This document shows positions 1-64,000 of a stretch of DNA of 64,000 nucleotides, one piece after another. The DNA lies in assembly GCF_012273655.1 (NCBI RefSeq), contig NZ_JAAWWP010000007.1:186001-250000 (forward strand). Reading direction: 5' to 3'. Each line of letters opens with the position of its first letter. Within the stretch, counting starts at the first letter, position 1. A program made the translations under genes and the position numbers. The notes under the pieces are model-generated. The model had not been told where the DNA came from. It did not search any database and saw only the letters and a list, made by a program, of their open reading frames with translations. This stretch comes from Streptomyces physcomitrii (GTDB taxonomy: Bacteria; Actinomycetota; Actinomycetes; Streptomycetales; Streptomycetaceae).

Positions 1-157
1 CTGATTTACCTGCGGAGACAGGCAGTTGTGACGCGAGTCACCCGGGGAGCGTGTCCGAATGCCGGGCAGTCCTTTCCGGCGACCGTACCGGCACCCTTTT
101 CCGGCGCCCCTCCTCGCGCACTCCCCGGCTCGGCCCGCCCTCTCCCGTCCCCCCGGC

Positions 158-1126
158 TCAGCTCAGCGTCACCTGGCGGTTGGTGAGCCCGCCGCGCGCC
201 CGGCGCTCCTCGCCGGTGAGCGGCTCGGTGCGCGCGAGGGCGTCCGCGAGCCGCTCGGCGAACGCGGCCGCGGGCTTCTCGGTGTCCGCCGCCGACATCC
301 CGCGCGGCAGGTCCCAGACCGGCACCGTCAGCCCGTGCGCGCGGAAGGAGCCGACCAGCCGGGTGCCCTCGCCGAGACCGGAGGTGCCCGCCGCGTGCAA
401 CCGGGCGAGCGCGTCGAGGAGTTCCTCCTCCGCGTGCGGCATGACCCAGCGCAGATGGTTCTTCTCCGGGGTCTCGCACCAGTAGGCCGCGTCCACCTGG
501 GTCAGCCGCTCGGTGGGGATGGCCGCCTCGTTCGCGCGCTCCAGGGAGGCCGCGACCTCCGGCGACGCCGACTCGCTGTCCGGCACCCAGAACTCGAAGC
601 CGGTGTGCACCTCGGCGGTGAACTCCGCCTCCGGGTCGAGCAGATCCTGCAGTCGCGGCCCCTCGGCCGGTGCCCGGCGGGCCTCCACCGGGGTGCCCGG
701 GGCGACGGTGAGCGCCCGCTGCAGGGTGTCCGCGAGGTCGCGGCTCAGGTCGCCGGAGGCGGTGTCGTTCTGCAGACCGAGCAGCACCGAGCCGTCCTCG
801 CGCCGCAGCGCGGGCCAGGCCATCGGCAGCACGGTGGCCAGCGTCACCGAGGGGACGTCCGCGGGCTTCTCCTTGAGATGCAGCACGGCCGTGGCGGCGG
901 GCACCAGCTCGCGCAGCGCCACCAGGTCGCGCTCACCGGCCAGGCCCTCGAAGGGGCGCTGCACCAGCTCGGTCACCGCCTGCGCGGCGGCCCGGCCGTG
1001 GCAGGCCTTGTAGCGGCGGCCCGAACCGCAGGGGCAGGGCTCCCGGGCGCCGACGACGGGGACCTCACCCTCGACGGCGCTCTTCGACTGCGGCTTGCCC
1101 TTCGCCTGGGGGCGCTTCTTGGCCAT
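158..1126 (-). CDS. DUF5926 family protein with N-terminal SEC-C zinc motif
   Basis: This is a 322-residue cytosolic protein of unknown function. A basic Lys/Gln-rich start is followed by a SEC-C-type zinc knuckle (CPCGSGRRYKACH, about residues 31-43; ligands C31, C33, C42, H43). SEC-C motifs in SecA and stress proteins bind zinc and contact partner proteins. The rest of the chain is acidic and matches, from memory, the actinobacterial DUF5926 family, so a protein-quality or translation-linked role is only a guess. The start is an ATG preceded by GGGAGA. It is transcribed leftward, toward the window edge, with no operon partner visible. Confidence 0.85.
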   Translation of the reverse strand: MAKKRPQAKGKPQSKSAVEGEVPVVGAREPCPCGSGRRYKACHGRAAAQAVTELVQRPFEGLAGERDLVALRELVPAATAVLHLKEKPADVPSVTLATVLPMAWPALRREDGSVLLGLQNDTASGDLSRDLADTLQRALTVAPGTPVEARRAPAEGPRLQDLLDPEAEFTAEVHTGFEFWVPDSESASPEVAASLERANEAAIPTERLTQVDAAYWCETPEKNHLRWVMPHAEEELLDALARLHAAGTSGLGEGTRLVGSFRAHGLTVPVWDLPRGMSAADTEKPAAAFAERLADALARTEPLTGEERRARGGLTNRQVTLS

Positions 1127-1186
1127 CGTGGCTGTCTCCCGGTAGCGGCTCGTCTCGTACGGGCGCGAGCCTAACCCCTCACCCCC

Positions 1187-1212
1187 GCCGTGGCGGCGGC
1201 CGCCGCCACGGC
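1187..1212. terminator. Perfect GC palindrome between two leftward genes
   Basis: The 26 bp form a perfect 13-bp inverted repeat (GCCGTGGCGGCGG and its complement). It lies 84 bp past the stop of the leftward anti-sigma-like gene and just upstream of the SEC-C gene, where a terminator is expected. There is no T-run, as is common in Streptomyces. Confidence 0.5.
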
Positions 1213-1295
1213 GCGAACGGGTGCGCGCGGGGCGGGAGTCGGGGCGGTTCCCGGAGAGAAGGGGGACAGGCCCCCTCAGTCCTCCGCGGTCCTCC

Positions 1296-1850
1296 TCAGT
1301 CCTCGAAGTCCTCGAAGGCCTCGGCGAGGTCGAGGCCCGCGAGCGAGGAGACGGCGGGGCTCGTGACCCGGGCGGTGAGGTCCTCGCGGCGTCGGCGCGC
1401 GGCCAGTTGGAGGGGGCAGTCGCGTACCGCCACCCAGACCGTGACCTCGCCGGTGACCCCGTCGCGTACGCCCCACTCCTCGGCCAGCGCCGAGATGATG
1501 TTCAGCCCGCGGCCGCCGTGCGCCGTCACCGAGGGGGTGGACGGCATCGGGCGGGTCGGCCCGCCGCCGTCGGTGACCTCCAGGGTCAGCAGCCCGTCGT
1601 CCTCGACCCGCCAGGCGGCGAGGACCTCTCCGTCCCCGGACTGCTCCTCGCCCAGCGGCCTGCCGTGCCGGCAGGCGTTGCTGAGCAGTTCGGAAAGAAT
1701 CAGTACGGCGTCGTCGAGGACCGTCTCGGCCACCCCGCGCCGCCGCAGTTCCGCGCGCATCCGGCGCCTCGCCTGCCCCACGCCCGCAGGGCCATGGGGA
1801 ACGGCCATGCTCGACGACGTGGGCACCTCCTGTGCGACCACCAACGCCAC
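1296..1850 (-). CDS. ATP-binding anti-sigma-factor-like regulator (HATPase_c_2, RsbW/SpoIIAB type)
   Basis: A 184-residue single-domain GHKL ATPase of the type that phosphorylates anti-anti-sigma factors or sequesters sigma factors. Visible are the N-box ELLSNACRHG (N58), the G1 box DGGGP (D94) and the G2 box HGGRGLNII (111-119). No membrane segment is seen. Streptomyces genomes carry dozens of such stand-alone ATPases and the partner cannot be told from sequence. I chose GTG at 1850 because AAGGAGGT stands 7 nt upstream; a longer in-frame reading is open upstream but has no such site. No STAS-domain partner gene is adjacent. Confidence 0.85.
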   Translation of the reverse strand: MALVVAQEVPTSSSMAVPHGPAGVGQARRRMRAELRRRGVAETVLDDAVLILSELLSNACRHGRPLGEEQSGDGEVLAAWRVEDDGLLTLEVTDGGGPTRPMPSTPSVTAHGGRGLNIISALAEEWGVRDGVTGEVTVWVAVRDCPLQLAARRRREDLTARVTSPAVSSLAGLDLAEAFEDFED

Positions 1851-2038
1851 CCCCGAGACCTCCTTCGCCCCACGCCACGGACTGAATGCCCTCCGGCAAC
1901 ACGGCGGAAACCGAACAGACGGAGTGCGGTGACGCACATGTGACGATCGCGTACGTCCCGAACGCGCCGGTGCACTCCCCGTGACCGCCCCCCTCGGAGG
2001 CCCCCGGAACGCGGCGCGGACCGGACCGGCCGCGGCCG

Positions 2039-2839
2039 CTATCGGCCCAGCTGGGCGAGGACTTGGGCGGGCCGGTTGGTGATGATCGCGTCGACGCCGA
2101 GTTCGGCGCAGAGCTCCACGTCCGCGGGTTCGTCGACGGTCCACACATGCACCTGGTGCCCGGCCTCCTTCAGCCGCGCCACGTACCCCGGCTGATTGCG
2201 CACGATCCGCATCGAGGGCCCCGCGATGCGCACCCCCGCGGGCAGCCGCCCCTCGCGCTGGCGCGGCGAGAGGAACTGGAGCAGATAGACGGTGGGCAGC
2301 CCCGGCGCGGCCTCCTGCACCCGGTACAGCGAACGGGCCGAGAAGCTCATCACCCGCACCGGGCCCGGACCGGCGACCGAGGGCGGCGAGTCCAGGCCGT
2401 GGCGGCGCAGCAGCTCCAGGAGCTTCTCCTCCACCCGGCCCGCCCAGCGCGTGGGGTGCTTGGTCTCGATGGCCAGCTCGACCGGGCGGCCCGCCTCGGC
2501 GACCAGCGCGAGCAGCCGCTCCAGGGTCAGCACGGAGGTGTCCGCCCAGTCGGGGGCCTCGGCCCGCTCCTGGGCGCCGTGCTGCTTCCAGGAGCCGAAG
2601 TCGAGGGCGGCGAGATCGGCGAGCTCCAGCGCGGAGACCGCCCCGCGGCCGTTGGACGTACGGTTGACGCGGCGGTCGTGCACGCAGACCAGGTGCCCGT
2701 CCGCGGTCAGCCGGACATCGCACTCCAGGGCGTCGGCGCCGTCCTCGATCGCCTTGCGGTAGGCGGCGAGGGTGTGCTCCGGTACGTCCTCGGAGGCACC
2801 GCGGTGGGCGACGACCTGGATCTGGCGAGCGTGGTTCAC
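2039..2839 (-). CDS. Glycerophosphodiester phosphodiesterase family protein
   Basis: A 266-residue GDPD-type TIM-barrel enzyme, predicted to hydrolyse glycerophosphodiesters to glycerol 3-phosphate and an alcohol. The family motifs are present: AHRGASEDVPEHT (H12, R13), the metal ligands in ALECDV (E39, D41), the second catalytic histidine in VCVHD (H54), and WTVDEP and ITNRP near the C-terminus. No signal peptide is seen, so it is probably cytosolic. GTG at 2839 was preferred over an upstream in-frame ATG because the domain starts almost at once after it and the 39 upstream residues are Arg/Gly low complexity. It is divergent from the HtrA-type gene. Confidence 0.9.
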   Translation of the reverse strand: MNHARQIQVVAHRGASEDVPEHTLAAYRKAIEDGADALECDVRLTADGHLVCVHDRRVNRTSNGRGAVSALELADLAALDFGSWKQHGAQERAEAPDWADTSVLTLERLLALVAEAGRPVELAIETKHPTRWAGRVEEKLLELLRRHGLDSPPSVAGPGPVRVMSFSARSLYRVQEAAPGLPTVYLLQFLSPRQREGRLPAGVRIAGPSMRIVRNQPGYVARLKEAGHQVHVWTVDEPADVELCAELGVDAIITNRPAQVLAQLGR

Positions 2840-3087
2840 CGCGTCATCGTGCCATCGGCGCCGGTACGCGGCCCGGCCGGGCCCGCAGCGGATGCGGGGC
2901 CCCCGCCGACCGCCGAGGATGGCCCCGACGCGTGCGAACGGTGGCTCCGAACGCACAGGATCGCCTTATGGTGCCCTGACGCCGCTTGGGAAAGGGTGGG
3001 AACGGTCAGAAGTACACAGCTGGAGCGCGCCGGGCGCACCCCGCGACCCGTGCCGGACAGGACAGCCGTGGAGCGAGGAGTAGAGCT

Positions 3088-4737
3088 GTGAACCCCGAGA
3101 GCGCCAGGAACGGCGAGAACACCGGGAAGGGCGACATCACCGGGCAGGGCGACAACACCGGGAGCGCCGGGACCGGGAACGGCGAGCAGAACACCGGCGG
3201 CGGTCCCGCCACCCCCGGTGGGCCCCCCGCGTACCCCGGCAGCACCGGCGAGGCGGCCCCCGAGACCCCGGCGGCGCCCGCCGGCCCCGCGGACACCGCC
3301 GCCCACAGCACCCCGCCCGCCCCGCAGAACCCCCCGCACCACCAGCCCCCCGCCCCCGCGCAGCCCCCGGCCGCCCACGCCCAGGGCGCACCGGACCCGC
3401 ACCAGGGCGGCCACCCGGCTCCCGGCCAGGGCGGCCACCCGGCACCCGATCAGGGCGGTCACCCGGCGTCCGGCCAGGGCGGCGCCGCCGGAAGCTGGCC
3501 GCCGCCTCCGCCGCCCCCCGCGGTGCCCTCGTACGCGGGAGGTGCGGGCGGCGGCGGCCACCACTGGGGCTCCGACTACCACCCGCACCAGCCGCAGCCC
3601 AGGCGCCGTCGCGGCGGGCTCATCGCGGGCGTGCTCGCCGGAGCGCTGCTGATGGGCGCGGTCGGCGGCGGCGTCGGCTACCTGATCGCCGACAACAAGG
3701 ACGACGACGGCGGTACGAACAGCTCCACCACGGTCTCCGCGGACAGCCAGGCCGGGCTGAAGCGCTCCCCCACCTCGGTGGCCGGGATCGCCAATCGCGC
3801 GCTGCCCAGCGTCGTCACCATCGAGGCCTCGGGCGGCGGCGGCCAGGGCGACACCGGCGGCACCGGCTTCGTGTACGACCAGGAAGGCCACATCCTCACC
3901 AACAACCACGTGGTGGCGACCGCCGCCGAGGGCGGCAAGCTCTCGGCCACCTTCTCCAACGGCAAGAAGTACGCCGCCGAGGTCATCGGCCGGGCCCAGG
4001 GCTACGACGTCGCCGTCATCAAGCTGAAGAACGCCCCCGGGGACCTCAAGCCGCTCGCCCTCGGCAACTCGGACAAGGTCGCGGTCGGCGACTCCACCAT
4101 CGCCATCGGCGCGCCCTTCGGCCTCAACAACACGGTCACCACGGGCATCGTCAGCGCCAAGGACCGCCCGGTGGCCTCCAGCGACGGGGGCAGCAGCAAC
4201 CCCTCGTACATGAGCGCCCTGCAGACCGACGCCTCCATCAACCCCGGCAACTCCGGCGGCCCGCTGCTCGATGCGCGCGGCGCGGTGATCGGCATCAACT
4301 CCGCGATCCAGTCCGGCGACCAGGGCGGCGGCGGCATCGGCGGCGGCCAGCCCGGCTCGGTCGGCCTCGGCTTCGCCATCCCGATCAACCAGGCGCGCAC
4401 CGTCGCCTCCCAGCTGATGAAGACCGGCGAACCGGTCTACCCCGTCATCGGCGCCTCGGTCAGCCTCCAGGAACAGGGCGCCGGCGCCAAGATCACCGAG
4501 AAGGGCGAGGGCGGCGCCGAGCCCGTCACCCCCGGCGGCCCCGCCGACAAGGCCGGCCTCAAGCCCGGTGACGTCATCACCAAGCTCGACGACACCGTCA
4601 TCGACAGCGGCCCCACCCTCATCGGCGAGATCTGGACCCACAAGCCCGGCGACACCGTCAAGCTCACCTACGAACGCGGCGGCCAGGAGCACACCGTGGA
4701 CGTCACCCTGGGCCAGCGCAAGGGCGACGACGACTGA
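3088..4737 (+). CDS. HtrA/DegP-type membrane-anchored trypsin-like protease with PDZ domain
   Basis: A 549-residue serine protease. The first ~170 residues are Pro/Gly/His-rich and disordered, with GGHPA repeats. A basic stop-transfer RRRR (172-175) precedes one transmembrane helix (about 177-202), placing the protease outside the membrane. The trypsin-like domain has the full triad: H274 in TNNHVV, D307 in YDVAVI and S389 in GNSGGPL. A PDZ domain follows (about 445-540). This is the usual Streptomyces HtrA layout for extracytoplasmic protein quality control. GTG at 3088 has GAGGAG upstream and begins the disordered region. The gene ends 42 bp before tRNA-Ser. Confidence 0.93.
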   Translation: MNPESARNGENTGKGDITGQGDNTGSAGTGNGEQNTGGGPATPGGPPAYPGSTGEAAPETPAAPAGPADTAAHSTPPAPQNPPHHQPPAPAQPPAAHAQGAPDPHQGGHPAPGQGGHPAPDQGGHPASGQGGAAGSWPPPPPPPAVPSYAGGAGGGGHHWGSDYHPHQPQPRRRRGGLIAGVLAGALLMGAVGGGVGYLIADNKDDDGGTNSSTTVSADSQAGLKRSPTSVAGIANRALPSVVTIEASGGGGQGDTGGTGFVYDQEGHILTNNHVVATAAEGGKLSATFSNGKKYAAEVIGRAQGYDVAVIKLKNAPGDLKPLALGNSDKVAVGDSTIAIGAPFGLNNTVTTGIVSAKDRPVASSDGGSSNPSYMSALQTDASINPGNSGGPLLDARGAVIGINSAIQSGDQGGGGIGGGQPGSVGLGFAIPINQARTVASQLMKTGEPVYPVIGASVSLQEQGAGAKITEKGEGGAEPVTPGGPADKAGLKPGDVITKLDDTVIDSGPTLIGEIWTHKPGDTVKLTYERGGQEHTVDVTLGQRKGDDD

Positions 4738-4779
4738 GCCGCTACTCTTGTCCCCGCGCCGCGGCCCAGCCCGGCGCGG

Positions 4780-4867
4780 GGAGGCGTGCCCGAGCGGCCT
4801 AAGGGAACGGTCTTGAAAACCGTCGTGAGGCAACCCCTCACCGTGGGTTCAAATCCCACCGCCTCCG
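4780..4867 (+). tRNA. tRNA-Ser(UGA)
   Basis: An 88-nt class II tRNA. The acceptor stem GGAGGCG pairs with CGCCTCC, with G as discriminator. The anticodon arm ACGGT-CTTGAAA-ACCGT carries TGA at 4814-4816. A long variable arm and the T-arm GGGTTCAAATCCC are present. CCA is not encoded. Confidence 0.97.
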
Positions 4868-4882
4868 CGGACGATCAGTGAG

Positions 4883-4918
4883 GACGGCCCCTGACCAGCA
4901 AGCTGGTTGGGGGCCGTC
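4883..4918 (+). terminator. Terminator downstream of tRNA-Ser(UGA)
   Basis: GACGGCCCC (4883-4891) pairs with GGGGCCGTC (4910-4918) and is followed by GTCTTG. It lies 15 nt beyond the tRNA end. Confidence 0.65.
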
Positions 4919-5071
4919 GTCTTGCGCTGGCGCCTGTGACGGACCACTGTTCCCCGTGGTTTTCGCGGTGGAAGGAGCATGGGAGAGGCACGGCTCCCTC
5001 TTCCCTGCCAGTTGTCTTCCAGGAGACCGGGCCAACCCCGAGCAGGCCCAGGTGACGTTAACTTGAACTCC

Positions 5072-5554
5072 ATGGCGAGTCAGATCATCACCCTCGTTGG
5101 TGTCCTTCTCGGTGCTGTTACGTCGTTCTTCGCCACGAGTTGGGCGGAGCGGGCCAAGTTTCGGCAGACCCTGGCAACACGGTGGGATGAGCGCAAGTTC
5201 AACACCTACATCGAGTACATCTCCTGCGTGAAGGAAGCGACCCGGGCTGCGAAGCGCGCGATCCGGGCCCACGAGCAGGGCGGCGACGCAACCGAACCGC
5301 TGTCGGAGATGGAGGCAGCGGAGGACCGGCGATCCGTCCTCTTCGAAGGCCTCGTGCTGCTCGGGGACGACGCGGCTTCCCGGGCGGCTGTGTCCGTGAA
5401 CGAACGGCTCTGGGACCTGCTGAACTGTGCTCGTGAGCCGGACGGGGTGTCCGTGAACGACCGTGACGGCTTGGGGCCTTCGATCATCGATGCGCTGAAC
5501 TCCCTTCACAAGGCAGCTCGAACGGATCTCGCGATAGGCGATCCAGAGTCATGA
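5072..5554 (+). CDS. Hypothetical protein with N-terminal membrane anchor
   Basis: A 160-residue protein that I do not recognise. It opens with one hydrophobic helix (about residues 4-19) and continues as a charged, mostly helical cytosolic region rich in Arg, Ala and Glu. Similar N-anchored proteins of about 160 residues are common in Streptomyces accessory regions without a known role. ATG at 5072 was chosen because the hydrophobic segment starts right there; an in-frame ATG at 4979 has its Shine-Dalgarno only 1 nt away. Its GC is lower than the neighbours, and it lies between a tRNA and a toxin-antitoxin pair, which fits an acquired segment. Confidence 0.65.
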   Translation: MASQIITLVGVLLGAVTSFFATSWAERAKFRQTLATRWDERKFNTYIEYISCVKEATRAAKRAIRAHEQGGDATEPLSEMEAAEDRRSVLFEGLVLLGDDAASRAAVSVNERLWDLLNCAREPDGVSVNDRDGLGPSIIDALNSLHKAARTDLAIGDPES

Positions 5555-5746
5555 GACCGGGAATCAGCGGTGCTTGAGCCGTTGAGGGGGCTATGACCTG
5601 CGTTCTCCCGTGAGGAAGCTTGGATTGCCACGGTCCCTGGAGGCTGTACCTGACCGCTGGTGTCCGCTCTTCCGGGCCCGGATGAGGCACGAGAGCGGCG
5701 ATGCAGTGGACCTTGCCAGGGGGTGTCTTCGGGGTGGGCCGGCGGG

Positions 5747-6148
5747 TCAGAGAGGGATGACGCGGACCTGGTTGCCGCAGAGCTTGGTCATGTCGTCGCT
5801 GTCGGAGGTCAGGAGGGCGACGGGTTTCGGTTGACGCAGGGCGACCTCGGCGACCGTGGCGTCGATGGCATATTTGTGCCCGTGCAGTCCGGCGCCTTTG
5901 AGGAGTTCCGCTGCTGCTTTCGCCGCCTGTTCGGTGACGGGCTCCACCTTGACGCGGGACAGGGCCCAGTTCAGGCGAGGCATGTTGGTGCGGGAGTGGG
6001 TGACTTCCACGATGGTGTTGGCCCCGATCGCCAGGTCGGCTCCCATGTCGTGGAAGACCTGAAGCATCGCGAGAAGCTTGCGGTCCTGCGCGATCCAGGC
6101 AGAGAGCCCCTCCGAGTCCAGGACGACAGTCTCGACGCGCTCGTTCAC
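5747..6148 (-). CDS. PIN-domain ribonuclease, VapC-type toxin
   Basis: A 133-residue PIN domain spanning nearly the whole protein. The four acidic active-site positions are visible: D11 (VLDSEG), E48 (TIVEVTHSR), D96 (YAIDATVAEVAL) and D116 (LLTSDSDDM). PIN toxins are Mg-dependent RNases that cut tRNA or rRNA when released from their antitoxin. It is the second gene of a two-gene operon: its ATG overlaps the antitoxin stop (ATGA, 6145-6148), so the pair is translationally coupled. The cognate antitoxin presumably binds it and represses the shared promoter. The RNA target cannot be read from sequence. Confidence 0.9.
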   Translation of the reverse strand: MNERVETVVLDSEGLSAWIAQDRKLLAMLQVFHDMGADLAIGANTIVEVTHSRTNMPRLNWALSRVKVEPVTEQAAKAAAELLKGAGLHGHKYAIDATVAEVALRQPKPVALLTSDSDDMTKLCGNQVRVIPL

Positions 6149-6393
6149 GCTGCGTCCGCCCTCTTGGAGGAGCCGGCGGAGCCAAAGATCTTCCCGCGCG
6201 CCTCGGCAAGCTCCTCGTCGCTGAAGGCTCCGTGCTCCTCCTCATGGCGGCGGAGGTCCTCGCCCAGGAGTTGGTGCCGGATCTGGCGGGCTACGGCTTC
6301 CGCCACGTAGCCGGAGACGTTGTCCGTGAGCTTGCGGAGCTCCGCCACCTGGTCGCTGGGGAGCGTGACGGTGATGCGAGTCGTTGAGGACAT
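6145..6393 (-). CDS. Ribbon-helix-helix antitoxin of the PIN toxin (VapB/CopG type)
   Basis: An 82-residue protein. The N-terminus TTRITVTLPSDQVAEL has the beta-strand and helix pattern of a ribbon-helix-helix DNA-binding domain. The acidic C-terminal half (HEEEHGAFSDEELAEARG) is the expected toxin-neutralising tail. ATG at 6393 lies 8 nt downstream of a perfect 16-bp palindrome and 7 nt downstream of a TATGCT hexamer, so the transcript may be leaderless and autorepressed. Its stop overlaps the toxin start. Confidence 0.88.
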   Translation of the reverse strand: MSSTTRITVTLPSDQVAELRKLTDNVSGYVAEAVARQIRHQLLGEDLRRHEEEHGAFSDEELAEARGKIFGSAGSSKRADAA

Positions 6394-6401
6394 GAGCTCA
6401 A

Positions 6402-6417
6402 GCATACTGGAGTATGC
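6402..6417 (-). promoter_or_regulatory. Operator palindrome of the toxin-antitoxin operon
   Basis: GCATACTGGAGTATGC is a perfect palindrome (7-bp arms, 2-bp centre). It contains or abuts a plausible -10 element TATGCT on the minus strand. Its position directly before the antitoxin start fits autorepression by the ribbon-helix-helix antitoxin. Confidence 0.7.
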
Positions 6418-6588
6418 AGATATCGACTCGGCCATTGACCCTCGGCCCGGACGACCGCGAACACATGCTCCGGGTGCAGACAGGGGGACGCTCGCTCCCC
6501 GGCTGTCCACAGCGAGGTGAGGCTGGGGGCGGTGCTGCTGGAGGGCAGGCGAAAGGCCCCGGTCGTCGACGAGGGGCTTCACTGAAGC

Positions 6589-6632
6589 GCGGGTGCCGAG
6601 AATCGAACTCGCGCTCTGAGCTTGGGAAGCTC
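6589..6632 (-). pseudogene. 3' fragment of tRNA-Gly(CCC), likely attachment-site remnant
   Basis: On the minus strand this segment reads as the anticodon loop CTTCCCAAG with most of its stem, then the variable region, the T-arm (GTTCGATTC) and the 3' acceptor strand CACCCGC of a tRNA-Gly(CCC). The 5' half (acceptor strand and D-arm) is missing: the match stops in the anticodon stem. Tyrosine-recombinase elements of Streptomyces typically leave such 3' tRNA fragments at one end of their insertion. No integrase gene is recognisable nearby. Confidence 0.7.
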
Positions 6633-6637
6633 GGGTG

Positions 6638-6667
6638 AAGGGGCGCCCCGGAGTCGAGGCGCCCCTT
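6638..6667. terminator. Perfect 10-bp hairpin
   Basis: AAGGGGCGCC (6638-6647) and GGCGCCCCTT (6658-6667) form a perfect stem with a 10-nt loop. It lies 16 nt past the stop of the leftward 42-codon gene, so it may terminate that transcript. Confidence 0.55.
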
Positions 6668-6683
6668 CCGTGTGCCAGCGAGG

Positions 6684-6812
6684 TCAATGGATCAGGAACT
6701 CCCGCAGTAACCGCAGGATGTTCGCGGCGGCCGAGACCGCGGCCAGGAGCACGCTCAGCCGGGGCTTCGGGTTGGGCCGCCCGCGCGGGCGGGAGGTACG
6801 GTCGGGGGACAC
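6684..6812 (-). CDS. Small hypothetical protein (42 residues)
   Basis: GTG at 6812 opens a 42-residue frame whose first half is basic (Arg/Pro) and whose second half is an amphipathic or short membrane helix (LSVLLAAVSAAANILRLL, ending REFLIH). AAGGTG stands 8 nt upstream of the GTG, and a hairpin follows the stop. I do not recognise a family. Its position beside a tRNA fragment and a toxin-antitoxin pair suggests cargo of a mobile element. Being short, it could also be spurious. Confidence 0.42.
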   Translation of the reverse strand: MSPDRTSRPRGRPNPKPRLSVLLAAVSAAANILRLLREFLIH

Positions 6813-7261
6813 GAGGCATCACCTTTTCCTGTGGTGATCTTCGGTGCCCGTCGGGGCGAGTCGAAGCTGTCCAGGCCGCTCGCACCGACGGGCTTCTTGA
6901 TGAGTACAGGAAAACAAGAGATATCCCGTTCGCAAATTCGATCTCGGATATCCGGACGCCGATTTCCCATTGCGCGGTGGGACTTGTGAGCAGCGCCACA
7001 TGCCGCTTGAACCCGTGAACCACACCGGTATCAGCCAGTAACTCGGGCTCAGCCCCCACTCACTCACGCACGCCCATCAGGCGCGCGGAGCTTCTGCTCA
7101 GGCGGGTGTGGGATCGGGGAGTACCTGTCCGGCCTCTGCTGCTGCGAAAATTGACGCATGAACGTACGCCCCACCAGCACCGCCCCGTCGATGCCGCGCC
7201 CCGCAGCCCCCCGGGCATGCCGCCCGGCGGCCCCGGTCGTGCCGCCTCGTGGAGGGCACCG
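6813..7261. other. 449-bp intergenic region with AT-richer inverted repeat
   Basis: No convincing gene is seen. The 6900-6970 stretch is clearly richer in A+T than the surroundings and holds an inverted repeat GATATCC (6920-6926) / GGATATC (6946-6952), a reasonable operator for the leftward 42-codon gene. The right part is the presumed promoter region of the FUSC gene. Confidence 0.4.
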
Positions 7262-8482
7262 GTGAGCGGCGGTGGGCGGTTCGCCGGTGTCAGTGGGGCG
7301 AGTGTGCAGCGGAGTCGGGAGTTGGGGCGGGAGATGGTGCTGTCGCGGGTGCGGCGGCTGCGGAGCATGGCGTTGCCGATCGTGCAGAGTGCGGTGGCGG
7401 CGGGGCTCGCCTGGGTGATCGCGACCGATGTCTTCGACCACAAGCAGGCGTTCTTCGCGCCGATCGCGGTGGTGCTGTGCATCGGGGTCGGTCTCGGGCG
7501 GCGGTTGCGGCGGGTCGCCGAGCTGGTGGTGGGGGTGAGCGTCGGGATCGGGGTCGGGGATCTGCTCGTCTCGGCCATCGGCACCGGCGCCTGGCAGATC
7601 GCCCTGGTCGTGGCGCTGGCGATGACCGTCTCCGTCTTCCTCGACGGCGGGGCGCTGATCACCCTCCAGGCCGGTTCCTCCGCCGTGCTGGTGGCCACCC
7701 TGCTGCCGCCCGGCGGCCACGGCGGCGTCAACCGGATGCTGGACGCCTTCATCGGCGGGCTCGTCGGCCTCGCCACGGTCGTGCTGCTGCCCGGTGATCC
7801 GCCCGGCATCACCCGCTCCCACGGCCAGCGGATCTTCGCCGAGCTGGCCGCGGCGCTCTCCGGCGCGGCCGAGGCGCACACCCGCCGGGACGCGGAGCTG
7901 GCCGAGCGGTCGCTGTCCCGGGCCCGCAGTACCCAGCAGACGATCGACGACTTCCGCGCGGCGCTGGCCGCCGCCACCGAGATCGCCGCCTTCTCGCCTC
8001 TGCGCCGCCGCCGCAGGCGCCGCCTCGGCCGCTACTCCACCGCCGCGGTCCCCCTCGACCACGCGCTGCGCAACGCCCGCGTACTGCTGCGCCGTACGGT
8101 CGCCGCCATCCACGCGGGCGAGCCGGTACCGGAACCGATCCTCACCGCGCTCGACGAACTCGCCGGTGCCGCCGTCCTGTTGGGCCGGGAACTCGCGGAC
8201 GGACAGGAGCCCGTACGGTCCGCCGGGAAGCTGCGGGAGACCGCCGTGCTCCTCGACCTGAGCCAGTCCGCCGCGCCGAGCGGTCACTCCGCCCATGTCG
8301 TCTTCGCGCAGACCCGCTCGCTCACCGTCGACCTCCTGGAGGCCACCGGCCTCGACCACGAGTCGGCCCTGGCGGTCCTGCCACCACCCCCGGCCGCCGA
8401 ACCGGGTCTCGGCGCCCGACCAGGCTCAGACGGCGCCGAGTCCACCGATTCGGGGACCACTGATCCCAGGAACGATCACTGA
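7262..8482 (+). CDS. FUSC family membrane protein (aromatic-acid-exporter-like)
   Basis: A 406-residue integral membrane protein. About six hydrophobic segments lie between residues 40 and 185 (for example LPIVQSAVAAGLAWVIAT and QIALVVALAMTVSVFL), followed by a long helical cytosolic region that starts near the PPGITRSHG segment. This is the half-size FUSC/ArAE layout found throughout Streptomyces. By analogy with AaeB it could export amphipathic or aromatic compounds, but no substrate is shown. GTG at 7262 has GGAGGG 6 nt upstream. The last 12 codons run into a 34-bp tandem repeat, so the exact C-terminus may vary between strains. Confidence 0.85.
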   Translation: MSGGGRFAGVSGASVQRSRELGREMVLSRVRRLRSMALPIVQSAVAAGLAWVIATDVFDHKQAFFAPIAVVLCIGVGLGRRLRRVAELVVGVSVGIGVGDLLVSAIGTGAWQIALVVALAMTVSVFLDGGALITLQAGSSAVLVATLLPPGGHGGVNRMLDAFIGGLVGLATVVLLPGDPPGITRSHGQRIFAELAAALSGAAEAHTRRDAELAERSLSRARSTQQTIDDFRAALAAATEIAAFSPLRRRRRRRLGRYSTAAVPLDHALRNARVLLRRTVAAIHAGEPVPEPILTALDELAGAAVLLGRELADGQEPVRSAGKLRETAVLLDLSQSAAPSGHSAHVVFAQTRSLTVDLLEATGLDHESALAVLPPPPAAEPGLGARPGSDGAESTDSGTTDPRNDH

Positions 8483-8533
8483 TTCAGGGACCACTGATCC
8501 CAGGGACGATCACTGATTCCGAGGACGATCACT
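8447..8533. repeat. 34-bp tandem repeat, 2.5 copies
   Basis: Units begin at 8447, 8481 and 8515 (GATTC-GGGACCACTGATCCC pattern). The first two differ at only a few bases and the third lacks an internal block. The array overlaps the 3' end of the FUSC gene and extends past its stop. Confidence 0.8.
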
Positions 8534-8624
8534 GATCCCTGGGACCGCCGATCCCCCTCACCTGAGCCGTCCCCATCCCCCACATCCCCACATCCCCACA
8601 TCCCCCAGCCCCATCCCTCGCCCC

Positions 8625-9503
8625 TCACCGAGGCCCCCGCACCAACCGTGAAGCGGACGTCAGGGTCGCGCGGGCCTCGCGTTCGGTGAGGCCGGTGGTG
8701 AGGGCGGCCTTGATGAGGGCGTGGCTGAGGGTTTCGCCGAGGCCGTTCTCGTAGGCGCGGCAGGCGGCCCAGAAGAGGCGGGTGTTGCGCTGGCCCTCGT
8801 GCGCGGCGAGGACGAACTGCACGAGCCCCTGTCCGGCGCCGGGCGGGGTGGTGCCGCCCGCCGGGTGTTCCGGGCGGGCCGGGGGCAGCAGCAGGCGCAG
8901 CAGCGCGGGCGGGCAGGGCGCGGGCGGCAGCAGGGCGGTGCCGGGGATGGTGCGGTACTCGCCGTGGTCGGTACGGGAGCCGGGGCCGACCAGGTAGCCG
9001 CCGGCGCCGCGGACGTCGATACCGGGGGCGAGCCGTCCCGCCGAGTTGGGCACCACGACGTCCGCGGGGCCGCTCAGCCAGACATGGCGGCCCTCGCTCG
9101 GCGTCACCACCACGACCGTGTCCGGGATGGTGAACAGGTGCCGCAGGGCGAGTTCGCGCAGCGCGGCCGAGGAGTCCGTACCGGACTTGGTGTCGAGGTC
9201 GATGCCGATCAGGTGGTGCGGGGGCAGTCCGCAGGCGATGCCGTAGCCGGTGGCCCAGGGGGCGGCGGCGAAGAGTTCGCGGACGCGTGCGGGATCCGTG
9301 GTGGCGTCGTGCACGCCGTGGCCGGGGCGGCCGCACTCGCCGTGGCACGGGGCGGGCCCGGCCTCGTCCCGGTGGGGGGAGGGCAGCGCGGGGAGTTTGG
9401 TGCGGGACAGGGGGATGACGGCCAGCCCGCGTTCGGCGGCGGACAGGGCGTGGGCGAGGGCCAGGGCGACGGGGGGCACGGCATGCCGGGCGGTGGTGGC
9501 CAT
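8625..9503 (-). CDS. Bifunctional DNA primase/polymerase (Prim-Pol domain)
   Basis: A 292-residue archaeo-eukaryotic-type Prim-Pol protein. The catalytic carboxylates IDLDTK (D102, D104), the histidine motif RHVWLSG (H140) and a third acidic residue in GIDVRG (D163) are all present. A Cys/His cluster (PCHGECGRPGHG, 52-63) near the N-terminus is typical of the actinobacterial family. Prim-Pols synthesise primers or fill gaps, and many come from plasmids or phages, but this one stands alone without a helicase domain or partner. ATG at 9503 has GGAG 4 nt upstream and a LexA-like box 12 nt upstream, so damage-inducible expression is possible. Confidence 0.88.
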   Translation of the reverse strand: MATTARHAVPPVALALAHALSAAERGLAVIPLSRTKLPALPSPHRDEAGPAPCHGECGRPGHGVHDATTDPARVRELFAAAPWATGYGIACGLPPHHLIGIDLDTKSGTDSSAALRELALRHLFTIPDTVVVVTPSEGRHVWLSGPADVVVPNSAGRLAPGIDVRGAGGYLVGPGSRTDHGEYRTIPGTALLPPAPCPPALLRLLLPPARPEHPAGGTTPPGAGQGLVQFVLAAHEGQRNTRLFWAACRAYENGLGETLSHALIKAALTTGLTEREARATLTSASRLVRGPR

Positions 9504-9514
9504 GACTCCATGTT

Positions 9515-9528
9515 CGTACGTACGTTCG
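9515..9528 (-). promoter_or_regulatory. LexA/SOS-box-like palindrome upstream of Prim-Pol
   Basis: CGTACGTACGTTCG matches the Gram-positive SOS box CGAACNNNNGTTCG at 9 of 10 defined bases, with one half-site perfect. It lies 12 nt before the Prim-Pol start, where a repressor would block transcription. No binding has been shown. Confidence 0.45.
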
Positions 9529-9885
9529 AAAAAGGGAAGTGGGTTCCGGGCGGGGGACGGGGGAGGGTGCCGTCCCGGCGGTCGGGGGAGTTCGGGTGGG
9601 ATGCAGGGGCCTTGTGGGGCTGGGGAGTTGAGGGTGCGGTGTCCCTCTCCAGGGGATTTACGCCGCCTTGCGGGTTTATCGACAAGTCCTCACGCCTGGG
9701 GGCGAATCGCGGCGGCGGGAGTCGTCAGGGCGGTTCCGGCTGGGCAACTCTGCTCTCGCGACGTCGTGACCACTCCGGGGCGGCGGGCCAACCGCCCCGG
9801 AAACAGCGGTAGTTCAGGTCGCCGGGCGTGACCACCTGCACGGCAGCCCACGCGATCGGACCCGTCCCTACCTGGAGGAACAGAC
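9529..9885. other. Divergent intergenic region, Prim-Pol / small secreted protein
   Basis: I see no gene in these 357 bp. The right end carries the GGAGG ribosome binding site (about 9871) of the secreted-protein gene. No repeat or RNA element is recognised. Confidence 0.4.
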
Positions 9886-10188
9886 ATGGCAAGCATCCGT
9901 ACCGCCCGTGTTCTCGCCGCTGCGGCGGCCCTGCCGCTCGGGGTGGCGCTCTTCGCGGGTGCCGCGGCGGCCGACACCGGGGCGCTCTCGGGCGACCGGG
10001 CCAACGCGGGCGTGGCCACCGTCGGCGCCGGTGCCCGGGGTGCGGGGCCGGGGATCTCCGCGACCGGTCAGCAGCAGGCCGTGGGGGACAGCGCCCGCAA
10101 CGAGAACAACGCGGTGAACATCAACGGCTCCGCGCCCACCTTCGTCGACCAGCGCCACCTGGGCATCGTCTTCACCCCGCTCTGGTGA
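9886..10188 (+). CDS. Small secreted protein
   Basis: A 100-residue protein with a classical Sec signal: basic MASIRTAR, a hydrophobic core, and a likely cleavage site after about residue 28 (AGAAAADT). The mature part is Gly/Ala/Asn-rich, has no cysteine, and ends in GIVFTPLW. It contains QQQAVGDSARNENNAVNING, an Asn-rich stretch loosely reminiscent of amyloid-forming rodlins. It does not show the chaplin signature, so no family is assigned. ATG follows GGAGG at the right spacing. It stands alone. Confidence 0.75.
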   Translation: MASIRTARVLAAAAALPLGVALFAGAAAADTGALSGDRANAGVATVGAGARGAGPGISATGQQQAVGDSARNENNAVNINGSAPTFVDQRHLGIVFTPLW

Positions 10189-10742
10189 GCCGCGGCCCTC
10201 CGGGGGCTGGGCCTCCTCCCGCGCGGGCTGCCGGGAGGGGTCCGGGGGGCCCGGGGGTCGCGGCCCGAGGGGTGACGACCTGTGCGGCGGTGCTTCGGCG
10301 CCGCCGCACAGGTGTGTGCGGGGAGGGCGGTCGCACAGGTGTGTCCGGGGTCAGGTGCACAGGGGTGTGCGGGTTCAACTGCCTCCGGGTTCAGGTCTGT
10401 CCGGGTGCTCGTGGCCGTCGTCCCGCCCGGTACACCCGGTACCGGGGTGTGCGGAGGCAGGTGGCGTACGGGTGGCCGGGTACCGGTAGATGGGTCCGGG
10501 GGCAAGTCGCGCTGCCCGTGCGGGAAGGCCGTCGGGGAAGACGGGGAGGGAGGCGGCGGAGGGGATCCGGGCCCGTGCGGTGAGGTGCCCCGAGTCCGTC
10601 TCGGGGCCAACCCCCAAGGGGGTGCGGGGGTCCCTCCACCCACAGGAGGTGAGGCGTTCGCCGCCCGTACAACCTGAGGGGGACACCGCTTCGGCACCTC
10701 CGGCCGATCCCCGTGCGTAGGGGGCACTTCTAGCGTGGAGCC
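10189..10742. other. 554-bp GC-rich intergenic region with degenerate GTGTG repeats
   Basis: No supported gene is seen on either strand. From about 10290 to 10380 a GCACAGGTGTG-like motif recurs four times with variation, which looks like a decayed minisatellite. The right end is the promoter region of the sigma factor gene. Confidence 0.4.
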
Positions 10743-11579
10743 ATGACCGTTCCTGGGCATTGCACCCGCCTACCCGAGGCCCCGGCGACCGCGCCCTCGG
10801 CCAGCGCAGCGCGCCCGGCGCCCCTGGGGACCGGGCCCCGGCCGGCCGCGGCGAAGGCCGGTATCCGACCCAAGGCCGCCGCGCACCGCGTGCCCGCCCA
10901 GCGGGTCCCGCGCCCGGCCCGCCCGGCGGCGGCCACCCGCGGTGACTCCGCGGTCGGCGGCGGCCCCGCGGACGGCACGGCGCCCCGCGCCCGCCTCGCC
11001 ACGGCCGCCCCGGCACCGGGCCCGCAGCGCACGGCGCCCGAGCTGAAGAGCCGATCCCGCGGCGCCTCGCACGGGCAGCACCTCACCTACGCCTCCTTCG
11101 CCTCCTACGTGAAGGAGCGCGGGCCGGTGCTGCTGCGCACGGCGCGCTCGCTGACCTCCAATGTCAACGACGCGGAGGACCTGCTGCAGACCGCGCTGAC
11201 CAAGACGTACGTCGCCTGGGAGCGCATCGAGGACCACCGGGCGCTGGACGGGTACGTACGCCGCGCCCTGGTCAACACCCGTACCTCGCAGTGGCGCAAG
11301 CGCAAGGTCGACGAGTTCGTCTGCGAGGAACTGCCGGAGCCCGAGAACGCCCCGCTCGAGGACCCGGCCGAGCAGCAGGTGCTCCGGGACGCCATGTGGA
11401 ACGCGATCATGAAACTCCCGGACCGCCAGCGCGCGATGGTCGTCCTGCGCTACTACGAGGACCTGAGCGAGGTGCAGACAGCCGAGGTGCTCGGCGTCTC
11501 GGTGGGCACCGTCAAGTCGGCGGTCTCCCGCGCCCTCGGCAAGCTCCGCGAGGACCCGCAGCTCCGCGAGGACGTATAG
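10743..11579 (+). CDS. RNA polymerase sigma factor, SigE family (ECF-like)
   Basis: A 278-residue sigma factor. The first ~110 residues are Ala/Pro/Arg low complexity and probably disordered. Region 2 begins near YASFASYVKERG and contains the core-binding segment NDAEDLLQTALTKTYVAW. Region 4 carries LPDRQRAMVVLRYYEDLSE and the helix-turn-helix TAEVLGVSVGTVKSAVSRAL. This matches the 'SigE family' of actinobacterial ECF-like factors. No anti-sigma gene is adjacent, so control may be transcriptional or through the long N-terminal extension. ATG at 10743 follows GTGGAG; a later start trimming the extension cannot be excluded. Confidence 0.9.
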   Translation: MTVPGHCTRLPEAPATAPSASAARPAPLGTGPRPAAAKAGIRPKAAAHRVPAQRVPRPARPAAATRGDSAVGGGPADGTAPRARLATAAPAPGPQRTAPELKSRSRGASHGQHLTYASFASYVKERGPVLLRTARSLTSNVNDAEDLLQTALTKTYVAWERIEDHRALDGYVRRALVNTRTSQWRKRKVDEFVCEELPEPENAPLEDPAEQQVLRDAMWNAIMKLPDRQRAMVVLRYYEDLSEVQTAEVLGVSVGTVKSAVSRALGKLREDPQLREDV

Positions 11580-11630
11580 GACCACCCCCCTTCCCGTCCC
11601 CTGCCTCGGCGGGATCTCCCCGTCCCGCCG

Positions 11631-11903
11631 AACGCGCCGGCGTCCGAGCGGGTCGACGCGCTGGTCCGGGAGCAGAACGGCAAGCTGGCCGCCCTCGTCC
11701 AGGAGTGCGTCGACGCCGGACTCGCCCGCCCGGACCTCGATCCCCCGGTGGTGGCCACCGTGCTCTGGCGGATGTGGGACGGGGTGCTCGGCCTGATGTT
11801 CCGCGGCGACGGTTCGCGCCCCGGCGAGGAGGAGATGGCGAGGATCCTCGGCACCATGGAGTCCCTGGCGGGACTCGGCCTCCGGGCCCGCGCCGAGAAG
11901 TGA
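11631..11903 (+). pseudogene. C-terminal fragment of a TetR-family regulator
   Basis: An open frame of about 90 codons with no good start reads as the C-terminal ligand-binding/dimerisation part of a TetR repressor (SERVDALVREQNGKLAALVQ, then RPDLDPPVVATVLWRMWDG, ending in ESLAGLGLRARAEK). The N-terminal helix-turn-helix is absent: upstream sequence belongs to the sigma gene and a short spacer. It is therefore a truncated remnant, possibly left by a deletion that joined it to the sigma gene. Its position just before an acyl-CoA ligase gene suggests it once regulated fatty-acid activation. Confidence 0.6.
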
Positions 11904-12068
11904 CGCAGCGTGGGTGGGCGCGCGTGGCCCGGCGTGGGACGATCGCCGCACGCGCGAGGCGGTGTGACCCAGGGTGACGAGAGCAGGAACATACCCAGGG
12001 GTAGTGACACATCGTCTAGCAGCGCACGAGAATCCTCGCGATACCCCTTCGCCCTCGGGAGGCAACCG

Positions 12069-13718
<1,650 letters not shown>

Positions 13719-13955
13719 GCGCGGGCGAACGGCGGGGCGGGACCGGTGCGGTCCCGCCCCTGAGCCACTCACGGGGGTGCCGGACACCGCTTTCGCGGAG
13801 GGCGTTCCCGAGCGGGACCGCAACCACGTCCGGCCGCTCGCTCTTCGACGACCCCGTGCCGAAGCGCCGAAGCGCCCGTCACGAGGACCGGTCCGCCGGT
13901 GCCCGCGGCCGCGTGGCCCGTCCGCGGCTGCACACCGGACACCGTCCGTGAGGGA

Positions 13956-15122
13956 TCAGGCCGATCGCAGAGGCGGGACATTCCGCGCGATGGCGGCGGC
14001 GTGCAGCAGGATGCTCGGCTCGTCGCCGGGGTCCTCGTCCAGGACGACGCCGGCCTCCTGAGGGTCGAAGCCCGTCGGCCAGACCGTGGCGTCGCTCGCC
14101 AGTGCCCCCTCCAGCTCCGCCCCGGTCAGGTCGGCGCCGGTGAGGTCCGTCCCCCGGAGGTCGGCCAGTCGCAGATCCGCGCCGGTGAACGTGGTTCCAC
14201 GGCTCCGCGCCTTGCGCAGATTCGCCTCCCGCAGGTCGGCCCCGGTGAAGTCGGCCTCGCGCAGGTCGGCCCTGACCAGGCGGGCACCGCGCAGGTCGGC
14301 GTCGATGCAGCGGCTCTGGTGGAGAACCGACGTCCCGAGCTCGGCATGCCGCATAGTGGCCCCGATCAGCGACGCCTTGGTCAGGTCGGCCTGGTAGATG
14401 CTCGCCGCTTCCAGGCAGGCGCCGTCGAAGTTGAGGTGGTGCAGCCACAGTCCGTCGCAGTCGGCCCGACGCAGGTCGGTGTAGCTGACGTTGAGCCAGC
14501 CGGACCGGCGTTCCTGGCACAGGACTCCGAGTCCGGTGAGCGCCACCTGGGCATCCGGGGCACGGGTCTCCAGCGGAGGCAGGGAGTTGATGCGCAGCTC
14601 CGCCGACGGGGAGTCCTGCTCCCGCACGGGCCATGGCAGGTGCGTCCGGAGGAACGCGGCCTTGATCGAGATGACCGACTCCCGGTCGTGAGCCGAATGG
14701 TCCGCGATCCGCCACAGCGCGTACAGCCCGCCGATCCGCACATCCGTCTTCTCGCTGCCGAGCTGGTCGACCGCCCGGCTGAAGCGGTCGGTGAGGTGCC
14801 CCTCCCGGGTGGCGTTCAGCCCCTCCTGGCCGACCCTCAACTGCCGCCAGGTGGCATACGCGCCGAAGAGGACCACCGCCCCGCCGACCGCCTGGATGAG
14901 CGTCGTGCGTACGTTGTTCACCGCCCCGAGGCGATCCGCGGCCGAGATCCGGTCCCCGCCCAGATCACGCTCGACCACGAGGACCGGCAGCACCACGACC
15001 ACCACGGCGAGCACGGCGAGGACGGCGAGGACGGCTGCCACCCCGCGCAGCGCAGTACCGAATCGACGCCGCGGCGAGGCGTCCGACACGCGGCGGCTCT
15101 GAGCAGATTCCCCCGTATCCAT
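13956..15122 (-). CDS. Membrane-anchored pentapeptide-repeat protein
   Basis: A 388-residue protein. Two hydrophobic segments lie near the N-terminus (about residues 24-50, VLAVLAVLAVVVVVLPVLVV, and about 75-92, IQAVGGAVVLFGAYATW). A helical linker follows (GHLTDRFSRAVDQLGSEKTDVRIGGLYAL). Residues ~235-365 are pentapeptide repeats of the A(D/N)LXX type (for example ADLREADFTGADLREANLRK) that fold as a right-handed beta-helix. This membrane-linker-repeat layout is common in Streptomyces and its function is unknown. ATG at 15122 excludes 31 Cys/Arg-rich residues without family character. Confidence 0.88.
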   Translation of the reverse strand: MDTGESAQSRRVSDASPRRRFGTALRGVAAVLAVLAVLAVVVVVLPVLVVERDLGGDRISAADRLGAVNNVRTTLIQAVGGAVVLFGAYATWRQLRVGQEGLNATREGHLTDRFSRAVDQLGSEKTDVRIGGLYALWRIADHSAHDRESVISIKAAFLRTHLPWPVREQDSPSAELRINSLPPLETRAPDAQVALTGLGVLCQERRSGWLNVSYTDLRRADCDGLWLHHLNFDGACLEAASIYQADLTKASLIGATMRHAELGTSVLHQSRCIDADLRGARLVRADLREADFTGADLREANLRKARSRGTTFTGADLRLADLRGTDLTGADLTGAELEGALASDATVWPTGFDPQEAGVVLDEDPGDEPSILLHAAAIARNVPPLRSA

Positions 15123-15310
15123 GCACCCATGATCGCAGCGCGGCACACAGGCCGGTGTGCCTGTCCGGGCAGAGCACCGGGCGTGCTGTCCGGGGGGTCG
15201 GTGACGGCCTGGCACACCGGCTTCCGCCGCACCGGGCGAAGACCCGCGTTCCTCCGTACGAGGACTCCCGCTCGCTCACCGGAAGCCGGTCCACCGGCTT
15301 CCGGCCCCGC

Positions 15311-18300
15311 TCACTGGCTGCCGATCCGCGCGAGCAGATCCACGATCCGGCTCTGGACCTCGGGGCTGGTGGAGCGTTCGGCGAGGAAGAGGACCGTCTC
15401 ACCGGCGGCGAGGCGGGGCAGGTCCTGGTGTTCCACGGCGGCGGTGTAGACGACGAGCGGGGTGCGGTTCAACTGGCCGTTGGCGCGCAGCCAGTCCACG
15501 ATGCCGCTCTGCTCGCGCCGTACCCGCATCAGGTCCATGACCACCAGATTGGGCCGGGTCCCGGCGGCCAGCCGCACCGCGTCCTGGTCGCTGGCGGCCC
15601 GCGCGACCTGCATGCCCCGGCGCTCCAGGGTGGCGGTGAGGGCGAGCGCGATCTCCTCGTGCTGCTCGATGAGGAGCACCCGCGGCGGGTGCTGCTCGCT
15701 GTCCCGCGGGGCGAGCGCCTTCAGGAGTACGGCGGGATCGGCACCGTAGGCCGCCTCGCGGGTGGCCTGGCCGAGTCCCGCGGTCACCAGGACCGGCACC
15801 TCCGCGGCGACGGCGGCCTGGCGCAGCGACTGCAGGGCGGTCCGGGTGATCGGGCCGGTGAGCGGGTCGACGAAGAGCGCGGCCGGGAACGCCGCGATCT
15901 GCGCGTCGACCTCCTCGCGGGAGTGCACGGTGACGGGACGGTAGCCGCAGTCGCTGAGCGCCTGCTGGGTGCCCATGTCGGGGGCGGGCCACACCAGCAG
16001 CCGCCGCGGGTTGTCCAGCGGCTCCGGGGGCAGCTCGTCGTCGAGGTGCTGGCGGCGCGGGCGTTCGGCGATCTCCACGGCACCGCCGGGTCCGTCCAGC
16101 GGCTCGGGCCCCTCGTCGGCGTTCACATCGGGCGCCCCGATCGCGTACGAACGGCCGCCGCCCTCCGAGGAGGCCCCGCGCGGCTGCGGCGCGGCGAGCG
16201 GATGGCGGCGCCCGCCCCCGGTGTCACCGGAGTCGGTGCGTTCGGCGGGCGTACCGAGCTTGCGGCGCCGCCCGCCGGGACCCTGCCCGGCGCTCTCGCC
16301 CGGCTGCTGCGGGGCGCCGCCCGGTCCCGGCGCGGTCGGCGGCAGCGCCTGCGCCGAGCGGCCGCCGCCGCGCGGCTGGGGCAGATTCCCGGACCGCTGC
16401 TGCTCGGCGATCCGGCGCCCGAAGGGCACCCCCTGGCCGAGGGTGCGCACGCTGATCGCCCGCCCCTGCGTCGAGTCGGGATCCGGCGCCCCGGCCTCCG
16501 CGGGCAGCGGCTGGGCGGGCGGACGCGCGCCCCCCGAGGTGTGCGAGGTGGCCCCGCTGGGCGTGCCGTGCGGCGGCGTACCGGGCGCCCCTTGCGCGGG
16601 CACGCCGCGACCGCGGGTGCCCGCGGGGGGGACCGGTCCGGCACCGGGCTGCCCGGCGGCACCCTGCCCGGCGCCCTCGGCCGGTCCGGCGCCGGGAGCC
16701 TGCGCGGCGGCCTGACCCTGGTGCGGTCCGGGGGCGCCGGGGGCGCCGGGGGCTCCCTGTCCGGCGGCTCCTTGTCCGTGCGTGCCGCCCTGGGGCCCGC
16801 GTCCGTACGAACCGTCCTGCGTCCCGCGCCCGTTCGTACCGCGTCCGTCGTTCGGACCCCGTCCGTGCGTCCCGCGGCCGTCGGTTCCCCGTCGGTCTGT
16901 GCCGCGTCCGTCCGTTACCCGTCCGTCCGTTCCGCGTCCGTGCGTCCCGTGGTCGTGCGTCGGCTGCGGGTCCGCCGGGGGCGCGGGGGTGTGCGGGGCC
17001 GGGTTTCCGTGGGGGTGCTCGGTGCCGGGAGCCGGGTGGCCGCCCGGGCCGGGGGCGGTGAGGCGGGGGTCCCGGGCGCCGGAGCCGGGTCGGCGCGGCC
17101 GGCCCGCGCCCTGGGGGCCCGGACCGCCCGGGTCCTGGACGCCACCGGGGGTTCCGTCGCCGCCGGGTGACTCGGTGCCCTGCGGTGCTCCTCCCGCGGT
17201 GTCGGCCGCCGGGCGGGCGCGGCGCCTGCCGGTGGGGGCGGGGACGGGGTGGGCCTGCGCCGGGGTGTGCTCGTCGGGTCCGTCGGTGAAGAGCATGGTG
17301 TGCTGACCGGCGTCGCCGTGGGCGGGTACTGGACCGCGGGCGGGCCCGGGGCCGTACTCCTCGTCCGGTGCCCGGTCGGCCTCCGCGGGCGGCAGGGCGA
17401 ACACCCGTCCCCCGGCGGCCTCCTGGGCGGCGGCGCGCTCCTGGGCGGCGGCGAGCGCCCGGCGGCGCCGGCCGGTGGGCTGCTGCCCGCCCGCGGCGCC
17501 CTGCCCCTGCTGCGGGTACCCGGGCGCGGTGGTGCCGGGCCGGGCGAAGGTAGCCTGCGGTGAACTCCCGTGCAGTGCGGGGGAGTTGCCGGGCACCGGT
17601 CCGGGGCCCTGCGGCAGCGCGGGAGCGCCCGGAAGCTGCGGCGGACCGGAGGACTCGGGCTGGCCCAGGGCCCCCTCGGACCCCTGGGGGAGCGCGGCCG
17701 GAAGCGCGCGCGCCCCGCCTTCGCGCCGCGCACGGCGCCCGGTCGGCCCCGGGATGCCCCCCGGCTGCACCGGCCTGCCCTGCGCGGGCACCGGCACACC
17801 CCCGGGCGGCACGGTCTCCCCGCGCTGCTGCCCGGGCGCGGACTCCCCGGCGGCCATCACGGCGCCCTCGGCGGCGCTCGGCCTGCCGCGCCTGCGCCCG
17901 GTGCCGCCCGCGGGCGTCTCCTGCGCGGGCGCCTGCTCCGGCGGCTGCCCGGCCTCGGCCGCCCGGCGCCGCCGCCGTCCGGTGCCCCCGGCGCCGTCGG
18001 TACCCGGAGCCGGGGCGCCCGAGCCGTCCGTACCGGAACTCTCCGTACCGGCGCCGTCCGTGCCGGTGTCGAGGAAGGCGTCCACCGAGGAGCGGCGGGC
18101 GCGCCTGCGGCCGCCGCCGGTGGTGGCGGGGTCCTCGACGGGCACCGGCCGGGCGCCGGACTCCGCCGCGGGCACGGCGACCGCGCCCGCGCCGCCGCCG
18201 ATCGGCACTTCGAGTACGTAGGCGTTGCCGCTGGTGCCCGGCACCTCGTGGGTCTGCAGGACGCCGCCGTGCGCCCGCACCACGCCGCGCACGATCGGCT

Positions 18301-19849
18301 CGTGCACCGGGTCGCCGCCCGCGTAGGGGCCGCGCACCTCGATCCGTACGACCTCGCCGCGCTGGGCGGCGGCGACGACGATCGTGGAGTCCATGTAACC
18401 GCCCGCGGTGACCGGGGCGTTGCCGGTGGCGTCGACGCCCGCGACATTGGCGACCAGGTGGGCGAGGGCGGTGGCGAGCCGCTCCGGGTCCACCTCCGCC
18501 TCGATCGGGGGCGCGTGCACCGCGAACTGCGCCCGGCCGGGCCCGATCAGCTCGACGGCGCCCTCGACCCCGGCGCTCACCACGGCGTCCAGCATCACGT
18601 GCCGCCGGTCGAGGGTGTCCTCGCCGGTCTCCAGGCGCTGGTAGCCGAGGACGTTGTCGACCAGGGTGGTGATCCGGGCGTACCCGGCGGCCAGATGGTG
18701 CAGCACCTGGTTGGCCTCGGGCCACAACTGCCCCGCGTCGTCGGCGGCGAGCGTCGACAGCTCCCGGCGCAGCTCGTCCAGCGGGCCGCGCAGCGAGCCG
18801 CCGAGCATCGACAGCAGCTGCTCGTGCCGCCCGTCGAGCGCCTCGTAGCGGTCCTGTTCGCGCTCGGCGAGCGCCGCGTACCGGTCCTTCTCGCCGGCCA
18901 GCTCCTCGCCGTGCAGCTCGGTCAGGCGGGCCAGCTCCGCGGTCTGCTCCTCGCGCAGCGCGGCGAGCTGCGCCGCGTGCTCCTCGCGCAGCGCCGCCAC
19001 GGCGGCCTCGTGCTCCGCGGACTCGGCGGCCCGGCTCTCGGCCAGCTTGTCGTACGGCCGCCGGTCGGTGAACGTCAGTACCGCGCCGACCAGTTGGTCC
19101 CCGTCGCGCACCGGTGCGGTGGTCAGGTCGACCGGCACCCGCTCGCCGCTCTTGGACCACATCACCTGCCCGCGCACCCGGTGCTTGCGCCCCGAGCGCA
19201 GCGTGTCCGCGAGCGGGGACTCCTCGTACGGGAAGGGCTCGCCCTCGGGCCGGGAGTGCAGCACCAGCGGGTGCAGCAGCCGGCCGCCGAGGTCGCTGGC
19301 CCGGTAGCCGAGGATCTGCGCCACGGCCGGGTTGACCAGGACCACCCGGCCGTCGGTGTCGGTGCCGACCACGCCCTCGGCGGCGGCCCGCAGGATCATC
19401 TCCGTCTGCCGTTGCGAACGCGCCAGTTCGGCCTCGGTGTCCACGGTGCCGGTGAGGTCGCGCACCACGACCATCAGCAGTTCGTCACCGGAGTAGGCGT
19501 AACCGTCGTAGGCCTGCTGGCCGTTCTCCAGATTCGCGCTCGTGACCTCGACCGGGAACTCGCTGCCGTCGGTCCTGCGCGCGGTCATCCGGTTCGGCTT
19601 GGTGCGCCCCGCGGGGTCCACGCTGTCCGCCCTGCGCATGGAGCCGGGGATCAGCCGGGAGTCGAAGGAGGGCAGCAGATCGAGCAGTCCGCGGCCGACG
19701 AGGGCGGTGCCGGGGGTCTCGAAGGTCTCCAGGGCGACGCTGTTGGCGTTGACGACGGTGCCGTTGGCGTTGACCAGCACCAGCGCGTCCGGCAGCGCGT
19801 CAAGTATCGCAGCGAGGCGAGCAGCGCCTCGGGATGGCCTGCTGCTCAC
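15311..19849 (-). CDS. Giant PAS-containing hybrid kinase-like protein with degenerate DHp and two receiver-like domains
   Basis: A 1512-residue cytosolic protein. Order: PAS 1 (about 10-135), PAS 2 (145-265), a coiled coil with repeated AALREE heptads (265-345), a DHp-like helix (345-410), a GHKL ATPase-like domain (420-550), a very long Pro/Gly/Ala-rich linker (to about 1200) containing short THGRGT-type repeats, then two receiver-like domains at the C-terminus (LFVDPLTGP and VVMDLMRVRR). The expected SHELRTPL phosphoacceptor box reads GGSLRGPL (350-357), so the histidine is missing. Autophosphorylation is unlikely; it may act as a scaffold or in trans. GTG at 19849 follows GGGAGGAAG. Confidence 0.85.
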   Translation of the reverse strand: MSSRPSRGAARLAAILDALPDALVLVNANGTVVNANSVALETFETPGTALVGRGLLDLLPSFDSRLIPGSMRRADSVDPAGRTKPNRMTARRTDGSEFPVEVTSANLENGQQAYDGYAYSGDELLMVVVRDLTGTVDTEAELARSQRQTEMILRAAAEGVVGTDTDGRVVLVNPAVAQILGYRASDLGGRLLHPLVLHSRPEGEPFPYEESPLADTLRSGRKHRVRGQVMWSKSGERVPVDLTTAPVRDGDQLVGAVLTFTDRRPYDKLAESRAAESAEHEAAVAALREEHAAQLAALREEQTAELARLTELHGEELAGEKDRYAALAEREQDRYEALDGRHEQLLSMLGGSLRGPLDELRRELSTLAADDAGQLWPEANQVLHHLAAGYARITTLVDNVLGYQRLETGEDTLDRRHVMLDAVVSAGVEGAVELIGPGRAQFAVHAPPIEAEVDPERLATALAHLVANVAGVDATGNAPVTAGGYMDSTIVVAAAQRGEVVRIEVRGPYAGGDPVHEPIVRGVVRAHGGVLQTHEVPGTSGNAYVLEVPIGGGAGAVAVPAAESGARPVPVEDPATTGGGRRRARRSSVDAFLDTGTDGAGTESSGTDGSGAPAPGTDGAGGTGRRRRRAAEAGQPPEQAPAQETPAGGTGRRRGRPSAAEGAVMAAGESAPGQQRGETVPPGGVPVPAQGRPVQPGGIPGPTGRRARREGGARALPAALPQGSEGALGQPESSGPPQLPGAPALPQGPGPVPGNSPALHGSSPQATFARPGTTAPGYPQQGQGAAGGQQPTGRRRRALAAAQERAAAQEAAGGRVFALPPAEADRAPDEEYGPGPARGPVPAHGDAGQHTMLFTDGPDEHTPAQAHPVPAPTGRRRARPAADTAGGAPQGTESPGGDGTPGGVQDPGGPGPQGAGRPRRPGSGARDPRLTAPGPGGHPAPGTEHPHGNPAPHTPAPPADPQPTHDHGTHGRGTDGRVTDGRGTDRRGTDGRGTHGRGPNDGRGTNGRGTQDGSYGRGPQGGTHGQGAAGQGAPGAPGAPGPHQGQAAAQAPGAGPAEGAGQGAAGQPGAGPVPPAGTRGRGVPAQGAPGTPPHGTPSGATSHTSGGARPPAQPLPAEAGAPDPDSTQGRAISVRTLGQGVPFGRRIAEQQRSGNLPQPRGGGRSAQALPPTAPGPGGAPQQPGESAGQGPGGRRRKLGTPAERTDSGDTGGGRRHPLAAPQPRGASSEGGGRSYAIGAPDVNADEGPEPLDGPGGAVEIAERPRRQHLDDELPPEPLDNPRRLLVWPAPDMGTQQALSDCGYRPVTVHSREEVDAQIAAFPAALFVDPLTGPITRTALQSLRQAAVAAEVPVLVTAGLGQATREAAYGADPAVLLKALAPRDSEQHPPRVLLIEQHEEIALALTATLERRGMQVARAASDQDAVRLAAGTRPNLVVMDLMRVRREQSGIVDWLRANGQLNRTPLVVYTAAVEHQDLPRLAAGETVLFLAERSTSPEVQSRIVDLLARIGSQ

Positions 19850-20080
19850 GACGAAGCTTCCTCCCTGTTACCGCACCTTGCCGACCCGCAGAGGCCATCT
19901 TGCCCGCAGACCCCTCGCGTGTCACGGGAGGGAGTCTACGGGCATGCGTTGCGCTCGCGACGGGGGTGAGAGGCAGGTCGCATGCAGAAGACTTGCAGAA
20001 GGCACGGAGAAGCTGTGACCTCAGGCGGAGCCCCTGTGACGGCGGCACGCCCCCGCGCACCGCCGTCCGGGCCGGCCGGG

Positions 20081-20554
20081 TCAGCTCCGCCCGATGGCCG
20101 GAATCACCGGCACCATCTCGTTCCAGCGGGAGATGGAGCAGCCGTTGCCGCGGTCGTAGGTGACGTCCACCCGCTTGCTGTGCCAGACCCCCTTGATGTG
20201 CGCCTTCGCCGGACCGCCGTACTGCATCGTGCACATCGGCGCCTTACCGGCCCGCTGCTGAGCCCTCTCCTTGCGGGTGTCCTCGAAGGGGCTCACCCCG
20301 CGCTCCAGCTCCATCGCCGCCAGCTTGTCGCAGGCCCCCTCGGCGTTGGGATGCGTACCGCCGGCCGGATTGCAGTTCAGCGTGTAGTCGCCGTCGAGTC
20401 CGCCGTCCGCCCCCGTGACGGTGACGTGCAGGCGGTCCGGGGCGGCGATCAGCCGCGGCAGCGGAAGCAGCGGATCGGCCTGCGCGGTGGCCGCGGGCGC
20501 GGCGGCCAGGGCGAGCAGCGAGACGGAGGCGGAGAGGGCGAGACGGCGCAGCAT
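20081..20554 (-). CDS. Subtilisin-inhibitor-like secreted protease inhibitor (SSI family)
   Basis: A 157-residue secreted inhibitor of subtilisin/trypsin-like proteases. A Sec signal (MLRRLALSASVSLLALAAAP) has a probable cleavage near residue 25. The mature protein keeps all four SSI cysteines (C61, C75, C108, C139), and the reactive loop aligns with SSI (CPMVYD) as CTMQYG, giving M110 as P1, which suits subtilisin-like targets. The C-terminal NGCSISRWNEMVP is the family signature. ATG at 20554 follows GTGGAG. It is probably expressed late in growth like other SSI genes; no specific operator was recognised. Confidence 0.93.
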   Translation of the reverse strand: MLRRLALSASVSLLALAAAPAATAQADPLLPLPRLIAAPDRLHVTVTGADGGLDGDYTLNCNPAGGTHPNAEGACDKLAAMELERGVSPFEDTRKERAQQRAGKAPMCTMQYGGPAKAHIKGVWHSKRVDVTYDRGNGCSISRWNEMVPVIPAIGRS

Positions 20555-21054
20555 GACGGCTCCACGGGTGCGAGGGACGTACGGGTGCGGGTACGTACCG
20601 GTGCGGTACCTACCTGTACGCGGCCTGCCGGACCCCGCGGCGCGGTCACGGGACACCGCCGGGCACGGCACAGGCCGCTCGGGAGGCGCGTCCCACGGGA
20701 CACCGGAGGCGCACCGCCGCACGCTTCCCTGCCGCGTCTAACGCCCAGGCGCCCCGGACGTTGCGCCCACCCGCCCGCTTTGCCCTGATCGGCGCTTCCG
20801 GGTTGCGGGGTGGGGGTGGGTGGGGCAGGGGCTCGGGTACGGGGTGGCGGGCGCGGGGGGCGGGGGAGTCCGGGCAATGGTTGCCGGGGTGGCCGGGCGG
20901 CGGTTGCCGGGGTGGCGGTCGCGGTCACGGCGCCGGTCACGGTCGGATAAACGGGAGACCGTGCCCCCGGTGATCCAGTACCGTGGGATGCGATTGGTGG
21001 CAGCACCGGGTGCTGTGTCATCATCTGCACGCACCCGCTTCACGCGGGTGTGCT
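20555..21054. other. 500-bp intergenic region between SSI gene and tRNA-Ser(GCU)
   Basis: No supported gene is seen. Near 20575-20620 the SSI upstream region is dense in GTAC/GGTACC palindromes (GGTACGTACC at about 20590), possible regulator sites. From about 20800 to 20930 the sequence is G-rich low complexity with repeated GGTTGCCGGGGTGG. Confidence 0.4.
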
Positions 21055-21145
21055 GGAGGCGTCGCCTAGTCCGGTCTATGGCGCCGCACTGCTAATGCGG
21101 TTTGGGGCTTAAACCCCATCGAGGGTTCAAATCCCTCCGCCTCCG
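21055..21145 (+). tRNA. tRNA-Ser(GCU)
   Basis: A 91-nt class II tRNA. Acceptor GGAGGCG/CGCCTCC, anticodon arm CCGCA-CTGCTAA-TGCGG with GCT at 21091-21093, long variable arm, T-arm GGGTTCAAATCCC. CCA is not encoded. Confidence 0.97.
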
Positions 21146-21155
21146 CAGCAAGATC

Positions 21156-21187
21156 CGAAGCCCTGGTCGCGTCCGACCGGGGCTTCG
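21156..21187 (+). terminator. Terminator downstream of tRNA-Ser(GCU)
   Basis: CGAAGCCCTGGTC pairs with GACCGGGGCTTCG (one G-T pair), followed by ATCGTTTCC. It lies 11 nt after the tRNA. Confidence 0.7.
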
Positions 21188-21432
21188 ATCGTTTCCTGCT
21201 GCTGCTTCTCCCGTCTCCTGTCGCTCGCTGCTTCGGGTGCCGCCGCGTGGAGGGGCGCCGGGTGGCCCTCGGCGGGGTGGGGTGAAGAGGGGCTCGGAAG
21301 GGCGTTCGCCCAGCTCAGCAGGGGTGCGGGAAACGGATTTCGCCTGACGGCCCAGGTCATGTAATGTTGTTCCCGCAACGCCGACCGGGCCGAAAAGCCC
21401 ACCGGAAGAGCAAGCGAAGCACAACAGAACAA

Positions 21433-21505
21433 GCACTCGTAGCTTAACGGATAGAGCATCTGACTACGGATCAGAAGGTTGCAGGTTCGAATCCTGCCGA
21501 GTGCA
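21433..21505 (+). tRNA. tRNA-Arg(ACG)
   Basis: A 73-nt tRNA. Acceptor GCACTCG/CGAGTGC, anticodon arm TCTGA-CTACGGA-TCAGA with ACG at 21466-21468, T-arm GCAGGTTCGAATCCTGC. CCA is not encoded. Confidence 0.97.
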
Positions 21506-21512
21506 CAGTAGG

Positions 21513-21550
21513 CCAGAGGCCCCGGAGAGATCCGGGGCCTCTGGTGTTTT
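21513..21550 (+). terminator. Rho-independent terminator of tRNA-Arg(ACG)
   Basis: CCAGAGGCCCCGG and CCGGGGCCTCTGG form a perfect 13-bp stem with a 6-nt loop, followed by TGTTTT. This is one of the few terminators in the window with a T-run. Confidence 0.9.
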
Positions 21551-21674
21551 GTCGGCGCGCTTGTGCGGGACGGTGTCTGCCGCTTGCCACGGCATCTCGC
21601 TACGCGGCCTTCGTGGGGATACTCGCCTTCGATATCTACGGGGACACTGCGACACCAGTAGGGGAAGAGCGAAC

Positions 21675-22145
21675 GTGGCCCGAACCGAGTACTACGACGA
21701 CCCTTCAGCGCCCGAGCCGAACAGCTTGGTGGTCGCGGCGTCCGCTGTGGTCACCGATGGGGAGGGGCGCGTGCTTCTTCAGCGTCGCCGGGACAACGAT
21801 CTATGGGCGCTGCCTGGCGGCGGTATGGAGATGACCGATTCGCTACCGGGGGCGGCCGTCCGGGAGGTGAAGGAGGAAACCGGGCTGGAGGTGGAGATCA
21901 CCGGGCTCGTGGGCACGTACACCGATCCTCGCCACGTCATCGCCTACTCGGACGGTGAGGTGCGCCGGCAGTTCAACGTCTGCTTCACCGCCCGGGCTGT
22001 CGGTGGCCGACTCGCGATCTCGGACGAGTCCACGGAGCTGCGGTTCGTCCCGCCGGGGGAGATCGACCGGCTGCCGATGCATCACACGCAGCGGCTCCGG
22101 ATCCGTCATTTTCTGGAGCGTCGTGAGCGGCCGTATCTCGGCTGA
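21675..22145 (+). CDS. Nudix hydrolase
   Basis: A 156-residue Nudix enzyme, expected to hydrolyse a nucleoside diphosphate linked to another moiety. The Nudix box runs from G49 to L71 (GGGMEMTDSLPG then AAVREVKEETGL). The metal-binding REVKEE core is intact, and the first conserved Glu of the box is Asp (D55). Substrate is not predictable. GTG at 21675 has GGGGAAGAG upstream. The gene lies between tRNA-Arg(ACG) and a degenerate copy of that tRNA's 3' end, so it may have arrived with an element that used the tRNA as target. Confidence 0.9.
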   Translation: MARTEYYDDPSAPEPNSLVVAASAVVTDGEGRVLLQRRRDNDLWALPGGGMEMTDSLPGAAVREVKEETGLEVEITGLVGTYTDPRHVIAYSDGEVRRQFNVCFTARAVGGRLAISDESTELRFVPPGEIDRLPMHHTQRLRIRHFLERRERPYLG

Positions 22146-22154
22146 GTTCAGGGA

Positions 22155-22183
22155 GTTGCGGGTTCGCATCCTGCCGAGGGTGC
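22155..22183 (+). repeat. Degenerate copy of the tRNA-Arg(ACG) 3' end (candidate att remnant)
   Basis: These 29 bp match tRNA-Arg positions 21478-21504 at 25 of 27 bases, with a 2-bp insertion (GTTGCGGGTTCGCATCCTGC then CGAGGGTGC). They sit 10 bp after the Nudix stop. Direct repeats of a tRNA 3' end flanking a small cargo segment are the classic footprint of site-specific integration. Confidence 0.6.
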
Positions 22184-22541
22184 GGAGAGCGAGAGGTCCG
22201 GAAAGGTCTGGCGCCCCTTGCGGTCTTCGACGGCGGTCGCGCTCGACCTCTCCTGCCCCAGTCTGTCAAATGTCCTGATTGCGGCATTTCTTGAAGTGTA
22301 TTTAGCCTGTGTGGAGACCGGGTGGCAGGCCTGGGTTGGGCCGCGGTTCGGGAGGCTCTTTGGCCCGACCCTTCCCTGCTCGCCATTCGGCTTAAGGCGA
22401 GGTGCGTGGGTTTGTCGGGAAGGTGTTCTCGGTATCTCATGGGGCCAGTTCACCCGGATGGTCCGGCGGGCTCGCCACGGGTCTCGGCGACCGGAGGACC
22501 GTCCGGTGGTGAAGTCCCATTCTGGGAAAGGGGGTTGACCC
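22184..22541. other. 358-bp intergenic region with an AT-richer promoter-like segment
   Basis: No supported gene is seen. The stretch 22265-22310 (including CAAATGTCCTGATTGCGGCA) has much lower GC than the surroundings and may be the promoter of the rightward membrane-protein gene or debris of an integrated element. Confidence 0.35.
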
Positions 22542-22808
22542 GTGGCTGACGGCGGGGCGAACGGTGAGGTGAGCGTGTCCGAGGCGGGCTTGGGGCGGCG
22601 AACCCGGCGGCTCCGTAGGGCATTTGTGGCCGTCGTCGTGTTCGGCGCCGCGGTGCTCTGCGTGCTGGTGCTCGTTGGCGGGGTGAGCGCGGAGCGGGCC
22701 TCGGCGGTTGCGGTGGTCGCCGGGGCCGGGGTGGCCACGGTCAGGGTGACCCTGGCCGGGCAGTACGGGCGGGACGATTCCTCGATGGGTGATTCCCTCG
22801 GAGGGTGA
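22542..22808 (+). CDS. Small membrane protein
   Basis: An 88-residue protein with an acidic N-terminus, a basic Arg cluster (GRRTRRLRRA), and two hydrophobic helices (about 28-48, FVAVVVFGAAVLCVLVLVGG, and about 53-72). This predicts a hairpin in the membrane. No family is recognised. The GTG start is preceded by GGGAAAGGGGG. It ends 135 bp before the methyltransferase gene and may be cotranscribed with it. Confidence 0.6.
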   Translation: MADGGANGEVSVSEAGLGRRTRRLRRAFVAVVVFGAAVLCVLVLVGGVSAERASAVAVVAGAGVATVRVTLAGQYGRDDSSMGDSLGG

Positions 22809-22943
22809 GGCGACCCGAGGGCGCATGTTGTGGCGGGTGCCTCAGGAGGAGTCGGGGTACGCCGGGTGGGTGCGGAACGAGGCGGGGTATCGGAGTCGGC
22901 GCCGGGGCTTCGGAAGTCGAAGAGAGGCGGGTGCGGCGCGGGC

Positions 22944-24017
22944 ATGGTGGTCGGTTGGGAGTGGGACGAGAGCTTGTTCGCGGGGGCGGCTGCCTACTAC
23001 CGGCGGGGGCGGTTGCCGTACGCGCCCGGGTGGGTGGAGGTGCTTGCCGAGGAGTTGGGGCTGGACGGGCGTGGGCGGTTGCTCGATGTGGGGTGTGGGC
23101 CGGGGACGCTCGCGTTGCCGCTGGCGCACTGGTTCGGGGAGGTCGTCGGGGTGGATCCGGACCGGGGGATGATCGCCGAGGCGGAGCGGGCGGCCGGGGA
23201 GTTGGGGGTGGCCTCGCGGGCGCGGTGGGTGAGGGCCCGGGCTGAGGAACTGCCCGCCGGTCTTGGCACGTTCGGTGTCGTGGCCTTCGGGCAGTCCTTC
23301 CACTGGGTGGAGCGCGAGCGGGTGGCCGCCACCGTCATGGGGATGCTGCGGCCCGGCGGGACCCTGGTGCACGTCTCCGATCTGAAAGAGAACGAGAACG
23401 AGAAGGCCGAGGGGTTGGGGGAGTACGGTGCCGGGACCCCCGCGCACTCGGCGCCGGAGGTGTCAGCCGCCCGGTACCGCGCGGACCCCGTACCGGAGGC
23501 GATGTCGACCCGGTGCCGCGCGGATTCCGCGCCCGAGGTGACATCGACCCGGCGCCTCACGCCCCCCGCACCGACGGACTCACCTCCTGACGAACTCCCG
23601 TATCTTGCCGACGAGTTGCCGTACCCCGCCGTGCCGTATGAGGCGATCGGCGAAGTGGTCCGGCGGTATCTGGGGCCGGTGCGGAGGGCGGGGCGGGGTG
23701 TGTTGCCGCGGGGAACGCCGGGCGGGGAGGCAGAGGTGTTCGCGCGGGCGGGGTTCGCGGGGCCCCGGCGCTGTGTGGTGCCCGGTGGGCAGGTGTTGGT
23801 GCGGAGCGTAGACGAGGTGGTGGCGTGGACGTTCTCGATGTCCTTCTCGGCGCCTCATCTGTTCGGCGCGGAACTCCCCGCCTTCGAGGAGGAGTTGCGC
23901 CGCCTGCTGTACGAGGCTTCCCCGGTGGGCCGGTTCTCCGCACGGCAGCCGGGGACCGAGGTGTTCCTCTGGCGGAAGGACCGGTCGGCGGTGGATCCGG
24001 GCGGGCCGACCGGCTGA
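22944..24017 (+). CDS. Class I SAM-dependent methyltransferase (Methyltransf_11-like)
   Basis: A 357-residue methyltransferase. Motif I is LLDVGCGPGT (46-55), and the acidic residue ending strand 2 is D71 in VVGVDPDRGM. The downstream FGQSFHWVERE segment is typical of the small-molecule Methyltransf_11 group. Substrate is unknown. About 60 residues are inserted between motif III and the C-terminal part, including a 13-residue tandem repeat (APEVSAARYRADP / VPEAMSTRCRADS / APEVTSTRR) encoded by 39-bp DNA repeats. This lengthens the protein beyond the usual ~260 residues. ATG at 22944 lacks a strong ribosome binding site. Confidence 0.85.
   Translation: MVVGWEWDESLFAGAAAYYRRGRLPYAPGWVEVLAEELGLDGRGRLLDVGCGPGTLALPLAHWFGEVVGVDPDRGMIAEAERAAGELGVASRARWVRARAEELPAGLGTFGVVAFGQSFHWVERERVAATVMGMLRPGGTLVHVSDLKENENEKAEGLGEYGAGTPAHSAPEVSAARYRADPVPEAMSTRCRADSAPEVTSTRRLTPPAPTDSPPDELPYLADELPYPAVPYEAIGEVVRRYLGPVRRAGRGVLPRGTPGGEAEVFARAGFAGPRRCVVPGGQVLVRSVDEVVAWTFSMSFSAPHLFGAELPAFEEELRRLLYEASPVGRFSARQPGTEVFLWRKDRSAVDPGGPTG
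23451..23560 (+). repeat. 39-bp in-frame tandem repeat inside the methyltransferase gene
   Basis: Two full units (23451-23489 and 23490-23528) and a partial third share the CCGGAGG...CCGCGCGGA pattern. The period is a multiple of three, so copy-number change would keep the frame. Confidence 0.8.
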
Positions 24018-24139
24018 GGTGACGTGCCCTTCCCGGCCCCGGGCGACCAGCTTCAGGCGACCCGGCTGACCAACCGCTGCCGACCGGCGGCAGATGCCCT
24101 GCCGACCAGCCCCCGCGCCCGCCGTACCTCCTCCCTCCC

Positions 24140-24607
24140 TCAAGCCACCGGCTCCCCCACCCCCAGCAGATTCCCCTCGCTGTCGCGGAACCAGGCGGCG
24201 CGTTCGCCGTGGGAGTGCTTGCTGGGGTAGTTGCCGCGGACCTCGGCGATGCCGTCGACGGTGCGCAGGCCGGGGACGTCGACCTCCTCGAACTCCACGC
24301 CGCGGGAGCGGAGTTCGCGTACCAGGGCGTCCAGGTCCGGGACCTCCCAGCCGCACTGGGTGAAGGTGCCGGGGGAGGAGCCGGTGGACTGGAAGAGGGC
24401 GAAGTCGCCGCCGGGGGTGCGGTAGAGGAGGCCGCCGGGGCGTTCGTCGACCGGTTCGAGGCCGAGTTTCTCCGAGTAGAAGCGGCGGGCGCGGTCGAGG
24501 TCCACGGCGGGCAGGCGGGTCGCCACCCGGCCGCCGGCGAAGGGGCTGCCGGGGCCGGCGGAGTAGGGGCCGGAGGGGTGGGGGTCCGAGGGGCGCGGCT
24601 GGATCAT
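24140..24607 (-). CDS. VOC (glyoxalase/bleomycin-resistance) family protein
   Basis: A 155-residue protein. After ~28 Pro/Ser/Gly-rich residues, a vicinal-oxygen-chelate fold is recognisable: ATRLPAVDLDRARRFYSEKL, then GGLLYRTPGGDFALFQS, WEVPDLDALVRELRSRG, and the C-terminal AAWFRDSEGNLLGVGEP with the usual metal-ligand Glu/Asp region. Members range from lyases and dioxygenases to antibiotic-binding proteins; the substrate is unknown. ATG at 24607 follows CAGGGAG. The gene is leftward and isolated. Confidence 0.88.
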   Translation of the reverse strand: MIQPRPSDPHPSGPYSAGPGSPFAGGRVATRLPAVDLDRARRFYSEKLGLEPVDERPGGLLYRTPGGDFALFQSTGSSPGTFTQCGWEVPDLDALVRELRSRGVEFEEVDVPGLRTVDGIAEVRGNYPSKHSHGERAAWFRDSEGNLLGVGEPVA

Positions 24608-24968
24608 GGGGGCTCCCTGGTGAAGGTTCACGGGTGACAGGTGGTGACTCCCCTTGTTACCGCCACCCGGCGCCCGTCCGCCGCTCCCGCCGCTCCCGCC
24701 GAGCCGTGTCGCCCGGCGGCGAGCCTCTGCTGCCTGCCGTTGCCGCCACTGCCGCTTGCGTTCGCTGCCGCCCCCACCCCCGCCGCCGTTGCCGCCGCCC
24801 CGCTGCCGCTGTTGCTTGCCGGTGCCGGTGCCGGTGCCGGTGCCGGTGCCGGTGCCGGTGCCGCCACTGCCGCTACCGCCCCCGGTCCCGCCTCCGCTGC
24901 GGCTTTCGCTTGCCGCCGCCGTCCCCGCCCGCCCGGCCATTGTCAGACCCTCCGGCTAGCGTCGGGTC
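24608..24968. other. 361-bp divergent intergenic region, low complexity
   Basis: It lies between the VOC and DUF2797 genes. No gene is supported. It is dominated by GCC/GCT-type trinucleotide-like runs and contains a GCCGGT microsatellite. Confidence 0.4.
24818..24862. repeat. GCCGGT hexanucleotide microsatellite, 7 copies
   Basis: Seven uninterrupted GCCGGT units are followed by GCC. The run sits in the divergent intergenic region, where slippage could change promoter spacing. Confidence 0.9.
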
Positions 24969-26063
24969 ATGGCGTGGTGGTGCACGGGGATGCGGTGGCG
25001 CGAGGAAGGCGGGGGCCGGGAAGGGGAGGACGGGGAGAACCGGAGACGGCTGGGGGAGGGCGAGGACGGCCGTAGAGAGCGGGACGGGGGAGGACGAGGA
25101 CAGGAGCAGGGCGAAGAAGAGCGGGGACAAGGGGCCGCGTCCGGCCCGGCTGCCCGGCCCGTGCTCCGCTGGTACGGGCAGGAGCGCGGGGAGCGCGGGA
25201 GCGTGCTCACGCTCGGGGACCGGCTGGCCTTCCGGGCGGTCGGGGAGCGCCGGTGCACCGGGGTGTGGCGCGGCGGCCGGGTCACGCCCTGCCCCGGGGC
25301 GCGGGAGGTGCCGGGTACGGCCACCCGGGCGCAGTGCCCCGAGTGCGCGGCCCTTGACCGGGCGCACTCGGTGGCCGCCGACACCTTCGCCGAGGATCCG
25401 CGGCCGTACCGGGTCTATCTGGCCTGGTTCGGCCCCGGGATGCTGAAGACCGGGATCACCGGGGCGGCCCGGGGCGCGGCGCGGCTGCTCGAACAGGGCG
25501 CCGTCGCCTTCAGCTGGCTCGGCACCGGCCCGCTGATGGCGGCCCGCAGGACCGAGGAGCTGCTGCGCACCGCCCTCGGCGTACCCGACCGCATCCCGTA
25601 CGCCGCCAAGCGCACCGTACGTACCGCGCTGCCGCCGCCCGCGGACCGCGCCGCCGGGATCGCCGCTCTGCACGCCCGGGCCCGCGCCCTGCCCGGCTGG
25701 CCGGAGTCCCTGGCGCCGCTGCCCTGCGAAGTGGTGGACCACGGCGGGGTGTTCGGGCTGGACGGACCCGGGCCGCCCGGCCGGGTGACCGGACCGTCCC
25801 GCGCGGCCACCGGACCCTCCTGGGTGGTGACCTCGCTCGCGCCGGAGGCCACCGTGGCCGGGCGGCTGCTCGCCGCCGCCGGTCCCGATCTGCACCTCGC
25901 CGAACCCGGCACGGCGGCGGGCGGCGGCGGGCGGCTCCTCGTGGTGGACGGCAGGCTGCTCGCGGGCTGGCGGCTGCTCGCGGCCGAGGGGGCGGAGCGG
26001 GCGACGGCGCCGGTACGGCCGCTGCCCGGTTCCCCGGCGGCGGTGCAGGGCGGGCTGTTCTGA
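24969..26063 (+). CDS. DUF2797 domain-containing protein
   Basis: A 364-residue protein. Residues ~10-60 are Glu/Arg/Gly low complexity. The DUF2797 domain covers about 65-240 and includes a Cys set (RCTGVW, TPCPGAREVPG and AQCPECAALDRAH) that probably binds zinc. It also contains RVYLAWFGPGMLKTGITGAARG, a segment reminiscent of GIY-YIG nuclease folds. The C-terminal ~110 residues are Gly/Ala-rich. Function is unknown. ATG at 24969 has no clear ribosome binding site and may be leaderless. It precedes the two-component operon. Confidence 0.8.
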   Translation: MAWWCTGMRWREEGGGREGEDGENRRRLGEGEDGRRERDGGGRGQEQGEEERGQGAASGPAARPVLRWYGQERGERGSVLTLGDRLAFRAVGERRCTGVWRGGRVTPCPGAREVPGTATRAQCPECAALDRAHSVAADTFAEDPRPYRVYLAWFGPGMLKTGITGAARGAARLLEQGAVAFSWLGTGPLMAARRTEELLRTALGVPDRIPYAAKRTVRTALPPPADRAAGIAALHARARALPGWPESLAPLPCEVVDHGGVFGLDGPGPPGRVTGPSRAATGPSWVVTSLAPEATVAGRLLAAAGPDLHLAEPGTAAGGGGRLLVVDGRLLAGWRLLAAEGAERATAPVRPLPGSPAAVQGGLF

Positions 26064-26086
26064 GCGGGGGCCGGCCGCCGCGGCTT

Positions 26087-26115
26087 TCTCAGGCAATTCA
26101 CAGAATTCCCTGAGA
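26087..26115 (+). promoter_or_regulatory. Dyad/direct-repeat operator upstream of the response regulator
   Basis: TCTCAGGCAATT and AATTCCCTGAGA (11 of 12 complementary, 5-bp centre) flank CACAG. The same stretch also holds an 11-bp-spaced direct repeat TTCTCAG / TTCACAG, the arrangement OmpR-family regulators prefer. It ends 33 bp before the regulator start, so autoregulation is plausible. Confidence 0.6.
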
Positions 26116-26148
26116 GGCCTCTCACCGCGGCGGCAGAGGGTATGCGGT

Positions 26149-26892
26149 ATGACCGTGACCTCGCCCCAGGGGCGTACCGAACTGCTGAGGCCGGACGGGA
26201 GTCCGGTACGGGTGCTCGTGGTCGACGACGAGCAGTCGATCACCGAGCTGCTCTCGATGGCGCTGCGCTACGAGGGCTGGAAGATCCGCCACGCCGCCGA
26301 CGGGGCCGAGGCGGTGCGCACCGCCCGCGCCTTCCGCCCCGACGCGGTGGTGCTCGACATGATGCTGCCCGACATGGACGGGCTGTCCATCCTCGGCCGC
26401 CTGCGCCGCGAACTGCCGGACATCCCGGTGCTGTTCCTCACGGCCAAGGACGCCGTGGAGGACCGTATCGCGGGGCTGACCGCGGGCGGCGACGACTATG
26501 TCACCAAGCCCTTCAGCCTGGAGGAGGTGGTGGCCCGGCTGCGCGGACTGATCCGCCGCTCGGGCGCCGCCGACACCCGCAACGACTCGGTACTCGTCGT
26601 CGGCGACCTCAGCCTCGACGAGGACAGCCACGAGGTGACCCGGGCGGGCACGTCCATCCATCTGACGGCCACCGAATTCGAGCTGCTCCGCTTCCTGATG
26701 CGCAATCCGCGCCGGGTGCTGAGCAAGCCGCAGATCCTCGACCGCGTCTGGTCGTACGACTTCGGCGGCCAGGCCAACGTCGTGGAGCTGTACATCTCCT
26801 ACCTTCGGCGGAAGATCGACGCGGGCCGCGAGCCGATGATCCACACCCGGCGCGGCGCCGGTTACCTGATCAAGGCGGCCACCGGGCAGTGA
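26149..26892 (+). CDS. OmpR/PhoB-family response regulator
   Basis: A 247-residue regulator. The receiver domain has VVDDE near residues 24-28, the phosphoacceptor D70 (VVLDMMLPD), the switch T98 and K120 (YVTKPF). The C-terminal winged helix contains LTATEFELLRFLMRNPRRVLS and the recognition/wing segment YISYLRRKID...RGAGYLI. GTG of the next gene overlaps its stop (GTGA), so it is cotranscribed and translationally coupled with its kinase. The upstream dyad is a likely autoregulatory site. Membrane glycosyltransferases in the same operon suggest envelope stress or sugar decoration as the output. Confidence 0.95.
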   Translation: MTVTSPQGRTELLRPDGSPVRVLVVDDEQSITELLSMALRYEGWKIRHAADGAEAVRTARAFRPDAVVLDMMLPDMDGLSILGRLRRELPDIPVLFLTAKDAVEDRIAGLTAGGDDYVTKPFSLEEVVARLRGLIRRSGAADTRNDSVLVVGDLSLDEDSHEVTRAGTSIHLTATEFELLRFLMRNPRRVLSKPQILDRVWSYDFGGQANVVELYISYLRRKIDAGREPMIHTRRGAGYLIKAATGQ

Positions 26893-28961
26893 GCGCCACC
26901 CGGCTCCGCGCCCCGCGCACCAGGACCCGCGCCCCGCGCACCTGGTTCCGCGCCCCGCGCACCGGGCCGCGTTCGCTGCGCACCCGGCTCGTCGTCTCGG
27001 CCGTGGTGCTCATCGCGGTGGTGTGCACGGTGATCGGTTCGGTCACCGCGATAGCGCTGCGTTCGCACCTCTACGAGCAGTTGGACGGCTCGCTCGGCGA
27101 GGTCGCGATGCGCGCGGCCGGACCGCCGAAGGAACTCCCGGACCGCCACCGCCCCGACGACCGGCTTGCCTTCGTCACCCTCGGCCCCCAGGAACTCGGC
27201 ACCATAGGCGCCCAGTTGGACGGCAACGGCACCATCCAGCGCGCCCTGGTCAGCACGGAGACCGACTCCGGAACCGACTCCGGAACCGACTCCGGAACCG
27301 ACTCCGGAACCGACTCCGGAACCGGGGCCGGAACCGACTCCGGGACCGGCAGCCCGGCGGACCAGGAACAGTCTCGGGACCAGAACCAGGACCGCTGGCG
27401 CGGCCCCCGGTCCGAGGCCGCCGTGCTCACCGCCGCGCAGCGGTCCGCGCTCGGCTCGGTGGCCAGGGACGGCCGGCCGCACAGCGTGGAGCTGCCGGGC
27501 CTCGGCGGCTACCGGGTGGAGTTCCGCAGCGGCGCCAACGGCTCCTTCCTGGTCGGGGTGCCGACCGAGAAGGTCAGCAACACACTGCGCACCCTGCTCG
27601 TGGTCGAGGTGAGCGTCACCGCCGCCGGTCTGGTCGCGGCCACCCTCGCCGGGACCGCCCTCGCCTCGGTGGCGCTGCGCCCGCTGCGCCGGGTGGCCGC
27701 CACCGCGACCCGGGTCTCCGAACTCCCCCTGCACCGCGGCGAGGTGAGGCTGTACGAGCGGGTGCCGGACGCCGACGACCGGACCGAGGTGGGCCAGGTC
27801 GGCGCCGCCCTCAACCGGATGCTGGACCATGTGCACGAGGCGCTCGACGCCCGCCAGCGCAGCGAGACCCGGGTACGCCAGTTCGTCGCGGACGCCGGGC
27901 ACGAGCTGCGCACCCCGCTCGCCTCCATCCTCGGCTACGCCGAACTCACCCGCCGCAGCGGCGAGTCGACCGGACCGGACACCCGGCACGCCCTGCACCG
28001 CATCGAGTCCGAGGCCGAGCGGATGACCGGACTGGTGGCGGATCTGCTGCTGCTCGCCCGCCTCGACTCCGGCCGCCCGCTGCTCCACGAGCCCGTCGAC
28101 CTCGCCCCGTTGGCGGTGGACGCGCTCAGCGACGCCCGGGCGGCGGGCCAGGAGCACCACTGGCGGCTGGAGTTGACCGAGCGGCGCGGCCAAGTCCGGG
28201 GCGACGCGGGCAGGTTGCAGCAGGTCCTGGTCAACCTCCTCGCCAACGCCCGCACCCACACCCCACCGGGCACCACGGTCACCCTGCGGCTCCGGCGCGA
28301 GGATCCCGTACCCGTCCCGCGTCTCGTACCCGGCGAGAAGGCGGCCCGCCACGGGGCACGCCACCAGGACCGCGGACCCGTGGCGGCCCCCGCGGACGCC
28401 GAGGTCGAACCCGGGGTGCCGGACAACTCCACTGACCCAGCCGCCAGTTCGGGCACCGACCCCGCGGCCGGTCCGGTCGGCCCTCCGGTCGGCGGCCCCC
28501 ACCTCCTCCTGGACGTCGAGGACAACGGCCCCGGCATCCCCGCCCCGCTGCTCGGCCAGGTCTTCGAGCGCTTCGTGCGCGGGGACACCTCCCGCTCCCG
28601 GGCCGCCGGTTCCACCGGCCTCGGTCTCGCCCTCGTCCGCGCGGTGGCCCGCGCCCACGGCGGCGAGGTCACGGTGACCTCCCGACCGGGCCGCACCGTC
28701 TTCACCCTGCGCCTCCCGGCGACGGCGTACGAGGATCCGGCGGCGTACGGGGAGACGGACACGTACGAGGCGTACGGGGACATGGACGCGTACGGAGCGT
28801 ACGGAGACACGGACGCGTACGCGGACGACGAAGACGCCCCCGCACCCCCGGCTGACGAAGACGCACCCCCGGACGCGCCCCCGGCCGAAGAAGACACGCC
28901 CCCGAAGTCACCCCCGCCCCCCACCTCACAGCCCGGCCACAGGCTCAGCACACAGCCGTGA
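26889..28961 (+). CDS. Sensor histidine kinase
   Basis: A 690-residue transmembrane kinase. Order: an Arg/Pro N-terminus with repeated RAPRT, TM1 (about 33-57), an extracytoplasmic sensor (58-234), TM2 (about 235-262), HAMP, and the DHp box AGHELRTPLAS with phosphoacceptor H338. The ATPase domain follows, with N-box VNLLANARTH, the G1 region LLDVEDNGPGIP and the G2 region GSTGLGLALV. An ~80-residue Asp/Tyr/Pro tail ends it. The sensor contains a TDSG repeat (about 125-152). An insertion of ~65 residues separates the N and G1 boxes. GTG at 26889 overlaps the regulator stop. Confidence 0.93.
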   Translation: MSATRLRAPRTRTRAPRTWFRAPRTGPRSLRTRLVVSAVVLIAVVCTVIGSVTAIALRSHLYEQLDGSLGEVAMRAAGPPKELPDRHRPDDRLAFVTLGPQELGTIGAQLDGNGTIQRALVSTETDSGTDSGTDSGTDSGTDSGTGAGTDSGTGSPADQEQSRDQNQDRWRGPRSEAAVLTAAQRSALGSVARDGRPHSVELPGLGGYRVEFRSGANGSFLVGVPTEKVSNTLRTLLVVEVSVTAAGLVAATLAGTALASVALRPLRRVAATATRVSELPLHRGEVRLYERVPDADDRTEVGQVGAALNRMLDHVHEALDARQRSETRVRQFVADAGHELRTPLASILGYAELTRRSGESTGPDTRHALHRIESEAERMTGLVADLLLLARLDSGRPLLHEPVDLAPLAVDALSDARAAGQEHHWRLELTERRGQVRGDAGRLQQVLVNLLANARTHTPPGTTVTLRLRREDPVPVPRLVPGEKAARHGARHQDRGPVAAPADAEVEPGVPDNSTDPAASSGTDPAAGPVGPPVGGPHLLLDVEDNGPGIPAPLLGQVFERFVRGDTSRSRAAGSTGLGLALVRAVARAHGGEVTVTSRPGRTVFTLRLPATAYEDPAAYGETDTYEAYGDMDAYGAYGDTDAYADDEDAPAPPADEDAPPDAPPAEEDTPPKSPPPPTSQPGHRLSTQP
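27261..27344 (+). repeat. 12-bp tandem repeat (7 units) in the kinase sensor domain
   Basis: ACCGACTCCGGA is repeated five times exactly, followed by one variant and one near-exact unit. It encodes TDSG repeats in the extracytoplasmic loop and keeps frame. Confidence 0.9.
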
Positions 28962-30529
28962 CAGCGGCCCCGGCGAGTGTCGGGGTCATGCGCACAGACA
29001 TCCCGCCGGGCCCGCCCCGGCACTCGGCCCGGCCGGGCGCCCTGCCCGCCCGGCAGCACCTACCGGCCGTCCCCGCGGCGCCCGCGACCAGCCGGAAAGC
29101 CGACCCGATGGCGGCTCCCGGCAGCGCCCCGGGCACCGACCCGGAGACCGCCCCGGTGCTCGACGTGACGATCCCCGTCCACAACGAGGAGCGCGACCTC
29201 GAACCCTGTGTCCGGCGCCTCCACGCCCATCTGCTGCGGACCTTCCCGTACCCCTTCCGGATCACCGTCGCGGACAACGCCTCCACCGACGCCACCCCGG
29301 AGATCGCCGAGCGGCTCGCGCTGAGCCTGCCGCAGGTGGCGGCGGTCCGGCTGGACGAGAAGGGCCGGGGGCGGGCGCTGCGCACCGTCTGGTCGGCCTC
29401 GACGGCGCCGGTGCTCGCGTACATGGACGTCGATCTGTCCACCGACCTCAACGCCCTGCTGCCGCTGGTCGCCCCGCTGATCTCCGGCCACTCCGACCTG
29501 GCGATCGGAACCCGGCTCTCCCGCGGCTCCCGGGTGGTGCGCGGCCCCCGCCGCGAACTGATCAGCCGCGCCTACAACCTGGTGCTCCGCGGCTCGCTCG
29601 CCGCCCGCTTCTCCGACGCCCAGTGCGGATTCAAGGCGATCCGCTACGAGGTGGCGCAGGCGCTGCTGCCGCTGGTCGAGGACACCAACTGGTTCTTCGA
29701 CACCGAGCTGCTGATCCTCGCCGAGCGCGCCGGGCTGCGGATCCACGAGGTGCCGGTGGACTGGGTCGACGACCCGGACTCGACCGTGCACCTGGTGCGT
29801 ACCGCGGTCGAGGACCTGCGCGGCGTCTGGCGGGTGGGGCGCGCGCTCGCCGCCGGTTCGCTGCCGCTGGACCGGCTGGCCCGCCCCTTCGGCGACGATC
29901 CGCGCGACCGCGCGCTGCCCGGGGTGCCGCGCGGGCTCGCCCGCCAGCTCCTCGGCTTCTGCACGGTCGGCGTCCTGTCGACGCTGCTCTATCTGCTCCT
30001 GTACTCCGGTTTCCGTACGGTGTGCGGACCCCAGGCCGCCAACGCGCTCGCCCTGCTGCTCTCCGCCCTCGCCAACACGGCGGCCAACCGGCGGCTGACC
30101 TTCGGGGTGCGCGGCCGGCCCGGCGCCGTACGGCACCAGGCGCAGGGGCTCGTCGTCTTCGGCATCGGGCTCGCGCTCACCAGCGGCTCGCTCGCCGCCC
30201 TCGACGCGGCGGGCAGCCACGCCTCGCACTCCGCCGAACTCGCGGTCCTCATCGCGGCGAACCTGGCCGCCACCGTGCTGCGCTTCCTGCTGCTGCGCGC
30301 CTGGGTGTTCACCGAGGCCCGCACCCCACCGCCCGCCGGCGGCCAGGTCCCCGGCCGCGACCCGGACGAGACCCTCGTCCGCGACGATCTCCGCACCCCG
30401 GTCCGCGACGACCTGCGCACCCCCGTCCGCGACGGCGTCCTCGCCTCCCGGCACGACACCGTCCCCGCCCCGCCGCGCGACAGCGCCCCCGCCACCACCC
30501 CCGACCACGACCCGGAGAGCTCCCGATGA
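28958..30529 (+). CDS. Bifunctional glycosyltransferase family 2 / GtrA family protein
   Basis: A 523-residue protein. The GT2 domain (about 65-300) is DPMS/GtrB-like, with VTIPVHNEE, the metal-binding YMDVDLST and DAQCGFKAI; it should load a sugar onto polyprenyl phosphate. It is fused to a GtrA-type four-helix membrane domain (about 330-460) thought to flip the lipid-linked sugar. The C-terminus has repeated VRDDLRTP. GTG at 28958 overlaps the kinase stop; an ATG at 28988 is an alternative. Its stop overlaps the next gene's ATG (ATGA). Confidence 0.92.
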   Translation: MTAAPASVGVMRTDIPPGPPRHSARPGALPARQHLPAVPAAPATSRKADPMAAPGSAPGTDPETAPVLDVTIPVHNEERDLEPCVRRLHAHLLRTFPYPFRITVADNASTDATPEIAERLALSLPQVAAVRLDEKGRGRALRTVWSASTAPVLAYMDVDLSTDLNALLPLVAPLISGHSDLAIGTRLSRGSRVVRGPRRELISRAYNLVLRGSLAARFSDAQCGFKAIRYEVAQALLPLVEDTNWFFDTELLILAERAGLRIHEVPVDWVDDPDSTVHLVRTAVEDLRGVWRVGRALAAGSLPLDRLARPFGDDPRDRALPGVPRGLARQLLGFCTVGVLSTLLYLLLYSGFRTVCGPQAANALALLLSALANTAANRRLTFGVRGRPGAVRHQAQGLVVFGIGLALTSGSLAALDAAGSHASHSAELAVLIAANLAATVLRFLLLRAWVFTEARTPPPAGGQVPGRDPDETLVRDDLRTPVRDDLRTPVRDGVLASRHDTVPAPPRDSAPATTPDHDPESSR

Positions 30530-32856
30530 GCAGCCATACCGAGACCCTTCGCCCCGCCGCCGGGCCCCCGGACCGGCTGTCCGCCGTCTCGGCCCGCGCC
30601 ACCGAGGGCGCCGCGCGGCTGTGGCGCGGCCGCCCGGAGGACGCCCGCTGGGTGCGGCCCGCCTTCCTCGGGCTGCTGCTCCTGGTCGCGGTCGGCTACC
30701 TCTGGGACCTCAGCGCCTCCGGCTGGTCCAACTCCTTCTACTCGGCGGCGGTCCAGGCGGGCAGCGCGGACTGGAAGGCCTTCTTCTTCGGCTCGCTGGA
30801 CGCGGGCAACGCGATCACCGTGGACAAGCCCCCGGCCGCGCTCTGGCCGATGGCGCTCTCGGTCCGCCTCTTCGGCCTCAACTCCTGGGCGATCCTGGTG
30901 CCCGAGGCGCTGATGGGCGTGGGCACCGCGGCCGTGCTGTACGCGGCGGTGCGGCGCCGGTTCAGCGCCGCGGCCGGACTCCTCGCGGTCGCCGTCTTCG
31001 CCACCACCCCGGTCGCGGCGCTGATGTTCCGCTTCAACAACCCGGACGCGCTGCTCACCCTCCTGATGACGGTGACGGTGTACGCGGTGCTGCGCGCCCT
31101 GGAGGCCGGACGCACCGCCTGGCTGCTCCTCGCGGGCGCCGCCGTCGGCCTCGCCTTCCTCACCAAGACCCTCCAGGCCTTCCTGATCCTGCCGCCGCTC
31201 GCCCTGGTGTACGCGGTCTGCGCACCGGTGCCGCTGCGCCGCAGGCTGGGTCAACTCCTGCTCTCCGGGGTCGTGTTGGTGCTCGCGGGCGGCTGGTGGG
31301 TGGCGCTCGTCGAGCTGTGGCCGGCCGGTTCACGGCCCTATATCGGCGGCTCCCAGCACAACTCCTTCCTGGAGCTGACCTTCGGCTACAACGGCCTCGG
31401 CCGCATCAACGGCGACGAGACCGGCAGCGTCGGCGGCGGAGGCGGCCCCGGCGGAGGCGGCGGCCGCTGGGGCGACACCGGGCTGCTGCGCATGTTCGAC
31501 GAGTCCACCGGCGCCCAGGTGGCCTGGCTGCTGCCCGCCGCGCTGCTCCTGCTGATCGCCGGACTCGTCCTCACCCGCCGGGCGCCGCGCACCGACACGG
31601 CGCGCGCGGCGCATCTCGCCTGGGGCGGCTCCCTGCTCGCCACCGGCCTGGTCTTCAGCCTCATGGCGGGGATCTTCCACCAGTACTACACGGTGGCCCT
31701 CGCCCCGTACCTCGCCGCCGTCGTGGCGATGGGCGCGACCGGCCTCTGGGAGCGCCGCGCCGAGGCCTGGCCCGCGCTGCTGCTCGGCGCCGCCGTCGCG
31801 GGCACCGCCGTCTGGGCTCATGTCCTGCTGAACCGCACCCCCGACTACCTGCCCTGGCTGCGCTGGGCCGTCCTCCTCGGCGGCCTCGCGGCGGCGGTCC
31901 TGCTGGCCCTCGCGCCGCGGCTGCACCGCGCGCCGGTCCGCGGCGCCCTCGCGCTGGCCCTCGCGGCCTGCCTGGCGGGCCCGGTCGCGTACACCCTGTC
32001 GACCCTCAACTCCCCGCACACCGGCTCGATTCCGACGGCCGGACCGGCGGGCGCGGGCATGCCCGGCTTCGGCGGCGGCCGCGGCCCCGGGGGAGGGGCC
32101 GGGGGTCCGGGCGGCCCCGGCGGCAACTTCCCCGGCGGCGGCCAGGGCGGCAACGGCCAAGGCGGCAACGCTCCCGGCGGCAACGGCCAGACCGGCAACG
32201 GCCCTGGCGGCGGCGCCGGGCAGGGCCCCGGTGGCGCCTTCCCCGGCGGCGGACAAGGCCCCGGCGGTCAGGCACCCGGCGGCCAGGGCAACGGCCGAGG
32301 CGGCTTCCCCGGTGGCTTCCCCGGCGGAGGTACGGGCGGCGGCGCCGAACGCCCCGGCGGACGTGGCGGCGGTGGCGGAATGGGCGGCCTGCTCGGCGGT
32401 CAGCAGGTGAGCGCGAAGGCCTCCGCACTGCTGAAGAAGGACGCCGACCGGTACACCTGGGCAGCGGCGGCGATCGGCTCCCAGAACGCGGCGAGCTACC
32501 AACTCTCCACCGGCAGGCCCGTGATGGCGATCGGCGGCTTCAACGGCACCGACCCCTCCCCGACCCTCGCCCAGTTCCAGCAGTACGTGGCGGACGGCCG
32601 TATCCACTACTTCCTCGCCGGAGGCGGCATGGGCGGCGGCGCGGAGATGCCCGGCGGCCGGATGGGCGGCGGCGAACGCGGCACCTCCTCGGCCATCTCC
32701 ACCTGGGTCGAGTCCCACTTCACCAAGGTGACGGTCGGCGAATCCACCTTCTACGACCTGACGAAGGAGAAGTCCACGACGAAGGAGAAGTCGACGGCGA
32801 AGGGTCAGCAGGGGACGGCCAAGGAGACGAACTCCCGCACGAAGGCGGGCAGTTAG
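30526..32856 (+). CDS. Glycosyltransferase family 39 (ArnT/PMT-like) membrane protein
   Basis: A 776-residue polytopic enzyme that should transfer sugar from a polyprenyl-phosphate donor to an envelope acceptor. The N-terminal family block is clear: SNSFYSAAVQAGSADWKAFF and NAITVDKPPAALW (the conserved DKPP), followed by about a dozen membrane helices. Residues ~505-625 form a Gly/Pro/Asn-rich segment (GGNGQGGNAPGG-type), and then a conserved extracytoplasmic domain (DADRYTWAAAAIGSQNAASY, ending in VTVGESTFYDL). It is the last gene of the operon and probably uses the lipid-sugar made by the preceding GT2-GtrA protein. Confidence 0.92.
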   Translation: MSSHTETLRPAAGPPDRLSAVSARATEGAARLWRGRPEDARWVRPAFLGLLLLVAVGYLWDLSASGWSNSFYSAAVQAGSADWKAFFFGSLDAGNAITVDKPPAALWPMALSVRLFGLNSWAILVPEALMGVGTAAVLYAAVRRRFSAAAGLLAVAVFATTPVAALMFRFNNPDALLTLLMTVTVYAVLRALEAGRTAWLLLAGAAVGLAFLTKTLQAFLILPPLALVYAVCAPVPLRRRLGQLLLSGVVLVLAGGWWVALVELWPAGSRPYIGGSQHNSFLELTFGYNGLGRINGDETGSVGGGGGPGGGGGRWGDTGLLRMFDESTGAQVAWLLPAALLLLIAGLVLTRRAPRTDTARAAHLAWGGSLLATGLVFSLMAGIFHQYYTVALAPYLAAVVAMGATGLWERRAEAWPALLLGAAVAGTAVWAHVLLNRTPDYLPWLRWAVLLGGLAAAVLLALAPRLHRAPVRGALALALAACLAGPVAYTLSTLNSPHTGSIPTAGPAGAGMPGFGGGRGPGGGAGGPGGPGGNFPGGGQGGNGQGGNAPGGNGQTGNGPGGGAGQGPGGAFPGGGQGPGGQAPGGQGNGRGGFPGGFPGGGTGGGAERPGGRGGGGGMGGLLGGQQVSAKASALLKKDADRYTWAAAAIGSQNAASYQLSTGRPVMAIGGFNGTDPSPTLAQFQQYVADGRIHYFLAGGGMGGGAEMPGGRMGGGERGTSSAISTWVESHFTKVTVGESTFYDLTKEKSTTKEKSTAKGQQGTAKETNSRTKAGS

Positions 32857-32890
32857 CCGCTACGAGGCGGAACCGGAGGAAGAGGAAGGG

Positions 32891-32934
32891 GAGGGGTGGG
32901 ACCAAGGCCGCGAGCGATCCTGGTCCCACCCCTC
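32891..32934. terminator. Bidirectional terminator between GT39 and EEP genes
   Basis: GAGGGGTGGGACCA and TGGTCCCACCCCTC form a perfect 14-bp stem with a 16-nt loop, placed between the convergent genes. Confidence 0.85.
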
Positions 32935-32962
32935 TCGCCGCATCCCCTGTCCCTCCCCGGCC

Positions 32963-34051
32963 TCAACGCCCCCTGCGCAGCCGGAGATCGGCGACGACCG
33001 GCAGGTGGTCCGAGGCGAGGCCCGCGACCACCCGGGCATCCCGGACGCGCACCCCCTCGCCGACCGCCACATAGTCGATCCGCTTGACCGGGTCCTGGGC
33101 CGGATAGCTCGGCGCAGCGGGGTCGGCGTCCGTCAACTCGCGCCACAGCGGCGCGAGTTCGGGTGCGGTCGGTTCGGCGTTGAAGTCGCCGAGGAGGATC
33201 TGGCGGGGGCAGCGGCCGTGCCGGTCGCAGTCCTCGGCCATGAGGCGGCGGGTGTCGGCGACCTGGGCGGTACGCACCGCGGGGTCGCCCCGGTAGTCCA
33301 GGTGCGTGGCGTAGACGTGCACCGGTACCCCGTGGACCCGTACGACGACCTCGGGGAAGCCGGGGGCCGGGGCGGGCACCGGGTCCGGGTCCTGGGTGGA
33401 GAGCCGGGTGATCGCGTGGTTGTGCGCCTCGGTGATCGGGTACCGGGAGAGCACCGCGAGCCCGAACTCGCGCCGGGGATCGCCCTCGGCGGCCGGGTCG
33501 AGGCTGTATATCGGCGCGAAGTAGACGTGCATCCCCAGGCGCCGGGCGAGTTCGCCGGCCAGATCGCGCCACTGGCTGCGCGCGTCCCAGTGGACGTCGA
33601 CCTCCTCCAGGCCGATCACCTCGGCCCCGAGCGCGCGCAGCGCCGCCTCCTGCCGGTCGAGGTCGAAGACGTTGTCCATGCCCGCCCCGGCGTGGATGTT
33701 GTACGTGGCCACCCGCAGCGGCACCGTGCCGTGCCCCCGCCCGGCCGGGGACGAGGCCGCCGCGGGCGGGGCGGCGAGCGCGGCGAGCAGCCCGGCACCG
33801 AGCAGCGCGGCCACCGGGGCGCGCAACCGCCGTGCACCCGGCCCCCGCCGGTCAGCTGACCCGGACCGCAAGGACGACCCGGACCGGATGGATGACCCGG
33901 ACCGGACAGGTAATCCGGAACCTACAGGTGGCCCGGACCGGACAGGCGACCCCGACCGGACAGGCAATCCGAAACCGACAGGTGAGCCGCGACGGGTACG
34001 GAACGCGCGGCGGGTGCGGAAAAGGAGGGACAAGGGCAAGGGCACCGGCAT
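32963..34051 (-). CDS. Secreted/membrane-anchored endonuclease-exonuclease-phosphatase family protein
   Basis: A 362-residue EEP-fold hydrolase. An N-terminal Arg/Ser region with RSG-type repeats (about 30-66) precedes one hydrophobic segment (about 79-99), so the catalytic domain is probably outside. EEP motifs: VATYNIHAG (N118), GLEEVDVHW (E149/E150), YATHLDYRGD, LLGDFNAEP, RIDYVAV and the terminal SDHLPVVAD. All catalytic residues look intact. The substrate could be a phosphodiester, a sphingolipid-type molecule or extracellular DNA. ATG at 34051 follows AAGGGGAG. The DNA repeats at 33856-33990 encode the RSG repeats. Confidence 0.87.
   Translation of the reverse strand: MPVPLPLSLLFRTRRAFRTRRGSPVGFGLPVRSGSPVRSGPPVGSGLPVRSGSSIRSGSSLRSGSADRRGPGARRLRAPVAALLGAGLLAALAAPPAAASSPAGRGHGTVPLRVATYNIHAGAGMDNVFDLDRQEAALRALGAEVIGLEEVDVHWDARSQWRDLAGELARRLGMHVYFAPIYSLDPAAEGDPRREFGLAVLSRYPITEAHNHAITRLSTQDPDPVPAPAPGFPEVVVRVHGVPVHVYATHLDYRGDPAVRTAQVADTRRLMAEDCDRHGRCPRQILLGDFNAEPTAPELAPLWRELTDADPAAPSYPAQDPVKRIDYVAVGEGVRVRDARVVAGLASDHLPVVADLRLRRGR
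33856..33990 (-). repeat. 15/18-bp degenerate tandem repeats encoding RSG(S/P)PV units
   Basis: About eight copies of a GACCCGGACCGGAYRGG-like unit are arranged head to tail, in frame with the EEP gene, before its membrane segment. Confidence 0.75.
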
Positions 34052-34140
34052 CCGACACTCCCCTTTTTTCAGTTCTCCGCCCCATACCGTACCGCCGGGC
34101 AGGGCGCTTGGCCCGGCCCCGGACACGGCGGATTCCCGCG

Positions 34141-34968
34141 CTACACCTCGGGCAGCGACTCCCCCTGGACCGCCTGGATGTCCAGCTCCACGCGGAGGGT
34201 GGTGCCGATCGCGGCCATGCCGGTCTGGAGCACCTGGTTGTAGTTCATCGCGAAGTCCTCGCGGCGCAGTTCGGCGGTGGCGCGGAAGGCGGCCCGCAGT
34301 CCGCCCCAGGGGTCGGGCCCGGTGCCGAGGTAGCTCAGGTCGAGCTCCACCGACCGCTGGACGCCGTGCAGGCCGAGTTCGCCGTGCACGGTCCAGCGGT
34401 CGGTGCCCGCCGGGGTGAGGCCGTGGGAGCGGTAGGTGATCTCCGGGTAGCGCTCGACGTCCAGGAAGTCGGGGGACTTCAGGTGCCCGTCCCGCGTCGC
34501 GTTGCCGGTGTCGATGGAGGCCGAGCGGATCACGGCCTCCACCCGGGACTTGGCGATGTCCGCCTGGTCGGCCGCGATCTCGATCCGCGCCCCGAAGTCC
34601 AGGAACCGCCCCCGCACACTGGAGATCCCCAGGTGCTGGGCGATCGCGGCCACCGAGGAGTGCACCGGGTCGACGGTCCAGGGCCCGGGCGGCGGGAGCT
34701 CGTCGCCGCCCTGCCGGGCGAGCGCGATCCGGCCGAGGTCGACCCGGCCGGAGGCGGTCACCAGGGCGCTCTGCGCCAGCGGCTGGTAGCCGACCGCGGT
34801 CACGATCACCGTGTAGGCGCCGGGGGCGAGTTCGGTGGGCTCCTGGACGGCGCCGTCCTCGTCGACCTCGGCACGCAGCACCTGCGTACCCGTCATATCG
34901 GTCAGCGTGACGACCGCGTGCGGCACCGCCCAGCCGTCCCGCGTACCGATGCGTGCGCTCAGTGCCAT
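34141..34968 (-). CDS. YceI-family protein with N-terminal carboxypeptidase-regulatory-like domain
   Basis: A 275-residue protein. Residues 1-90 form a CarboxypepD_reg/Cna-B-like beta sandwich (VTLTDMTGTQVLRAEVDEDG and APGAYTVIVTAVGYQPLAQ). Residues ~95-270 are a YceI lipocalin-like domain (WTVDPVHSSVAAIAQH, VRGRFLDFGARI and ELGLHGVQRSVELDL), a family that binds polyprenoid or other hydrophobic ligands. No signal peptide is seen. ATG at 34968 follows AAGGAGAG. The same beta-sandwich type occurs three times in the MFS protein encoded just upstream, so the two probably work together on a hydrophobic substrate. Confidence 0.9.
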   Translation of the reverse strand: MALSARIGTRDGWAVPHAVVTLTDMTGTQVLRAEVDEDGAVQEPTELAPGAYTVIVTAVGYQPLAQSALVTASGRVDLGRIALARQGGDELPPPGPWTVDPVHSSVAAIAQHLGISSVRGRFLDFGARIEIAADQADIAKSRVEAVIRSASIDTGNATRDGHLKSPDFLDVERYPEITYRSHGLTPAGTDRWTVHGELGLHGVQRSVELDLSYLGTGPDPWGGLRAAFRATAELRREDFAMNYNQVLQTGMAAIGTTLRVELDIQAVQGESLPEV

Positions 34969-35063
34969 CGCGTTCTCTCCTTGCGTGCCGGGCGCGCTGC
35001 GGGCGTGCCCGGGGTGGTCTCGCTGTGGGTCCGGTCCGCCCGGGGAAGGGCAGGGTGGCCCCC

Positions 35064-35095
35064 GGCGGCGGCAGCGGCCGTCCCCTGCCGCCGCC
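35064..35095 (-). terminator. Hairpin between MFS and YceI genes
   Basis: GGCGGCGGCAG and CTGCCGCCGCC form a perfect 11-bp stem around a 10-nt loop in the 219-bp gap. It may attenuate readthrough from the MFS gene. Confidence 0.5.
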
Positions 35096-35187
35096 CGCCT
35101 GCCGGGGGCCTTCGCCCGCGGGCCGGGGGGTGCCTCCGCTCAAGGACACCCTGCACGGCCCGCGGGGATCTGGGGAACGCCCTTCGA

Positions 35188-37689
35188 CTACTCGGCCGGG
35201 TGGGCGAGTTCGATGTCGTGGCCGACGGCGTCGCTGCCGGTCACGGTGAGGGCGGTCGCGGCGGGCGGGTAGCCGGTGGCGATCACCGTGTACTCGCCCG
35301 CGTCCAGGTCGGTGAAGGCGTACGCGCCGTCCGCGCCGGTGGTCGCGAGGGCGACCACGTTGCCGGCCGCGTCGACCAGGGTGATCCTGGCGTCCGTGAG
35401 CGGCCGCCCGCCGGCGTGCACGGTGCCCTGCACCTCGGCGCCCGGGCTCAGTTCGACCTCGATCCGGGTCACCCCGGTGGTGCCGACCTCGACGGGCCGG
35501 GCGTGCGGACGGTGTCCGGCCGCGTTCACCGCGAGGGTGACCGGGCCCGGCACCAGGTCCCCGAAGAGGAACCCGCCCAGCTCACTGGTGGTCGCCGTGG
35601 CGAGCACATCGCCGCGCACATCGGTGACCACCACCATCGCCGCCTTCACCGGCGTCCCGGTCCCCGCGTCCCGCACCAGACCGGCGAGCCCGCTGGTCCC
35701 GCTGAGCAGCAGGTCGTACGTGACCGGCTCCCCGGCGACCACGACGGTGGCCGCCTGCGGCTGATACCGCCCGGCCGCGGCGATCAGCACATAGGTGCCC
35801 GGGCCCGGCGCCGTCAGCTTGTAGCTGCCGTCCGGGCCGGTGAAGGCGCGGCCCGCCTGGCGTCCGGCCAGCGAGGTCAGGGTGACCGCGCCGCCCGCCA
35901 CCGGGGCGTGCTCGGCGCCGCGGACATGACCGGTGATCAGGACGCCGTCCGGCTGCCCGGCGGCCTCCCCGGTGACCAGGAGCGGCGTGGTGGCCTCCTC
36001 GGAGACCGCGTCGGTCTCGGCGGGGAGCCGGGCGCCGCCGAGCGGGTCGGCCGCGGGGGCGTTGGCCGGTTCCGAGGCGGCGGCGGCCTGCTGGAGACCG
36101 GCGGCGGTGCGCAGCGGGACCTCCTTGATGAACACCACGGCGATCAGGGCGAGCAGGCCCATCGGCGCCGCGTAGAGGAAGACGTCCGCGATGCCGTGCC
36201 CGTAGGCGCTCTCCATGATCTGGCGCAGCGGCGCGGGCATCGCGTCCAGGTCGGGGATGGCGCCGTGGCCGCGGTCGGCCTGGGCGGCGAGCTTGGCGCC
36301 CTCGGGGCCGAGGTCGGTCAGCCCGTCCTTGACGTAGTCGGGGATGCGGTGGGCCATCAGCGCGCCGAGCGCGGAGACGCCCATCGCGCCGCCGAGGGAG
36401 CGGAAGAAGGTGACCACCGAGGAGGCGGCGCCGAGGTCGGAGGGCGCGACCTGGTTCTGCGTACAGAGCACCAGGTTCTGCATCATCATGCCGACGCCGA
36501 GGCCGAGCAGGCCCATGTAGAGCGAGAGCCGCCAGTACTCGGTGTCGTAGCGCATGGTGCCGAGCAGGCCGAGGCCCGCGGTCACCAGGACACCGCCCGC
36601 GAGCAGCCAGGCCTTCCAGCGGCCGGTCTTGGTGATGACCTGTCCGGCGACGGTGGAGGAGAGGAAGAGCCCGCCGATCATCGGGATGGTCATGACGCCG
36701 GACATGGTCGGCGACTTGCCGCGCGCCAGCTGGAAGTACTGGCTGAAGTAGACGGTGCCCGCGAACATCGCCACGCCCACGAAGAGCGAGGACAGCGAGG
36801 CCAGCGTGATGGTGGGGTTGCGGAACAGGCGCAGCGGGATGATCGGCTCGCGGGCCTTGGACTCGACGAGCAGGAAGAGCAGCGCGAGCAGCACCGCGCC
36901 GCCGACCATCGCGTACGTCTGCACCGAGAGCCAGTCGTACTTGTCCCCGGCGAAGGTGACCCAGACCAGGAGCAGGCAGACCGCGGCGGTGATGAAGAAG
37001 GCGCCGCCCCAGTCGACCTTGACGTCGCGCTTGACGACCGGCAGGTGCAGGGTGCGCTGGAGCACGATCAGCGCGATCACCGCGAAGGGCACGCCGACGT
37101 AGAAGCACCAGCGCCAGCCCAGCCAGGAGGTGTCGGTGATGACGCCGCCGAGCAGCGGGCCGCCGACGGTGGCGACCGCGAAGGTCGCGCCGAGGTAGCC
37201 GCTGTAGCGCCCGCGTTCGCGCGGGGAGATCATCGCGGCCATCACGATCTGGGCGAGCGCGGAGAGGCCGCCGACGCCGATGCCCTGCACGACCCGGCAG
37301 GCGATCAGCATCTCCGGGTTCTGCGAGAGCCCCGCGACGACCGAACCGGCGACGTACACGACCAGGGATATCTGGACGAGCGCCTTCTTGGAGAACAGGT
37401 CGGAGAGCTTGCCCCACAGCGGGGTGCTCGCCGTCATCGAGAGCAGGGCCGCGGTGACGACCCAGGTGTAGGCGCTCTGCCCGCCGCCGAGATCGCCGAT
37501 GATCTCCGGCAGGGCGTTGGAGACGATGGTGGAGGACAGGATGGCGACGAACATGCCGAGCAGCAGCCCGGACAGCGCCTCCATGATCTGGCGGTGCGTC
37601 ATCGGAGCGTCGTCCTGCGGGTGGTGCTGACGCGCCCCGCCATGCTTGGCATGGCTGCCCCGCACACCGGCCGGTGTGGTCGTGGCCAT
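35188..37689 (-). CDS. DHA2-type MFS drug transporter fused to three carboxypeptidase-regulatory-like domains
   Basis: An 833-residue protein. Residues ~30-540 are a 14-helix DHA2/EmrB-QacA exporter (motif A WGKLSDLFSKK, motif C ATVGGPLLGGVI). From about 600 to the end there are three consecutive beta-sandwich repeats, each with a GADGAYAFTDLDAGEYTV-like core. This soluble tail nearly doubles a normal exporter. ATG at 37689 follows AAGGAAG. A MarR gene lies 34 bp upstream and the YceI gene downstream, so the three form a regulated efflux operon. Substrate is unknown; a lipophilic compound shared with YceI is an inference. Confidence 0.93.
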   Translation of the reverse strand: MATTTPAGVRGSHAKHGGARQHHPQDDAPMTHRQIMEALSGLLLGMFVAILSSTIVSNALPEIIGDLGGGQSAYTWVVTAALLSMTASTPLWGKLSDLFSKKALVQISLVVYVAGSVVAGLSQNPEMLIACRVVQGIGVGGLSALAQIVMAAMISPRERGRYSGYLGATFAVATVGGPLLGGVITDTSWLGWRWCFYVGVPFAVIALIVLQRTLHLPVVKRDVKVDWGGAFFITAAVCLLLVWVTFAGDKYDWLSVQTYAMVGGAVLLALLFLLVESKAREPIIPLRLFRNPTITLASLSSLFVGVAMFAGTVYFSQYFQLARGKSPTMSGVMTIPMIGGLFLSSTVAGQVITKTGRWKAWLLAGGVLVTAGLGLLGTMRYDTEYWRLSLYMGLLGLGVGMMMQNLVLCTQNQVAPSDLGAASSVVTFFRSLGGAMGVSALGALMAHRIPDYVKDGLTDLGPEGAKLAAQADRGHGAIPDLDAMPAPLRQIMESAYGHGIADVFLYAAPMGLLALIAVVFIKEVPLRTAAGLQQAAAASEPANAPAADPLGGARLPAETDAVSEEATTPLLVTGEAAGQPDGVLITGHVRGAEHAPVAGGAVTLTSLAGRQAGRAFTGPDGSYKLTAPGPGTYVLIAAAGRYQPQAATVVVAGEPVTYDLLLSGTSGLAGLVRDAGTGTPVKAAMVVVTDVRGDVLATATTSELGGFLFGDLVPGPVTLAVNAAGHRPHARPVEVGTTGVTRIEVELSPGAEVQGTVHAGGRPLTDARITLVDAAGNVVALATTGADGAYAFTDLDAGEYTVIATGYPPAATALTVTGSDAVGHDIELAHPAE

Positions 37690-37722
37690 GGACTTCCTTT
37701 GCTTACGGGGGTGTACGGGTGG

Positions 37723-38283
37723 TTACGCGGGTGAGCCGGCGGCCCGGTCCCCGGCCGGCGACGGCGGGTCGAGCGTAGGCGGCTCGGGGTCGGAGTGCCG
37801 CGGGCGCCCGGCCTCGCGCGGCCCGGGGGTGAGCGGGCGGGCGCGGGCGGGAGTGCGGCAGTCGCCGAAGCTGGCCCGCAGTTTGGTCATCAGCCGGATC
37901 AGCTCGCCGACCTCGGCGTCCGACCAGTCGCCCAGCTGCTCGGCGAGGCGCTCGGCGGTCCGCTCGGACAGCTCGTCCAGCTTGCCCGCGCCGGCCGCGG
38001 TCAGGCGCAGTAGCCGCGAGCGCTTGTCGGCGGGGTCGGGCAGCCGCTCGATCCAGCCCCGGTCCGCGACATGGGCGACATGGCGGCTGGTCACCGACAT
38101 GTCGACGGCGAGCAGCTCGGCGAGGCGGCTCATCCGCATCTCGCCGCCGCGGGCCAGTGCGAGCAGCACCGCCGCCGCGGCGGGCGGGCAGTCCGCGGGC
38201 AGCGCCCGGGCGAGGTCGCGCTTGACCGCGTTGACCGTGTTGAGCTGGCGGGCCAGCTCCTCGTACTGCTCCTGCGCCGCCAT
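37723..38283 (-). CDS. MarR-family transcriptional regulator
   Basis: A 186-residue winged-helix regulator. The recognition region MRMSRLAELLAVDMSVTSRHVAHVADRGWIERLPDPADKRSRLLRLT contains the MarR wing with the D-KR-R signature. A Pro/Arg-rich tail of ~45 residues follows. ATG at 38283 has GGAGAGG upstream. An in-frame ATG at 38328 would fall inside the operator palindrome and was rejected. It is the first gene of the marR-MFS-yceI operon and presumably represses it until a ligand binds. Confidence 0.92.
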   Translation of the reverse strand: MAAQEQYEELARQLNTVNAVKRDLARALPADCPPAAAAVLLALARGGEMRMSRLAELLAVDMSVTSRHVAHVADRGWIERLPDPADKRSRLLRLTAAGAGKLDELSERTAERLAEQLGDWSDAEVGELIRLMTKLRASFGDCRTPARARPLTPGPREAGRPRHSDPEPPTLDPPSPAGDRAAGSPA

Positions 38284-38311
38284 GCCGCCTCTCCGGCTCC
38301 GGGGGATTTCG

Positions 38312-38353
38312 TTGCTTGCGGCAACCATAGAATCGGTTGGTTGCCACAGGCAA
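38312..38353. promoter_or_regulatory. MarR operator: 15-bp inverted repeat
   Basis: TTGCTTGCGGCAACC and GGTTGCCACAGGCAA match as inverted repeats at 13 of 15 positions around a 12-bp AT-rich centre. It lies 29 bp upstream of the chosen marR start, suited to autorepression. Confidence 0.7.
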
Positions 38354-38538
38354 ACGAAAGGGGCCCGAGACGGCTAAAGAAGGGGCAAAGCTATCGGCGG
38401 GTCCGGATAAAAGCCCTGGTGAGGCGGGATTCCGGGGATCACCGCCGGTACCGGGGCAGGCGGGAGCCGCCCGGCCGCCCGCGGCGGCCCGGCGGCACGG
38501 AAACCCGTGCGCGAGAGCCCCGAACCGCCCGTCCGGGC

Positions 38539-38567
38539 TTGGGCGGAGCACCCGACTTCGCTAGGGT
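38539..38567 (+). promoter_or_regulatory. Promoter with leaderless start for the 70-residue membrane protein
   Basis: TTGGGC and TAGGGT are separated by 17 bp. The -10 ends 8 nt before the ATG and no Shine-Dalgarno sequence is present, which predicts a leaderless mRNA. Confidence 0.55.
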
Positions 38568-38575
38568 CCTGGCCC

Positions 38576-38788
38576 ATGGCACACAACCCCCAAGCCCCTC
38601 AGGGCCCCGAGGGTCACGACCCGTCGGGCAGCACCCAGATGTTCCGCGCCTTCGTCGACGAGGGCGGCAGTCCGCAGGCCCGCCCGCAGGCGGCGGCCTC
38701 CTCCTCCGGCTCGCGCCTCGGCGTGATCGTCGGCGTGGTGGTCGTCCTCGCCGTGGTCGCGGCGGTGGCCTGGCTCGCCCTGGGCTGA
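38576..38788 (+). CDS. Small membrane protein with C-terminal helix
   Basis: A 70-residue protein. The first ~46 residues are polar and Pro/Gln/Ser-rich, and include TQMFRAFVDEGG. The last ~22 (LGVIVGVVVVLAVVAAVAWLAL) form a single membrane helix. This looks like a tail-anchored protein, a type frequent in Streptomyces. No family is named. A good promoter lies directly upstream with leaderless spacing. The next gene is convergent. Confidence 0.75.
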   Translation: MAHNPQAPQGPEGHDPSGSTQMFRAFVDEGGSPQARPQAAASSSGSRLGVIVGVVVVLAVVAAVAWLALG

Positions 38789-38912
38789 GCCCGGTCACGG
38801 GTCGGGCGCGTACCGGCAAGGGGGCGCGCCCGGGCCCACGGCTCGGTTCGGTTCGGCTCGCTTCGGCCGGCTCTGGCGACGATCGCGGCCGCTGGTGCGG
38901 CGGTGGCCGCGG

Positions 38913-39755
38913 TCAGTCCGAGATCAGGCCCTCGCGCAGCTGGGCGAGGGTGCGGGTGAGCAGCCGGGAGACGTGCATCTGCGAGATGCCGACCTCCTCG
39001 CCGATCTGCGACTGCGTCATATTGGCGAAGAAGCGCAGCATGATGATCTGCCGTTCGCGCGGCGGGAGTTTGGCGAGCAGCGGCTTCAGCGACTCGCGGT
39101 ACTCCACACCCTCGAGCGCGCTGTCCTCGTACCCCAGGCGGTCGGCGAGCGAGCCCTCGCCGCCGTCGTCCTCGGGGGCCGGGGAGTCCAGCGAGGAGGC
39201 GGTGTAGGCGTTGCCCACCGCGAGACCGTCGACCACGTCCTCCTCGGACACGCCCAGTACGGCGGCGAGTTCGGCGACGGTGGGCGAGCGGTCGAGCTTC
39301 TGCGAGAGCTCGTCGCTGGCCTTGGTGAGCGCGAGCCGCAGCTCCTGGAGGCGGCGCGGGACGCGCACCGACCAGGAGGTGTCCCGGAAGAAGCGCTTGA
39401 TCTCGCCGACCACGGTCGGCATCGCGAACGTCGGGAACTCCACGCCGCGTTCGCAGTCGAAACGGTCGATCGCCTTGATGAGGCCGATGGTGCCGACCTG
39501 GACGATGTCCTCCATCGGTTCGTTGCGGCTGCGGAAGCGCGCCGCGGCGTACCGGACCAGGGGGAGGTTGAGTTCGATCAGGGTGTCGCGCACATAGGCG
39601 CGTTCCGGGCTGTCCTGGTCGAGCGCGGAGAGCCGCAGGAACAGGGAGCGGGACAGGGTCCGGGTGTCGATGCCTTCCGAGCTGTGGAGCACGTCGGGTG
39701 CGGACTCGCTCTTGCTGAGTGTCAGCACCTTCGAGCTGCCCTGTTCTGCGGACAT
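38913..39755 (-). CDS. sigN: SigB/SigF-type sigma factor (probable SigN)
   Basis: A 280-residue group-3 sigma factor without region 1. Region 2 contains [33 protein letters not shown]; region 3 follows [22 protein letters not shown]; region 4 has [19 protein letters not shown] and the helix-turn-helix [18 protein letters not shown] at 39755 has AAGGGGGTGG upstream. The pairing with a longer SigF-like gene resembles, from memory, S. coelicolor sigN (SCO4034) next to sigF (SCO4035), which act in aerial-hypha development. A SigB-type promoter lies 71 bp upstream, so autocontrol by this group is likely. The family call is firm; the sigN name is moderate. Confidence 0.88.
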
Positions 39756-39825
39756 GCCACCCCCTTGAGGTCGCGTAACGGTCGCGGTGGGCGCTCCCGT
39801 CGGAAGGAACGCAGCCTCCACCTGA

Positions 39826-39851
39826 ATACCGGCTGCGGAGGCCCCCCAAAC
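39826..39851 (-). promoter_or_regulatory. SigB/SigF/SigN-type promoter of the sigN-like gene
   Basis: On the minus strand GTTT and CGGTAT are 16 bp apart, matching the Streptomyces SigB-class consensus GNNT-N14-16-GGGTAY at all but one base. The -10 is 70 bp before the ATG. Confidence 0.6.
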
Positions 39852-40002
39852 GCACTTCCCGCAGAATGTCACAAGTCGGCAACACGCTGTAGTGACTTGT
39901 CGACATCTGCTCCCGGCATCCGCCCAGGAAGCGCGGGGTGCGCGCCAACTGCCGTGGCGCAGCTCACATGTGACGCCCCGGCAGCCGCTCCACCCCTGAG
40001 GG

Positions 40003-41010
40003 CTACGCCTCGATCCTGTTTGCGGAGCGAAGCCGTGCGAAGCTCCGGGCGAGGAGCCTTGACACATGCATCTGCGAGACGCCCAGCTCCGCGCTGATCT
40101 GCGACTGCGTCAGGTTGTTGTAGTACCGCAGGAGCAGGATCCGCTGCTCCCGCTCGGGCAGCTGGACGAGCAGATGCCTTACCAGATCGCGGTGTTCGAC
40201 GCCGTCCAGTGCCGGGTCCTCGTAGCCGAGCCGGTCCACCAGGCCGGGCAGTCCGTCGCCCTCCTGCGCCGCCTCCAGCGAGGTCGCGTGGTAGGAGCGG
40301 CCCGCCTCGATGCAGGCCAGCACCTCCTCCTCGGTGATGCGCAGCCGCTCCGCGATCTCCGCGGTGGTCGGCGAGCGCCCGAAGGCGGTGGTGAGGTCCT
40401 CGGTCGCCCCGGTCACCTGCACCCACAGCTCGTGCAGCCGCCGGGGTACGTGCACGGTACGGACGTTGTCCCGGAAGTAACGTTTGATCTCGCCGATCAC
40501 CGTGGGCATCGCGAAGGTCGGGAACTGCACCCCGCGCTCCGGGTCGAAGCGGTCGATGGCGTTGATGAGCCCGATGGTGCCGACCTGGACGACGTCCTCC
40601 ATCGGCTCGTTGCGGCTGCGGAAGCGTGCCGCCGCGTACCGGACGAGCGGCAGGTTCGCCTCGATCAGCGCGGCCCGCACCCGGGTGTGCCGGGTGCTCC
40701 CCGGCTGCAGCGTGCCGAGTTCCGCGAAGAGGAGCTGGGTCAGCGCGCGGGTGTCCGCACCGCGCCGCTTCGCGGGCTCCTCACCGGGGTCCTGCCGCTC
40801 CGTCTCCGGCTCCGCTTGCGCTACCTGCTCCGCGCGTTCGTCCCGCTTCTCGCGGTCGCCCCGGTCATCCCGGTCATCCCGATCATCCCGGTCGTCCCGG
40901 CCGCTCCGGTCGCCCCCGCCGTCCCGTACTTCTCGCTCGTCCCGCACCTCCGTGTCCCGCTCGTCCGATTCCCGCTGGGGTGGAGCCTGAGGCGCAGTCC
41001 TGGCCGGCAC
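40003..41010 (-). CDS. sigF: SigB/SigF-type sigma factor (probable SigF)
   Basis: A 335-residue group-3 sigma factor. It shares most of regions 2 and 4 with the neighbouring sigma ([19 protein letters not shown] and [20 protein letters not shown]). It adds a ~85-residue N-terminal extension that is extremely charged and includes [16 protein letters not shown] encoded by 9-bp DNA repeats. GTG at 41010 gives a [12 protein letters not shown] start like that I recall for S. coelicolor SigF and has AGAGGGG upstream; ATG at 41037 is possible. SigF acts in spore maturation in S. coelicolor. No anti-sigma gene is adjacent. Confidence 0.87.
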
Positions 41011-41059
41011 GGTCGACGCCACCCCTCTTCGGAACATCGGAACAATCGGGACCTCGGAA

Positions 41060-41088
41060 GATGTATGTATGGGTAACTCTTCCGTCAA
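41060..41088 (-). promoter_or_regulatory. Candidate -35/-10 promoter of the sigF-like gene
   Basis: TTGACG and TACATC are spaced 17 bp on the minus strand, about 50 bp before the chosen start. An in-frame TTG codon at 41088 is the first triplet of this -35 and is not taken as a start. Confidence 0.4.
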
Positions 41089-41341
41089 AAGCGGTCATAG
41101 CATCACAAGACATGCGCACCCTAAGCAAGCACCGCTTGACTCCGTGTTGACCGGCGGCTCGGGGGCGGATCGCCGGGGCCGGGCGGGCGGCTCATCGGGC
41201 GGCGCAACGGGGGCTCGGCGGGGCCCGGCGGGGGCCCGGCGGGCGGATCGACCGCTGCCGGGCGCGTGCGTCGGCAGGCGGCGCACGGGGGCGCCGCCCG
41301 CGGAACTCCCCTCTCAGGGCACCGGCCCCGGAACTCCGGCC

Positions 41342-41635
41342 TCAGAACTCGTAGTCGGCGATCACCCAGGTGGCGAACTCGCGCCAGAGCGCGGCGGCGG
41401 CCTGGTGCGCCGGGTGTTCGAGATAGCGGCGCAGCGCCTCGGCGTCCTCGACGGCCGAGTTGATGGCGAAGTCGTAGGCGATCGGCCGCTCGGTGATGTT
41501 CCAGGCGCACTCCCAGAACCGCAGCTCCTCGATCTCCCCGCCCAGCGCCCGGAAGGCCTCCGCCCCGGCCCGCACGCGCGGCTCCTCGCGCCGCACACCG
41601 TCGTTGAGCCTGAACAGGACGAGGTGGCGGATCAC
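41342..41635 (-). CDS. Dabb-domain (stress-responsive A/B barrel) protein
   Basis: A 97-residue single-domain protein of the Dabb ferredoxin-like fold: MIRHLVLFRLNDG at the start, WECAWNITERPIAYDFAINS in the middle, and the terminal HPAHQAAAALWREFATWVIADYEF characteristic of the family. Members are dimeric; some are stress-induced and a few are cyclases. No operon partner. ATG is preceded by GGGAGC. Confidence 0.9.
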   Translation of the reverse strand: MIRHLVLFRLNDGVRREEPRVRAGAEAFRALGGEIEELRFWECAWNITERPIAYDFAINSAVEDAEALRRYLEHPAHQAAAALWREFATWVIADYEF

Positions 41636-41733
41636 GTGCGCTCCCTGGGTGCCGGTGCGGTGGTGCGGCGGTGCGGCGATATGGCGTTACGGGGTACGGG
41701 CGGTCCGGGTGGGAGGGACCGCGGCTGCGCGGC

Positions 41734-41916
41734 CTAGTTGTCCTTGCCGCCGTTGGCCGCCCAGGTCATGAACTCACCGATGGACTTGGCGGCGCTGGAT
41801 ATCCCCTCGAAGCCCATCTGCACATAGTCGGCGGCCTTGGCCGGGTCGGTGATGATCACGTAGAGGACGAAGACCGCGGCGACGTAGACGGCGATCTTCT
41901 TCGACTGCACACCCAC
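41734..41916 (-). CDS. Small membrane protein (60 residues)
   Basis: A 60-residue protein with one N-terminal hydrophobic helix (IAVYVAAVFVLYVIITDP, about 8-25), followed by an amphipathic helix (GFEGISSAAKSIGEFMTWAAN). The GTG start at 41916 has AAGGGGAG 8 nt upstream, which is strong for a gene this small. It looks like a conserved Streptomyces membrane microprotein. No function is known. Confidence 0.75.
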   Translation of the reverse strand: MGVQSKKIAVYVAAVFVLYVIITDPAKAADYVQMGFEGISSAAKSIGEFMTWAANGGKDN

Positions 41917-42178
41917 GCTGTGGCTCCCCTTGCCCGATGTCCCTCGTACTCCCCGCCTGACGGCGGCGAGTGTATCCCGCCCGGCTTCCGCGACCAGGGG
42001 GCAGAGTCCCCGCGCATCCGGCATTCCCTGATCAATGGGGCCGCGCGGAAGCGGGAGTTGGGCCGCCGTCCGCCCTTCCGTGGCCCGATCTCGCGGGTGG
42101 CGGGGGCGGGCGGCCGGGGCTCGGGCGGGGGAGGGGGCCGGGTGCTCGGTGGCCCGCCACGCGCCGGCAGAGGGAAGC

Positions 42179-42213
42179 ACGAGGGGCCCGGTCCACCGGA
42201 CCGGGCCCCTCGT
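42179..42213. terminator. Terminator flanking tRNA-Ser(CGA)
   Basis: ACGAGGGGCCCGGTCC and GGACCGGGCCCCTCGT form a perfect 16-bp stem with a 3-nt loop, 8 bp beyond the 3' end of the leftward tRNA gene. Confidence 0.85.
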
Positions 42214-42220
42214 CTTTCGG

Positions 42221-42305
42221 CGGTAGCGGAGGGATTTGAACCCTCGGTGACTTGCGCCACACTCGCTTTCGAGGCGAGCTCCTTCGGCCGCTCGGACACG
42301 CTACC
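42221..42305 (-). tRNA. tRNA-Ser(CGA)
   Basis: An 85-nt class II tRNA on the minus strand. Acceptor GGTAGCG/CGCTACC, anticodon loop CTCGAAA with CGA at 42269-42271, long variable arm, T-arm GGGTTCAAATCCC. CCA is not encoded. Confidence 0.97.
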
Positions 42306-42383
42306 GAGAGAGATCCTAGCCCACAGTCGGCGTGCGCCGAAATCCGTATCCGGGGGTCCGCACCGGCCCGGAAGCGGCGGCCC

Positions 42384-42917
42384 TCAGCGGGTGCGGAAGA
42401 ACTCCGTGAGGAGGCGGGCGCACTCCTCGGCGAGGACGCCGGGGACCACCTCGGGGCGGTGGTTGAGGCGCCGGTCGCGGACCACGTCCCAGAGGGAGCC
42501 CACCGCCCCGGCCTTCTCGTCGCGGGCGCCGTAGACCACGCGGCCGAGGCGGGAGAGGACGATCGCCCCCGCGCACATCGTGCAGGGCTCCAGGGTGACC
42601 ACCAGGGTGCAGTCCGCCAGGCGCCACTCGCCGCGGCGGTCGGCGGCCCGGCGGATGGCGAGGACCTCGGCGTGCGCGGTGGGGTCGCCGGTCGCCTCCC
42701 GCTCGTTGTGCGCCGTGGCGAGCGGGCTCCCGTCGGGCGCGAGCAGCACCGCGCCCACGGGGACGTCGCCGCCCGGCACCGCGAGCCGGGCCTGCTCCAG
42801 GGCGAGCCCCATCGCCGTACGCCAGGGATCGCGCAGCGGGTCCGCATCCGGCCCGGGATCCGGCACCCGGTACGGCCGCGGGTCCGGATCCGGGGTGCCG
42901 TCCTGCGCAGTGCTCAT
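42384..42917 (-). CDS. tadA: tRNA adenosine(34) deaminase
   Basis: A 177-residue zinc deaminase that converts A34 of tRNA-Arg(ACG) to inosine. The zinc site HAEVLAI (H82, catalytic E84) and PCTMC (C112, C115) is intact. An ~30-residue Pro/Asp-rich N-terminal extension precedes the domain. Its substrate tRNA-Arg(ACG) is also in this window (21433-21505). The start at 42917 lacks a strong ribosome binding site. It lies downstream of, and on the same strand as, the 'tadA-associated' gene, the usual actinobacterial arrangement. Confidence 0.95.
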   Translation of the reverse strand: MSTAQDGTPDPDPRPYRVPDPGPDADPLRDPWRTAMGLALEQARLAVPGGDVPVGAVLLAPDGSPLATAHNEREATGDPTAHAEVLAIRRAADRRGEWRLADCTLVVTLEPCTMCAGAIVLSRLGRVVYGARDEKAGAVGSLWDVVRDRRLNHRPEVVPGVLAEECARLLTEFFRTR

Positions 42918-43045
42918 GCAGCGGAACCTATCGCCGGGGGCCGGCAGGTGGACGGGAGGGGGGAGGGGCGGGCGGCGGGATAGCGGCGGCTGCCCGAAGC
43001 CTCGAACCGAGCCCCGACCCCGGCCTCGACGCCGACCCCGACCCC

Positions 43046-43600
43046 CTAACGCACAGTCTCCAGAACCTCCGCCGCGCCCAGGGTCTCCGCGATCTCGCCG
43101 AGGGCGTCGTTGCTCGCGAGGGCGAGCAGGTCGGCCTCCGCGACGCCGAGGTCGGCGAGGACGGTGCGGTCGCCGAGGGGGCCCGCGGGGAGCGGGTCGA
43201 GGGCGTCGATGCCGTCGTCGTCCCCGGCCCCGGTGTCCTGGTCCGCCCCGGGTTCGCCGTCCTCGGTGCCGTCGAGGTCGAGCGAGTCCAGGTCGGCGCC
43301 GTCGTCGTCGGCTCCCGGTTCCCGGCCGAGGAGTTCGTCGGTGAGCAGGATCTCCCCGTACGAACTCCGCGCGGCGGCGGAGGCGTCGGAGACGTAGATA
43401 CGCGGATCGTCCTCGCCCTCGACCCGGACGACGCCGAACCAGGCGTCCTCCTGTTCCACGAGGACGAGCACCGTGTCGTCGTCGACCGAGGCCTCGCGGG
43501 CGAGGTCGGTCAGGTCCGACAGGGTCTCCACATCGTCGAGCTCTGTGTCGCTCGCTTCCCACCCGTCTTCGGTGCGCGCGAGCAGTGCGGCGAAATACAC
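43046..43600 (-). CDS. tRNA adenosine deaminase-associated protein
   Basis: A 184-residue acidic protein found beside tadA across Streptomyces. It begins MYFAALLARTEDGWEASDTELDD, has a compact N-terminal domain, an Asp/Gly-rich disordered middle (about 95-135) and a short C-terminal helical domain (LGVAEADLLALASNDALGE). Its biochemical role is not established; the name comes from its conserved neighbourhood. The GTG start at 43600 follows GGGAGAG. It is the first gene of the pair with tadA, 128 bp apart. Confidence 0.88.
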   Translation of the reverse strand: MYFAALLARTEDGWEASDTELDDVETLSDLTDLAREASVDDDTVLVLVEQEDAWFGVVRVEGEDDPRIYVSDASAAARSSYGEILLTDELLGREPGADDDGADLDSLDLDGTEDGEPGADQDTGAGDDDGIDALDPLPAGPLGDRTVLADLGVAEADLLALASNDALGEIAETLGAAEVLETVR

Positions 43601-43817
43601 CGTGACTCTCCCACTGTCTAGGGCCTGTTGGGGTTTCCCCGGCGGAGGCTGCGGACGGGAACGCAGGCGCGACCCGCTGTCGGAATCGTGGCAGATACAG
43701 CGCCGTCAGGAGAGGTCTTCCGCCCGCTGTGTTTCGCGCGCCTCGTCACAGTGGTGGCGTCCGGAGTCCGCGCCCGCCCCGGCTCCGCCCGGCGTCGGGG
43801 GCCCGTTCACCACCCGT

Positions 43818-44054
43818 TCACCAGCGGAAGGTCCGCATGCGCATCTGCTGGCGCATCCGCGCGGCCCGGGCGCGCCGCGGCTGGACCCGGTCGCGCAGTT
43901 CCCGTGCCTCGTTCAGGTCGCGCAGGAACTGGGCCCGGCGCTTGCGGCGCTCGGCCTCGGTCAGCTCCGGGCCACCCAGGGGGCCGTCCGCCCCCGGCAG
44001 CGGTTCCGCGCTCCCGGCGCCCGCTTCGGCGCTGCTCTGTTCCTGCTCCGGCAT
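43818..44054 (-). CDS. Hypothetical Arg/Glu-rich protein (78 residues)
   Basis: A 78-residue protein. The first ~28 residues are Ser/Gly/Pro-rich and acidic. The rest is a highly charged helix ([20 protein letters not shown], ending in [13 protein letters not shown]), probably a coiled coil or nucleic-acid-contacting helix. It sits divergently next to upp, an arrangement I recall as conserved in Streptomyces. Function is unknown. Confidence 0.72.
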
Positions 44055-44151
44055 CGGCTACACCACCCCGGTCGATCCCTCTCACTTTCCCCCGGGTGGC
44101 CCGTTTGATGCCAGCGCGGGGCCGCCGGTGCCCTTGGCTACGCTGGTCGGT

Positions 44152-44787
44152 ATGCGTCTCCACGTCGTCGACCATCCGCTGGTCGCCCACAAGCTCACCA
44201 CCCTGCGCGACCGCCGCACCGACTCCGCCACCTTCCGGCGCCTCGCCGACGAGCTGGTCACCCTGCTCGCCTACGAGGCCACCCGGGACGTGCGCACGGA
44301 GCAGGTCGACCTCGAGACGCCCGTCTCGCGGACCACCGGCGTCAAGCTGGCCCGTCCCCGGCCGCTGGTCGTGCCGATCCTGCGCGCCGGTCTCGGCATG
44401 CTCGACGGCATGGTGCGGCTGCTGCCCACCGCCGAGGTCGGCTTCCTCGGCATGATCCGCAACGAGGAGACCCTCCAGGCCTCCACCTACGCCACCCGGA
44501 TGCCGGAGGACCTCTCCGGCCGGCAGGTCTACGTCCTCGACCCGATGCTCGCCACCGGCGGCACCCTGGTCGCCGCGATACGCGAGCTGATCCGCCGCGG
44601 CGCCGACGACGTCACCGCGGTGGTCCTCCTCGCGGCCCCCGAGGGCGTCGAGGTCATGGAACGGGAGCTGGCCGGGACCCCGGTCACCGTCGTCACCGCC
44701 TCCGTCGACGAGCGCCTCAACGAGAACGGCTACATCGTCCCGGGCCTCGGCGACGCCGGGGACCGGATGTACGGGGCGGCCGAGTAG
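44152..44787 (+). CDS. upp: Uracil phosphoribosyltransferase
   Basis: A 211-residue salvage enzyme making UMP from uracil and PRPP. The PRPP-binding loop [12 protein letters not shown] (128-139), the N-terminal PRPP contact [10 protein letters not shown] (74-83) and the uracil-binding C-terminus [18 protein letters not shown] are all intact. Length is typical. ATG at 44152 has no Shine-Dalgarno sequence, and a TACGCT hexamer ends 7 nt upstream, which suggests a leaderless message. Confidence 0.97.
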
Positions 44788-44816
44788 CGCCCGGAGCCGC
44801 TCGGACCGCGCATATC

Positions 44817-44838
44817 GGCCGGTAAGCGAAAACCGGCC
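44817..44838 (+). terminator. upp terminator hairpin
   Basis: GGCCGGT and ACCGGCC enclose an A-rich 8-nt loop, 30 bp after the upp stop. Confidence 0.65.
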
Positions 44839-45027
44839 ACGAACACGGCCACGAATATGGCCGCATCAAGGGACCAAGGTCAGGAACGTGGCCGAAAAGA
44901 AGGGGTCGCCCGCACGCCGGGGCGGCCCCTTCGGCGTACGCCACCTGGCATCCGGCACCCGGGCGGGGCGCCCCGGAACCGGCATCCGGACGGGTGCCCC
45001 GGCCGAGCGCACGGCGTCCACGCAGTC

Positions 45028-45181
45028 GCGTACGGGATACCGAACCGTGTACGGGATCCCGGACCGCATACGGGACGCCGGACGGCGTAGGGGATGCCGG
45101 ACCGCGTAGGGGATGCAGGTTCGCGTACCGGATGCGGGCTCGTGTACGGCATGCCGCCTCTGGCATACGGGACCGTCGCGC
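45028..45181. repeat. 19-bp tandem repeat, 8 units
   Basis: Units follow the consensus GCGTACGGGATGCCGGACC. Seven are exactly 19 bp and the seventh in order is 21 bp. Identity drifts along the array. It is not in a gene and lies between convergent 3' ends. Confidence 0.85.
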
Positions 45182-45209
45182 GCGAGGACGCGGAAAGCGG
45201 CCGGGCCCC

Positions 45210-45875
45210 TCAGCGGCAGTTGCTGCCCGAGGGCTTCGGTGCGGGGGAGGGGTGGCTCAGCCGGTCCAGGGCGCGGGTGGCGGTGGCCTTCGGGGCGAGC
45301 TTCTTGAAGGCGGTGCCGAGGATCAGGTCGACCTTGGCGTCCTTGCGGGCGTCGGCGCGCTTCTCGGCGCCCCCGAGCTGGGTGGCGAGCACCGGCAGCG
45401 AGGTGTCCAGGGCGGTCGTACGGCCGAGGAGGAGGCCGGTGCCGCGGACCTTCTTGTCGTACTCCTTGGTGGCGTTGCCGACCTCGCCGATCTTGAAGCC
45501 GCGCTTCTTCAGCTCGTCGGCGGTGTCCTTGGCGAGACCGCTGCGGGGCGTGGCGTTGAAGACGTTGACGGTGATCTTGCCGGGCGCGGGCGGCTTCGCG
45601 CCGGAGCCTCCGGAGCCGGTCTTGCCGCCCCCTGCCGAGGCACTGGCCGAGGCGCTCGGCGAGCAGGCGGGCGAGGTGGCCGCGGCGGTGTCGCCGCCAC
45701 CGGAGAAGACGTCGATGAGCTGCAGGGTTCCCCAGCCGACCATGCCGAGGGCGGCGGCGGAGGCGATCGCGGCGAGCGTCCACCGGCCACGGCGGCGGGG
45801 CCTGCGCATGCGCGGATACTTCGATCCGGTGATGCGGTAGCGGCGACCCATGCCGGGGGGAGTGAGCATGCTCAT
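45210..45875 (-). CDS. LytR_C-domain membrane protein
   Basis: A 221-residue type II membrane protein. A basic N-terminus (RRPRRRGRW) precedes one membrane helix (about 32-54). A Ser/Ala/Gly linker follows, then the LytR_C domain (ITVNVFNATPRSGLAKDTAD, EVGNATKEYDKKVRGTG, VDLILGTAFKKLAP). LytR_C domains accompany LCP cell-wall ligases, but the catalytic LCP domain is absent here, so it may be an accessory or regulatory wall protein. ATG at 45875 lacks a clear ribosome binding site; a second ATG two codons later is possible. Confidence 0.88.
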   Translation of the reverse strand: MSMLTPPGMGRRYRITGSKYPRMRRPRRRGRWTLAAIASAAALGMVGWGTLQLIDVFSGGGDTAAATSPACSPSASASASAGGGKTGSGGSGAKPPAPGKITVNVFNATPRSGLAKDTADELKKRGFKIGEVGNATKEYDKKVRGTGLLLGRTTALDTSLPVLATQLGGAEKRADARKDAKVDLILGTAFKKLAPKATATRALDRLSHPSPAPKPSGSNCR

Positions 45876-46173
45876 GGGCGCAGCGTAGTGCGACGAGCGG
45901 ACAATGCCTACCAGATGATCAACGCCTTGTTGCCGGTCCAACCCGAAAGGGCCAATTCCCTGTCGGTGGGTCGACGGAGGTTTCCCGGCGGGCCTGGGGG
46001 GAACCCCCGCGGCCGTCCACGGAATGGCGGGTTCCGGGCGCCTCGCTCCAGTCCCGGCGGCGGTCCCGGTGGGTGATCCGGGCGCGACTGGGCTGTTCGG
46101 GCCCCGGCCGGGAGCTTCGGGCGCGAAGGCCCTGCGGTGCGGGCCGGGGGTCAGGTGCGGTGCGGGCCGGGGG

Positions 46174-46470
46174 TCAGTCCAGTTCGAGGACGCGGGCGTG
46201 CAGCACCTGGCGCTGCTGGAGCGCGGCGCGGACGGCGCGGTGCAGTCCGTCCTCCAGGTAGAGGTCGCCCTGCCACTTGACGACGTGCGCGAACAGGTCG
46301 CCGTAGAAGGTCGAGTCCTCGGCGAGCAGGGTTTCCAGGTCGAGCTGGCCCTTGGTCGTCACGAGCTGATCGAGGCGAACCGGGCGCGGCGCGACGTCCG
46401 CCCACTGCCGGGTGCTTTCCCGGCCGTGGTCGGGGTACGGCCGGGAGTTTCCGATGCGCTTGAAGATCAC
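46174..46470 (-). CDS. Conserved 98-residue ParB/Srx-like protein (sometimes named VapB-family)
   Basis: A 98-residue protein that appears highly conserved in Streptomyces. The core RPVRLDQLVTTKGQLDLETL and DGLHRAVRAALQQRQVLHARV resembles the ParB N-terminal/sulfiredoxin fold, where a G-x-x-R-like loop binds nucleotide. I recall annotations as a type II antitoxin, but no toxin gene is adjacent. Function is therefore open. ATG at 46470 lies in a 361-bp spacer. No operon partner is seen. Confidence 0.82.
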   Translation of the reverse strand: MIFKRIGNSRPYPDHGRESTRQWADVAPRPVRLDQLVTTKGQLDLETLLAEDSTFYGDLFAHVVKWQGDLYLEDGLHRAVRAALQQRQVLHARVLELD

Positions 46471-46831
46471 ACGGAAAGCCTACCGGTCCGGGCTCTTCGG
46501 GCGCAGCCATGGCGACGCTGCGTAATCCCGTCGTGCGGGCCGGACAGAGCGGATTCCCGGCGTCAAAAGGCGGCAAAGGGGCGGCCCGAAGTGTCCGGAG
46601 AAAGCGCTCGCCCTCACCGGGCCCGGCAACCAGGGGGCCCGTATTCGCCCGAAAGGGGCAGCGGAGCGCCCGGACGCCGGTCCGCTCCCGTACGCGTGAA
46701 TTTTCCGTGCGCGGGCGGCGCGACTACGTTGCGTTCCGGCTGTCCGGCTGTCCGGCTGTCCGGCTGTCCGGCTGTCCGGCTGTCCGGCTGTCCGGCCGTC
46801 CGGGTCCCGGCGCCCGGCCATCCGGCCTCGC
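46471..46831. other. 361-bp intergenic region with 8-bp tandem array
   Basis: It lies between the ParB-like gene start and the end of the HhH-GPD gene, both leftward. It contains the CTGTCCGG array and otherwise nothing recognisable; the left part is presumably the ParB-like gene's promoter. Confidence 0.4.
46734..46803. repeat. 8-bp TGTCCGGC tandem array, 7 exact copies
   Basis: Exact TGTCCGGC units run from 46741 to 46796, with degenerate flanking units. The period does not fit a reading frame. It is 29 bp from the 3' end of the HhH-GPD gene. Confidence 0.9.
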
Positions 46832-47440
46832 CTACTCGGCGGGCCCGGCCGTCTTCGCTGCCTTCGCCGCCTTGGCCGCCGCCTTCATCTCCTGCTTGTG
46901 GGCGCGGACCTTCGCCAGCGACTCGGGCCCGGTGATGTCGGCGGCGGAGCGGTGCGCCCCCTCCTCGCCGTACGGGCCCGCGGCCTCCCGCCAGCCCTCG
47001 GGCCGTACCCCGAGCTGCTTGCCGAGCAGGGCGAGGAAGATCTGCGCCTTCTGCTTGCCGTAGCCGGGCAGCTCCTCCAGGCGCCGGCGCAGCTCCCGGC
47101 CGGAGGCGGCGTCCTCCCAGACCGCGCTCGCCGAGCCGCCGTAGTGCGCGACGAGGTACTGGCACAGCTGCTGCACCCGCCCCGCCATCGAGCCCGGGTA
47201 GCGGTGCACCGCGGGCTTCTCGGCGAGCAGGGCGGCGAAGGCCTCCGGGTCGTACGAGGCGATCTCGTCCGCGTCGAGGTCCTCGGCGCCCATCCGCCGC
47301 GCGATGGTGTACGGCCCCGCGAAGGCCTTCTCCATGGTGACCTGCTGGTCCAGCAGCATGCCGACCATCGCCGCGAGCGGGCTGCGGCCGAGCAGCGCGT
47401 CGGCCTCGGGCTGCTGGGAGAGGTGAAGGGTGGCGTCCAT
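46832..47440 (-). CDS. HhH-GPD-type base-excision DNA repair protein
   Basis: A 202-residue small DNA glycosylase-like protein. The segment AMVGMLLDQQVTMEKAF matches the N-terminal helix of the superfamily. The helix-hairpin-helix is ELPGYGKQKAQIFLALLGKQ. The C-terminal ~45 residues are Lys/Ala-rich. There is no iron-sulfur cluster motif. The canonical catalytic Asp after the hairpin is not obvious, so the reaction (glycosylase only or bifunctional) is unclear. ATG at 47440. It stands alone. Confidence 0.87.
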   Translation of the reverse strand: MDATLHLSQQPEADALLGRSPLAAMVGMLLDQQVTMEKAFAGPYTIARRMGAEDLDADEIASYDPEAFAALLAEKPAVHRYPGSMAGRVQQLCQYLVAHYGGSASAVWEDAASGRELRRRLEELPGYGKQKAQIFLALLGKQLGVRPEGWREAAGPYGEEGAHRSAADITGPESLAKVRAHKQEMKAAAKAAKAAKTAGPAE

Positions 47441-47563
47441 GCCCCGATGATCCCGCCTCGGGGCGCGCCCCGCAGCCTCCCGGCCCCGCCCACGGGGCGC
47501 CCGACGCGGCCTCCCGGCCCCGCCGCGCGCCCCCGCACCCCGCCGCGCGCCCGCCCAACCGGT

Positions 47564-48463
47564 CTACCGGTCGAAGAGCGCGTTGAACTCCCCGTACGTC
47601 ACCGGCTCGGACAGCGTCGAGTAGGTGCCCTCGGCGTGCAGTTCGGCCGCCGCCCGGCGGGCCACCGCGTACGCGGCGGAGGCGACCGAGGAGCCGAGGC
47701 TGACCCGCGCCGCGCCCGCCTTGCCCAGTTCGGCGACCGAGGGCGCGCCCGGCCCGACCAGGATGTTCAGCGGCACCGCGATGCCCTCCGCGAGCTGGGC
47801 CACGGTGTCCAGGTCGGTGACCCCGGGGACGAAGACGCCGTCGGCGCCCGCCGCGACATAGGCCGCAGCGCGCTCCAGCGTCGCGGTGAGGCGGCCCTCG
47901 GGCGCGCCGATGCCGCGCAGATAGGTGTCGGTACGGGCATTGAGGAACAGCGGTACGCCCGCGGTGTCGGCGGCGGCCCGGGCGGCGGCGATCCGCGCCG
48001 CCTGCTCGGCGACCGGGAGCAGGGCCGCGCCCTCGTACCGGGCGTCCTCCAGGTTGACGCCGACGGCCCCTGCGGCGAGCACGCCCTCCACGGTGCGGGC
48101 GACCCCGGCCGGGTCCTCCGCGTACCCGCCCTCGATGTCCGCGGTCACCGGCACCCGCACCGCCCGTACCACCCGCGCCACCAGGGCGAGGGCCTCCTCG
48201 GGTGTCAGCCGGTCGCCGTCGCCGAAGCCGAGGGCCCAGGCGGCGCCCGCGCTGCTGGTGGCGATCGCGGGGGCGCCGGCCTCCTCGGTCAGCCGGGCGC
48301 TGGCCGCGTCCCAGGCGTTGGCGAGGGCGAGGGGGGCGCCGCCTCGGCGCACATGGAGGGAGCGGAAGGCCTGGGCTCGGTCGCGCAGCGCATCGCGCAA
48401 GGTGGTGTCCATGCCCTGATCCAACTCGGTGGCGACCCCCGGCGTCCGGCGGATTTCCGACAT
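47564..48463 (-). CDS. Isocitrate lyase / phosphoenolpyruvate mutase family protein
   Basis: A 299-residue TIM-barrel enzyme of the ICL/PEPM superfamily. Recognisable parts: LANAWDAASARLTEEAGAPA, the Mg-binding VTADIEGGYAEDP, GVNLEDARYEG and FLNARTDTYL. The C-terminal VSLGSSVASAAYAVARRAA is typical of the carboxyvinyl-carboxyphosphonate-mutase-like branch. The lyase signature KKCGH is absent, so 2-methylisocitrate lyase activity is not implied. The start is ambiguous: ATG 48463 or ATG 48412. Confidence 0.88.
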   Translation of the reverse strand: MSEIRRTPGVATELDQGMDTTLRDALRDRAQAFRSLHVRRGGAPLALANAWDAASARLTEEAGAPAIATSSAGAAWALGFGDGDRLTPEEALALVARVVRAVRVPVTADIEGGYAEDPAGVARTVEGVLAAGAVGVNLEDARYEGAALLPVAEQAARIAAARAAADTAGVPLFLNARTDTYLRGIGAPEGRLTATLERAAAYVAAGADGVFVPGVTDLDTVAQLAEGIAVPLNILVGPGAPSVAELGKAGAARVSLGSSVASAAYAVARRAAAELHAEGTYSTLSEPVTYGEFNALFDR

Positions 48464-48570
48464 CGCGGTCCGGACCCCTCCGCCGCCTCCGTACGGGCCC
48501 CTCCGCCGCCTCCGCGCGGGCCCTCCTCCGCCCCCTCCGTACGGGGCGGAGCCGGTGGCACGGTGCGGGC

Positions 48571-48966
48571 TCAGACCAGGTCGATGTGGACGTTGGTCGA
48601 CTTCACCCGGGCGGTGGCCTGCATGCCGACCTCCAGGCCGAGTTCCTCGACGGCCTCCCGGGTGAGCAGCGAGACGAGCCGGTGCGGGCCCGCCTGGATC
48701 TCGACCTGGGCGGCGACGTCGCCGAGCTTCACCGCGGTGACGATCCCGGGGAAGGCGTTGCGCGCGGAGGTGTACGGCTCCTCTTCCTCGCCGGTACCGC
48801 CCTGGGCCAGTTCGACGGAGAAGGCGGCCAGCGCCCCGCCGTCGACGAGGCGCCGCCCGTTCTCGTCGCGGTGCGTGCTGAGGCGGCCGCCGTCGGCCCA
48901 GCGGCGCGCGGTGTCGGGACTCACGCCGAGGAGGCGTGCCGCCTGGCCGATGGAGTAGGAAGGCAT
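48571..48966 (-). CDS. HTH-TOBE molybdate-type binding protein (Mop-like)
   Basis: A 131-residue protein. Residues 1-50 form an excisionase/MerR-like helix-turn-helix (YSIGQAARLLGVSPDTARRWADGGRLSTHRDENGRR). Residues ~68-131 form a TOBE/Mop domain (SARNAFPGIVTAVKLGDVAAQVEIQAGPHRLVSLLTREAV), which binds molybdate or related oxyanions. This pairing is a common actinobacterial regulator of unknown targets; molybdenum or tungsten sensing is likely by family. ATG at 48966 has no Shine-Dalgarno and follows TAGATT by 7 nt, suggesting a leaderless transcript. It neighbours sulfur-acquisition genes, perhaps reflecting sulfate/molybdate crosstalk. Confidence 0.85.
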   Translation of the reverse strand: MPSYSIGQAARLLGVSPDTARRWADGGRLSTHRDENGRRLVDGGALAAFSVELAQGGTGEEEEPYTSARNAFPGIVTAVKLGDVAAQVEIQAGPHRLVSLLTREAVEELGLEVGMQATARVKSTNVHIDLV

Positions 48967-49121
48967 GTGCGGGAATCTAGCGGATCGGCGACCGGCGTCC
49001 GCGGGCCGTGGTGTGAGGGCTCCGGGCATCCGCGGGCCGTTTGGCGCGGAGCCCGGGCAGCCGTGGGCGGGGGACGGGGGCGGAAACCGCGCGCCGCCCC
49101 CGTCCCCCGCCCCGCCTCCGC

Positions 49122-50267
49122 CTACGAGGCGAACGGCACCTGCACCCGCGCCCTGCTCGCCCCCTCCGCCACCGGCGACCGCCACAGCCCCTTGGCGGCG
49201 AGCAGCGGCAGTACGCCCTCCCCGAACCAGTAGGCCTCCTCCACGTGCGGGTGCCCGGAGAGGACGAACTCCTCGATGCCGAGCGCCGCGTACTCCTCGA
49301 TGCGTGCGGCGACCTCGCGGTGGCTGCCGACCAGGGCGGTGCCCGCGCCGCCCCGGACCAGGCCGATGCCCGCCCACAGGTTCGGCGAGACCTCCAGGCG
49401 CTCGGGGCTGCCGCCGTGCAGGGCCAGCATCCGGCGCTGCCCCTCCGACTCGGAGCGCCCGAGGCCCTCCTGCACGGCGGCGATCGCCTCCGGGGTGAAG
49501 CCGTCGAGCAGGCGCCGCGCCTCCGCCCAGGCGGCCTCGGAGCTGTCCCGGCTGATCACGTGCAGCCGGATCCCGAAGCGGGGTGTCCGGCCTTCCCGCG
49601 CGGCGAGTTCCCGTATCCACTCGATCTTCTGCCGTACCTGCGCGGGCGGTTCGCCCCAGGTGAGGTACACATCGCTGTGCCGGGCGGCGACTTCACCGGC
49701 GGCCGGTGAGGAGCCGCCGAAGTACACCTCGGGCACCGGGTCGGGCAGCCGCTCCAGGCGGGCGTTCTCCACGGCGAGGTGCCTGCCGTGCCGGGTCACC
49801 TCGGTGCCGCGCCACAACTCCCGCACGATGTCGAGGAATTCACCGGTACGGGCATAGCGCTCGGCCTTGCCGAGGAAGTCGCCGTAGGCGCGCTGCTCGT
49901 GGCTCTCGCCGCCGGTGACGACATTGAGCAGGAGCCGCCCGCCGCTGTGCCGCTGGTAGGTCGCCGCCATCTGGGCCGCGTAGGTCGGCGAGACGAAGCC
50001 GGGGCGGAAGGCGACCAGGAATTTGAGGCGCTCGGTCTGCTGGCTGAGCATCGCGGTGGTCAGCCAGGCGTCCTCGCACCAGGCACCGGTGGGGGTCAAC
50101 GCGCCCTCGAAGCCCAGCTGTTCGGCGGCGCGGGCGATCTGCGCGAGATAGCCGAGGGTGGCCGGGCGCTGGCCGCCCGCGGATCCGGCGGGCAGCCCGT
50201 GGCCACCGCCGACGACATGGCGGCTGTCGCCGTAGGTGGGCAGGAACCAGTGGAAGGTCAGGCTCAC
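49122..50267 (-). CDS. ssuD: FMNH2-dependent alkanesulfonate monooxygenase (SsuD type)
   Basis: A 381-residue bacterial-luciferase-family oxidoreductase that would release sulfite from alkanesulfonates. The start SLTFHWFLPTYGDSRHVVGG and the blocks GALTPTGAWCEDAWLTTAML, FRPGFVSPTYAAQMAATYQ and LLLNVVTGGESHEQRAYGD match SsuD closely, and length is right. GTG at 50267 follows CTGGAG. It is the last gene of a leftward sulfur cluster with an FMN reductase two genes upstream to supply FMNH2. No SsuABC transporter is in the window. Confidence 0.92.
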   Translation of the reverse strand: MSLTFHWFLPTYGDSRHVVGGGHGLPAGSAGGQRPATLGYLAQIARAAEQLGFEGALTPTGAWCEDAWLTTAMLSQQTERLKFLVAFRPGFVSPTYAAQMAATYQRHSGGRLLLNVVTGGESHEQRAYGDFLGKAERYARTGEFLDIVRELWRGTEVTRHGRHLAVENARLERLPDPVPEVYFGGSSPAAGEVAARHSDVYLTWGEPPAQVRQKIEWIRELAAREGRTPRFGIRLHVISRDSSEAAWAEARRLLDGFTPEAIAAVQEGLGRSESEGQRRMLALHGGSPERLEVSPNLWAGIGLVRGGAGTALVGSHREVAARIEEYAALGIEEFVLSGHPHVEEAYWFGEGVLPLLAAKGLWRSPVAEGASRARVQVPFAS

Positions 50268-50352
50268 GGTGTCTCCAGGTGGTGCGGGGGTGCGGCCCGC
50301 GGATCCGGGCCGCACGGCGAGTGGGGTGGGGCCCCGAGGGCCGGGGCGGCGG

Positions 50353-51621
50353 CTACAGGAGCCCGTGGCGTGGTGGGCGGATGCCGGACAGGGCGTGGCG
50401 GCCGAGGTGCTGGAGCTTCCAGCGGGCCGGGTCGTGCAGGGTGTGGGTGCGGGCGTCGCGCCAGTGCCGGTCCAGGCCGAGCGAGGCGAGGGCCGCGCGG
50501 GTGCCCGCGACCTCGAAGAGCGCGCTCGCCACCTCGACGGCCGCCTTGCCGGACTGGACCTTCGCCGCGGCCACCGCGAGCGAGGCGGCGGCCGCGCTCT
50601 CCTCGTCGAGCGCGGCGCGCGCGGTGTCGACCTCCTCGGCGGCCTGCACGAGCAGCGCCTTCGCCGACCGTACGAGCAGGTCGAGTTCGCCGAAGCGCTG
50701 GACGAGCAGCGGGTCCTCGGCCGCCGTCCCGCCCCAGCCGCGGTCCACGCTCTCGAACCAGGGCCGGGACTTCGTGGTGACGAACTCCGCCGCGGTGGCG
50801 AGCGCGTCCCCGGCGATACCGGTGTCGATCGCCGCGTGCAGCAACTGGGCCAGAGCGCGGTGGAGTTGGGGCCCGCGGAAGGTGAGGTGGTGCGGCAGTA
50901 CGCGGTCGGCGGGGACCGGCACCGCGTCCAGGTGGACGGTGCCGCTCGCGGTGGTGCGCTGGCCGAGCCCGTCCCAGTCGTCCTCGACCCGCAGGCCGGG
51001 AGCGGTGCGCGGCACACAGGCGACGTACAGCTCCTCGTCCCGTACGTCCCGGGCGAGGACCGGGATCCAGTCGGCGAACAGCGCGCCGGTGGAGTAGTTC
51101 TTCACCCCGGTGAGCAGCAAGTGGCCGCCGTCCGGGGCGGGTTCGAGGCGGGTGCGGAGGTCCTGGACGTGCCGGGTGCCCGCCTCGGACTGGGCGTTGC
51201 CGAGTCTGCGTCCGGCCAGGATCTCGCGGAAGAAGAACTCCTGCTGGGCCGGGGTGCCTTGGCGCCGCAGCACGGCCACGTACACGAAGTGGCTCTGCGG
51301 GATCTGCGCGAGGCTCGCGTCGGCGCCCGCGAGCAGCCGGAAGACCTCCGCGAGGGTGCGCGCGCCCACCTCGGCGCCGCCGTACGCCGCGGGCACCGTG
51401 ACCGCGAGCAGCCCGGAGGCCGAGAGCCGGTCCAACTCCGCCCTGGGCAGGCGCCGTTCGCGGTCCCGCTCGGCGGCACCTGCGCGGAAGGCGTCCGCCA
51501 GCTCGCGCGCGGTCCGCAGCACCTCGGCGTCGGTCTTGAGGACGGTCGCGTGAGGCTCGACGTCCGTCGGGGGCACGGCAGTTGTCGGCTCGTACGGCGA
51601 ACCGGCCGATGACTGGGGCAT
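50353..51621 (-). CDS. SfnB-family sulfur-acquisition flavoprotein (acyl-CoA dehydrogenase fold)
   Basis: A 422-residue acyl-CoA-dehydrogenase-fold protein of the SfnB/DszC-like branch. Visible are the helical N-domain (LRTARELADAFRAGAAERD), the beta-domain with GNAQSEAGTRHVQDL and TGVKNYSTGALFADWIPVLA, and the C-terminal helical dimer region (VEVASALFEVAGTRAALASLGLDRHWRDARTHTLHDP). Such flavoproteins help oxidise organosulfur compounds; the exact reaction of SfnB is not settled. ATG follows GGGAGCG. It sits between the SsuD and FMN-reductase genes. Confidence 0.88.
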   Translation of the reverse strand: MPQSSAGSPYEPTTAVPPTDVEPHATVLKTDAEVLRTARELADAFRAGAAERDRERRLPRAELDRLSASGLLAVTVPAAYGGAEVGARTLAEVFRLLAGADASLAQIPQSHFVYVAVLRRQGTPAQQEFFFREILAGRRLGNAQSEAGTRHVQDLRTRLEPAPDGGHLLLTGVKNYSTGALFADWIPVLARDVRDEELYVACVPRTAPGLRVEDDWDGLGQRTTASGTVHLDAVPVPADRVLPHHLTFRGPQLHRALAQLLHAAIDTGIAGDALATAAEFVTTKSRPWFESVDRGWGGTAAEDPLLVQRFGELDLLVRSAKALLVQAAEEVDTARAALDEESAAAASLAVAAAKVQSGKAAVEVASALFEVAGTRAALASLGLDRHWRDARTHTLHDPARWKLQHLGRHALSGIRPPRHGLL

Positions 51622-51636
51622 GGTGGTCGCTCCCGG

Positions 51637-52197
51637 TCAGGCGGTGGCGGCGAGACGGGCGGGGGCCGCGCGGTGCACCGCCGCCGAGAACTGGTCCAGC
51701 AGCGGGAGCAGCGCCTGCTCCGCCGCCGGGGCCAGTACGGTGCGGCCGTCCGGGCGGGCCTCGATGTCGCGGTCGATCACGAACCAGCCCGGCACGATGT
51801 GCAGCGCGCCCATCGAGGAGAGCACCGGGCGCAGCGCGTAGTCCACCGCGAGGACATGCGCCGGGGAGCCGCCGGTGGCCAGCGGCAGCACCGTCTTGCC
51901 GGTGAGCGCGTACTGCGGCAGCAGGTCGAGCAGGCACTTCAGGAGTCCGGAGTACGCCGCCTTGTAGACCGGGGTGCCGACCACGATCCCGTCGGCCGCC
52001 TCGATCAGCTCCCGCACCCGGACCAGCGCCGGGTGCGCGAAGTCGGCGCCGAGCAGCGCCTCGGCGGGCAGCTCCCGTACGTCGAGCGGGACGACCCGGT
52101 GGCCCTGGGAGGCGAGCCGCGCGTCGAGGAGGCGGAGCAGCCGGGCCGTACGGGAGGTGGCGGAGGGGCTGCCGGAGAGGGACAGGACGGTGGGCAT
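51637..52197 (-). CDS. NAD(P)H-dependent FMN reductase (SsuE/MsuE type)
   Basis: A 186-residue flavodoxin-like reductase. The phosphate loop LSGSPSATSRTARLL and the flavin-ring contact VVGTPVYKAAYSGLLKCLLDLLP match SsuE/MsuE. It should supply FMNH2 to the SsuD- and SfnG-type monooxygenases on either side. ATG follows GGGGAG. Only 15 bp separate it from the SfnB-family gene downstream, so they are cotranscribed. Confidence 0.92.
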   Translation of the reverse strand: MPTVLSLSGSPSATSRTARLLRLLDARLASQGHRVVPLDVRELPAEALLGADFAHPALVRVRELIEAADGIVVGTPVYKAAYSGLLKCLLDLLPQYALTGKTVLPLATGGSPAHVLAVDYALRPVLSSMGALHIVPGWFVIDRDIEARPDGRTVLAPAAEQALLPLLDQFSAAVHRAAPARLAATA

Positions 52198-52364
52198 GGG
52201 GTCTCCCCTGGTGAGTGGTGGGCGGGGCGGCACGGGCGGCCGGGCGGGTGCGTAAGGGTGCGGGAGGCGGCGTACGCGTTCGGGTGCGGGGGCGTACGGG
52301 GTTCGGATGCGGGCGGGGGCGTCCGGGGCGGGCCGGTGGGGTGGTGGACCGGTCGGGCGGCGGG

Positions 52365-53507
52365 TCAGGCCGGGGCGCCGGCGGTGCGGTCCGCCTTCTC
52401 CCGCTCGGCCGCCTCCAACTCCCTGACCAGGGGCAGCACCCGCTTGCCGAAGTACTCGACCTCCTCCAGGTAGTGCAGGAAGCCGAGGAGGAAGAGGTCC
52501 ACGCCGAGCCGCCGGTAGGCGACGATGCGCTCGGCGATCTGCTCGGGGGTGCCGATGAGTCCGGTACGGAAGCCGTCGTTGTACTGGACCAGGTCCTCGA
52601 AGGAGGAGTCCTGCCACATCCCCTTGCCGTCCCCGGCCGACTGCCCGGCCTGGCGCACCGCGTCCCGGAAGCCGTGCACCGCCTCGGTGTCCGCCTTGGC
52701 GACGATCTCGCGCAGCGTCTCGCGTGCCTCGGCCTCGGTGTCGCGGGCGATGAGGAAGCCGTTCAGCCCGAACTTCGGTGCCGGGCGGCCGGCTCGGTCG
52801 GCGGCCCGGGCCACGTCCTGGAGCTGCTCGGTGACCCCGGCGAAGTCCTTGCCGTTGCTGAAGTACCAGTCCGAGACCCGTCCGGCCATCGCGCGGGCGG
52901 CGGTGGAGTTGCCGCCCTGGAAGATCTCCGGATGGGGGCGCAGCTCGTCCCGTACCGGCTTCGGCTTCAGCGAGAAGTCGCGGATACGGTAGAAGTCGCC
53001 CGCGAGTTCGGCGTGGTCCTCGGTCCACAGGGAGCGCAGGGCGCGGATGAACTCCTCGGCCCTGCGGTACCGCTCGTCGTGCTCCAGCCAGGGCTCGCCC
53101 AGGGCCGTGAACTCCCCCTTGAACCAGCCGCTGACCACGTTCACCGCGAACCGCCCACCCGACAACTGGTCGGCGGTGGCCCCGAGTTTGGCAAGGACCC
53201 CCGGGTGCCACAGCCCCGGGTGGACGGCCGCGATCACCTTCAGCCGCTCGGTCGCGAGCAGCAGCGCCAGGCTGAAACTCGTCGACTCGTGCTGGAACTC
53301 GGCGCCGTAGCTGGCCATGTAGCGGACCTGGCTGAGCGCGTACTCGAAACCGTTGTTCTCGGCGAGTACGGCCAGCTCGCGGTTGTAGTCGTAGCCCCAG
53401 TCGGTGCGCTGCTCGATCCTGCTGGTCACCAGGCCCCCGCTGACATTGGGCACCCAATAGGCGAACCGCGCGGGGGAGTTGGGGGAGTCGGGAGGGCTGG
53501 GGGACAT
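52365..53507 (-). CDS. sfnG: Dimethylsulfone monooxygenase-like flavoprotein (SfnG type)
   Basis: A 380-residue luciferase-family monooxygenase. The opening FAYWVPNVSGGLVTSRIEQR and NGFEYALSQVRYMASYGAE match SfnG, which oxidises dimethyl sulfone to methanesulfinate using FMNH2. HPGLWHPGVLAKLGATADQL and RFAVNVVSGWFKGEF support this. ATG follows CAGGAG. It is the first structural gene of the leftward sulfur cluster, downstream of a 28-residue leader peptide gene. Together the cluster would let the cell use sulfones and sulfonates when sulfate is scarce. Confidence 0.9.
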   Translation of the reverse strand: MSPSPPDSPNSPARFAYWVPNVSGGLVTSRIEQRTDWGYDYNRELAVLAENNGFEYALSQVRYMASYGAEFQHESTSFSLALLLATERLKVIAAVHPGLWHPGVLAKLGATADQLSGGRFAVNVVSGWFKGEFTALGEPWLEHDERYRRAEEFIRALRSLWTEDHAELAGDFYRIRDFSLKPKPVRDELRPHPEIFQGGNSTAARAMAGRVSDWYFSNGKDFAGVTEQLQDVARAADRAGRPAPKFGLNGFLIARDTEAEARETLREIVAKADTEAVHGFRDAVRQAGQSAGDGKGMWQDSSFEDLVQYNDGFRTGLIGTPEQIAERIVAYRRLGVDLFLLGFLHYLEEVEYFGKRVLPLVRELEAAEREKADRTAGAPA

Positions 53508-53839
53508 GAGGTGCTCCTGGGGAGGAAGGGAAAGGCGATCACGGGACGGGGACAGCCGTCAGCCGGTCTCCTGCTCGGCGGCGGAGACCGGCGCGCGGCG
53601 GCGGGACACCGCGTACCGGGTGCGGAGGCGGGGACGGGCACGGAGGCGCGGGCGCCCCGGGGTGTCGGGCGGCGCGGCAGCACGGAGTGCGGGAGGCGGA
53701 CTCGCGGGTGGCCCGGCGCGGTGGCCGGTGCGGCACTCGGGGTGGTCACGGCCGCGAGGCCGCACACTCAGGGGCGCAACCGGCACGGCTCGGGCACGGG
53801 TGGCGGGGGCCTCAGGCCGGCCCGCCCGGCGGCCGGGCC
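53508..53839 (-). promoter_or_regulatory. 332-bp leader region between the leader peptide and sfnG
   Basis: No other gene is supported. This is the probable 5' untranslated region through which the leader peptide could act. It is very GC-rich with many possible stems; I could not pick a unique terminator/antiterminator pair. Confidence 0.45.
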
Positions 53840-53926
53840 TCAGGCGGCGCGGTCGCGACAGACGGCGCTGGAGACACGGGCGAGGTCGACATGGAGCCGC
53901 CGCGTGAGGTCCGATCGCTTCGTCAT
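53840..53926 (-). CDS. Sulfur-type leader peptide (28 residues)
   Basis: ATG at 53926 opens a 28-residue peptide: MTKRSDLTRRLHVDLARVSS followed by AVCRDRAA. The core R-x-HVDL-x-RVSSA-x-C-R, with a single Cys late in the peptide, matches the short 'putative leader peptides' that I recall before sulfur-assimilation genes in Streptomyces and relatives. By analogy with Cys-containing upstream ORFs in mycobacteria, ribosome pausing at the Cys codon when cysteine is low could raise expression of the sfnG cluster downstream. That mechanism is inference. Confidence 0.7.
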   Translation of the reverse strand: MTKRSDLTRRLHVDLARVSSAVCRDRAA

Positions 53927-53960
53927 GCGCACGATTGAACCAAGCCGCAGGGGGTTTGGT

Positions 53961-53974
53961 CGAATAGGCATTCG
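53961..53974. promoter_or_regulatory. Palindrome in the sulfur-cluster / lysR divergent promoter region
   Basis: CGAATAGGCATTCG has perfect 5-bp arms around 4 bp. It lies between the leader peptide start and the divergent LysR gene, so it is a candidate LysR-type regulator site. Confidence 0.45.
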
Positions 53975-54061
53975 CGACACCCTGCTAGGGTTTCCCTTTC
54001 ACTAGGGCCCCTGGGGGTGCCGGACAGCGGGCCGGAGGACAGTACGGAGGCAGGCCCCCCG

Positions 54062-55006
54062 ATGCGTATCGAGCAGCTCGAATACATCACCGCGGTCACC
54101 CGGCTCGGCTCGCTGCGCAGGGCCGCCGACGCCCTCCACCTCTCGCAGCCGGCGCTCAGCGAGACGGTCCGCAACCTCGAACGCGAACTGGGCGTGGACC
54201 TGCTCGACCGCCGCCGCTCCGGGGCCACCCTGAGCGCGGAGGGCAGCGAACTCCTCCCGCACATCACCACCGTCCTGGAAGCCGTGGACGAACTGCGCCG
54301 GGCCGCCCGCAACCAGCACCTGACCAGCCGGATGGTGCGCCTCGGGACGGTGAACTCGGCGACCGTTCCGCTGCTCGTGCCGACCCTCCAGGACTTCCGC
54401 CGGGCGCATCCGGACACCCAGGTCGAGGTGGTCGGCTCCCAGCAGGCGGACATCCACCGGGCGCTGCTCGAAGGCGGCCTCGACCTCGGCCTGGTCAACT
54501 ACCTCAGCGGTGACGACATCACCCCGGGCCTGGACACCACCGAACTGCTGCGCGGCCGCCCGGTGGTGTGCCTGCGCCCGGACAGCCCGCTGGCCGCCCT
54601 GCCCGCCGTCGGCGTGGCGGACCTGCTCGGCCAGCCGCTCATCGTGATGCGCGCGGGCTATGTGATGCACCGCTATGTGCACCGGCTCCTCGCGGGCCGG
54701 GCGCCGACCTTCTCGTACTCCACCGACGGCGCCGAGATGGGCAAGCTGATGGTCGCCGAGGGCCTCGGTGCCACCGTGCTGCCGGACTTCAGCGTGCTCG
54801 GCGACCCGCTCGAACGGCTGGGCGCGCTCACCTGCCGCCCGCTCGCCGACGACACCACGACCGAGGTCGTCCTGGTCCTCCAGCGCCGCCAGTCGACCAC
54901 GGGCACCGCCCCGCACGCGGCCCGCAGCCTGCACGCCATGTTCCGCGACCGGGCCCGCCGCCACCGCCGGGAGGAACAGGACCGGCGGCAGCCCCCGCCG
55001 AGTTGA
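54062..55006 (+). CDS. LysR-family transcriptional regulator
   Basis: A 314-residue LTTR. The winged HTH is MRIEQLEYITAVTRLGSLRRAADALHLSQPALSETVRNLERELG. The effector domain starts near VRLGTVNSATVPLLVPTLQDF and includes GLDLGLVNYLSGDD. ATG at 54062 gives the standard N-terminus; an in-frame GTG 15 codons earlier adds no family sequence. Divergence from the sulfur cluster suggests it controls that cluster, possibly sensing a sulfur metabolite as CysB/Cbl do. Confidence 0.93.
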   Translation: MRIEQLEYITAVTRLGSLRRAADALHLSQPALSETVRNLERELGVDLLDRRRSGATLSAEGSELLPHITTVLEAVDELRRAARNQHLTSRMVRLGTVNSATVPLLVPTLQDFRRAHPDTQVEVVGSQQADIHRALLEGGLDLGLVNYLSGDDITPGLDTTELLRGRPVVCLRPDSPLAALPAVGVADLLGQPLIVMRAGYVMHRYVHRLLAGRAPTFSYSTDGAEMGKLMVAEGLGATVLPDFSVLGDPLERLGALTCRPLADDTTTEVVLVLQRRQSTTGTAPHAARSLHAMFRDRARRHRREEQDRRQPPPS

Positions 55007-55057
55007 GGGCCGCGCGCCGGGCGCGGCCCTGGAGCCGCCGCCGGCTCCACCCGCCTT

Positions 55058-55087
55058 GCATAGGCTGTGAATATAAAAAGGCTATGC
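55058..55087 (+). promoter_or_regulatory. Palindromic operator before the MarR gene
   Basis: GCATAG (55058-55063) and CTATGC (55082-55087) flank an AT-rich centre (GAATATAAAAA), the lowest-GC spot nearby. It ends 7 bp before the start and probably contains the promoter. Confidence 0.55.
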
Positions 55088-55094
55088 TTCGCGG

Positions 55095-55553
55095 GTGAGC
55101 CGTCAAGACACCGCCCCCGGGGCCTCCGCCGCCGTCGGAGCAGCCCTCTACGGCCTGGCCACCAGGGCCGCGAGGCGCCTGCCCCGGGACCTCAGCCTGA
55201 CCTCCGCCGCGACCCTGGCCACCCTGGACCGGACGGGCCCGCGCCGCATCACCGATCTGGCCGCGGTCGAGGGCGTCACCCAGCCCGCGATGACCGCCCT
55301 GGTCCGGGTGATGGAGCAGTCCGGCCTGGTCGAGCGCCGGGGCGACGCGTCCGACAAGCGGGTCACCCTGGTGTACCTGACCGAGGACGGCGCCTCCTAT
55401 GTCCGGACGCGGCGCCAAGCGGGCGTCCACGCCTTCGAGCGGCTGCTCGGCGAACTCACCGGCGACGAGGTCGAGGCGCTGGTGGCGGCACTCCCCGCGC
55501 TGGAGCGGCTGGCGGAACTCGAAAGCCAGGACCGCGAAGGGCCGCGGCCGTGA
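55095..55553 (+). CDS. MarR-family transcriptional regulator
   Basis: A 152-residue winged-helix regulator. The DNA-binding part RITDLAAVEGVTQPAMTALVRVMEQSGLVERRGDASDKRVTLVYLT carries the MarR wing D-KR signature. The GTG start directly follows a TATGCT hexamer and the palindromic operator, so it is probably leaderless and autoregulated. The DUF1330 gene starts 62 bp downstream and may be its target. Confidence 0.9.
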   Translation: MSRQDTAPGASAAVGAALYGLATRAARRLPRDLSLTSAATLATLDRTGPRRITDLAAVEGVTQPAMTALVRVMEQSGLVERRGDASDKRVTLVYLTEDGASYVRTRRQAGVHAFERLLGELTGDEVEALVAALPALERLAELESQDREGPRP

Positions 55554-55615
55554 GCGAGCGGTCGGTGATGCGCTCATCCCCGTACTGATGCACGCACTTT
55601 CGTACTGGAGGTTCC

Positions 55616-55909
55616 ATGCCCAAGGGCTACTGGGTCAGCGTCTACCGCACCATCTCGGACCCGGAGAAGCTGGCCGCCTACGACAAGCCGGCCGCTGCGG
55701 CCGTCGCCGCCGGAGGCGGTCGGGTCCTCATCCGCGGCGGCCGGGCCGTGGCCTATGACGCCGGGCTCGCCGAACGCACCGTCCTGGTCGAGTTCGACAG
55801 CTTCGAGCAGGCCGTCGCGGTGCGCGAGAGCGCGGCCTACCAGGAGGCGCTGGCCGCCCTCTCCGACGGCGTCGAACGCGACTTCCGCATCGTCGAAGGC
55901 ACCGACTGA
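55616..55909 (+). CDS. DUF1330 family protein
   Basis: A 97-residue ferredoxin-like-fold protein of the DUF1330 family: KGYWVSVYRTISDPEKLAAYDKPA, then GGRVLIRGGRAVAYD, RTVLVEFDSFEQAVAVRES and YQEALAALSDGVERDFRIVEG. Members are small dimeric proteins of unknown activity. ATG follows TGGAGG at ideal spacing. It is probably cotranscribed with the preceding MarR gene. Confidence 0.9.
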   Translation: MPKGYWVSVYRTISDPEKLAAYDKPAAAAVAAGGGRVLIRGGRAVAYDAGLAERTVLVEFDSFEQAVAVRESAAYQEALAALSDGVERDFRIVEGTD

Positions 55910-55976
55910 CCGAGCGCCGGCCGACTGCGGCGAGCCGGTCCCCGAAGCCGGGCGGTCCTGGAGCGACTGGCTCCAT

Positions 55977-56176
55977 GAACTGGCTTACTCGTACGGGGAC
56001 TTGCGACCGGAGCCGCGAACTCTGCTTCCTCCGAGAGGACTTGCGACCGGCTTGGCGAACTCGGCTTGTCCTGAGTGGACTTGCATTCGGGCTCGGGAAC
56101 TCGCCCTTTCCTACGGGAACTTGCGACAGGATCCGCGAACTGGGCGTCCGTTACGAGGACTTGCCCGGGCCTCACG
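55977..56176. repeat. 40-bp tandem repeat, 5 units
   Basis: Units start at 55977, 56017, 56057, 56097 and 56137. Each begins GAACT and contains (G/A)ACTTGC near its base 22. All five are exactly 40 bp with diverged interiors, so spacing is conserved more than sequence. The array lies between the 3' ends of DUF1330 and the convergent hydrolase gene. The period is not a multiple of three, so it is not coding. Confidence 0.88.
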
Positions 56177-56196
56177 CCCGCCGCCCCCCCCCGGCA

Positions 56197-57777
56197 TCAC
56201 TCCCTACCCGGTGCCGCCCCCGGCTCCGGCAGCCCTGTCCCCCGGCAGTCCACATCCCCCGCCGGGACCGTTCCGTCCACGAGGAAGGCGGCCGTGGTGC
56301 CGTCCACGCAGCTGTTGCCGCGGCTGGCGAAGACGCCGTGCGAGTAGTCCTCGTGGAGGGTCACCAGGCGGGAGCCGGGCAGCCGCTTCCGCAGCGCGCG
56401 GGCGCCCTCGATCGGGGTGACCGGATCGTGCGCGGCGGCCACGAGCAGCACCGGTGGCGCCTGGCGGCTGCCGAGCGGCGTGCCCCGGGCGGGCCGGTGG
56501 TGCCAGTAGGCGCAGACCGAGGCCTCCATCCCGGTCAGTACCGGCAGCGGGTCGCGCTCGCGCAGGGCGCGCAGATCGGCGAGGAGGCGCCCGGTGCCGG
56601 GGGCGGGCCCGTCGGCGCACTTCACGGCGCGGTTGGCCGCCTCGTACGTACGTGACTCCGGGCTGTCGAAGGGCTCTTCGGGGCGCAGACCGGCCGTGCT
56701 GCCCGCGCGGAGGTAGGCGCGCAGTCCGTCGGCGAGCGGGGTCCAGCGTTCGGTGCGGCCGAGGGCGCGGTAGACGGCGCGGTCGAACTCGGCTGCTCCG
56801 AAGGCGTTTTCGGGCCGGGCGGCGAGCGCGGCGCGGACCTTCGCGTAGGAGCGGCGTACGGCGGCGGCATCGGTGCCGAGGCCGAAGCGCTCCGCGTGCC
56901 GGGCGGCCCAGTCGAAGAAGTCCGCGCGCTGGCGCAGGAGTTCGCGGCTCTGGCGGAGGTCGAATCCGTACCAGGACCAGGGGCCGACGACGCTGTCGAG
57001 CACCATCTGCCCCACCCGGTGCGGGAAGTGAGCGGCGTAGGCGGCGCCGAGGTAGCTGCCGTAGGAGACGCCGAGGAAGCCGATGCGCCGCTCGCCGAGG
57101 GCGGCCCGCAGGGCGTCCATGTCGCGCGCGGTCTCGGCGGTGGACAGGTGCGGCAGCCGGGCGCCGAGGCCGGTGGCGCAGTCCGCGGCGGTGGCGCGCA
57201 GGCCGCGCAGATAGCCGCGTTCGGCGGCGGGGCCCACCGGGACGGGATCGGCGCCCGGGCTCGCGAAGAGGCCGCCCATGGCTCCGCAGTCGGCGGGTGC
57301 GCTGCGGCCGGTGCCGCGCGGGTCGAAGCCGATGACGTCGTACGCGCGCCGGACGCTCTCGGGGAGTTTGGCCCGCTTCGTCACGGCATAGGGCAGTCCG
57401 GAGCCGCCGGGCCCGCCCGGGTTGACCAAGAGCACGCCGCGCCGCTCGGCGGGGATGCCGGTGGCGCGCACCCGGGAGACCGCCATCTCCAGCGAGGGTC
57501 CGGCGGGCCGGGTGTGGTCCAGGGGGACCCGGAGGCCGGCGCACTCCACGCGGTCCGGGCCCTCGGGGTCGGGGACGGAGTCCGGGCAGGGGCCGAAGTG
57601 CACGGCGGGAGTGGGGAGTTGGGGCTCGGCCCCGGCGGTCGCGCGGACGGTCGGGGGAGTGGTCGGGGGTATGGCCGCCGCCGGGCCCGCGGGCAGCAGG
57701 GCGCCCGTGGTGGCGGCGAGCGCGCAGAGCAGCGCGGTGCGGCGGAGGGCGGGTGAGGCAGGCACGGGGTCTCGCAT
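56197..57777 (-). CDS. Secreted alpha/beta hydrolase, tripeptidyl-aminopeptidase-like (TAP-like)
   Basis: A 526-residue exported serine hydrolase. A Sec signal (RRTALLCALAATTGALLPAG) is followed by the TAP-type core: LLVNPGGPGGSGLPYA (oxyanion region), VIGFDPRGTGRSAPADC, the nucleophile elbow LGVSYGSYLGAAYA, and the C-terminal TAP-like part with the acid in HDPVTPIEGARAL and histidine in EDYSHGVFASRGNSC. It should release tripeptides or cleave similar amides outside the cell. ATG at 57777 lacks a good ribosome binding site. It is divergent from the metal-responsive operon and shares its upstream region. Confidence 0.9.
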   Translation of the reverse strand: MRDPVPASPALRRTALLCALAATTGALLPAGPAAAIPPTTPPTVRATAGAEPQLPTPAVHFGPCPDSVPDPEGPDRVECAGLRVPLDHTRPAGPSLEMAVSRVRATGIPAERRGVLLVNPGGPGGSGLPYAVTKRAKLPESVRRAYDVIGFDPRGTGRSAPADCGAMGGLFASPGADPVPVGPAAERGYLRGLRATAADCATGLGARLPHLSTAETARDMDALRAALGERRIGFLGVSYGSYLGAAYAAHFPHRVGQMVLDSVVGPWSWYGFDLRQSRELLRQRADFFDWAARHAERFGLGTDAAAVRRSYAKVRAALAARPENAFGAAEFDRAVYRALGRTERWTPLADGLRAYLRAGSTAGLRPEEPFDSPESRTYEAANRAVKCADGPAPGTGRLLADLRALRERDPLPVLTGMEASVCAYWHHRPARGTPLGSRQAPPVLLVAAAHDPVTPIEGARALRKRLPGSRLVTLHEDYSHGVFASRGNSCVDGTTAAFLVDGTVPAGDVDCRGTGLPEPGAAPGRE

Positions 57778-57873
57778 TCGCGGGGGTGGGGCGTTCGGTT
57801 CGGGCGGAGGGTTTGTCGGCTCTCGTCGGTATTCGGTCCGGTGTCGGGGGTGGAGTGCGGGGTGAAGTGACAA

Positions 57874-57888
57874 TGAAAATGATTATCG
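57874..57888. promoter_or_regulatory. Zur-box-like palindrome
   Basis: TGAAAATGATTATCG matches the Streptomyces Zur box TGAAAATGATTTTCA (from memory) at 13 of 15 bases with the 7-1-7 layout. It is the most AT-rich spot in the region and overlaps a possible -10 (TATCGT) for the rightward operon. It does not fit the DmdR/IdeR iron box. Fur-type binding remains possible. Confidence 0.6.
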
Positions 57889-58074
57889 TTAGTGTGTGTC
57901 TCGGTCAAGACGGCTTCCGGCTGTCCGTGGGGCTGTCGGCTGTCCGTGGGGCTGTCGGCCGACGGCCGAACCGCCCTGCGGGCCCGGCGCCCCGGCCGCA
58001 CCGGACCGACCGCCCCCTCGCTGAGCCGCGACGGGCGGCGCCCTGGCGTACCGGCGGCGAGAAGCAGCGACAGC

Positions 58075-58125
58075 AAGCACTACGAGCACCACCACAAGCA
58101 CTACGAGCACCACAAGCACGGCAAA
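58075..58125 (+). other. Histidine-rich codon block in the operon leader
   Basis: Read in the same frame as the ATP-grasp gene, this segment encodes KHYEHHHKHYEHHKHGK (8 His in 17 residues), built from a direct repeat AAGCACTACGAGCACCAC. The frame is open back to a GTG at 57892. It could be an upstream peptide, an N-terminal extension, or chance low complexity. Confidence 0.35.
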
Positions 58126-58152
58126 CGACGGGACGAGAGAGGGAGGCGCAGC

Positions 58153-59448
58153 GTGGCTCATCTGCTGATGGTCGAGAGCTGGGTGGGGTCGATGAGCAGG
58201 CTCCTGCCCCGGGCGATCCGCGAGGGCGGGCACGAGTTCACGTTCCTCACCCGGGACCTGCACCACTACCTGCGCGCCGCGCCGGAGGGCACCGCCCACC
58301 CGCTGCTCGGCGCCCGCAACATCCTCACCGCCGACACCAACGACCTCGGCGAGGCGCCCGCCACCGGCCCCGGAATCCCGGACGGCGGCCTCCTCCCGTA
58401 CGTGGAGCGGCTGCACCGGAGCCTGGGCTTCGACGGGGTGCTGACCTCCTGCGACTACTACCTGCCCGCGGTCGCCCGGATCGCGGAGCACCTCGGCCTG
58501 CCAGGGCCCTCCTACGCGGCGGTCTCGGCGGCCTGCCGCAAGGACCGTACGCGGGAGGTGCTGGCCGCGGCCGGTCTGCCGGGGCCGGGGTACGCGCGCT
58601 GCGCCGACCTGGCCGAGGCGACCGCCGCCGCGGCGGAGCTGGGCTATCCGCTGGTGCTGAAGCCGGTGGACCTGTGTGCCGGGATGTTCGTACGCCGGGT
58701 GGACGACGAGCGCCAACTCACCGAAGCCCACCGGGCCTTGGCGGGCTTCCCGGTCAACGCGCGCGGCCAGCGGCGCGAACCGGTCGTCCTGCTGGAGGAG
58801 TTGCTCGACGGACCCGAGGTCAGCGTGGAGACCGTCTCGTACGGTGGCCGTACCCGGGTGGTCGGGGTGACCGACAAGAGCATCGGCGGGGCGCCCGCCT
58901 TCATCGAGACCGGGCACATGTTCCCGGCCGCGCTGGACGCCGAACAGGCCGCCGGGGCACGGGAGACGGCCCTGCGCGCGGTGGCGGCGCTGGGGCTCGA
59001 CGAGGTGGTGGCGCACACCGAGATCAAGCTCACCCGGCGCGGTCCCCGGGTGGTCGAGGTCAATCCGCGCCCGGCCGGGAACCGGATCACCGAGCTCGTC
59101 CGCCATGTCACCGGCATCGATCTCGCCGCCGCCTGTGTGGAGGTCGCCCTCGGCCGGGAGCCCGAACTCACGCCCCGGGACACGGGCTTGCGCAGCGCGG
59201 CCGTGGGCTTCCTGGTCCCGGAGCGTGCAGGGGTCCTCGAAGCCATCGACGGCCGGGACCGGCTGGACGCCGAGCAGGCCGAGCTGATCGAGGTCCAACT
59301 CGCCGAGCCGGGACGGGCGGTGAAGGCGGCGGGCAGCAACAACGAGTACCTCGGGCATCTGATGGCCGGGGACCCGGAGGGGCCGGGCGCCCGCGCCCGT
59401 GTCGAGGACCTGCTCGCCCAGCTCTGTCCCCGGATGGTGTCCCTGTGA
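58153..59448 (+). CDS. ATP-grasp amino-acid/peptide ligase
   Basis: A 431-residue carboxylate-amine ligase of the ATP-grasp superfamily. The N-terminal Rossmann-like part (LLMVESWVGSMSRLLPRAI) is followed by the ATP-grasp core: GYPLVLKPVDLCAGMFVRRV, LLEELLDGPEVSVETVSY and the metal-binding EVNPRPAGNRITEL (E302, N304). This resembles L-amino-acid ligases such as BacD. It would join a carboxylate to an amine with ATP cleavage. GTG at 58153 has GGGAGG 6 nt upstream. It heads a five-gene or longer operon; its TGA overlaps the next gene's GTG. A Zur-like box lies 265 bp upstream. Confidence 0.9.
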   Translation: MAHLLMVESWVGSMSRLLPRAIREGGHEFTFLTRDLHHYLRAAPEGTAHPLLGARNILTADTNDLGEAPATGPGIPDGGLLPYVERLHRSLGFDGVLTSCDYYLPAVARIAEHLGLPGPSYAAVSAACRKDRTREVLAAAGLPGPGYARCADLAEATAAAAELGYPLVLKPVDLCAGMFVRRVDDERQLTEAHRALAGFPVNARGQRREPVVLLEELLDGPEVSVETVSYGGRTRVVGVTDKSIGGAPAFIETGHMFPAALDAEQAAGARETALRAVAALGLDEVVAHTEIKLTRRGPRVVEVNPRPAGNRITELVRHVTGIDLAAACVEVALGREPELTPRDTGLRSAAVGFLVPERAGVLEAIDGRDRLDAEQAELIEVQLAEPGRAVKAAGSNNEYLGHLMAGDPEGPGARARVEDLLAQLCPRMVSL

Positions 59449-60440
59449 CCGCCCGCCACCTCACCAACGCACCAACCAACGCACCAACCAACACACCCAC
59501 CAACGCATCCGCATCCGCGCCCCGCCCCGCGGACCCCGCCCTCCCCCTGGCCTCCTCCTACGAGGACCTGCTCACCCGGGTCCGCGCCGGTGAGCTGGGC
59601 CCCGACCCGCGCGAGGAGCGTGTGGCGGTGGCCTTCGGCACCCGGCAGGCGGTGCGGCACGACGGGCGCGGCGGCGGCTACCGCAACGAGGTGCTGAGCC
59701 TGCGGCTCGGTGCCGCGGTGGGTTCCTGCGCCGTGGAGCCGGGGCAGCTGCCCGCCGAGGCGCTGGACGACTGCGTGGGCGCCGATGTGGCGAGCCTGCT
59801 CGGGCATCCGCTGCCCGCGGTGCGGGTTGCCGCCCTGGACGCCTATCTGCTGCGGCACTTCCCGCACCTGCCGGAGAACGGCGCCTCGCCCTGGTCGCTA
59901 CCGCCGGGCAGTTCGCTGGAGAAGTCCCGGGCGCGGGCCCGCGGTGTCGTCGGCCTGCTCGACCTGCCGCCCGGCGCCCGGGTCCTGGTGGTGGGCGTCG
60001 TCAACTCCCTCCTGGAAGCCCTGCGCGAGCGCGAACTCGCCTACGTACCCTGCGATTTGAAGGGCGGCACCACCGAGTGGGGCGAGCCGGTGCGCACCGG
60101 TGCCGCCGAGGCCCTGGACGAGTGCGCGGCGGTGCTCGCCTCCGGGATGACGCTCGGCAACGGCAGCTTCGAACCGCTGCGGCGGCACGCGAAGCACCAC
60201 GGCAAGCAGCTGGTGATGTTCGCGCAGACCGGCAGCGCGGTGCTGCCGCGGCTGCTCGGCGCCGGGGTGAGCGCGGTCTGCGCGGAGCCCTACCCCTTCT
60301 TCTGGCTGGACGGCGGCCCCGGTCTCGTGCACCGCTACCGGGCCGCGCCCGGCCGCTCCGGGGCCACCGCCGCGTCCCGCCGCTCCGGGGCCGCCGCGGA
60401 CCGGTCCGCCCGTACCGCCGGGAACGGGGCCGCCCGATGA
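59445..60440 (+). CDS. DUF4213/DUF364 protein (putative heavy-metal chelation, Rossmann-like)
   Basis: A 331-residue protein. After a TNAPTNAPTNTPTNA repeat, residues ~40-140 match DUF4213 (VAVAFGTRQAVRHDGRGGGYRNEVLSLRLG) and ~165-320 match DUF364 (GVVGLLDLPPGARVLVVGVVNSLLEALRE, CAAVLASGMTLGNGSFEPL, EPYPFFWLDGG). Pfam describes these as putative heavy-metal chelation domains; the reaction is unknown. It is translationally coupled on both sides (GTGA with the ligase, ATGA with the PLP enzyme). In this operon it may act on a metal complex or a metallophore precursor. Confidence 0.85.
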   Translation: MTARHLTNAPTNAPTNTPTNASASAPRPADPALPLASSYEDLLTRVRAGELGPDPREERVAVAFGTRQAVRHDGRGGGYRNEVLSLRLGAAVGSCAVEPGQLPAEALDDCVGADVASLLGHPLPAVRVAALDAYLLRHFPHLPENGASPWSLPPGSSLEKSRARARGVVGLLDLPPGARVLVVGVVNSLLEALRERELAYVPCDLKGGTTEWGEPVRTGAAEALDECAAVLASGMTLGNGSFEPLRRHAKHHGKQLVMFAQTGSAVLPRLLGAGVSAVCAEPYPFFWLDGGPGLVHRYRAAPGRSGATAASRRSGAAADRSARTAGNGAAR

Positions 60441-61630
60441 GCCCCGCCCCCGCCCTGCTCGCCGCCCCGCGCGGCAACCGAGAGCTGCTCGCCCTCCTCG
60501 GACGTACCCCGATGGCCCGGATCACCGCCGAACTGCCCTGCCCGCAGCCCGGGTTCTGGGCCAAGCTCGAAGGGCTCGGCGCGGGCGGCATGAAGGCACG
60601 GCCCGCCGTCGCGATGCTGCTCGGCGCCCGCGAGCGCGGCGAACTGCGCCCGGGCGCACCGGTGGTGGAGTCCACCTCGGGCACCCTCGGCATCGGCCTC
60701 GCCTTCGCCGGACAGGCCCTCGGCCACCCGGTCGTCCTGGTCGGCGACAGCGAACTGGAGCCTTCCGTACGGCAGTTGCTGCGCACCTACGGGGTGCGCC
60801 TGGAGCTGGTGGAGCGGCCCGCCGTGCAGGGCGGCTGGCAGGCGGCGCGGCTGGCCCGGCTGCGGGAGCTGCTCGCCGAACTGCCCGGCGCCTACTGGCC
60901 CGACCAGTACAACAACCCGGATAACACCGCGGGTTACGCGTCTCTCGCCGCCGAGATGGCCGCCGGACTCGACCATCTGGACGTCCTGGTGTGCAGCGTC
61001 GGCACCGGCGGGCACAGCGCCGGGGTGGCCGCGACCCTGCGCCGCCACTGGCCCGCGCTGCGCCTGATCGGCGTGGACGCCACCGGCTCCACGATCTTCG
61101 GCCAGCCCGCGCGGCCCCGTCTGATGCGCGGCCTCGGCAGCAGCATCCACCCCCGCAATGTCGCCTACGAGGCCTTCGACGAGGTGCACTGGGTGGGGCC
61201 CGCCGAGTCGGCCGACGCCTGCCGCAGGCTCGCCACCGGCAACTTCGTCAGCGGCGGCTGGAGCACCGGCGCGGTCGCCCTGGTCGCCGCCTGGGCCGCC
61301 CGCGTCCACCCGGGCGCGGTCGTCGCCACCGTCTTCCCGGACGGCCCGCACCGCTATCTCGGCACCGTCTTCGACGACGGCTTCGCCGCCGCGCACGGAC
61401 TCGACCTCGCCCGTGCGGCCCGGCGGCCGGTCGAGATCCCGCACCCGGCCGCCGCCGAGGCCACCGGCTGGGCCCGCTGCCGCACCGTGACCGACCCGCT
61501 GCGGCGCCCCGCCCGCGTCCCCGGCCGCCCCGCCCGCGTCCCCGGCCGCCCCGCCCGCGTACCCGACCGCCTCGCCCCCGCGGCCGAGCCCGCCGCCCTC
61601 GCCCCTCTCGCACCCCCGGAGGCACCGTGA
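60437..61630 (+). CDS. SbnA-like PLP-dependent enzyme (cysteine synthase superfamily)
   Basis: A 397-residue fold-type II PLP enzyme. The Schiff-base lysine is K53 in GGMKARPAV, the substrate loop is ESTSGTLGIGLA and the phosphate-binding loop is SVGTGGHSAG. From memory of SbnA, several blocks match: GGWQAARLARLRELL, GAYWPDQYNNPDN, GVDATGSTIFG, FVSGGWSTGAV and VFPDGPHRYLGTVFDDGF. SbnA condenses O-phosphoserine with glutamate toward 2,3-diaminopropionate. Here the amino-acid partner is unknown and no SbnB homologue is visible. The C-terminal ~45 residues carry RPARVPG repeats. ATG at 60437 overlaps the previous stop. Confidence 0.88.
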   Translation: MSPAPALLAAPRGNRELLALLGRTPMARITAELPCPQPGFWAKLEGLGAGGMKARPAVAMLLGARERGELRPGAPVVESTSGTLGIGLAFAGQALGHPVVLVGDSELEPSVRQLLRTYGVRLELVERPAVQGGWQAARLARLRELLAELPGAYWPDQYNNPDNTAGYASLAAEMAAGLDHLDVLVCSVGTGGHSAGVAATLRRHWPALRLIGVDATGSTIFGQPARPRLMRGLGSSIHPRNVAYEAFDEVHWVGPAESADACRRLATGNFVSGGWSTGAVALVAAWAARVHPGAVVATVFPDGPHRYLGTVFDDGFAAAHGLDLARAARRPVEIPHPAAAEATGWARCRTVTDPLRRPARVPGRPARVPGRPARVPDRLAPAAEPAALAPLAPPEAP

Positions 61631-62778
61631 AGGCCGCTCAGCAGACCGTGCGGCTGCGCCTCGCCGAACCGCTGCGGATATCCCGGTCCACGATGGCCGC
61701 CAGGGACGCCGTCTGGCTGGCGGTCGAGCACGAGGCCCGTATCGGCCACGGCGAGGCGGTGACCAGCACGTACTACGGGCTGGACGCCGGGACGCTCGGG
61801 CGGCTGTGCGCCGAGGCGGGCCGCGAGCTGGCCCGGTTCGCCGAGCCGGAGAGCGCCCTGGACGCGCTGCGCTCCGGTGGACTCCGCTGCGCCCAGGGCC
61901 CGCCCGCGGTGACCGCGGCCGTCGACTCGGCCCTGCTCGACCTGGTCGGCAAGCGCGCGCTGCGCCCGGTGCACCAGCTGCTCGGCGCCACCGAGCCGCC
62001 CCGGGCGGCGACCGCGCGCACCCTCGGCATCAGCGCCCCCGCCGAGGCCGCGCGGACCGCCGCCCGGCTCGCCGCGGCGGGCTTCACCACACTCAAGATC
62101 AAGGCCGGATCCGCCGACCCCGCGGACGACCTCGACCGGGTCGCCGCCGTCCAAGCCGCCGCCCCCGGGGCCGAGTTGCTGCTCGACCCGAACGGCGCCT
62201 GGAGTCTCGCGCAGGCCCGCGCCCTGCTCCCGCGCTTCGCCGCGCTCGGCGTCACCGCGGTCGAGCAGCCCCTCGCGCCCGGCGACCCGGAGGCCCTGGC
62301 CCGGCTGGCCGCGACCTCCCCGCTGCCGGTGATCGCCGACGAGGACGCGGTGGGCCTCGCGGACGTGCGGCGCCTCGCCGGGCGGGTGCACGGCATCAAC
62401 GTCAAGCTCGCCAAGTGCGGCGGACCCAGCGCCGCGCTGCGCCTGGCCGAGGCGGTCGAGGGCAGCGGCACCGCGCTCATGCTCGGCTGCCTCACCGCCA
62501 GCAGCCTCGGCCTCGCCCCCGCCGTCCACCTCGCGGGGCGCGCCCGCTGGACCGACCTCGACGGGCACCTGCTGCTCGCCCACGACCCGTGGACCGGCAT
62601 CGGCGGCGAGCACGGCGTGGTGGCCGCGAGCCGCCTGCCCGGCCTCGGCATCCGCCGCCGGACCTCCGGAGAGCGAGCGGCCGGAGACCAGACCCCTGGA
62701 GACCGGACCCCCGGAGACCCGATCCCGGGGAACCCGCCACCCGGACCCCCGACCCCCGAGAACCGGGCGACCGCATGA
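61627..62778 (+). CDS. Enolase-superfamily enzyme, dipeptide-epimerase-like (MLE subgroup)
   Basis: A 383-residue enzyme with the muconate-lactonising subgroup signature. The acid/base K-x-K is K157/K159 in TLKIKAG. Metal ligands are D187 (LDPNGAW), E213 (VEQPL) and D238 (ADEDA). The second-side lysine is K260 in NVKLAKCGG, and DLDGHLLL near the C-terminus is as in L-Ala-D/L-Glu epimerases. It should deprotonate an alpha-carbon next to a carboxylate, either epimerising a dipeptide or an N-substituted amino acid. The last ~40 residues are Gly/Pro/Thr repeats. The start codon overlaps the previous stop. Confidence 0.9.
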   Translation: MKAAQQTVRLRLAEPLRISRSTMAARDAVWLAVEHEARIGHGEAVTSTYYGLDAGTLGRLCAEAGRELARFAEPESALDALRSGGLRCAQGPPAVTAAVDSALLDLVGKRALRPVHQLLGATEPPRAATARTLGISAPAEAARTAARLAAAGFTTLKIKAGSADPADDLDRVAAVQAAAPGAELLLDPNGAWSLAQARALLPRFAALGVTAVEQPLAPGDPEALARLAATSPLPVIADEDAVGLADVRRLAGRVHGINVKLAKCGGPSAALRLAEAVEGSGTALMLGCLTASSLGLAPAVHLAGRARWTDLDGHLLLAHDPWTGIGGEHGVVAASRLPGLGIRRRTSGERAAGDQTPGDRTPGDPIPGNPPPGPPTPENRATA

Positions 62779-62945
62779 GCCGCGCCCGGGTGACCTGCCA
62801 CCGGATGCGGCGCCTGCTGCTGCGCGCCACCGCGCCGCGTACCGCCGCCGGGCACGGCACCACCTCCCACACACCGGACCACCCACCGCACGAGGGCCAC
62901 GGCGCCGCCGACGGCCCGCACACCGAGGGGCACAGCACGGCATGA
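62775..62945 (+). CDS. Histidine-rich 56-residue peptide
   Basis: ATG at 62775 overlaps the epimerase-like stop (ATGA), and its own TGA overlaps the MFS start (ATGA). Both overlaps support real translation. The peptide has a basic first half (MSRARVTCHRMRRLLLRA) and a His-rich second half with SHTPDHPPHEGHG and GPHTEGHS: 8 His and 1 Cys in total. No family is recognised. It could bind Zn/Ni/Cu, chaperone metal to a partner, or serve as a ribosomal precursor. It could also be a chance linker frame. Confidence 0.5.
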   Translation: MSRARVTCHRMRRLLLRATAPRTAAGHGTTSHTPDHPPHEGHGAADGPHTEGHSTA

Positions 62946-64000
62946 ACGCACTGCGCGAAATGCGGAGGTTCCCGCTCGCCGTCCAGTTGCTCCTGGTCAA
63001 CCAACTCGGCGTCAACACCGGCTTCTACCTGCTCGTCCCCTATCTCGCGGTGCACCTCGGGGAGGACCTCGGGATGTCCGCGGCGCTCGTCGGCATCGTC
63101 CTCGGGGTGCGCAACCTCAGCCAGCAGGGCCTGTTCCTGATCGGCGGCTCGGCCGCGGACCGGCTCGGCGCCCGCGGTGTGATCATCGCGGGCTGCGCGC
63201 TGCGCACCCTCGGCTTCGCGCTGTTCGCGCTCGGCGACTCGCTCGCCGTGCTGCTCGCCGCCTCCGTGCTCAGCGGGCTCGCCGGGGCGCTCTTCAACCC
63301 GGCCGTACGCGCCTATCTGGCGACCGAGGCCGGGGCGGACAAGGCCGGGGCCTTCGCGCTGTTCAACGTCTTCGCCACCACCGGCGCGCTGATCGGGCCG
63401 CTGCTCGGCAGCGCCCTGCTCCTGGTCGACTTCCGGGCCTCCGCGCTGACCGCCGCCGCGATCTTCGCCGTGCTCACCCTCGCCCAGGCCCTCGTGCTGC
63501 CCGCCCGCGAGGTGGCGCCGACCGGCTCCAGCCTGCTCGGCGACTGGCGGGAGGTCGTCTCCAACAAGCGGTTCGTGGCCTTCGCGCTCGCCATGGTCGG
63601 CATGTTCACCATGGAGAACCAGCTCTATCTGCTGATCCCGGACGGCGCCCGCCGCGCCACCGGCTGGGACGGCGCCGCGGGCCTGGTCTTCCTGGTCGGC
63701 ACCGTCACCAACCTCAGCCTCCAGCTGCGGATCACCCGCGCCCTCAAGTCCCGTGGCAGCAGGGCGCGATGGATCAGCGGCGGGCTCGCCCTGATGGGCC
63801 TCGCCTTCCTGCCGCCGATGACGGTCGCCGCGCTCGCCACCCCGGACGGACTGCTGCCCGCGATCCTGCTCGCCCTGCCGGTGCTCGCCGGCGCCCTGCT
63901 GCTCTACCTCGGCGTGATGATCGCCCAGCCCTTCGTCATGGAACTCGTCCCCGACTTCGGCCGCGGCGAACTCACCGGCACCTACTTCGGCCTGTTCTAC
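62942..64000 (+). CDS. MFS transporter (3' end beyond window)
   Basis: The first 353 codons of a major-facilitator protein are present; the rest is cut by the window edge. About 10 hydrophobic helices are seen. The N-terminal LAVQLLLVNQLGVNTGFYLLVPYLAVHL and the motif-A-like loop GSAADRLGARG after helix 2 are clear. Its place at the end of a putative metallophore operon suggests export of the product, as CntE and SbnD do in staphylococci. ATG at 62942 overlaps the stop of the His-rich peptide gene. Confidence 0.88.
   Translation, partial: MNALREMRRFPLAVQLLLVNQLGVNTGFYLLVPYLAVHLGEDLGMSAALVGIVLGVRNLSQQGLFLIGGSAADRLGARGVIIAGCALRTLGFALFALGDSLAVLLAASVLSGLAGALFNPAVRAYLATEAGADKAGAFALFNVFATTGALIGPLLGSALLLVDFRASALTAAAIFAVLTLAQALVLPAREVAPTGSSLLGDWREVVSNKRFVAFALAMVGMFTMENQLYLLIPDGARRATGWDGAAGLVFLVGTVTNLSLQLRITRALKSRGSRARWISGGLALMGLAFLPPMTVAALATPDGLLPAILLALPVLAGALLLYLGVMIAQPFVMELVPDFGRGELTGTYFGLFY

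Follow-up and report, generated by a model that had tools for sequence, protein, structure and literature searches.

A reading frame of only 56 codons, eight of which specify histidine, is located between the gene of an enolase-superfamily epimerase and that of an MFS transporter in the window, by which we mean the whole stretch of 64,000 nucleotides of Streptomyces physcomitrii DNA that was analysed. Does this frame constitute a small gene of its own? The initial annotation had taken it for a translationally coupled microprotein whose His content, in a putative zinc-controlled operon, suggested metal binding. We compared the frame with chance expectation and with the corresponding junctions of related genomes. 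No publication on this operon, or on such a His-rich peptide, was found in the open-licence literature.

The operon and its Zur-type box

All features described here are on the forward strand. The operon is preceded by a Zur-type box at positions 57874-57888 (TGAAAATGATTATCG), which agrees with 14 of the 15 positions of the S. coelicolor Zur motif tGaNNatSatNNtCa as it is given in PMC5472717. This box is the sole match in the window at up to 2 mismatches, and 100 shuffles yielded none. The first gene (58153-59448) encodes an ATP-grasp ligase (Pfam ATP-grasp_4, 6e-18); its GTG start at 58153, behind the sequence GGGAGG, was picked by eye. It is followed, with a GTGA overlap, by a gene (59445-60440) for a DUF364-like protein putatively involved in heavy-metal chelation (Pfam DUF364, 2e-6; no match in NCBIfam), and then, with an ATGA overlap, by a gene (60437-61630) for a PLP enzyme resembling SbnA and cysteine synthase (Pfam PALP, 1e-52), whose match to the NCBIfam model SbnA (2e-71, 241 bits) is under the curated cut-off of 350. 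The next gene (61627-62778) encodes the amino-acid/dipeptide epimerase (Pfam MR_MLE_C, 1.5e-40), which matches the NCBIfam model racemase_DgcA at 6e-67, under its curated cut-off. Beyond the His-rich frame (62775-62945), the MFS transporter gene (62942-64000; Pfam MFS_1, 1e-28) runs past the end of the window and encodes a protein of 420 aa (positions 8942-10204 of locus L039). Overlaps of 4 nt of the type xTGA are present at all five junctions from the ATP-grasp gene through the MFS gene.

The frame after the MFS gene presumably encodes a class I methyltransferase, which it resembles by eye. The NikA-like substrate-binding protein encoded downstream of the MFS gene scores 138 bits against NCBIfam, where the cut-off is 600. 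The putative metallophore operon thus delimited spans positions 57874-64000 of the window and 8942-12820 of L039, behind a Zur-type box that recurs in relatives.

A scan of 84,980 species genomes, from which near neighbours of the window may be absent, resulted in 228 candidate epimerase stretches. The best 80 of these were used, and they provided the 79 relatives in which the box and the junction lengths were analysed. In 73 of the 79, a site with at most 3 mismatches from TGAAAATGATTATCA precedes the ATP-grasp gene by no more than 500 nt, a count for relatives that stands without a shuffle control; one of the six others, L057, has no usable upstream DNA. The presence of the box upstream of the operon and its recurrence in relatives support the prediction that the operon is Zur-regulated, and the idea of a zinc-controlled operon put forward in the initial annotation is thereby strengthened. 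Judged from its gene content, this widespread Streptomyces operon looks like an uncharacterised zinc-metallophore system.

Chance expectation for the frame at 62775-62945

The frame is genuinely present in the sequence as it was first described. Translation of positions 62775-62945 confirmed a low-complexity peptide of 56 aa containing eight His residues, located at positions 9, 27, 32, 36, 39, 42, 49 and 53 of the peptide. At its upstream end, the ATG of the frame (62775-62777) overlaps the TGA stop codon of the epimerase gene (62776-62778), and at its downstream end the TGA of the frame (62943-62945) overlaps the ATG start codon of the MFS gene (62942-62944), so that ATGA sequences are present at 62775-62778 and 62942-62945. 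Stop-start overlaps, the mark of a frame coupled by termination-reinitiation, are therefore found on both sides. As proposed initially, this arrangement would allow ribosomes that terminate on the epimerase gene to read the frame and then the MFS gene. The 4-nt ATGA overlaps are also a feature of the overlapping unidirectional termination-reinitiation gene pairs treated in PMC10666635 and PMC6728339; unlike in those pairs, the middle frame of the window is no conserved gene, and its coupling is predicted from sequence. The origin of gene overlaps is the topic of PMC3887535.

The double overlap is no strong coincidence and requires no special design, because the xTG of an xTGA stop invariably lies in the -1 frame. 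ATGA and GTGA together make up 560 of the 1332 stop contexts in the six frames of the window (42%). The register of the His-rich frame is free of stop codons from position 61806 on, far upstream of its ATG, and of the sequences obtained by shuffling its 168 nt 2000 times at the dinucleotide level, 68% remain open. The eight His residues exceed the mean of 4.8 obtained in these shuffles, yet at least eight are reached in 6.1% of them. Within the 64 kb, 526 of the 78,839 stop-free windows of 56 codons (0.67%), at 31 separate places, contain at least eight His.

The third-position GC content, which had been suggested for comparison between orthologous operons, is 0.93 in the His-rich frame, against 0.76 in one and 0.69 in the other of the remaining frames; these values apply to the window only and favour the frame. 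Its codon score of 8.0 nats ranks in the top 3.5% among 1180 windows read in non-coding frames and in the bottom 2% among 390 windows of true coding sequence. Hence, its codon use resembles that of coding sequence, though weakly, and the frame goes beyond chance only partly. A duplicated or mobile piece was discarded as a source of the frame: the genome itself contains one strong copy, and the seven other matches have E-values of 0.10 to 1.4.

The epimerase-MFS junction in relatives

Of 295 genomes of the genus (own genome included), 67 contain a match to the epimerase, as do 93 of the 392 genomes of an overlapping genus draw (own genome not included) and, at a stricter threshold, 52 of the 394 genomes of a family draw (own genome included). 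The two genus draws have different centres and share the same genome handles, and the 392 genomes come from a larger group. Altogether, 177 loci were read. Three of these were left out, L017 and L082 for want of an MFS match at the threshold and L142 for want of a match to the epimerase. The 174 usable loci represent 135 distinct junctions, including that of the window.

None of the 134 other distinct junctions contains the His-rich frame, while the epimerase and the MFS transporter are both present (tblastn, E up to 1e-5). The only usable loci in which tblastn detected the peptide are the two of the window itself. In 131 of the 134 junctions, the epimerase stop is located 1 (84 junctions), 14 (45) or 17 (2) nt before codon 7 of the MFS gene, which leaves no space for the frame. 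The remaining three have distances of 56 nt in one case and of 427 and 436 nt in two related genomes. The epimerase stop is overlapped as ATGA or GTGA in 132 of the 134, and the relatives appear to keep the coupling between the epimerase and MFS genes. Among the relatives listed, the nearest full-length one of the epimerase, detected in the family draw of 394 genomes, is 76% identical over the full query; for one partial match (83% over 145 aa, genome G196), the frame is absent from the corresponding junction (L132) too. When the junction DNA was used as query, it matched the MFS part of relatives and, among the matches listed, none but the window itself reached further back than position 62915, that is, beyond the last 31 nt of the frame.

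A search with the peptide in the 391 other genus genomes yielded four weak matches (E-values of 1.8e-4 to 9e-4), never at the operon: the matches of G153 and G321 are on a contig other than that of the epimerase gene, and for G060 and G373 the epimerase search gave no match. The peptide has no family match in Pfam or NCBIfam, and only one sequence of it is known.

On the strength of the 134 other junctions surveyed, a conserved microgene was rejected. Conservation of the frame and of the spacing of its His residues in orthologous operons had been looked to as a sign of a dedicated metal-binding microprotein, and neither was encountered: no relative examined has a homologue of the peptide at the locus, and both neighbouring genes are retained in every junction from which the frame is missing. 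The latter outcome is the one that the initial annotation had itself named as contrary to its proposal, and it was obtained with a nearest full-length epimerase of 76% identity. The proposal of a dedicated microprotein is left unsupported. The eight His in 56 residues and the zinc-type operon are what the frame has in common with His-rich metal-binding peptides as we know this general kind; it differs from them in having neither conservation at the locus nor a family match, and shuffled sequences already average more than half as many His residues. An alternative is a lineage-specific small gene, newly arisen or inserted. Its product, a zinc-binding peptide rich in His, would be made together with the exporter when zinc is limiting, consistent with the ATGA sequences at both ends, the high GC3, the His content and the Zur-type box of the operon. 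We regard such a gene as quite improbable, given its absence from all other junctions, the four weak matches elsewhere in the genus, the lack of a protein family, the frequency with which shuffles attain its His count, and an optimal frame switch located upstream of its start (see below).

A GC-rich spacer of about 430 nt separates the epimerase and MFS genes in L140, L146 and L151, which belong to two related genomes (G154 and G031). These spacers were considered as homes of a similar gene and rejected: the frames that restart there on the epimerase stop, of 50 and 64 codons, begin alike and then diverge, and they stop short of the MFS gene. Coupling between the epimerase and MFS genes seems to be lost in these genomes.

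A probable displaced epimerase tail

The relation of the window to the other junctions was analysed in a midpoint-rooted tree, built with FastTree from 133 rows in which the epimerase and MFS protein sequences were concatenated (two of the 135 distinct junctions left out). In this tree, the window belongs to a clade with 25 members (local support 0.977) and, within it, to a smaller one with 11 (0.952). In the 24 other members of the clade, the epimerase stop is located 14 nt (22 members) or 17 nt (2 members) before MFS codon 7. The TGA that ends the His-rich frame shares its frame with the epimerase stop of all 24 and, in the case of 22, also its distance from MFS codon 7. In a codon-level comparison of nine clade junctions, the MFS start region reads ATGAAC in the window, GTGAAG or ATGAAG in six junctions and GTGAGG in one, and in these seven the TGA is the epimerase stop; in L010 and L012, the MFS start and the epimerase stop are both located one codon earlier. 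Therefore, by position and frame, the TGA ending the His-rich frame is the epimerase stop of the clade.

The segment upstream of this TGA corresponds to the hypervariable epimerase tail of the relatives. Like the His-rich frame, the C-terminal tails of orthologous Streptomyces epimerases follow the epimerase core and precede the MFS start, are of low complexity and variable length, and are sometimes repeat-built or His-rich (L127, L187, L042). The difference is that the tails of the relatives continue the reading frame of the epimerase, whereas in the window the stop at 62776 separates it. The median tail length is 17.5 aa (114 distinct junctions, window included), and in L187 the tail reaches up to 100 aa in frame, about the 46 plus 56 required in the window. 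Tails of 72-100 aa, mostly repeat-like by eye, are present in L187, L042, L043 and L099; judged by eye, they are in-frame cases of the same tail growth. The tail of L127 (G225), from the same clade, contains eight His in 46 aa. A high His content as a general trait of the tails is ruled out, however, because His makes up only 3.2% of the residues past the first six in the 113 other distinct junctions. No alignable in-frame homologue of the peptide was detected by tblastn among the other usable loci. The tail of the window could not be aligned with that of any relative compared, which makes a base-by-base placing of the frame shift impossible.

The present epimerase gene of the window ends in a low-complexity tail of 46 aa (62638-62775), which contains a 15-nt tandem repeat of 5.2 copies at 62681-62758 (Tandem Repeats Finder). 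Codon scoring placed the optimal switch from the epimerase frame to the His-rich frame at 62736, with positions 62725-62739 within 2 nats. A microgene complete in itself would be expected to give a switch at 62775, which scores 3.7 nats lower; this is a modest preference for a switch upstream of the ATG, the optimum being about 39 nt away from it. The optimum falls inside the tandem repeat, no frame of which scores well as coding sequence; up to about 62739, the array has a better score in the present epimerase frame than in the His-rich frame. The 15-nt unit is free of indels, so that gain or loss of whole units leaves the frame unshifted.

Drift of this kind affects the operon of the window as a whole, all of whose junctions are inflated. 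Measured in 79 of the best 80 relatives, the four junctions have median lengths of 62, 53, 38 and 41 nt, compared with 137, 134, 134 and 304 nt in the window, and these window lengths are matched or exceeded by 3, 2, 5 and 0 of the 79, respectively. The distance from the box to the start of the first gene is 279 nt in the window and has a median of 108 nt in the relatives (range 14-174, n=78), taking the last pattern match before the gene; the best box site of L049 is located at 255 nt, and a long leader is thus not unique to the window. Tandem repeats are located at several of these lengthened places. The 5' leader of the window operon is about 170 nt longer than the relatives' median, and a 21-nt tandem repeat within it (58074-58119), just upstream of the chosen start, is His-rich in the ATP-grasp frame (KHYEHHHKHYEHHKH).

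We consider it probable that the His-rich frame is the displaced 3' end of the hypervariable epimerase tail and serves at most as a relay frame. In the relatives of the clade, the epimerase frame continues through the tail to the xTGA overlapping the MFS start; for two relatives, the stop comes one codon sooner. In the lineage of the window, the tail would have grown by repeats and continuity of the frame would have been lost around 62725-62740, by a frame-shift event that we infer. Ribosomes would now terminate epimerase synthesis at the ATGA at 62775, presumably restart there in the old frame, produce the low-complexity peptide of 56 residues, and terminate on the original TGA overlapping the MFS start codon. 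The frame would then be at most a relay that keeps translation of the MFS gene coupled, its His content would be a by-product, and the peptide would probably have no function of its own. An intergenic insertion that preserved both overlaps would, however, look alike.

The gap between the epimerase and MFS genes is 163 nt. In the reporter work of PMC10666635 on six gene pairs of E. coli and Haloferax, a distance of about 20 nt was enough to remove nearly all coupling. By that measure, a gap of 163 nt without a relay would break the coupling, and a relay would matter.

The MFS gene might instead be translated from its own Shine-Dalgarno-like site, with the His-rich frame hardly translated and acting as a neutral spacer. 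The sequence GAGGGG is present 12-17 nt upstream of the MFS ATG, the GGAGG-like sites of clade members are somewhat closer (at 8-13 nt in L058, for example), and the spacers of L140 and L146 do without a conserved frame reaching the MFS gene. We think this unlikely, however, since the frame has a coding-like codon use, the operon retains coupling overlaps at its other three junctions, and in nearly all relatives the epimerase stop is part of an ATGA or GTGA.

A displaced tail could also be the product of a sequencing or assembly indel. There would then be no true stop at 62776, and the epimerase would have a tail of about 100 aa extending to the MFS start, of the size seen in frame in L187. 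The positional evidence would be identical, the site is a GC-rich repeat and the assembly consists of 51 contigs; on the other hand, the assembly is 99.99% complete with 0.07% contamination, and the other genes of the operon are intact. This, too, seems to us a rather doubtful explanation. A case of gene birth, in which the tail displaced from a metallophore enzyme gene would, within a single Streptomyces lineage, have become a separately started His-rich peptide, co-translated with the presumed metallophore exporter and binding or handing over zinc, is in our estimate very improbable.

If the tail was displaced as we favour, the locus illustrates how coupling to the next gene can survive the loss of a tail frame, because an xTGA stop automatically restarts in the -1 frame. 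The putative zinc-metallophore operon is of more interest than the small His-rich frame within it. The frame exemplifies how gene ends that drift and are built of repeats may, in GC-rich genomes, yield small frames that mimic microproteins, with tidy double ATGA overlaps and an unusual composition.
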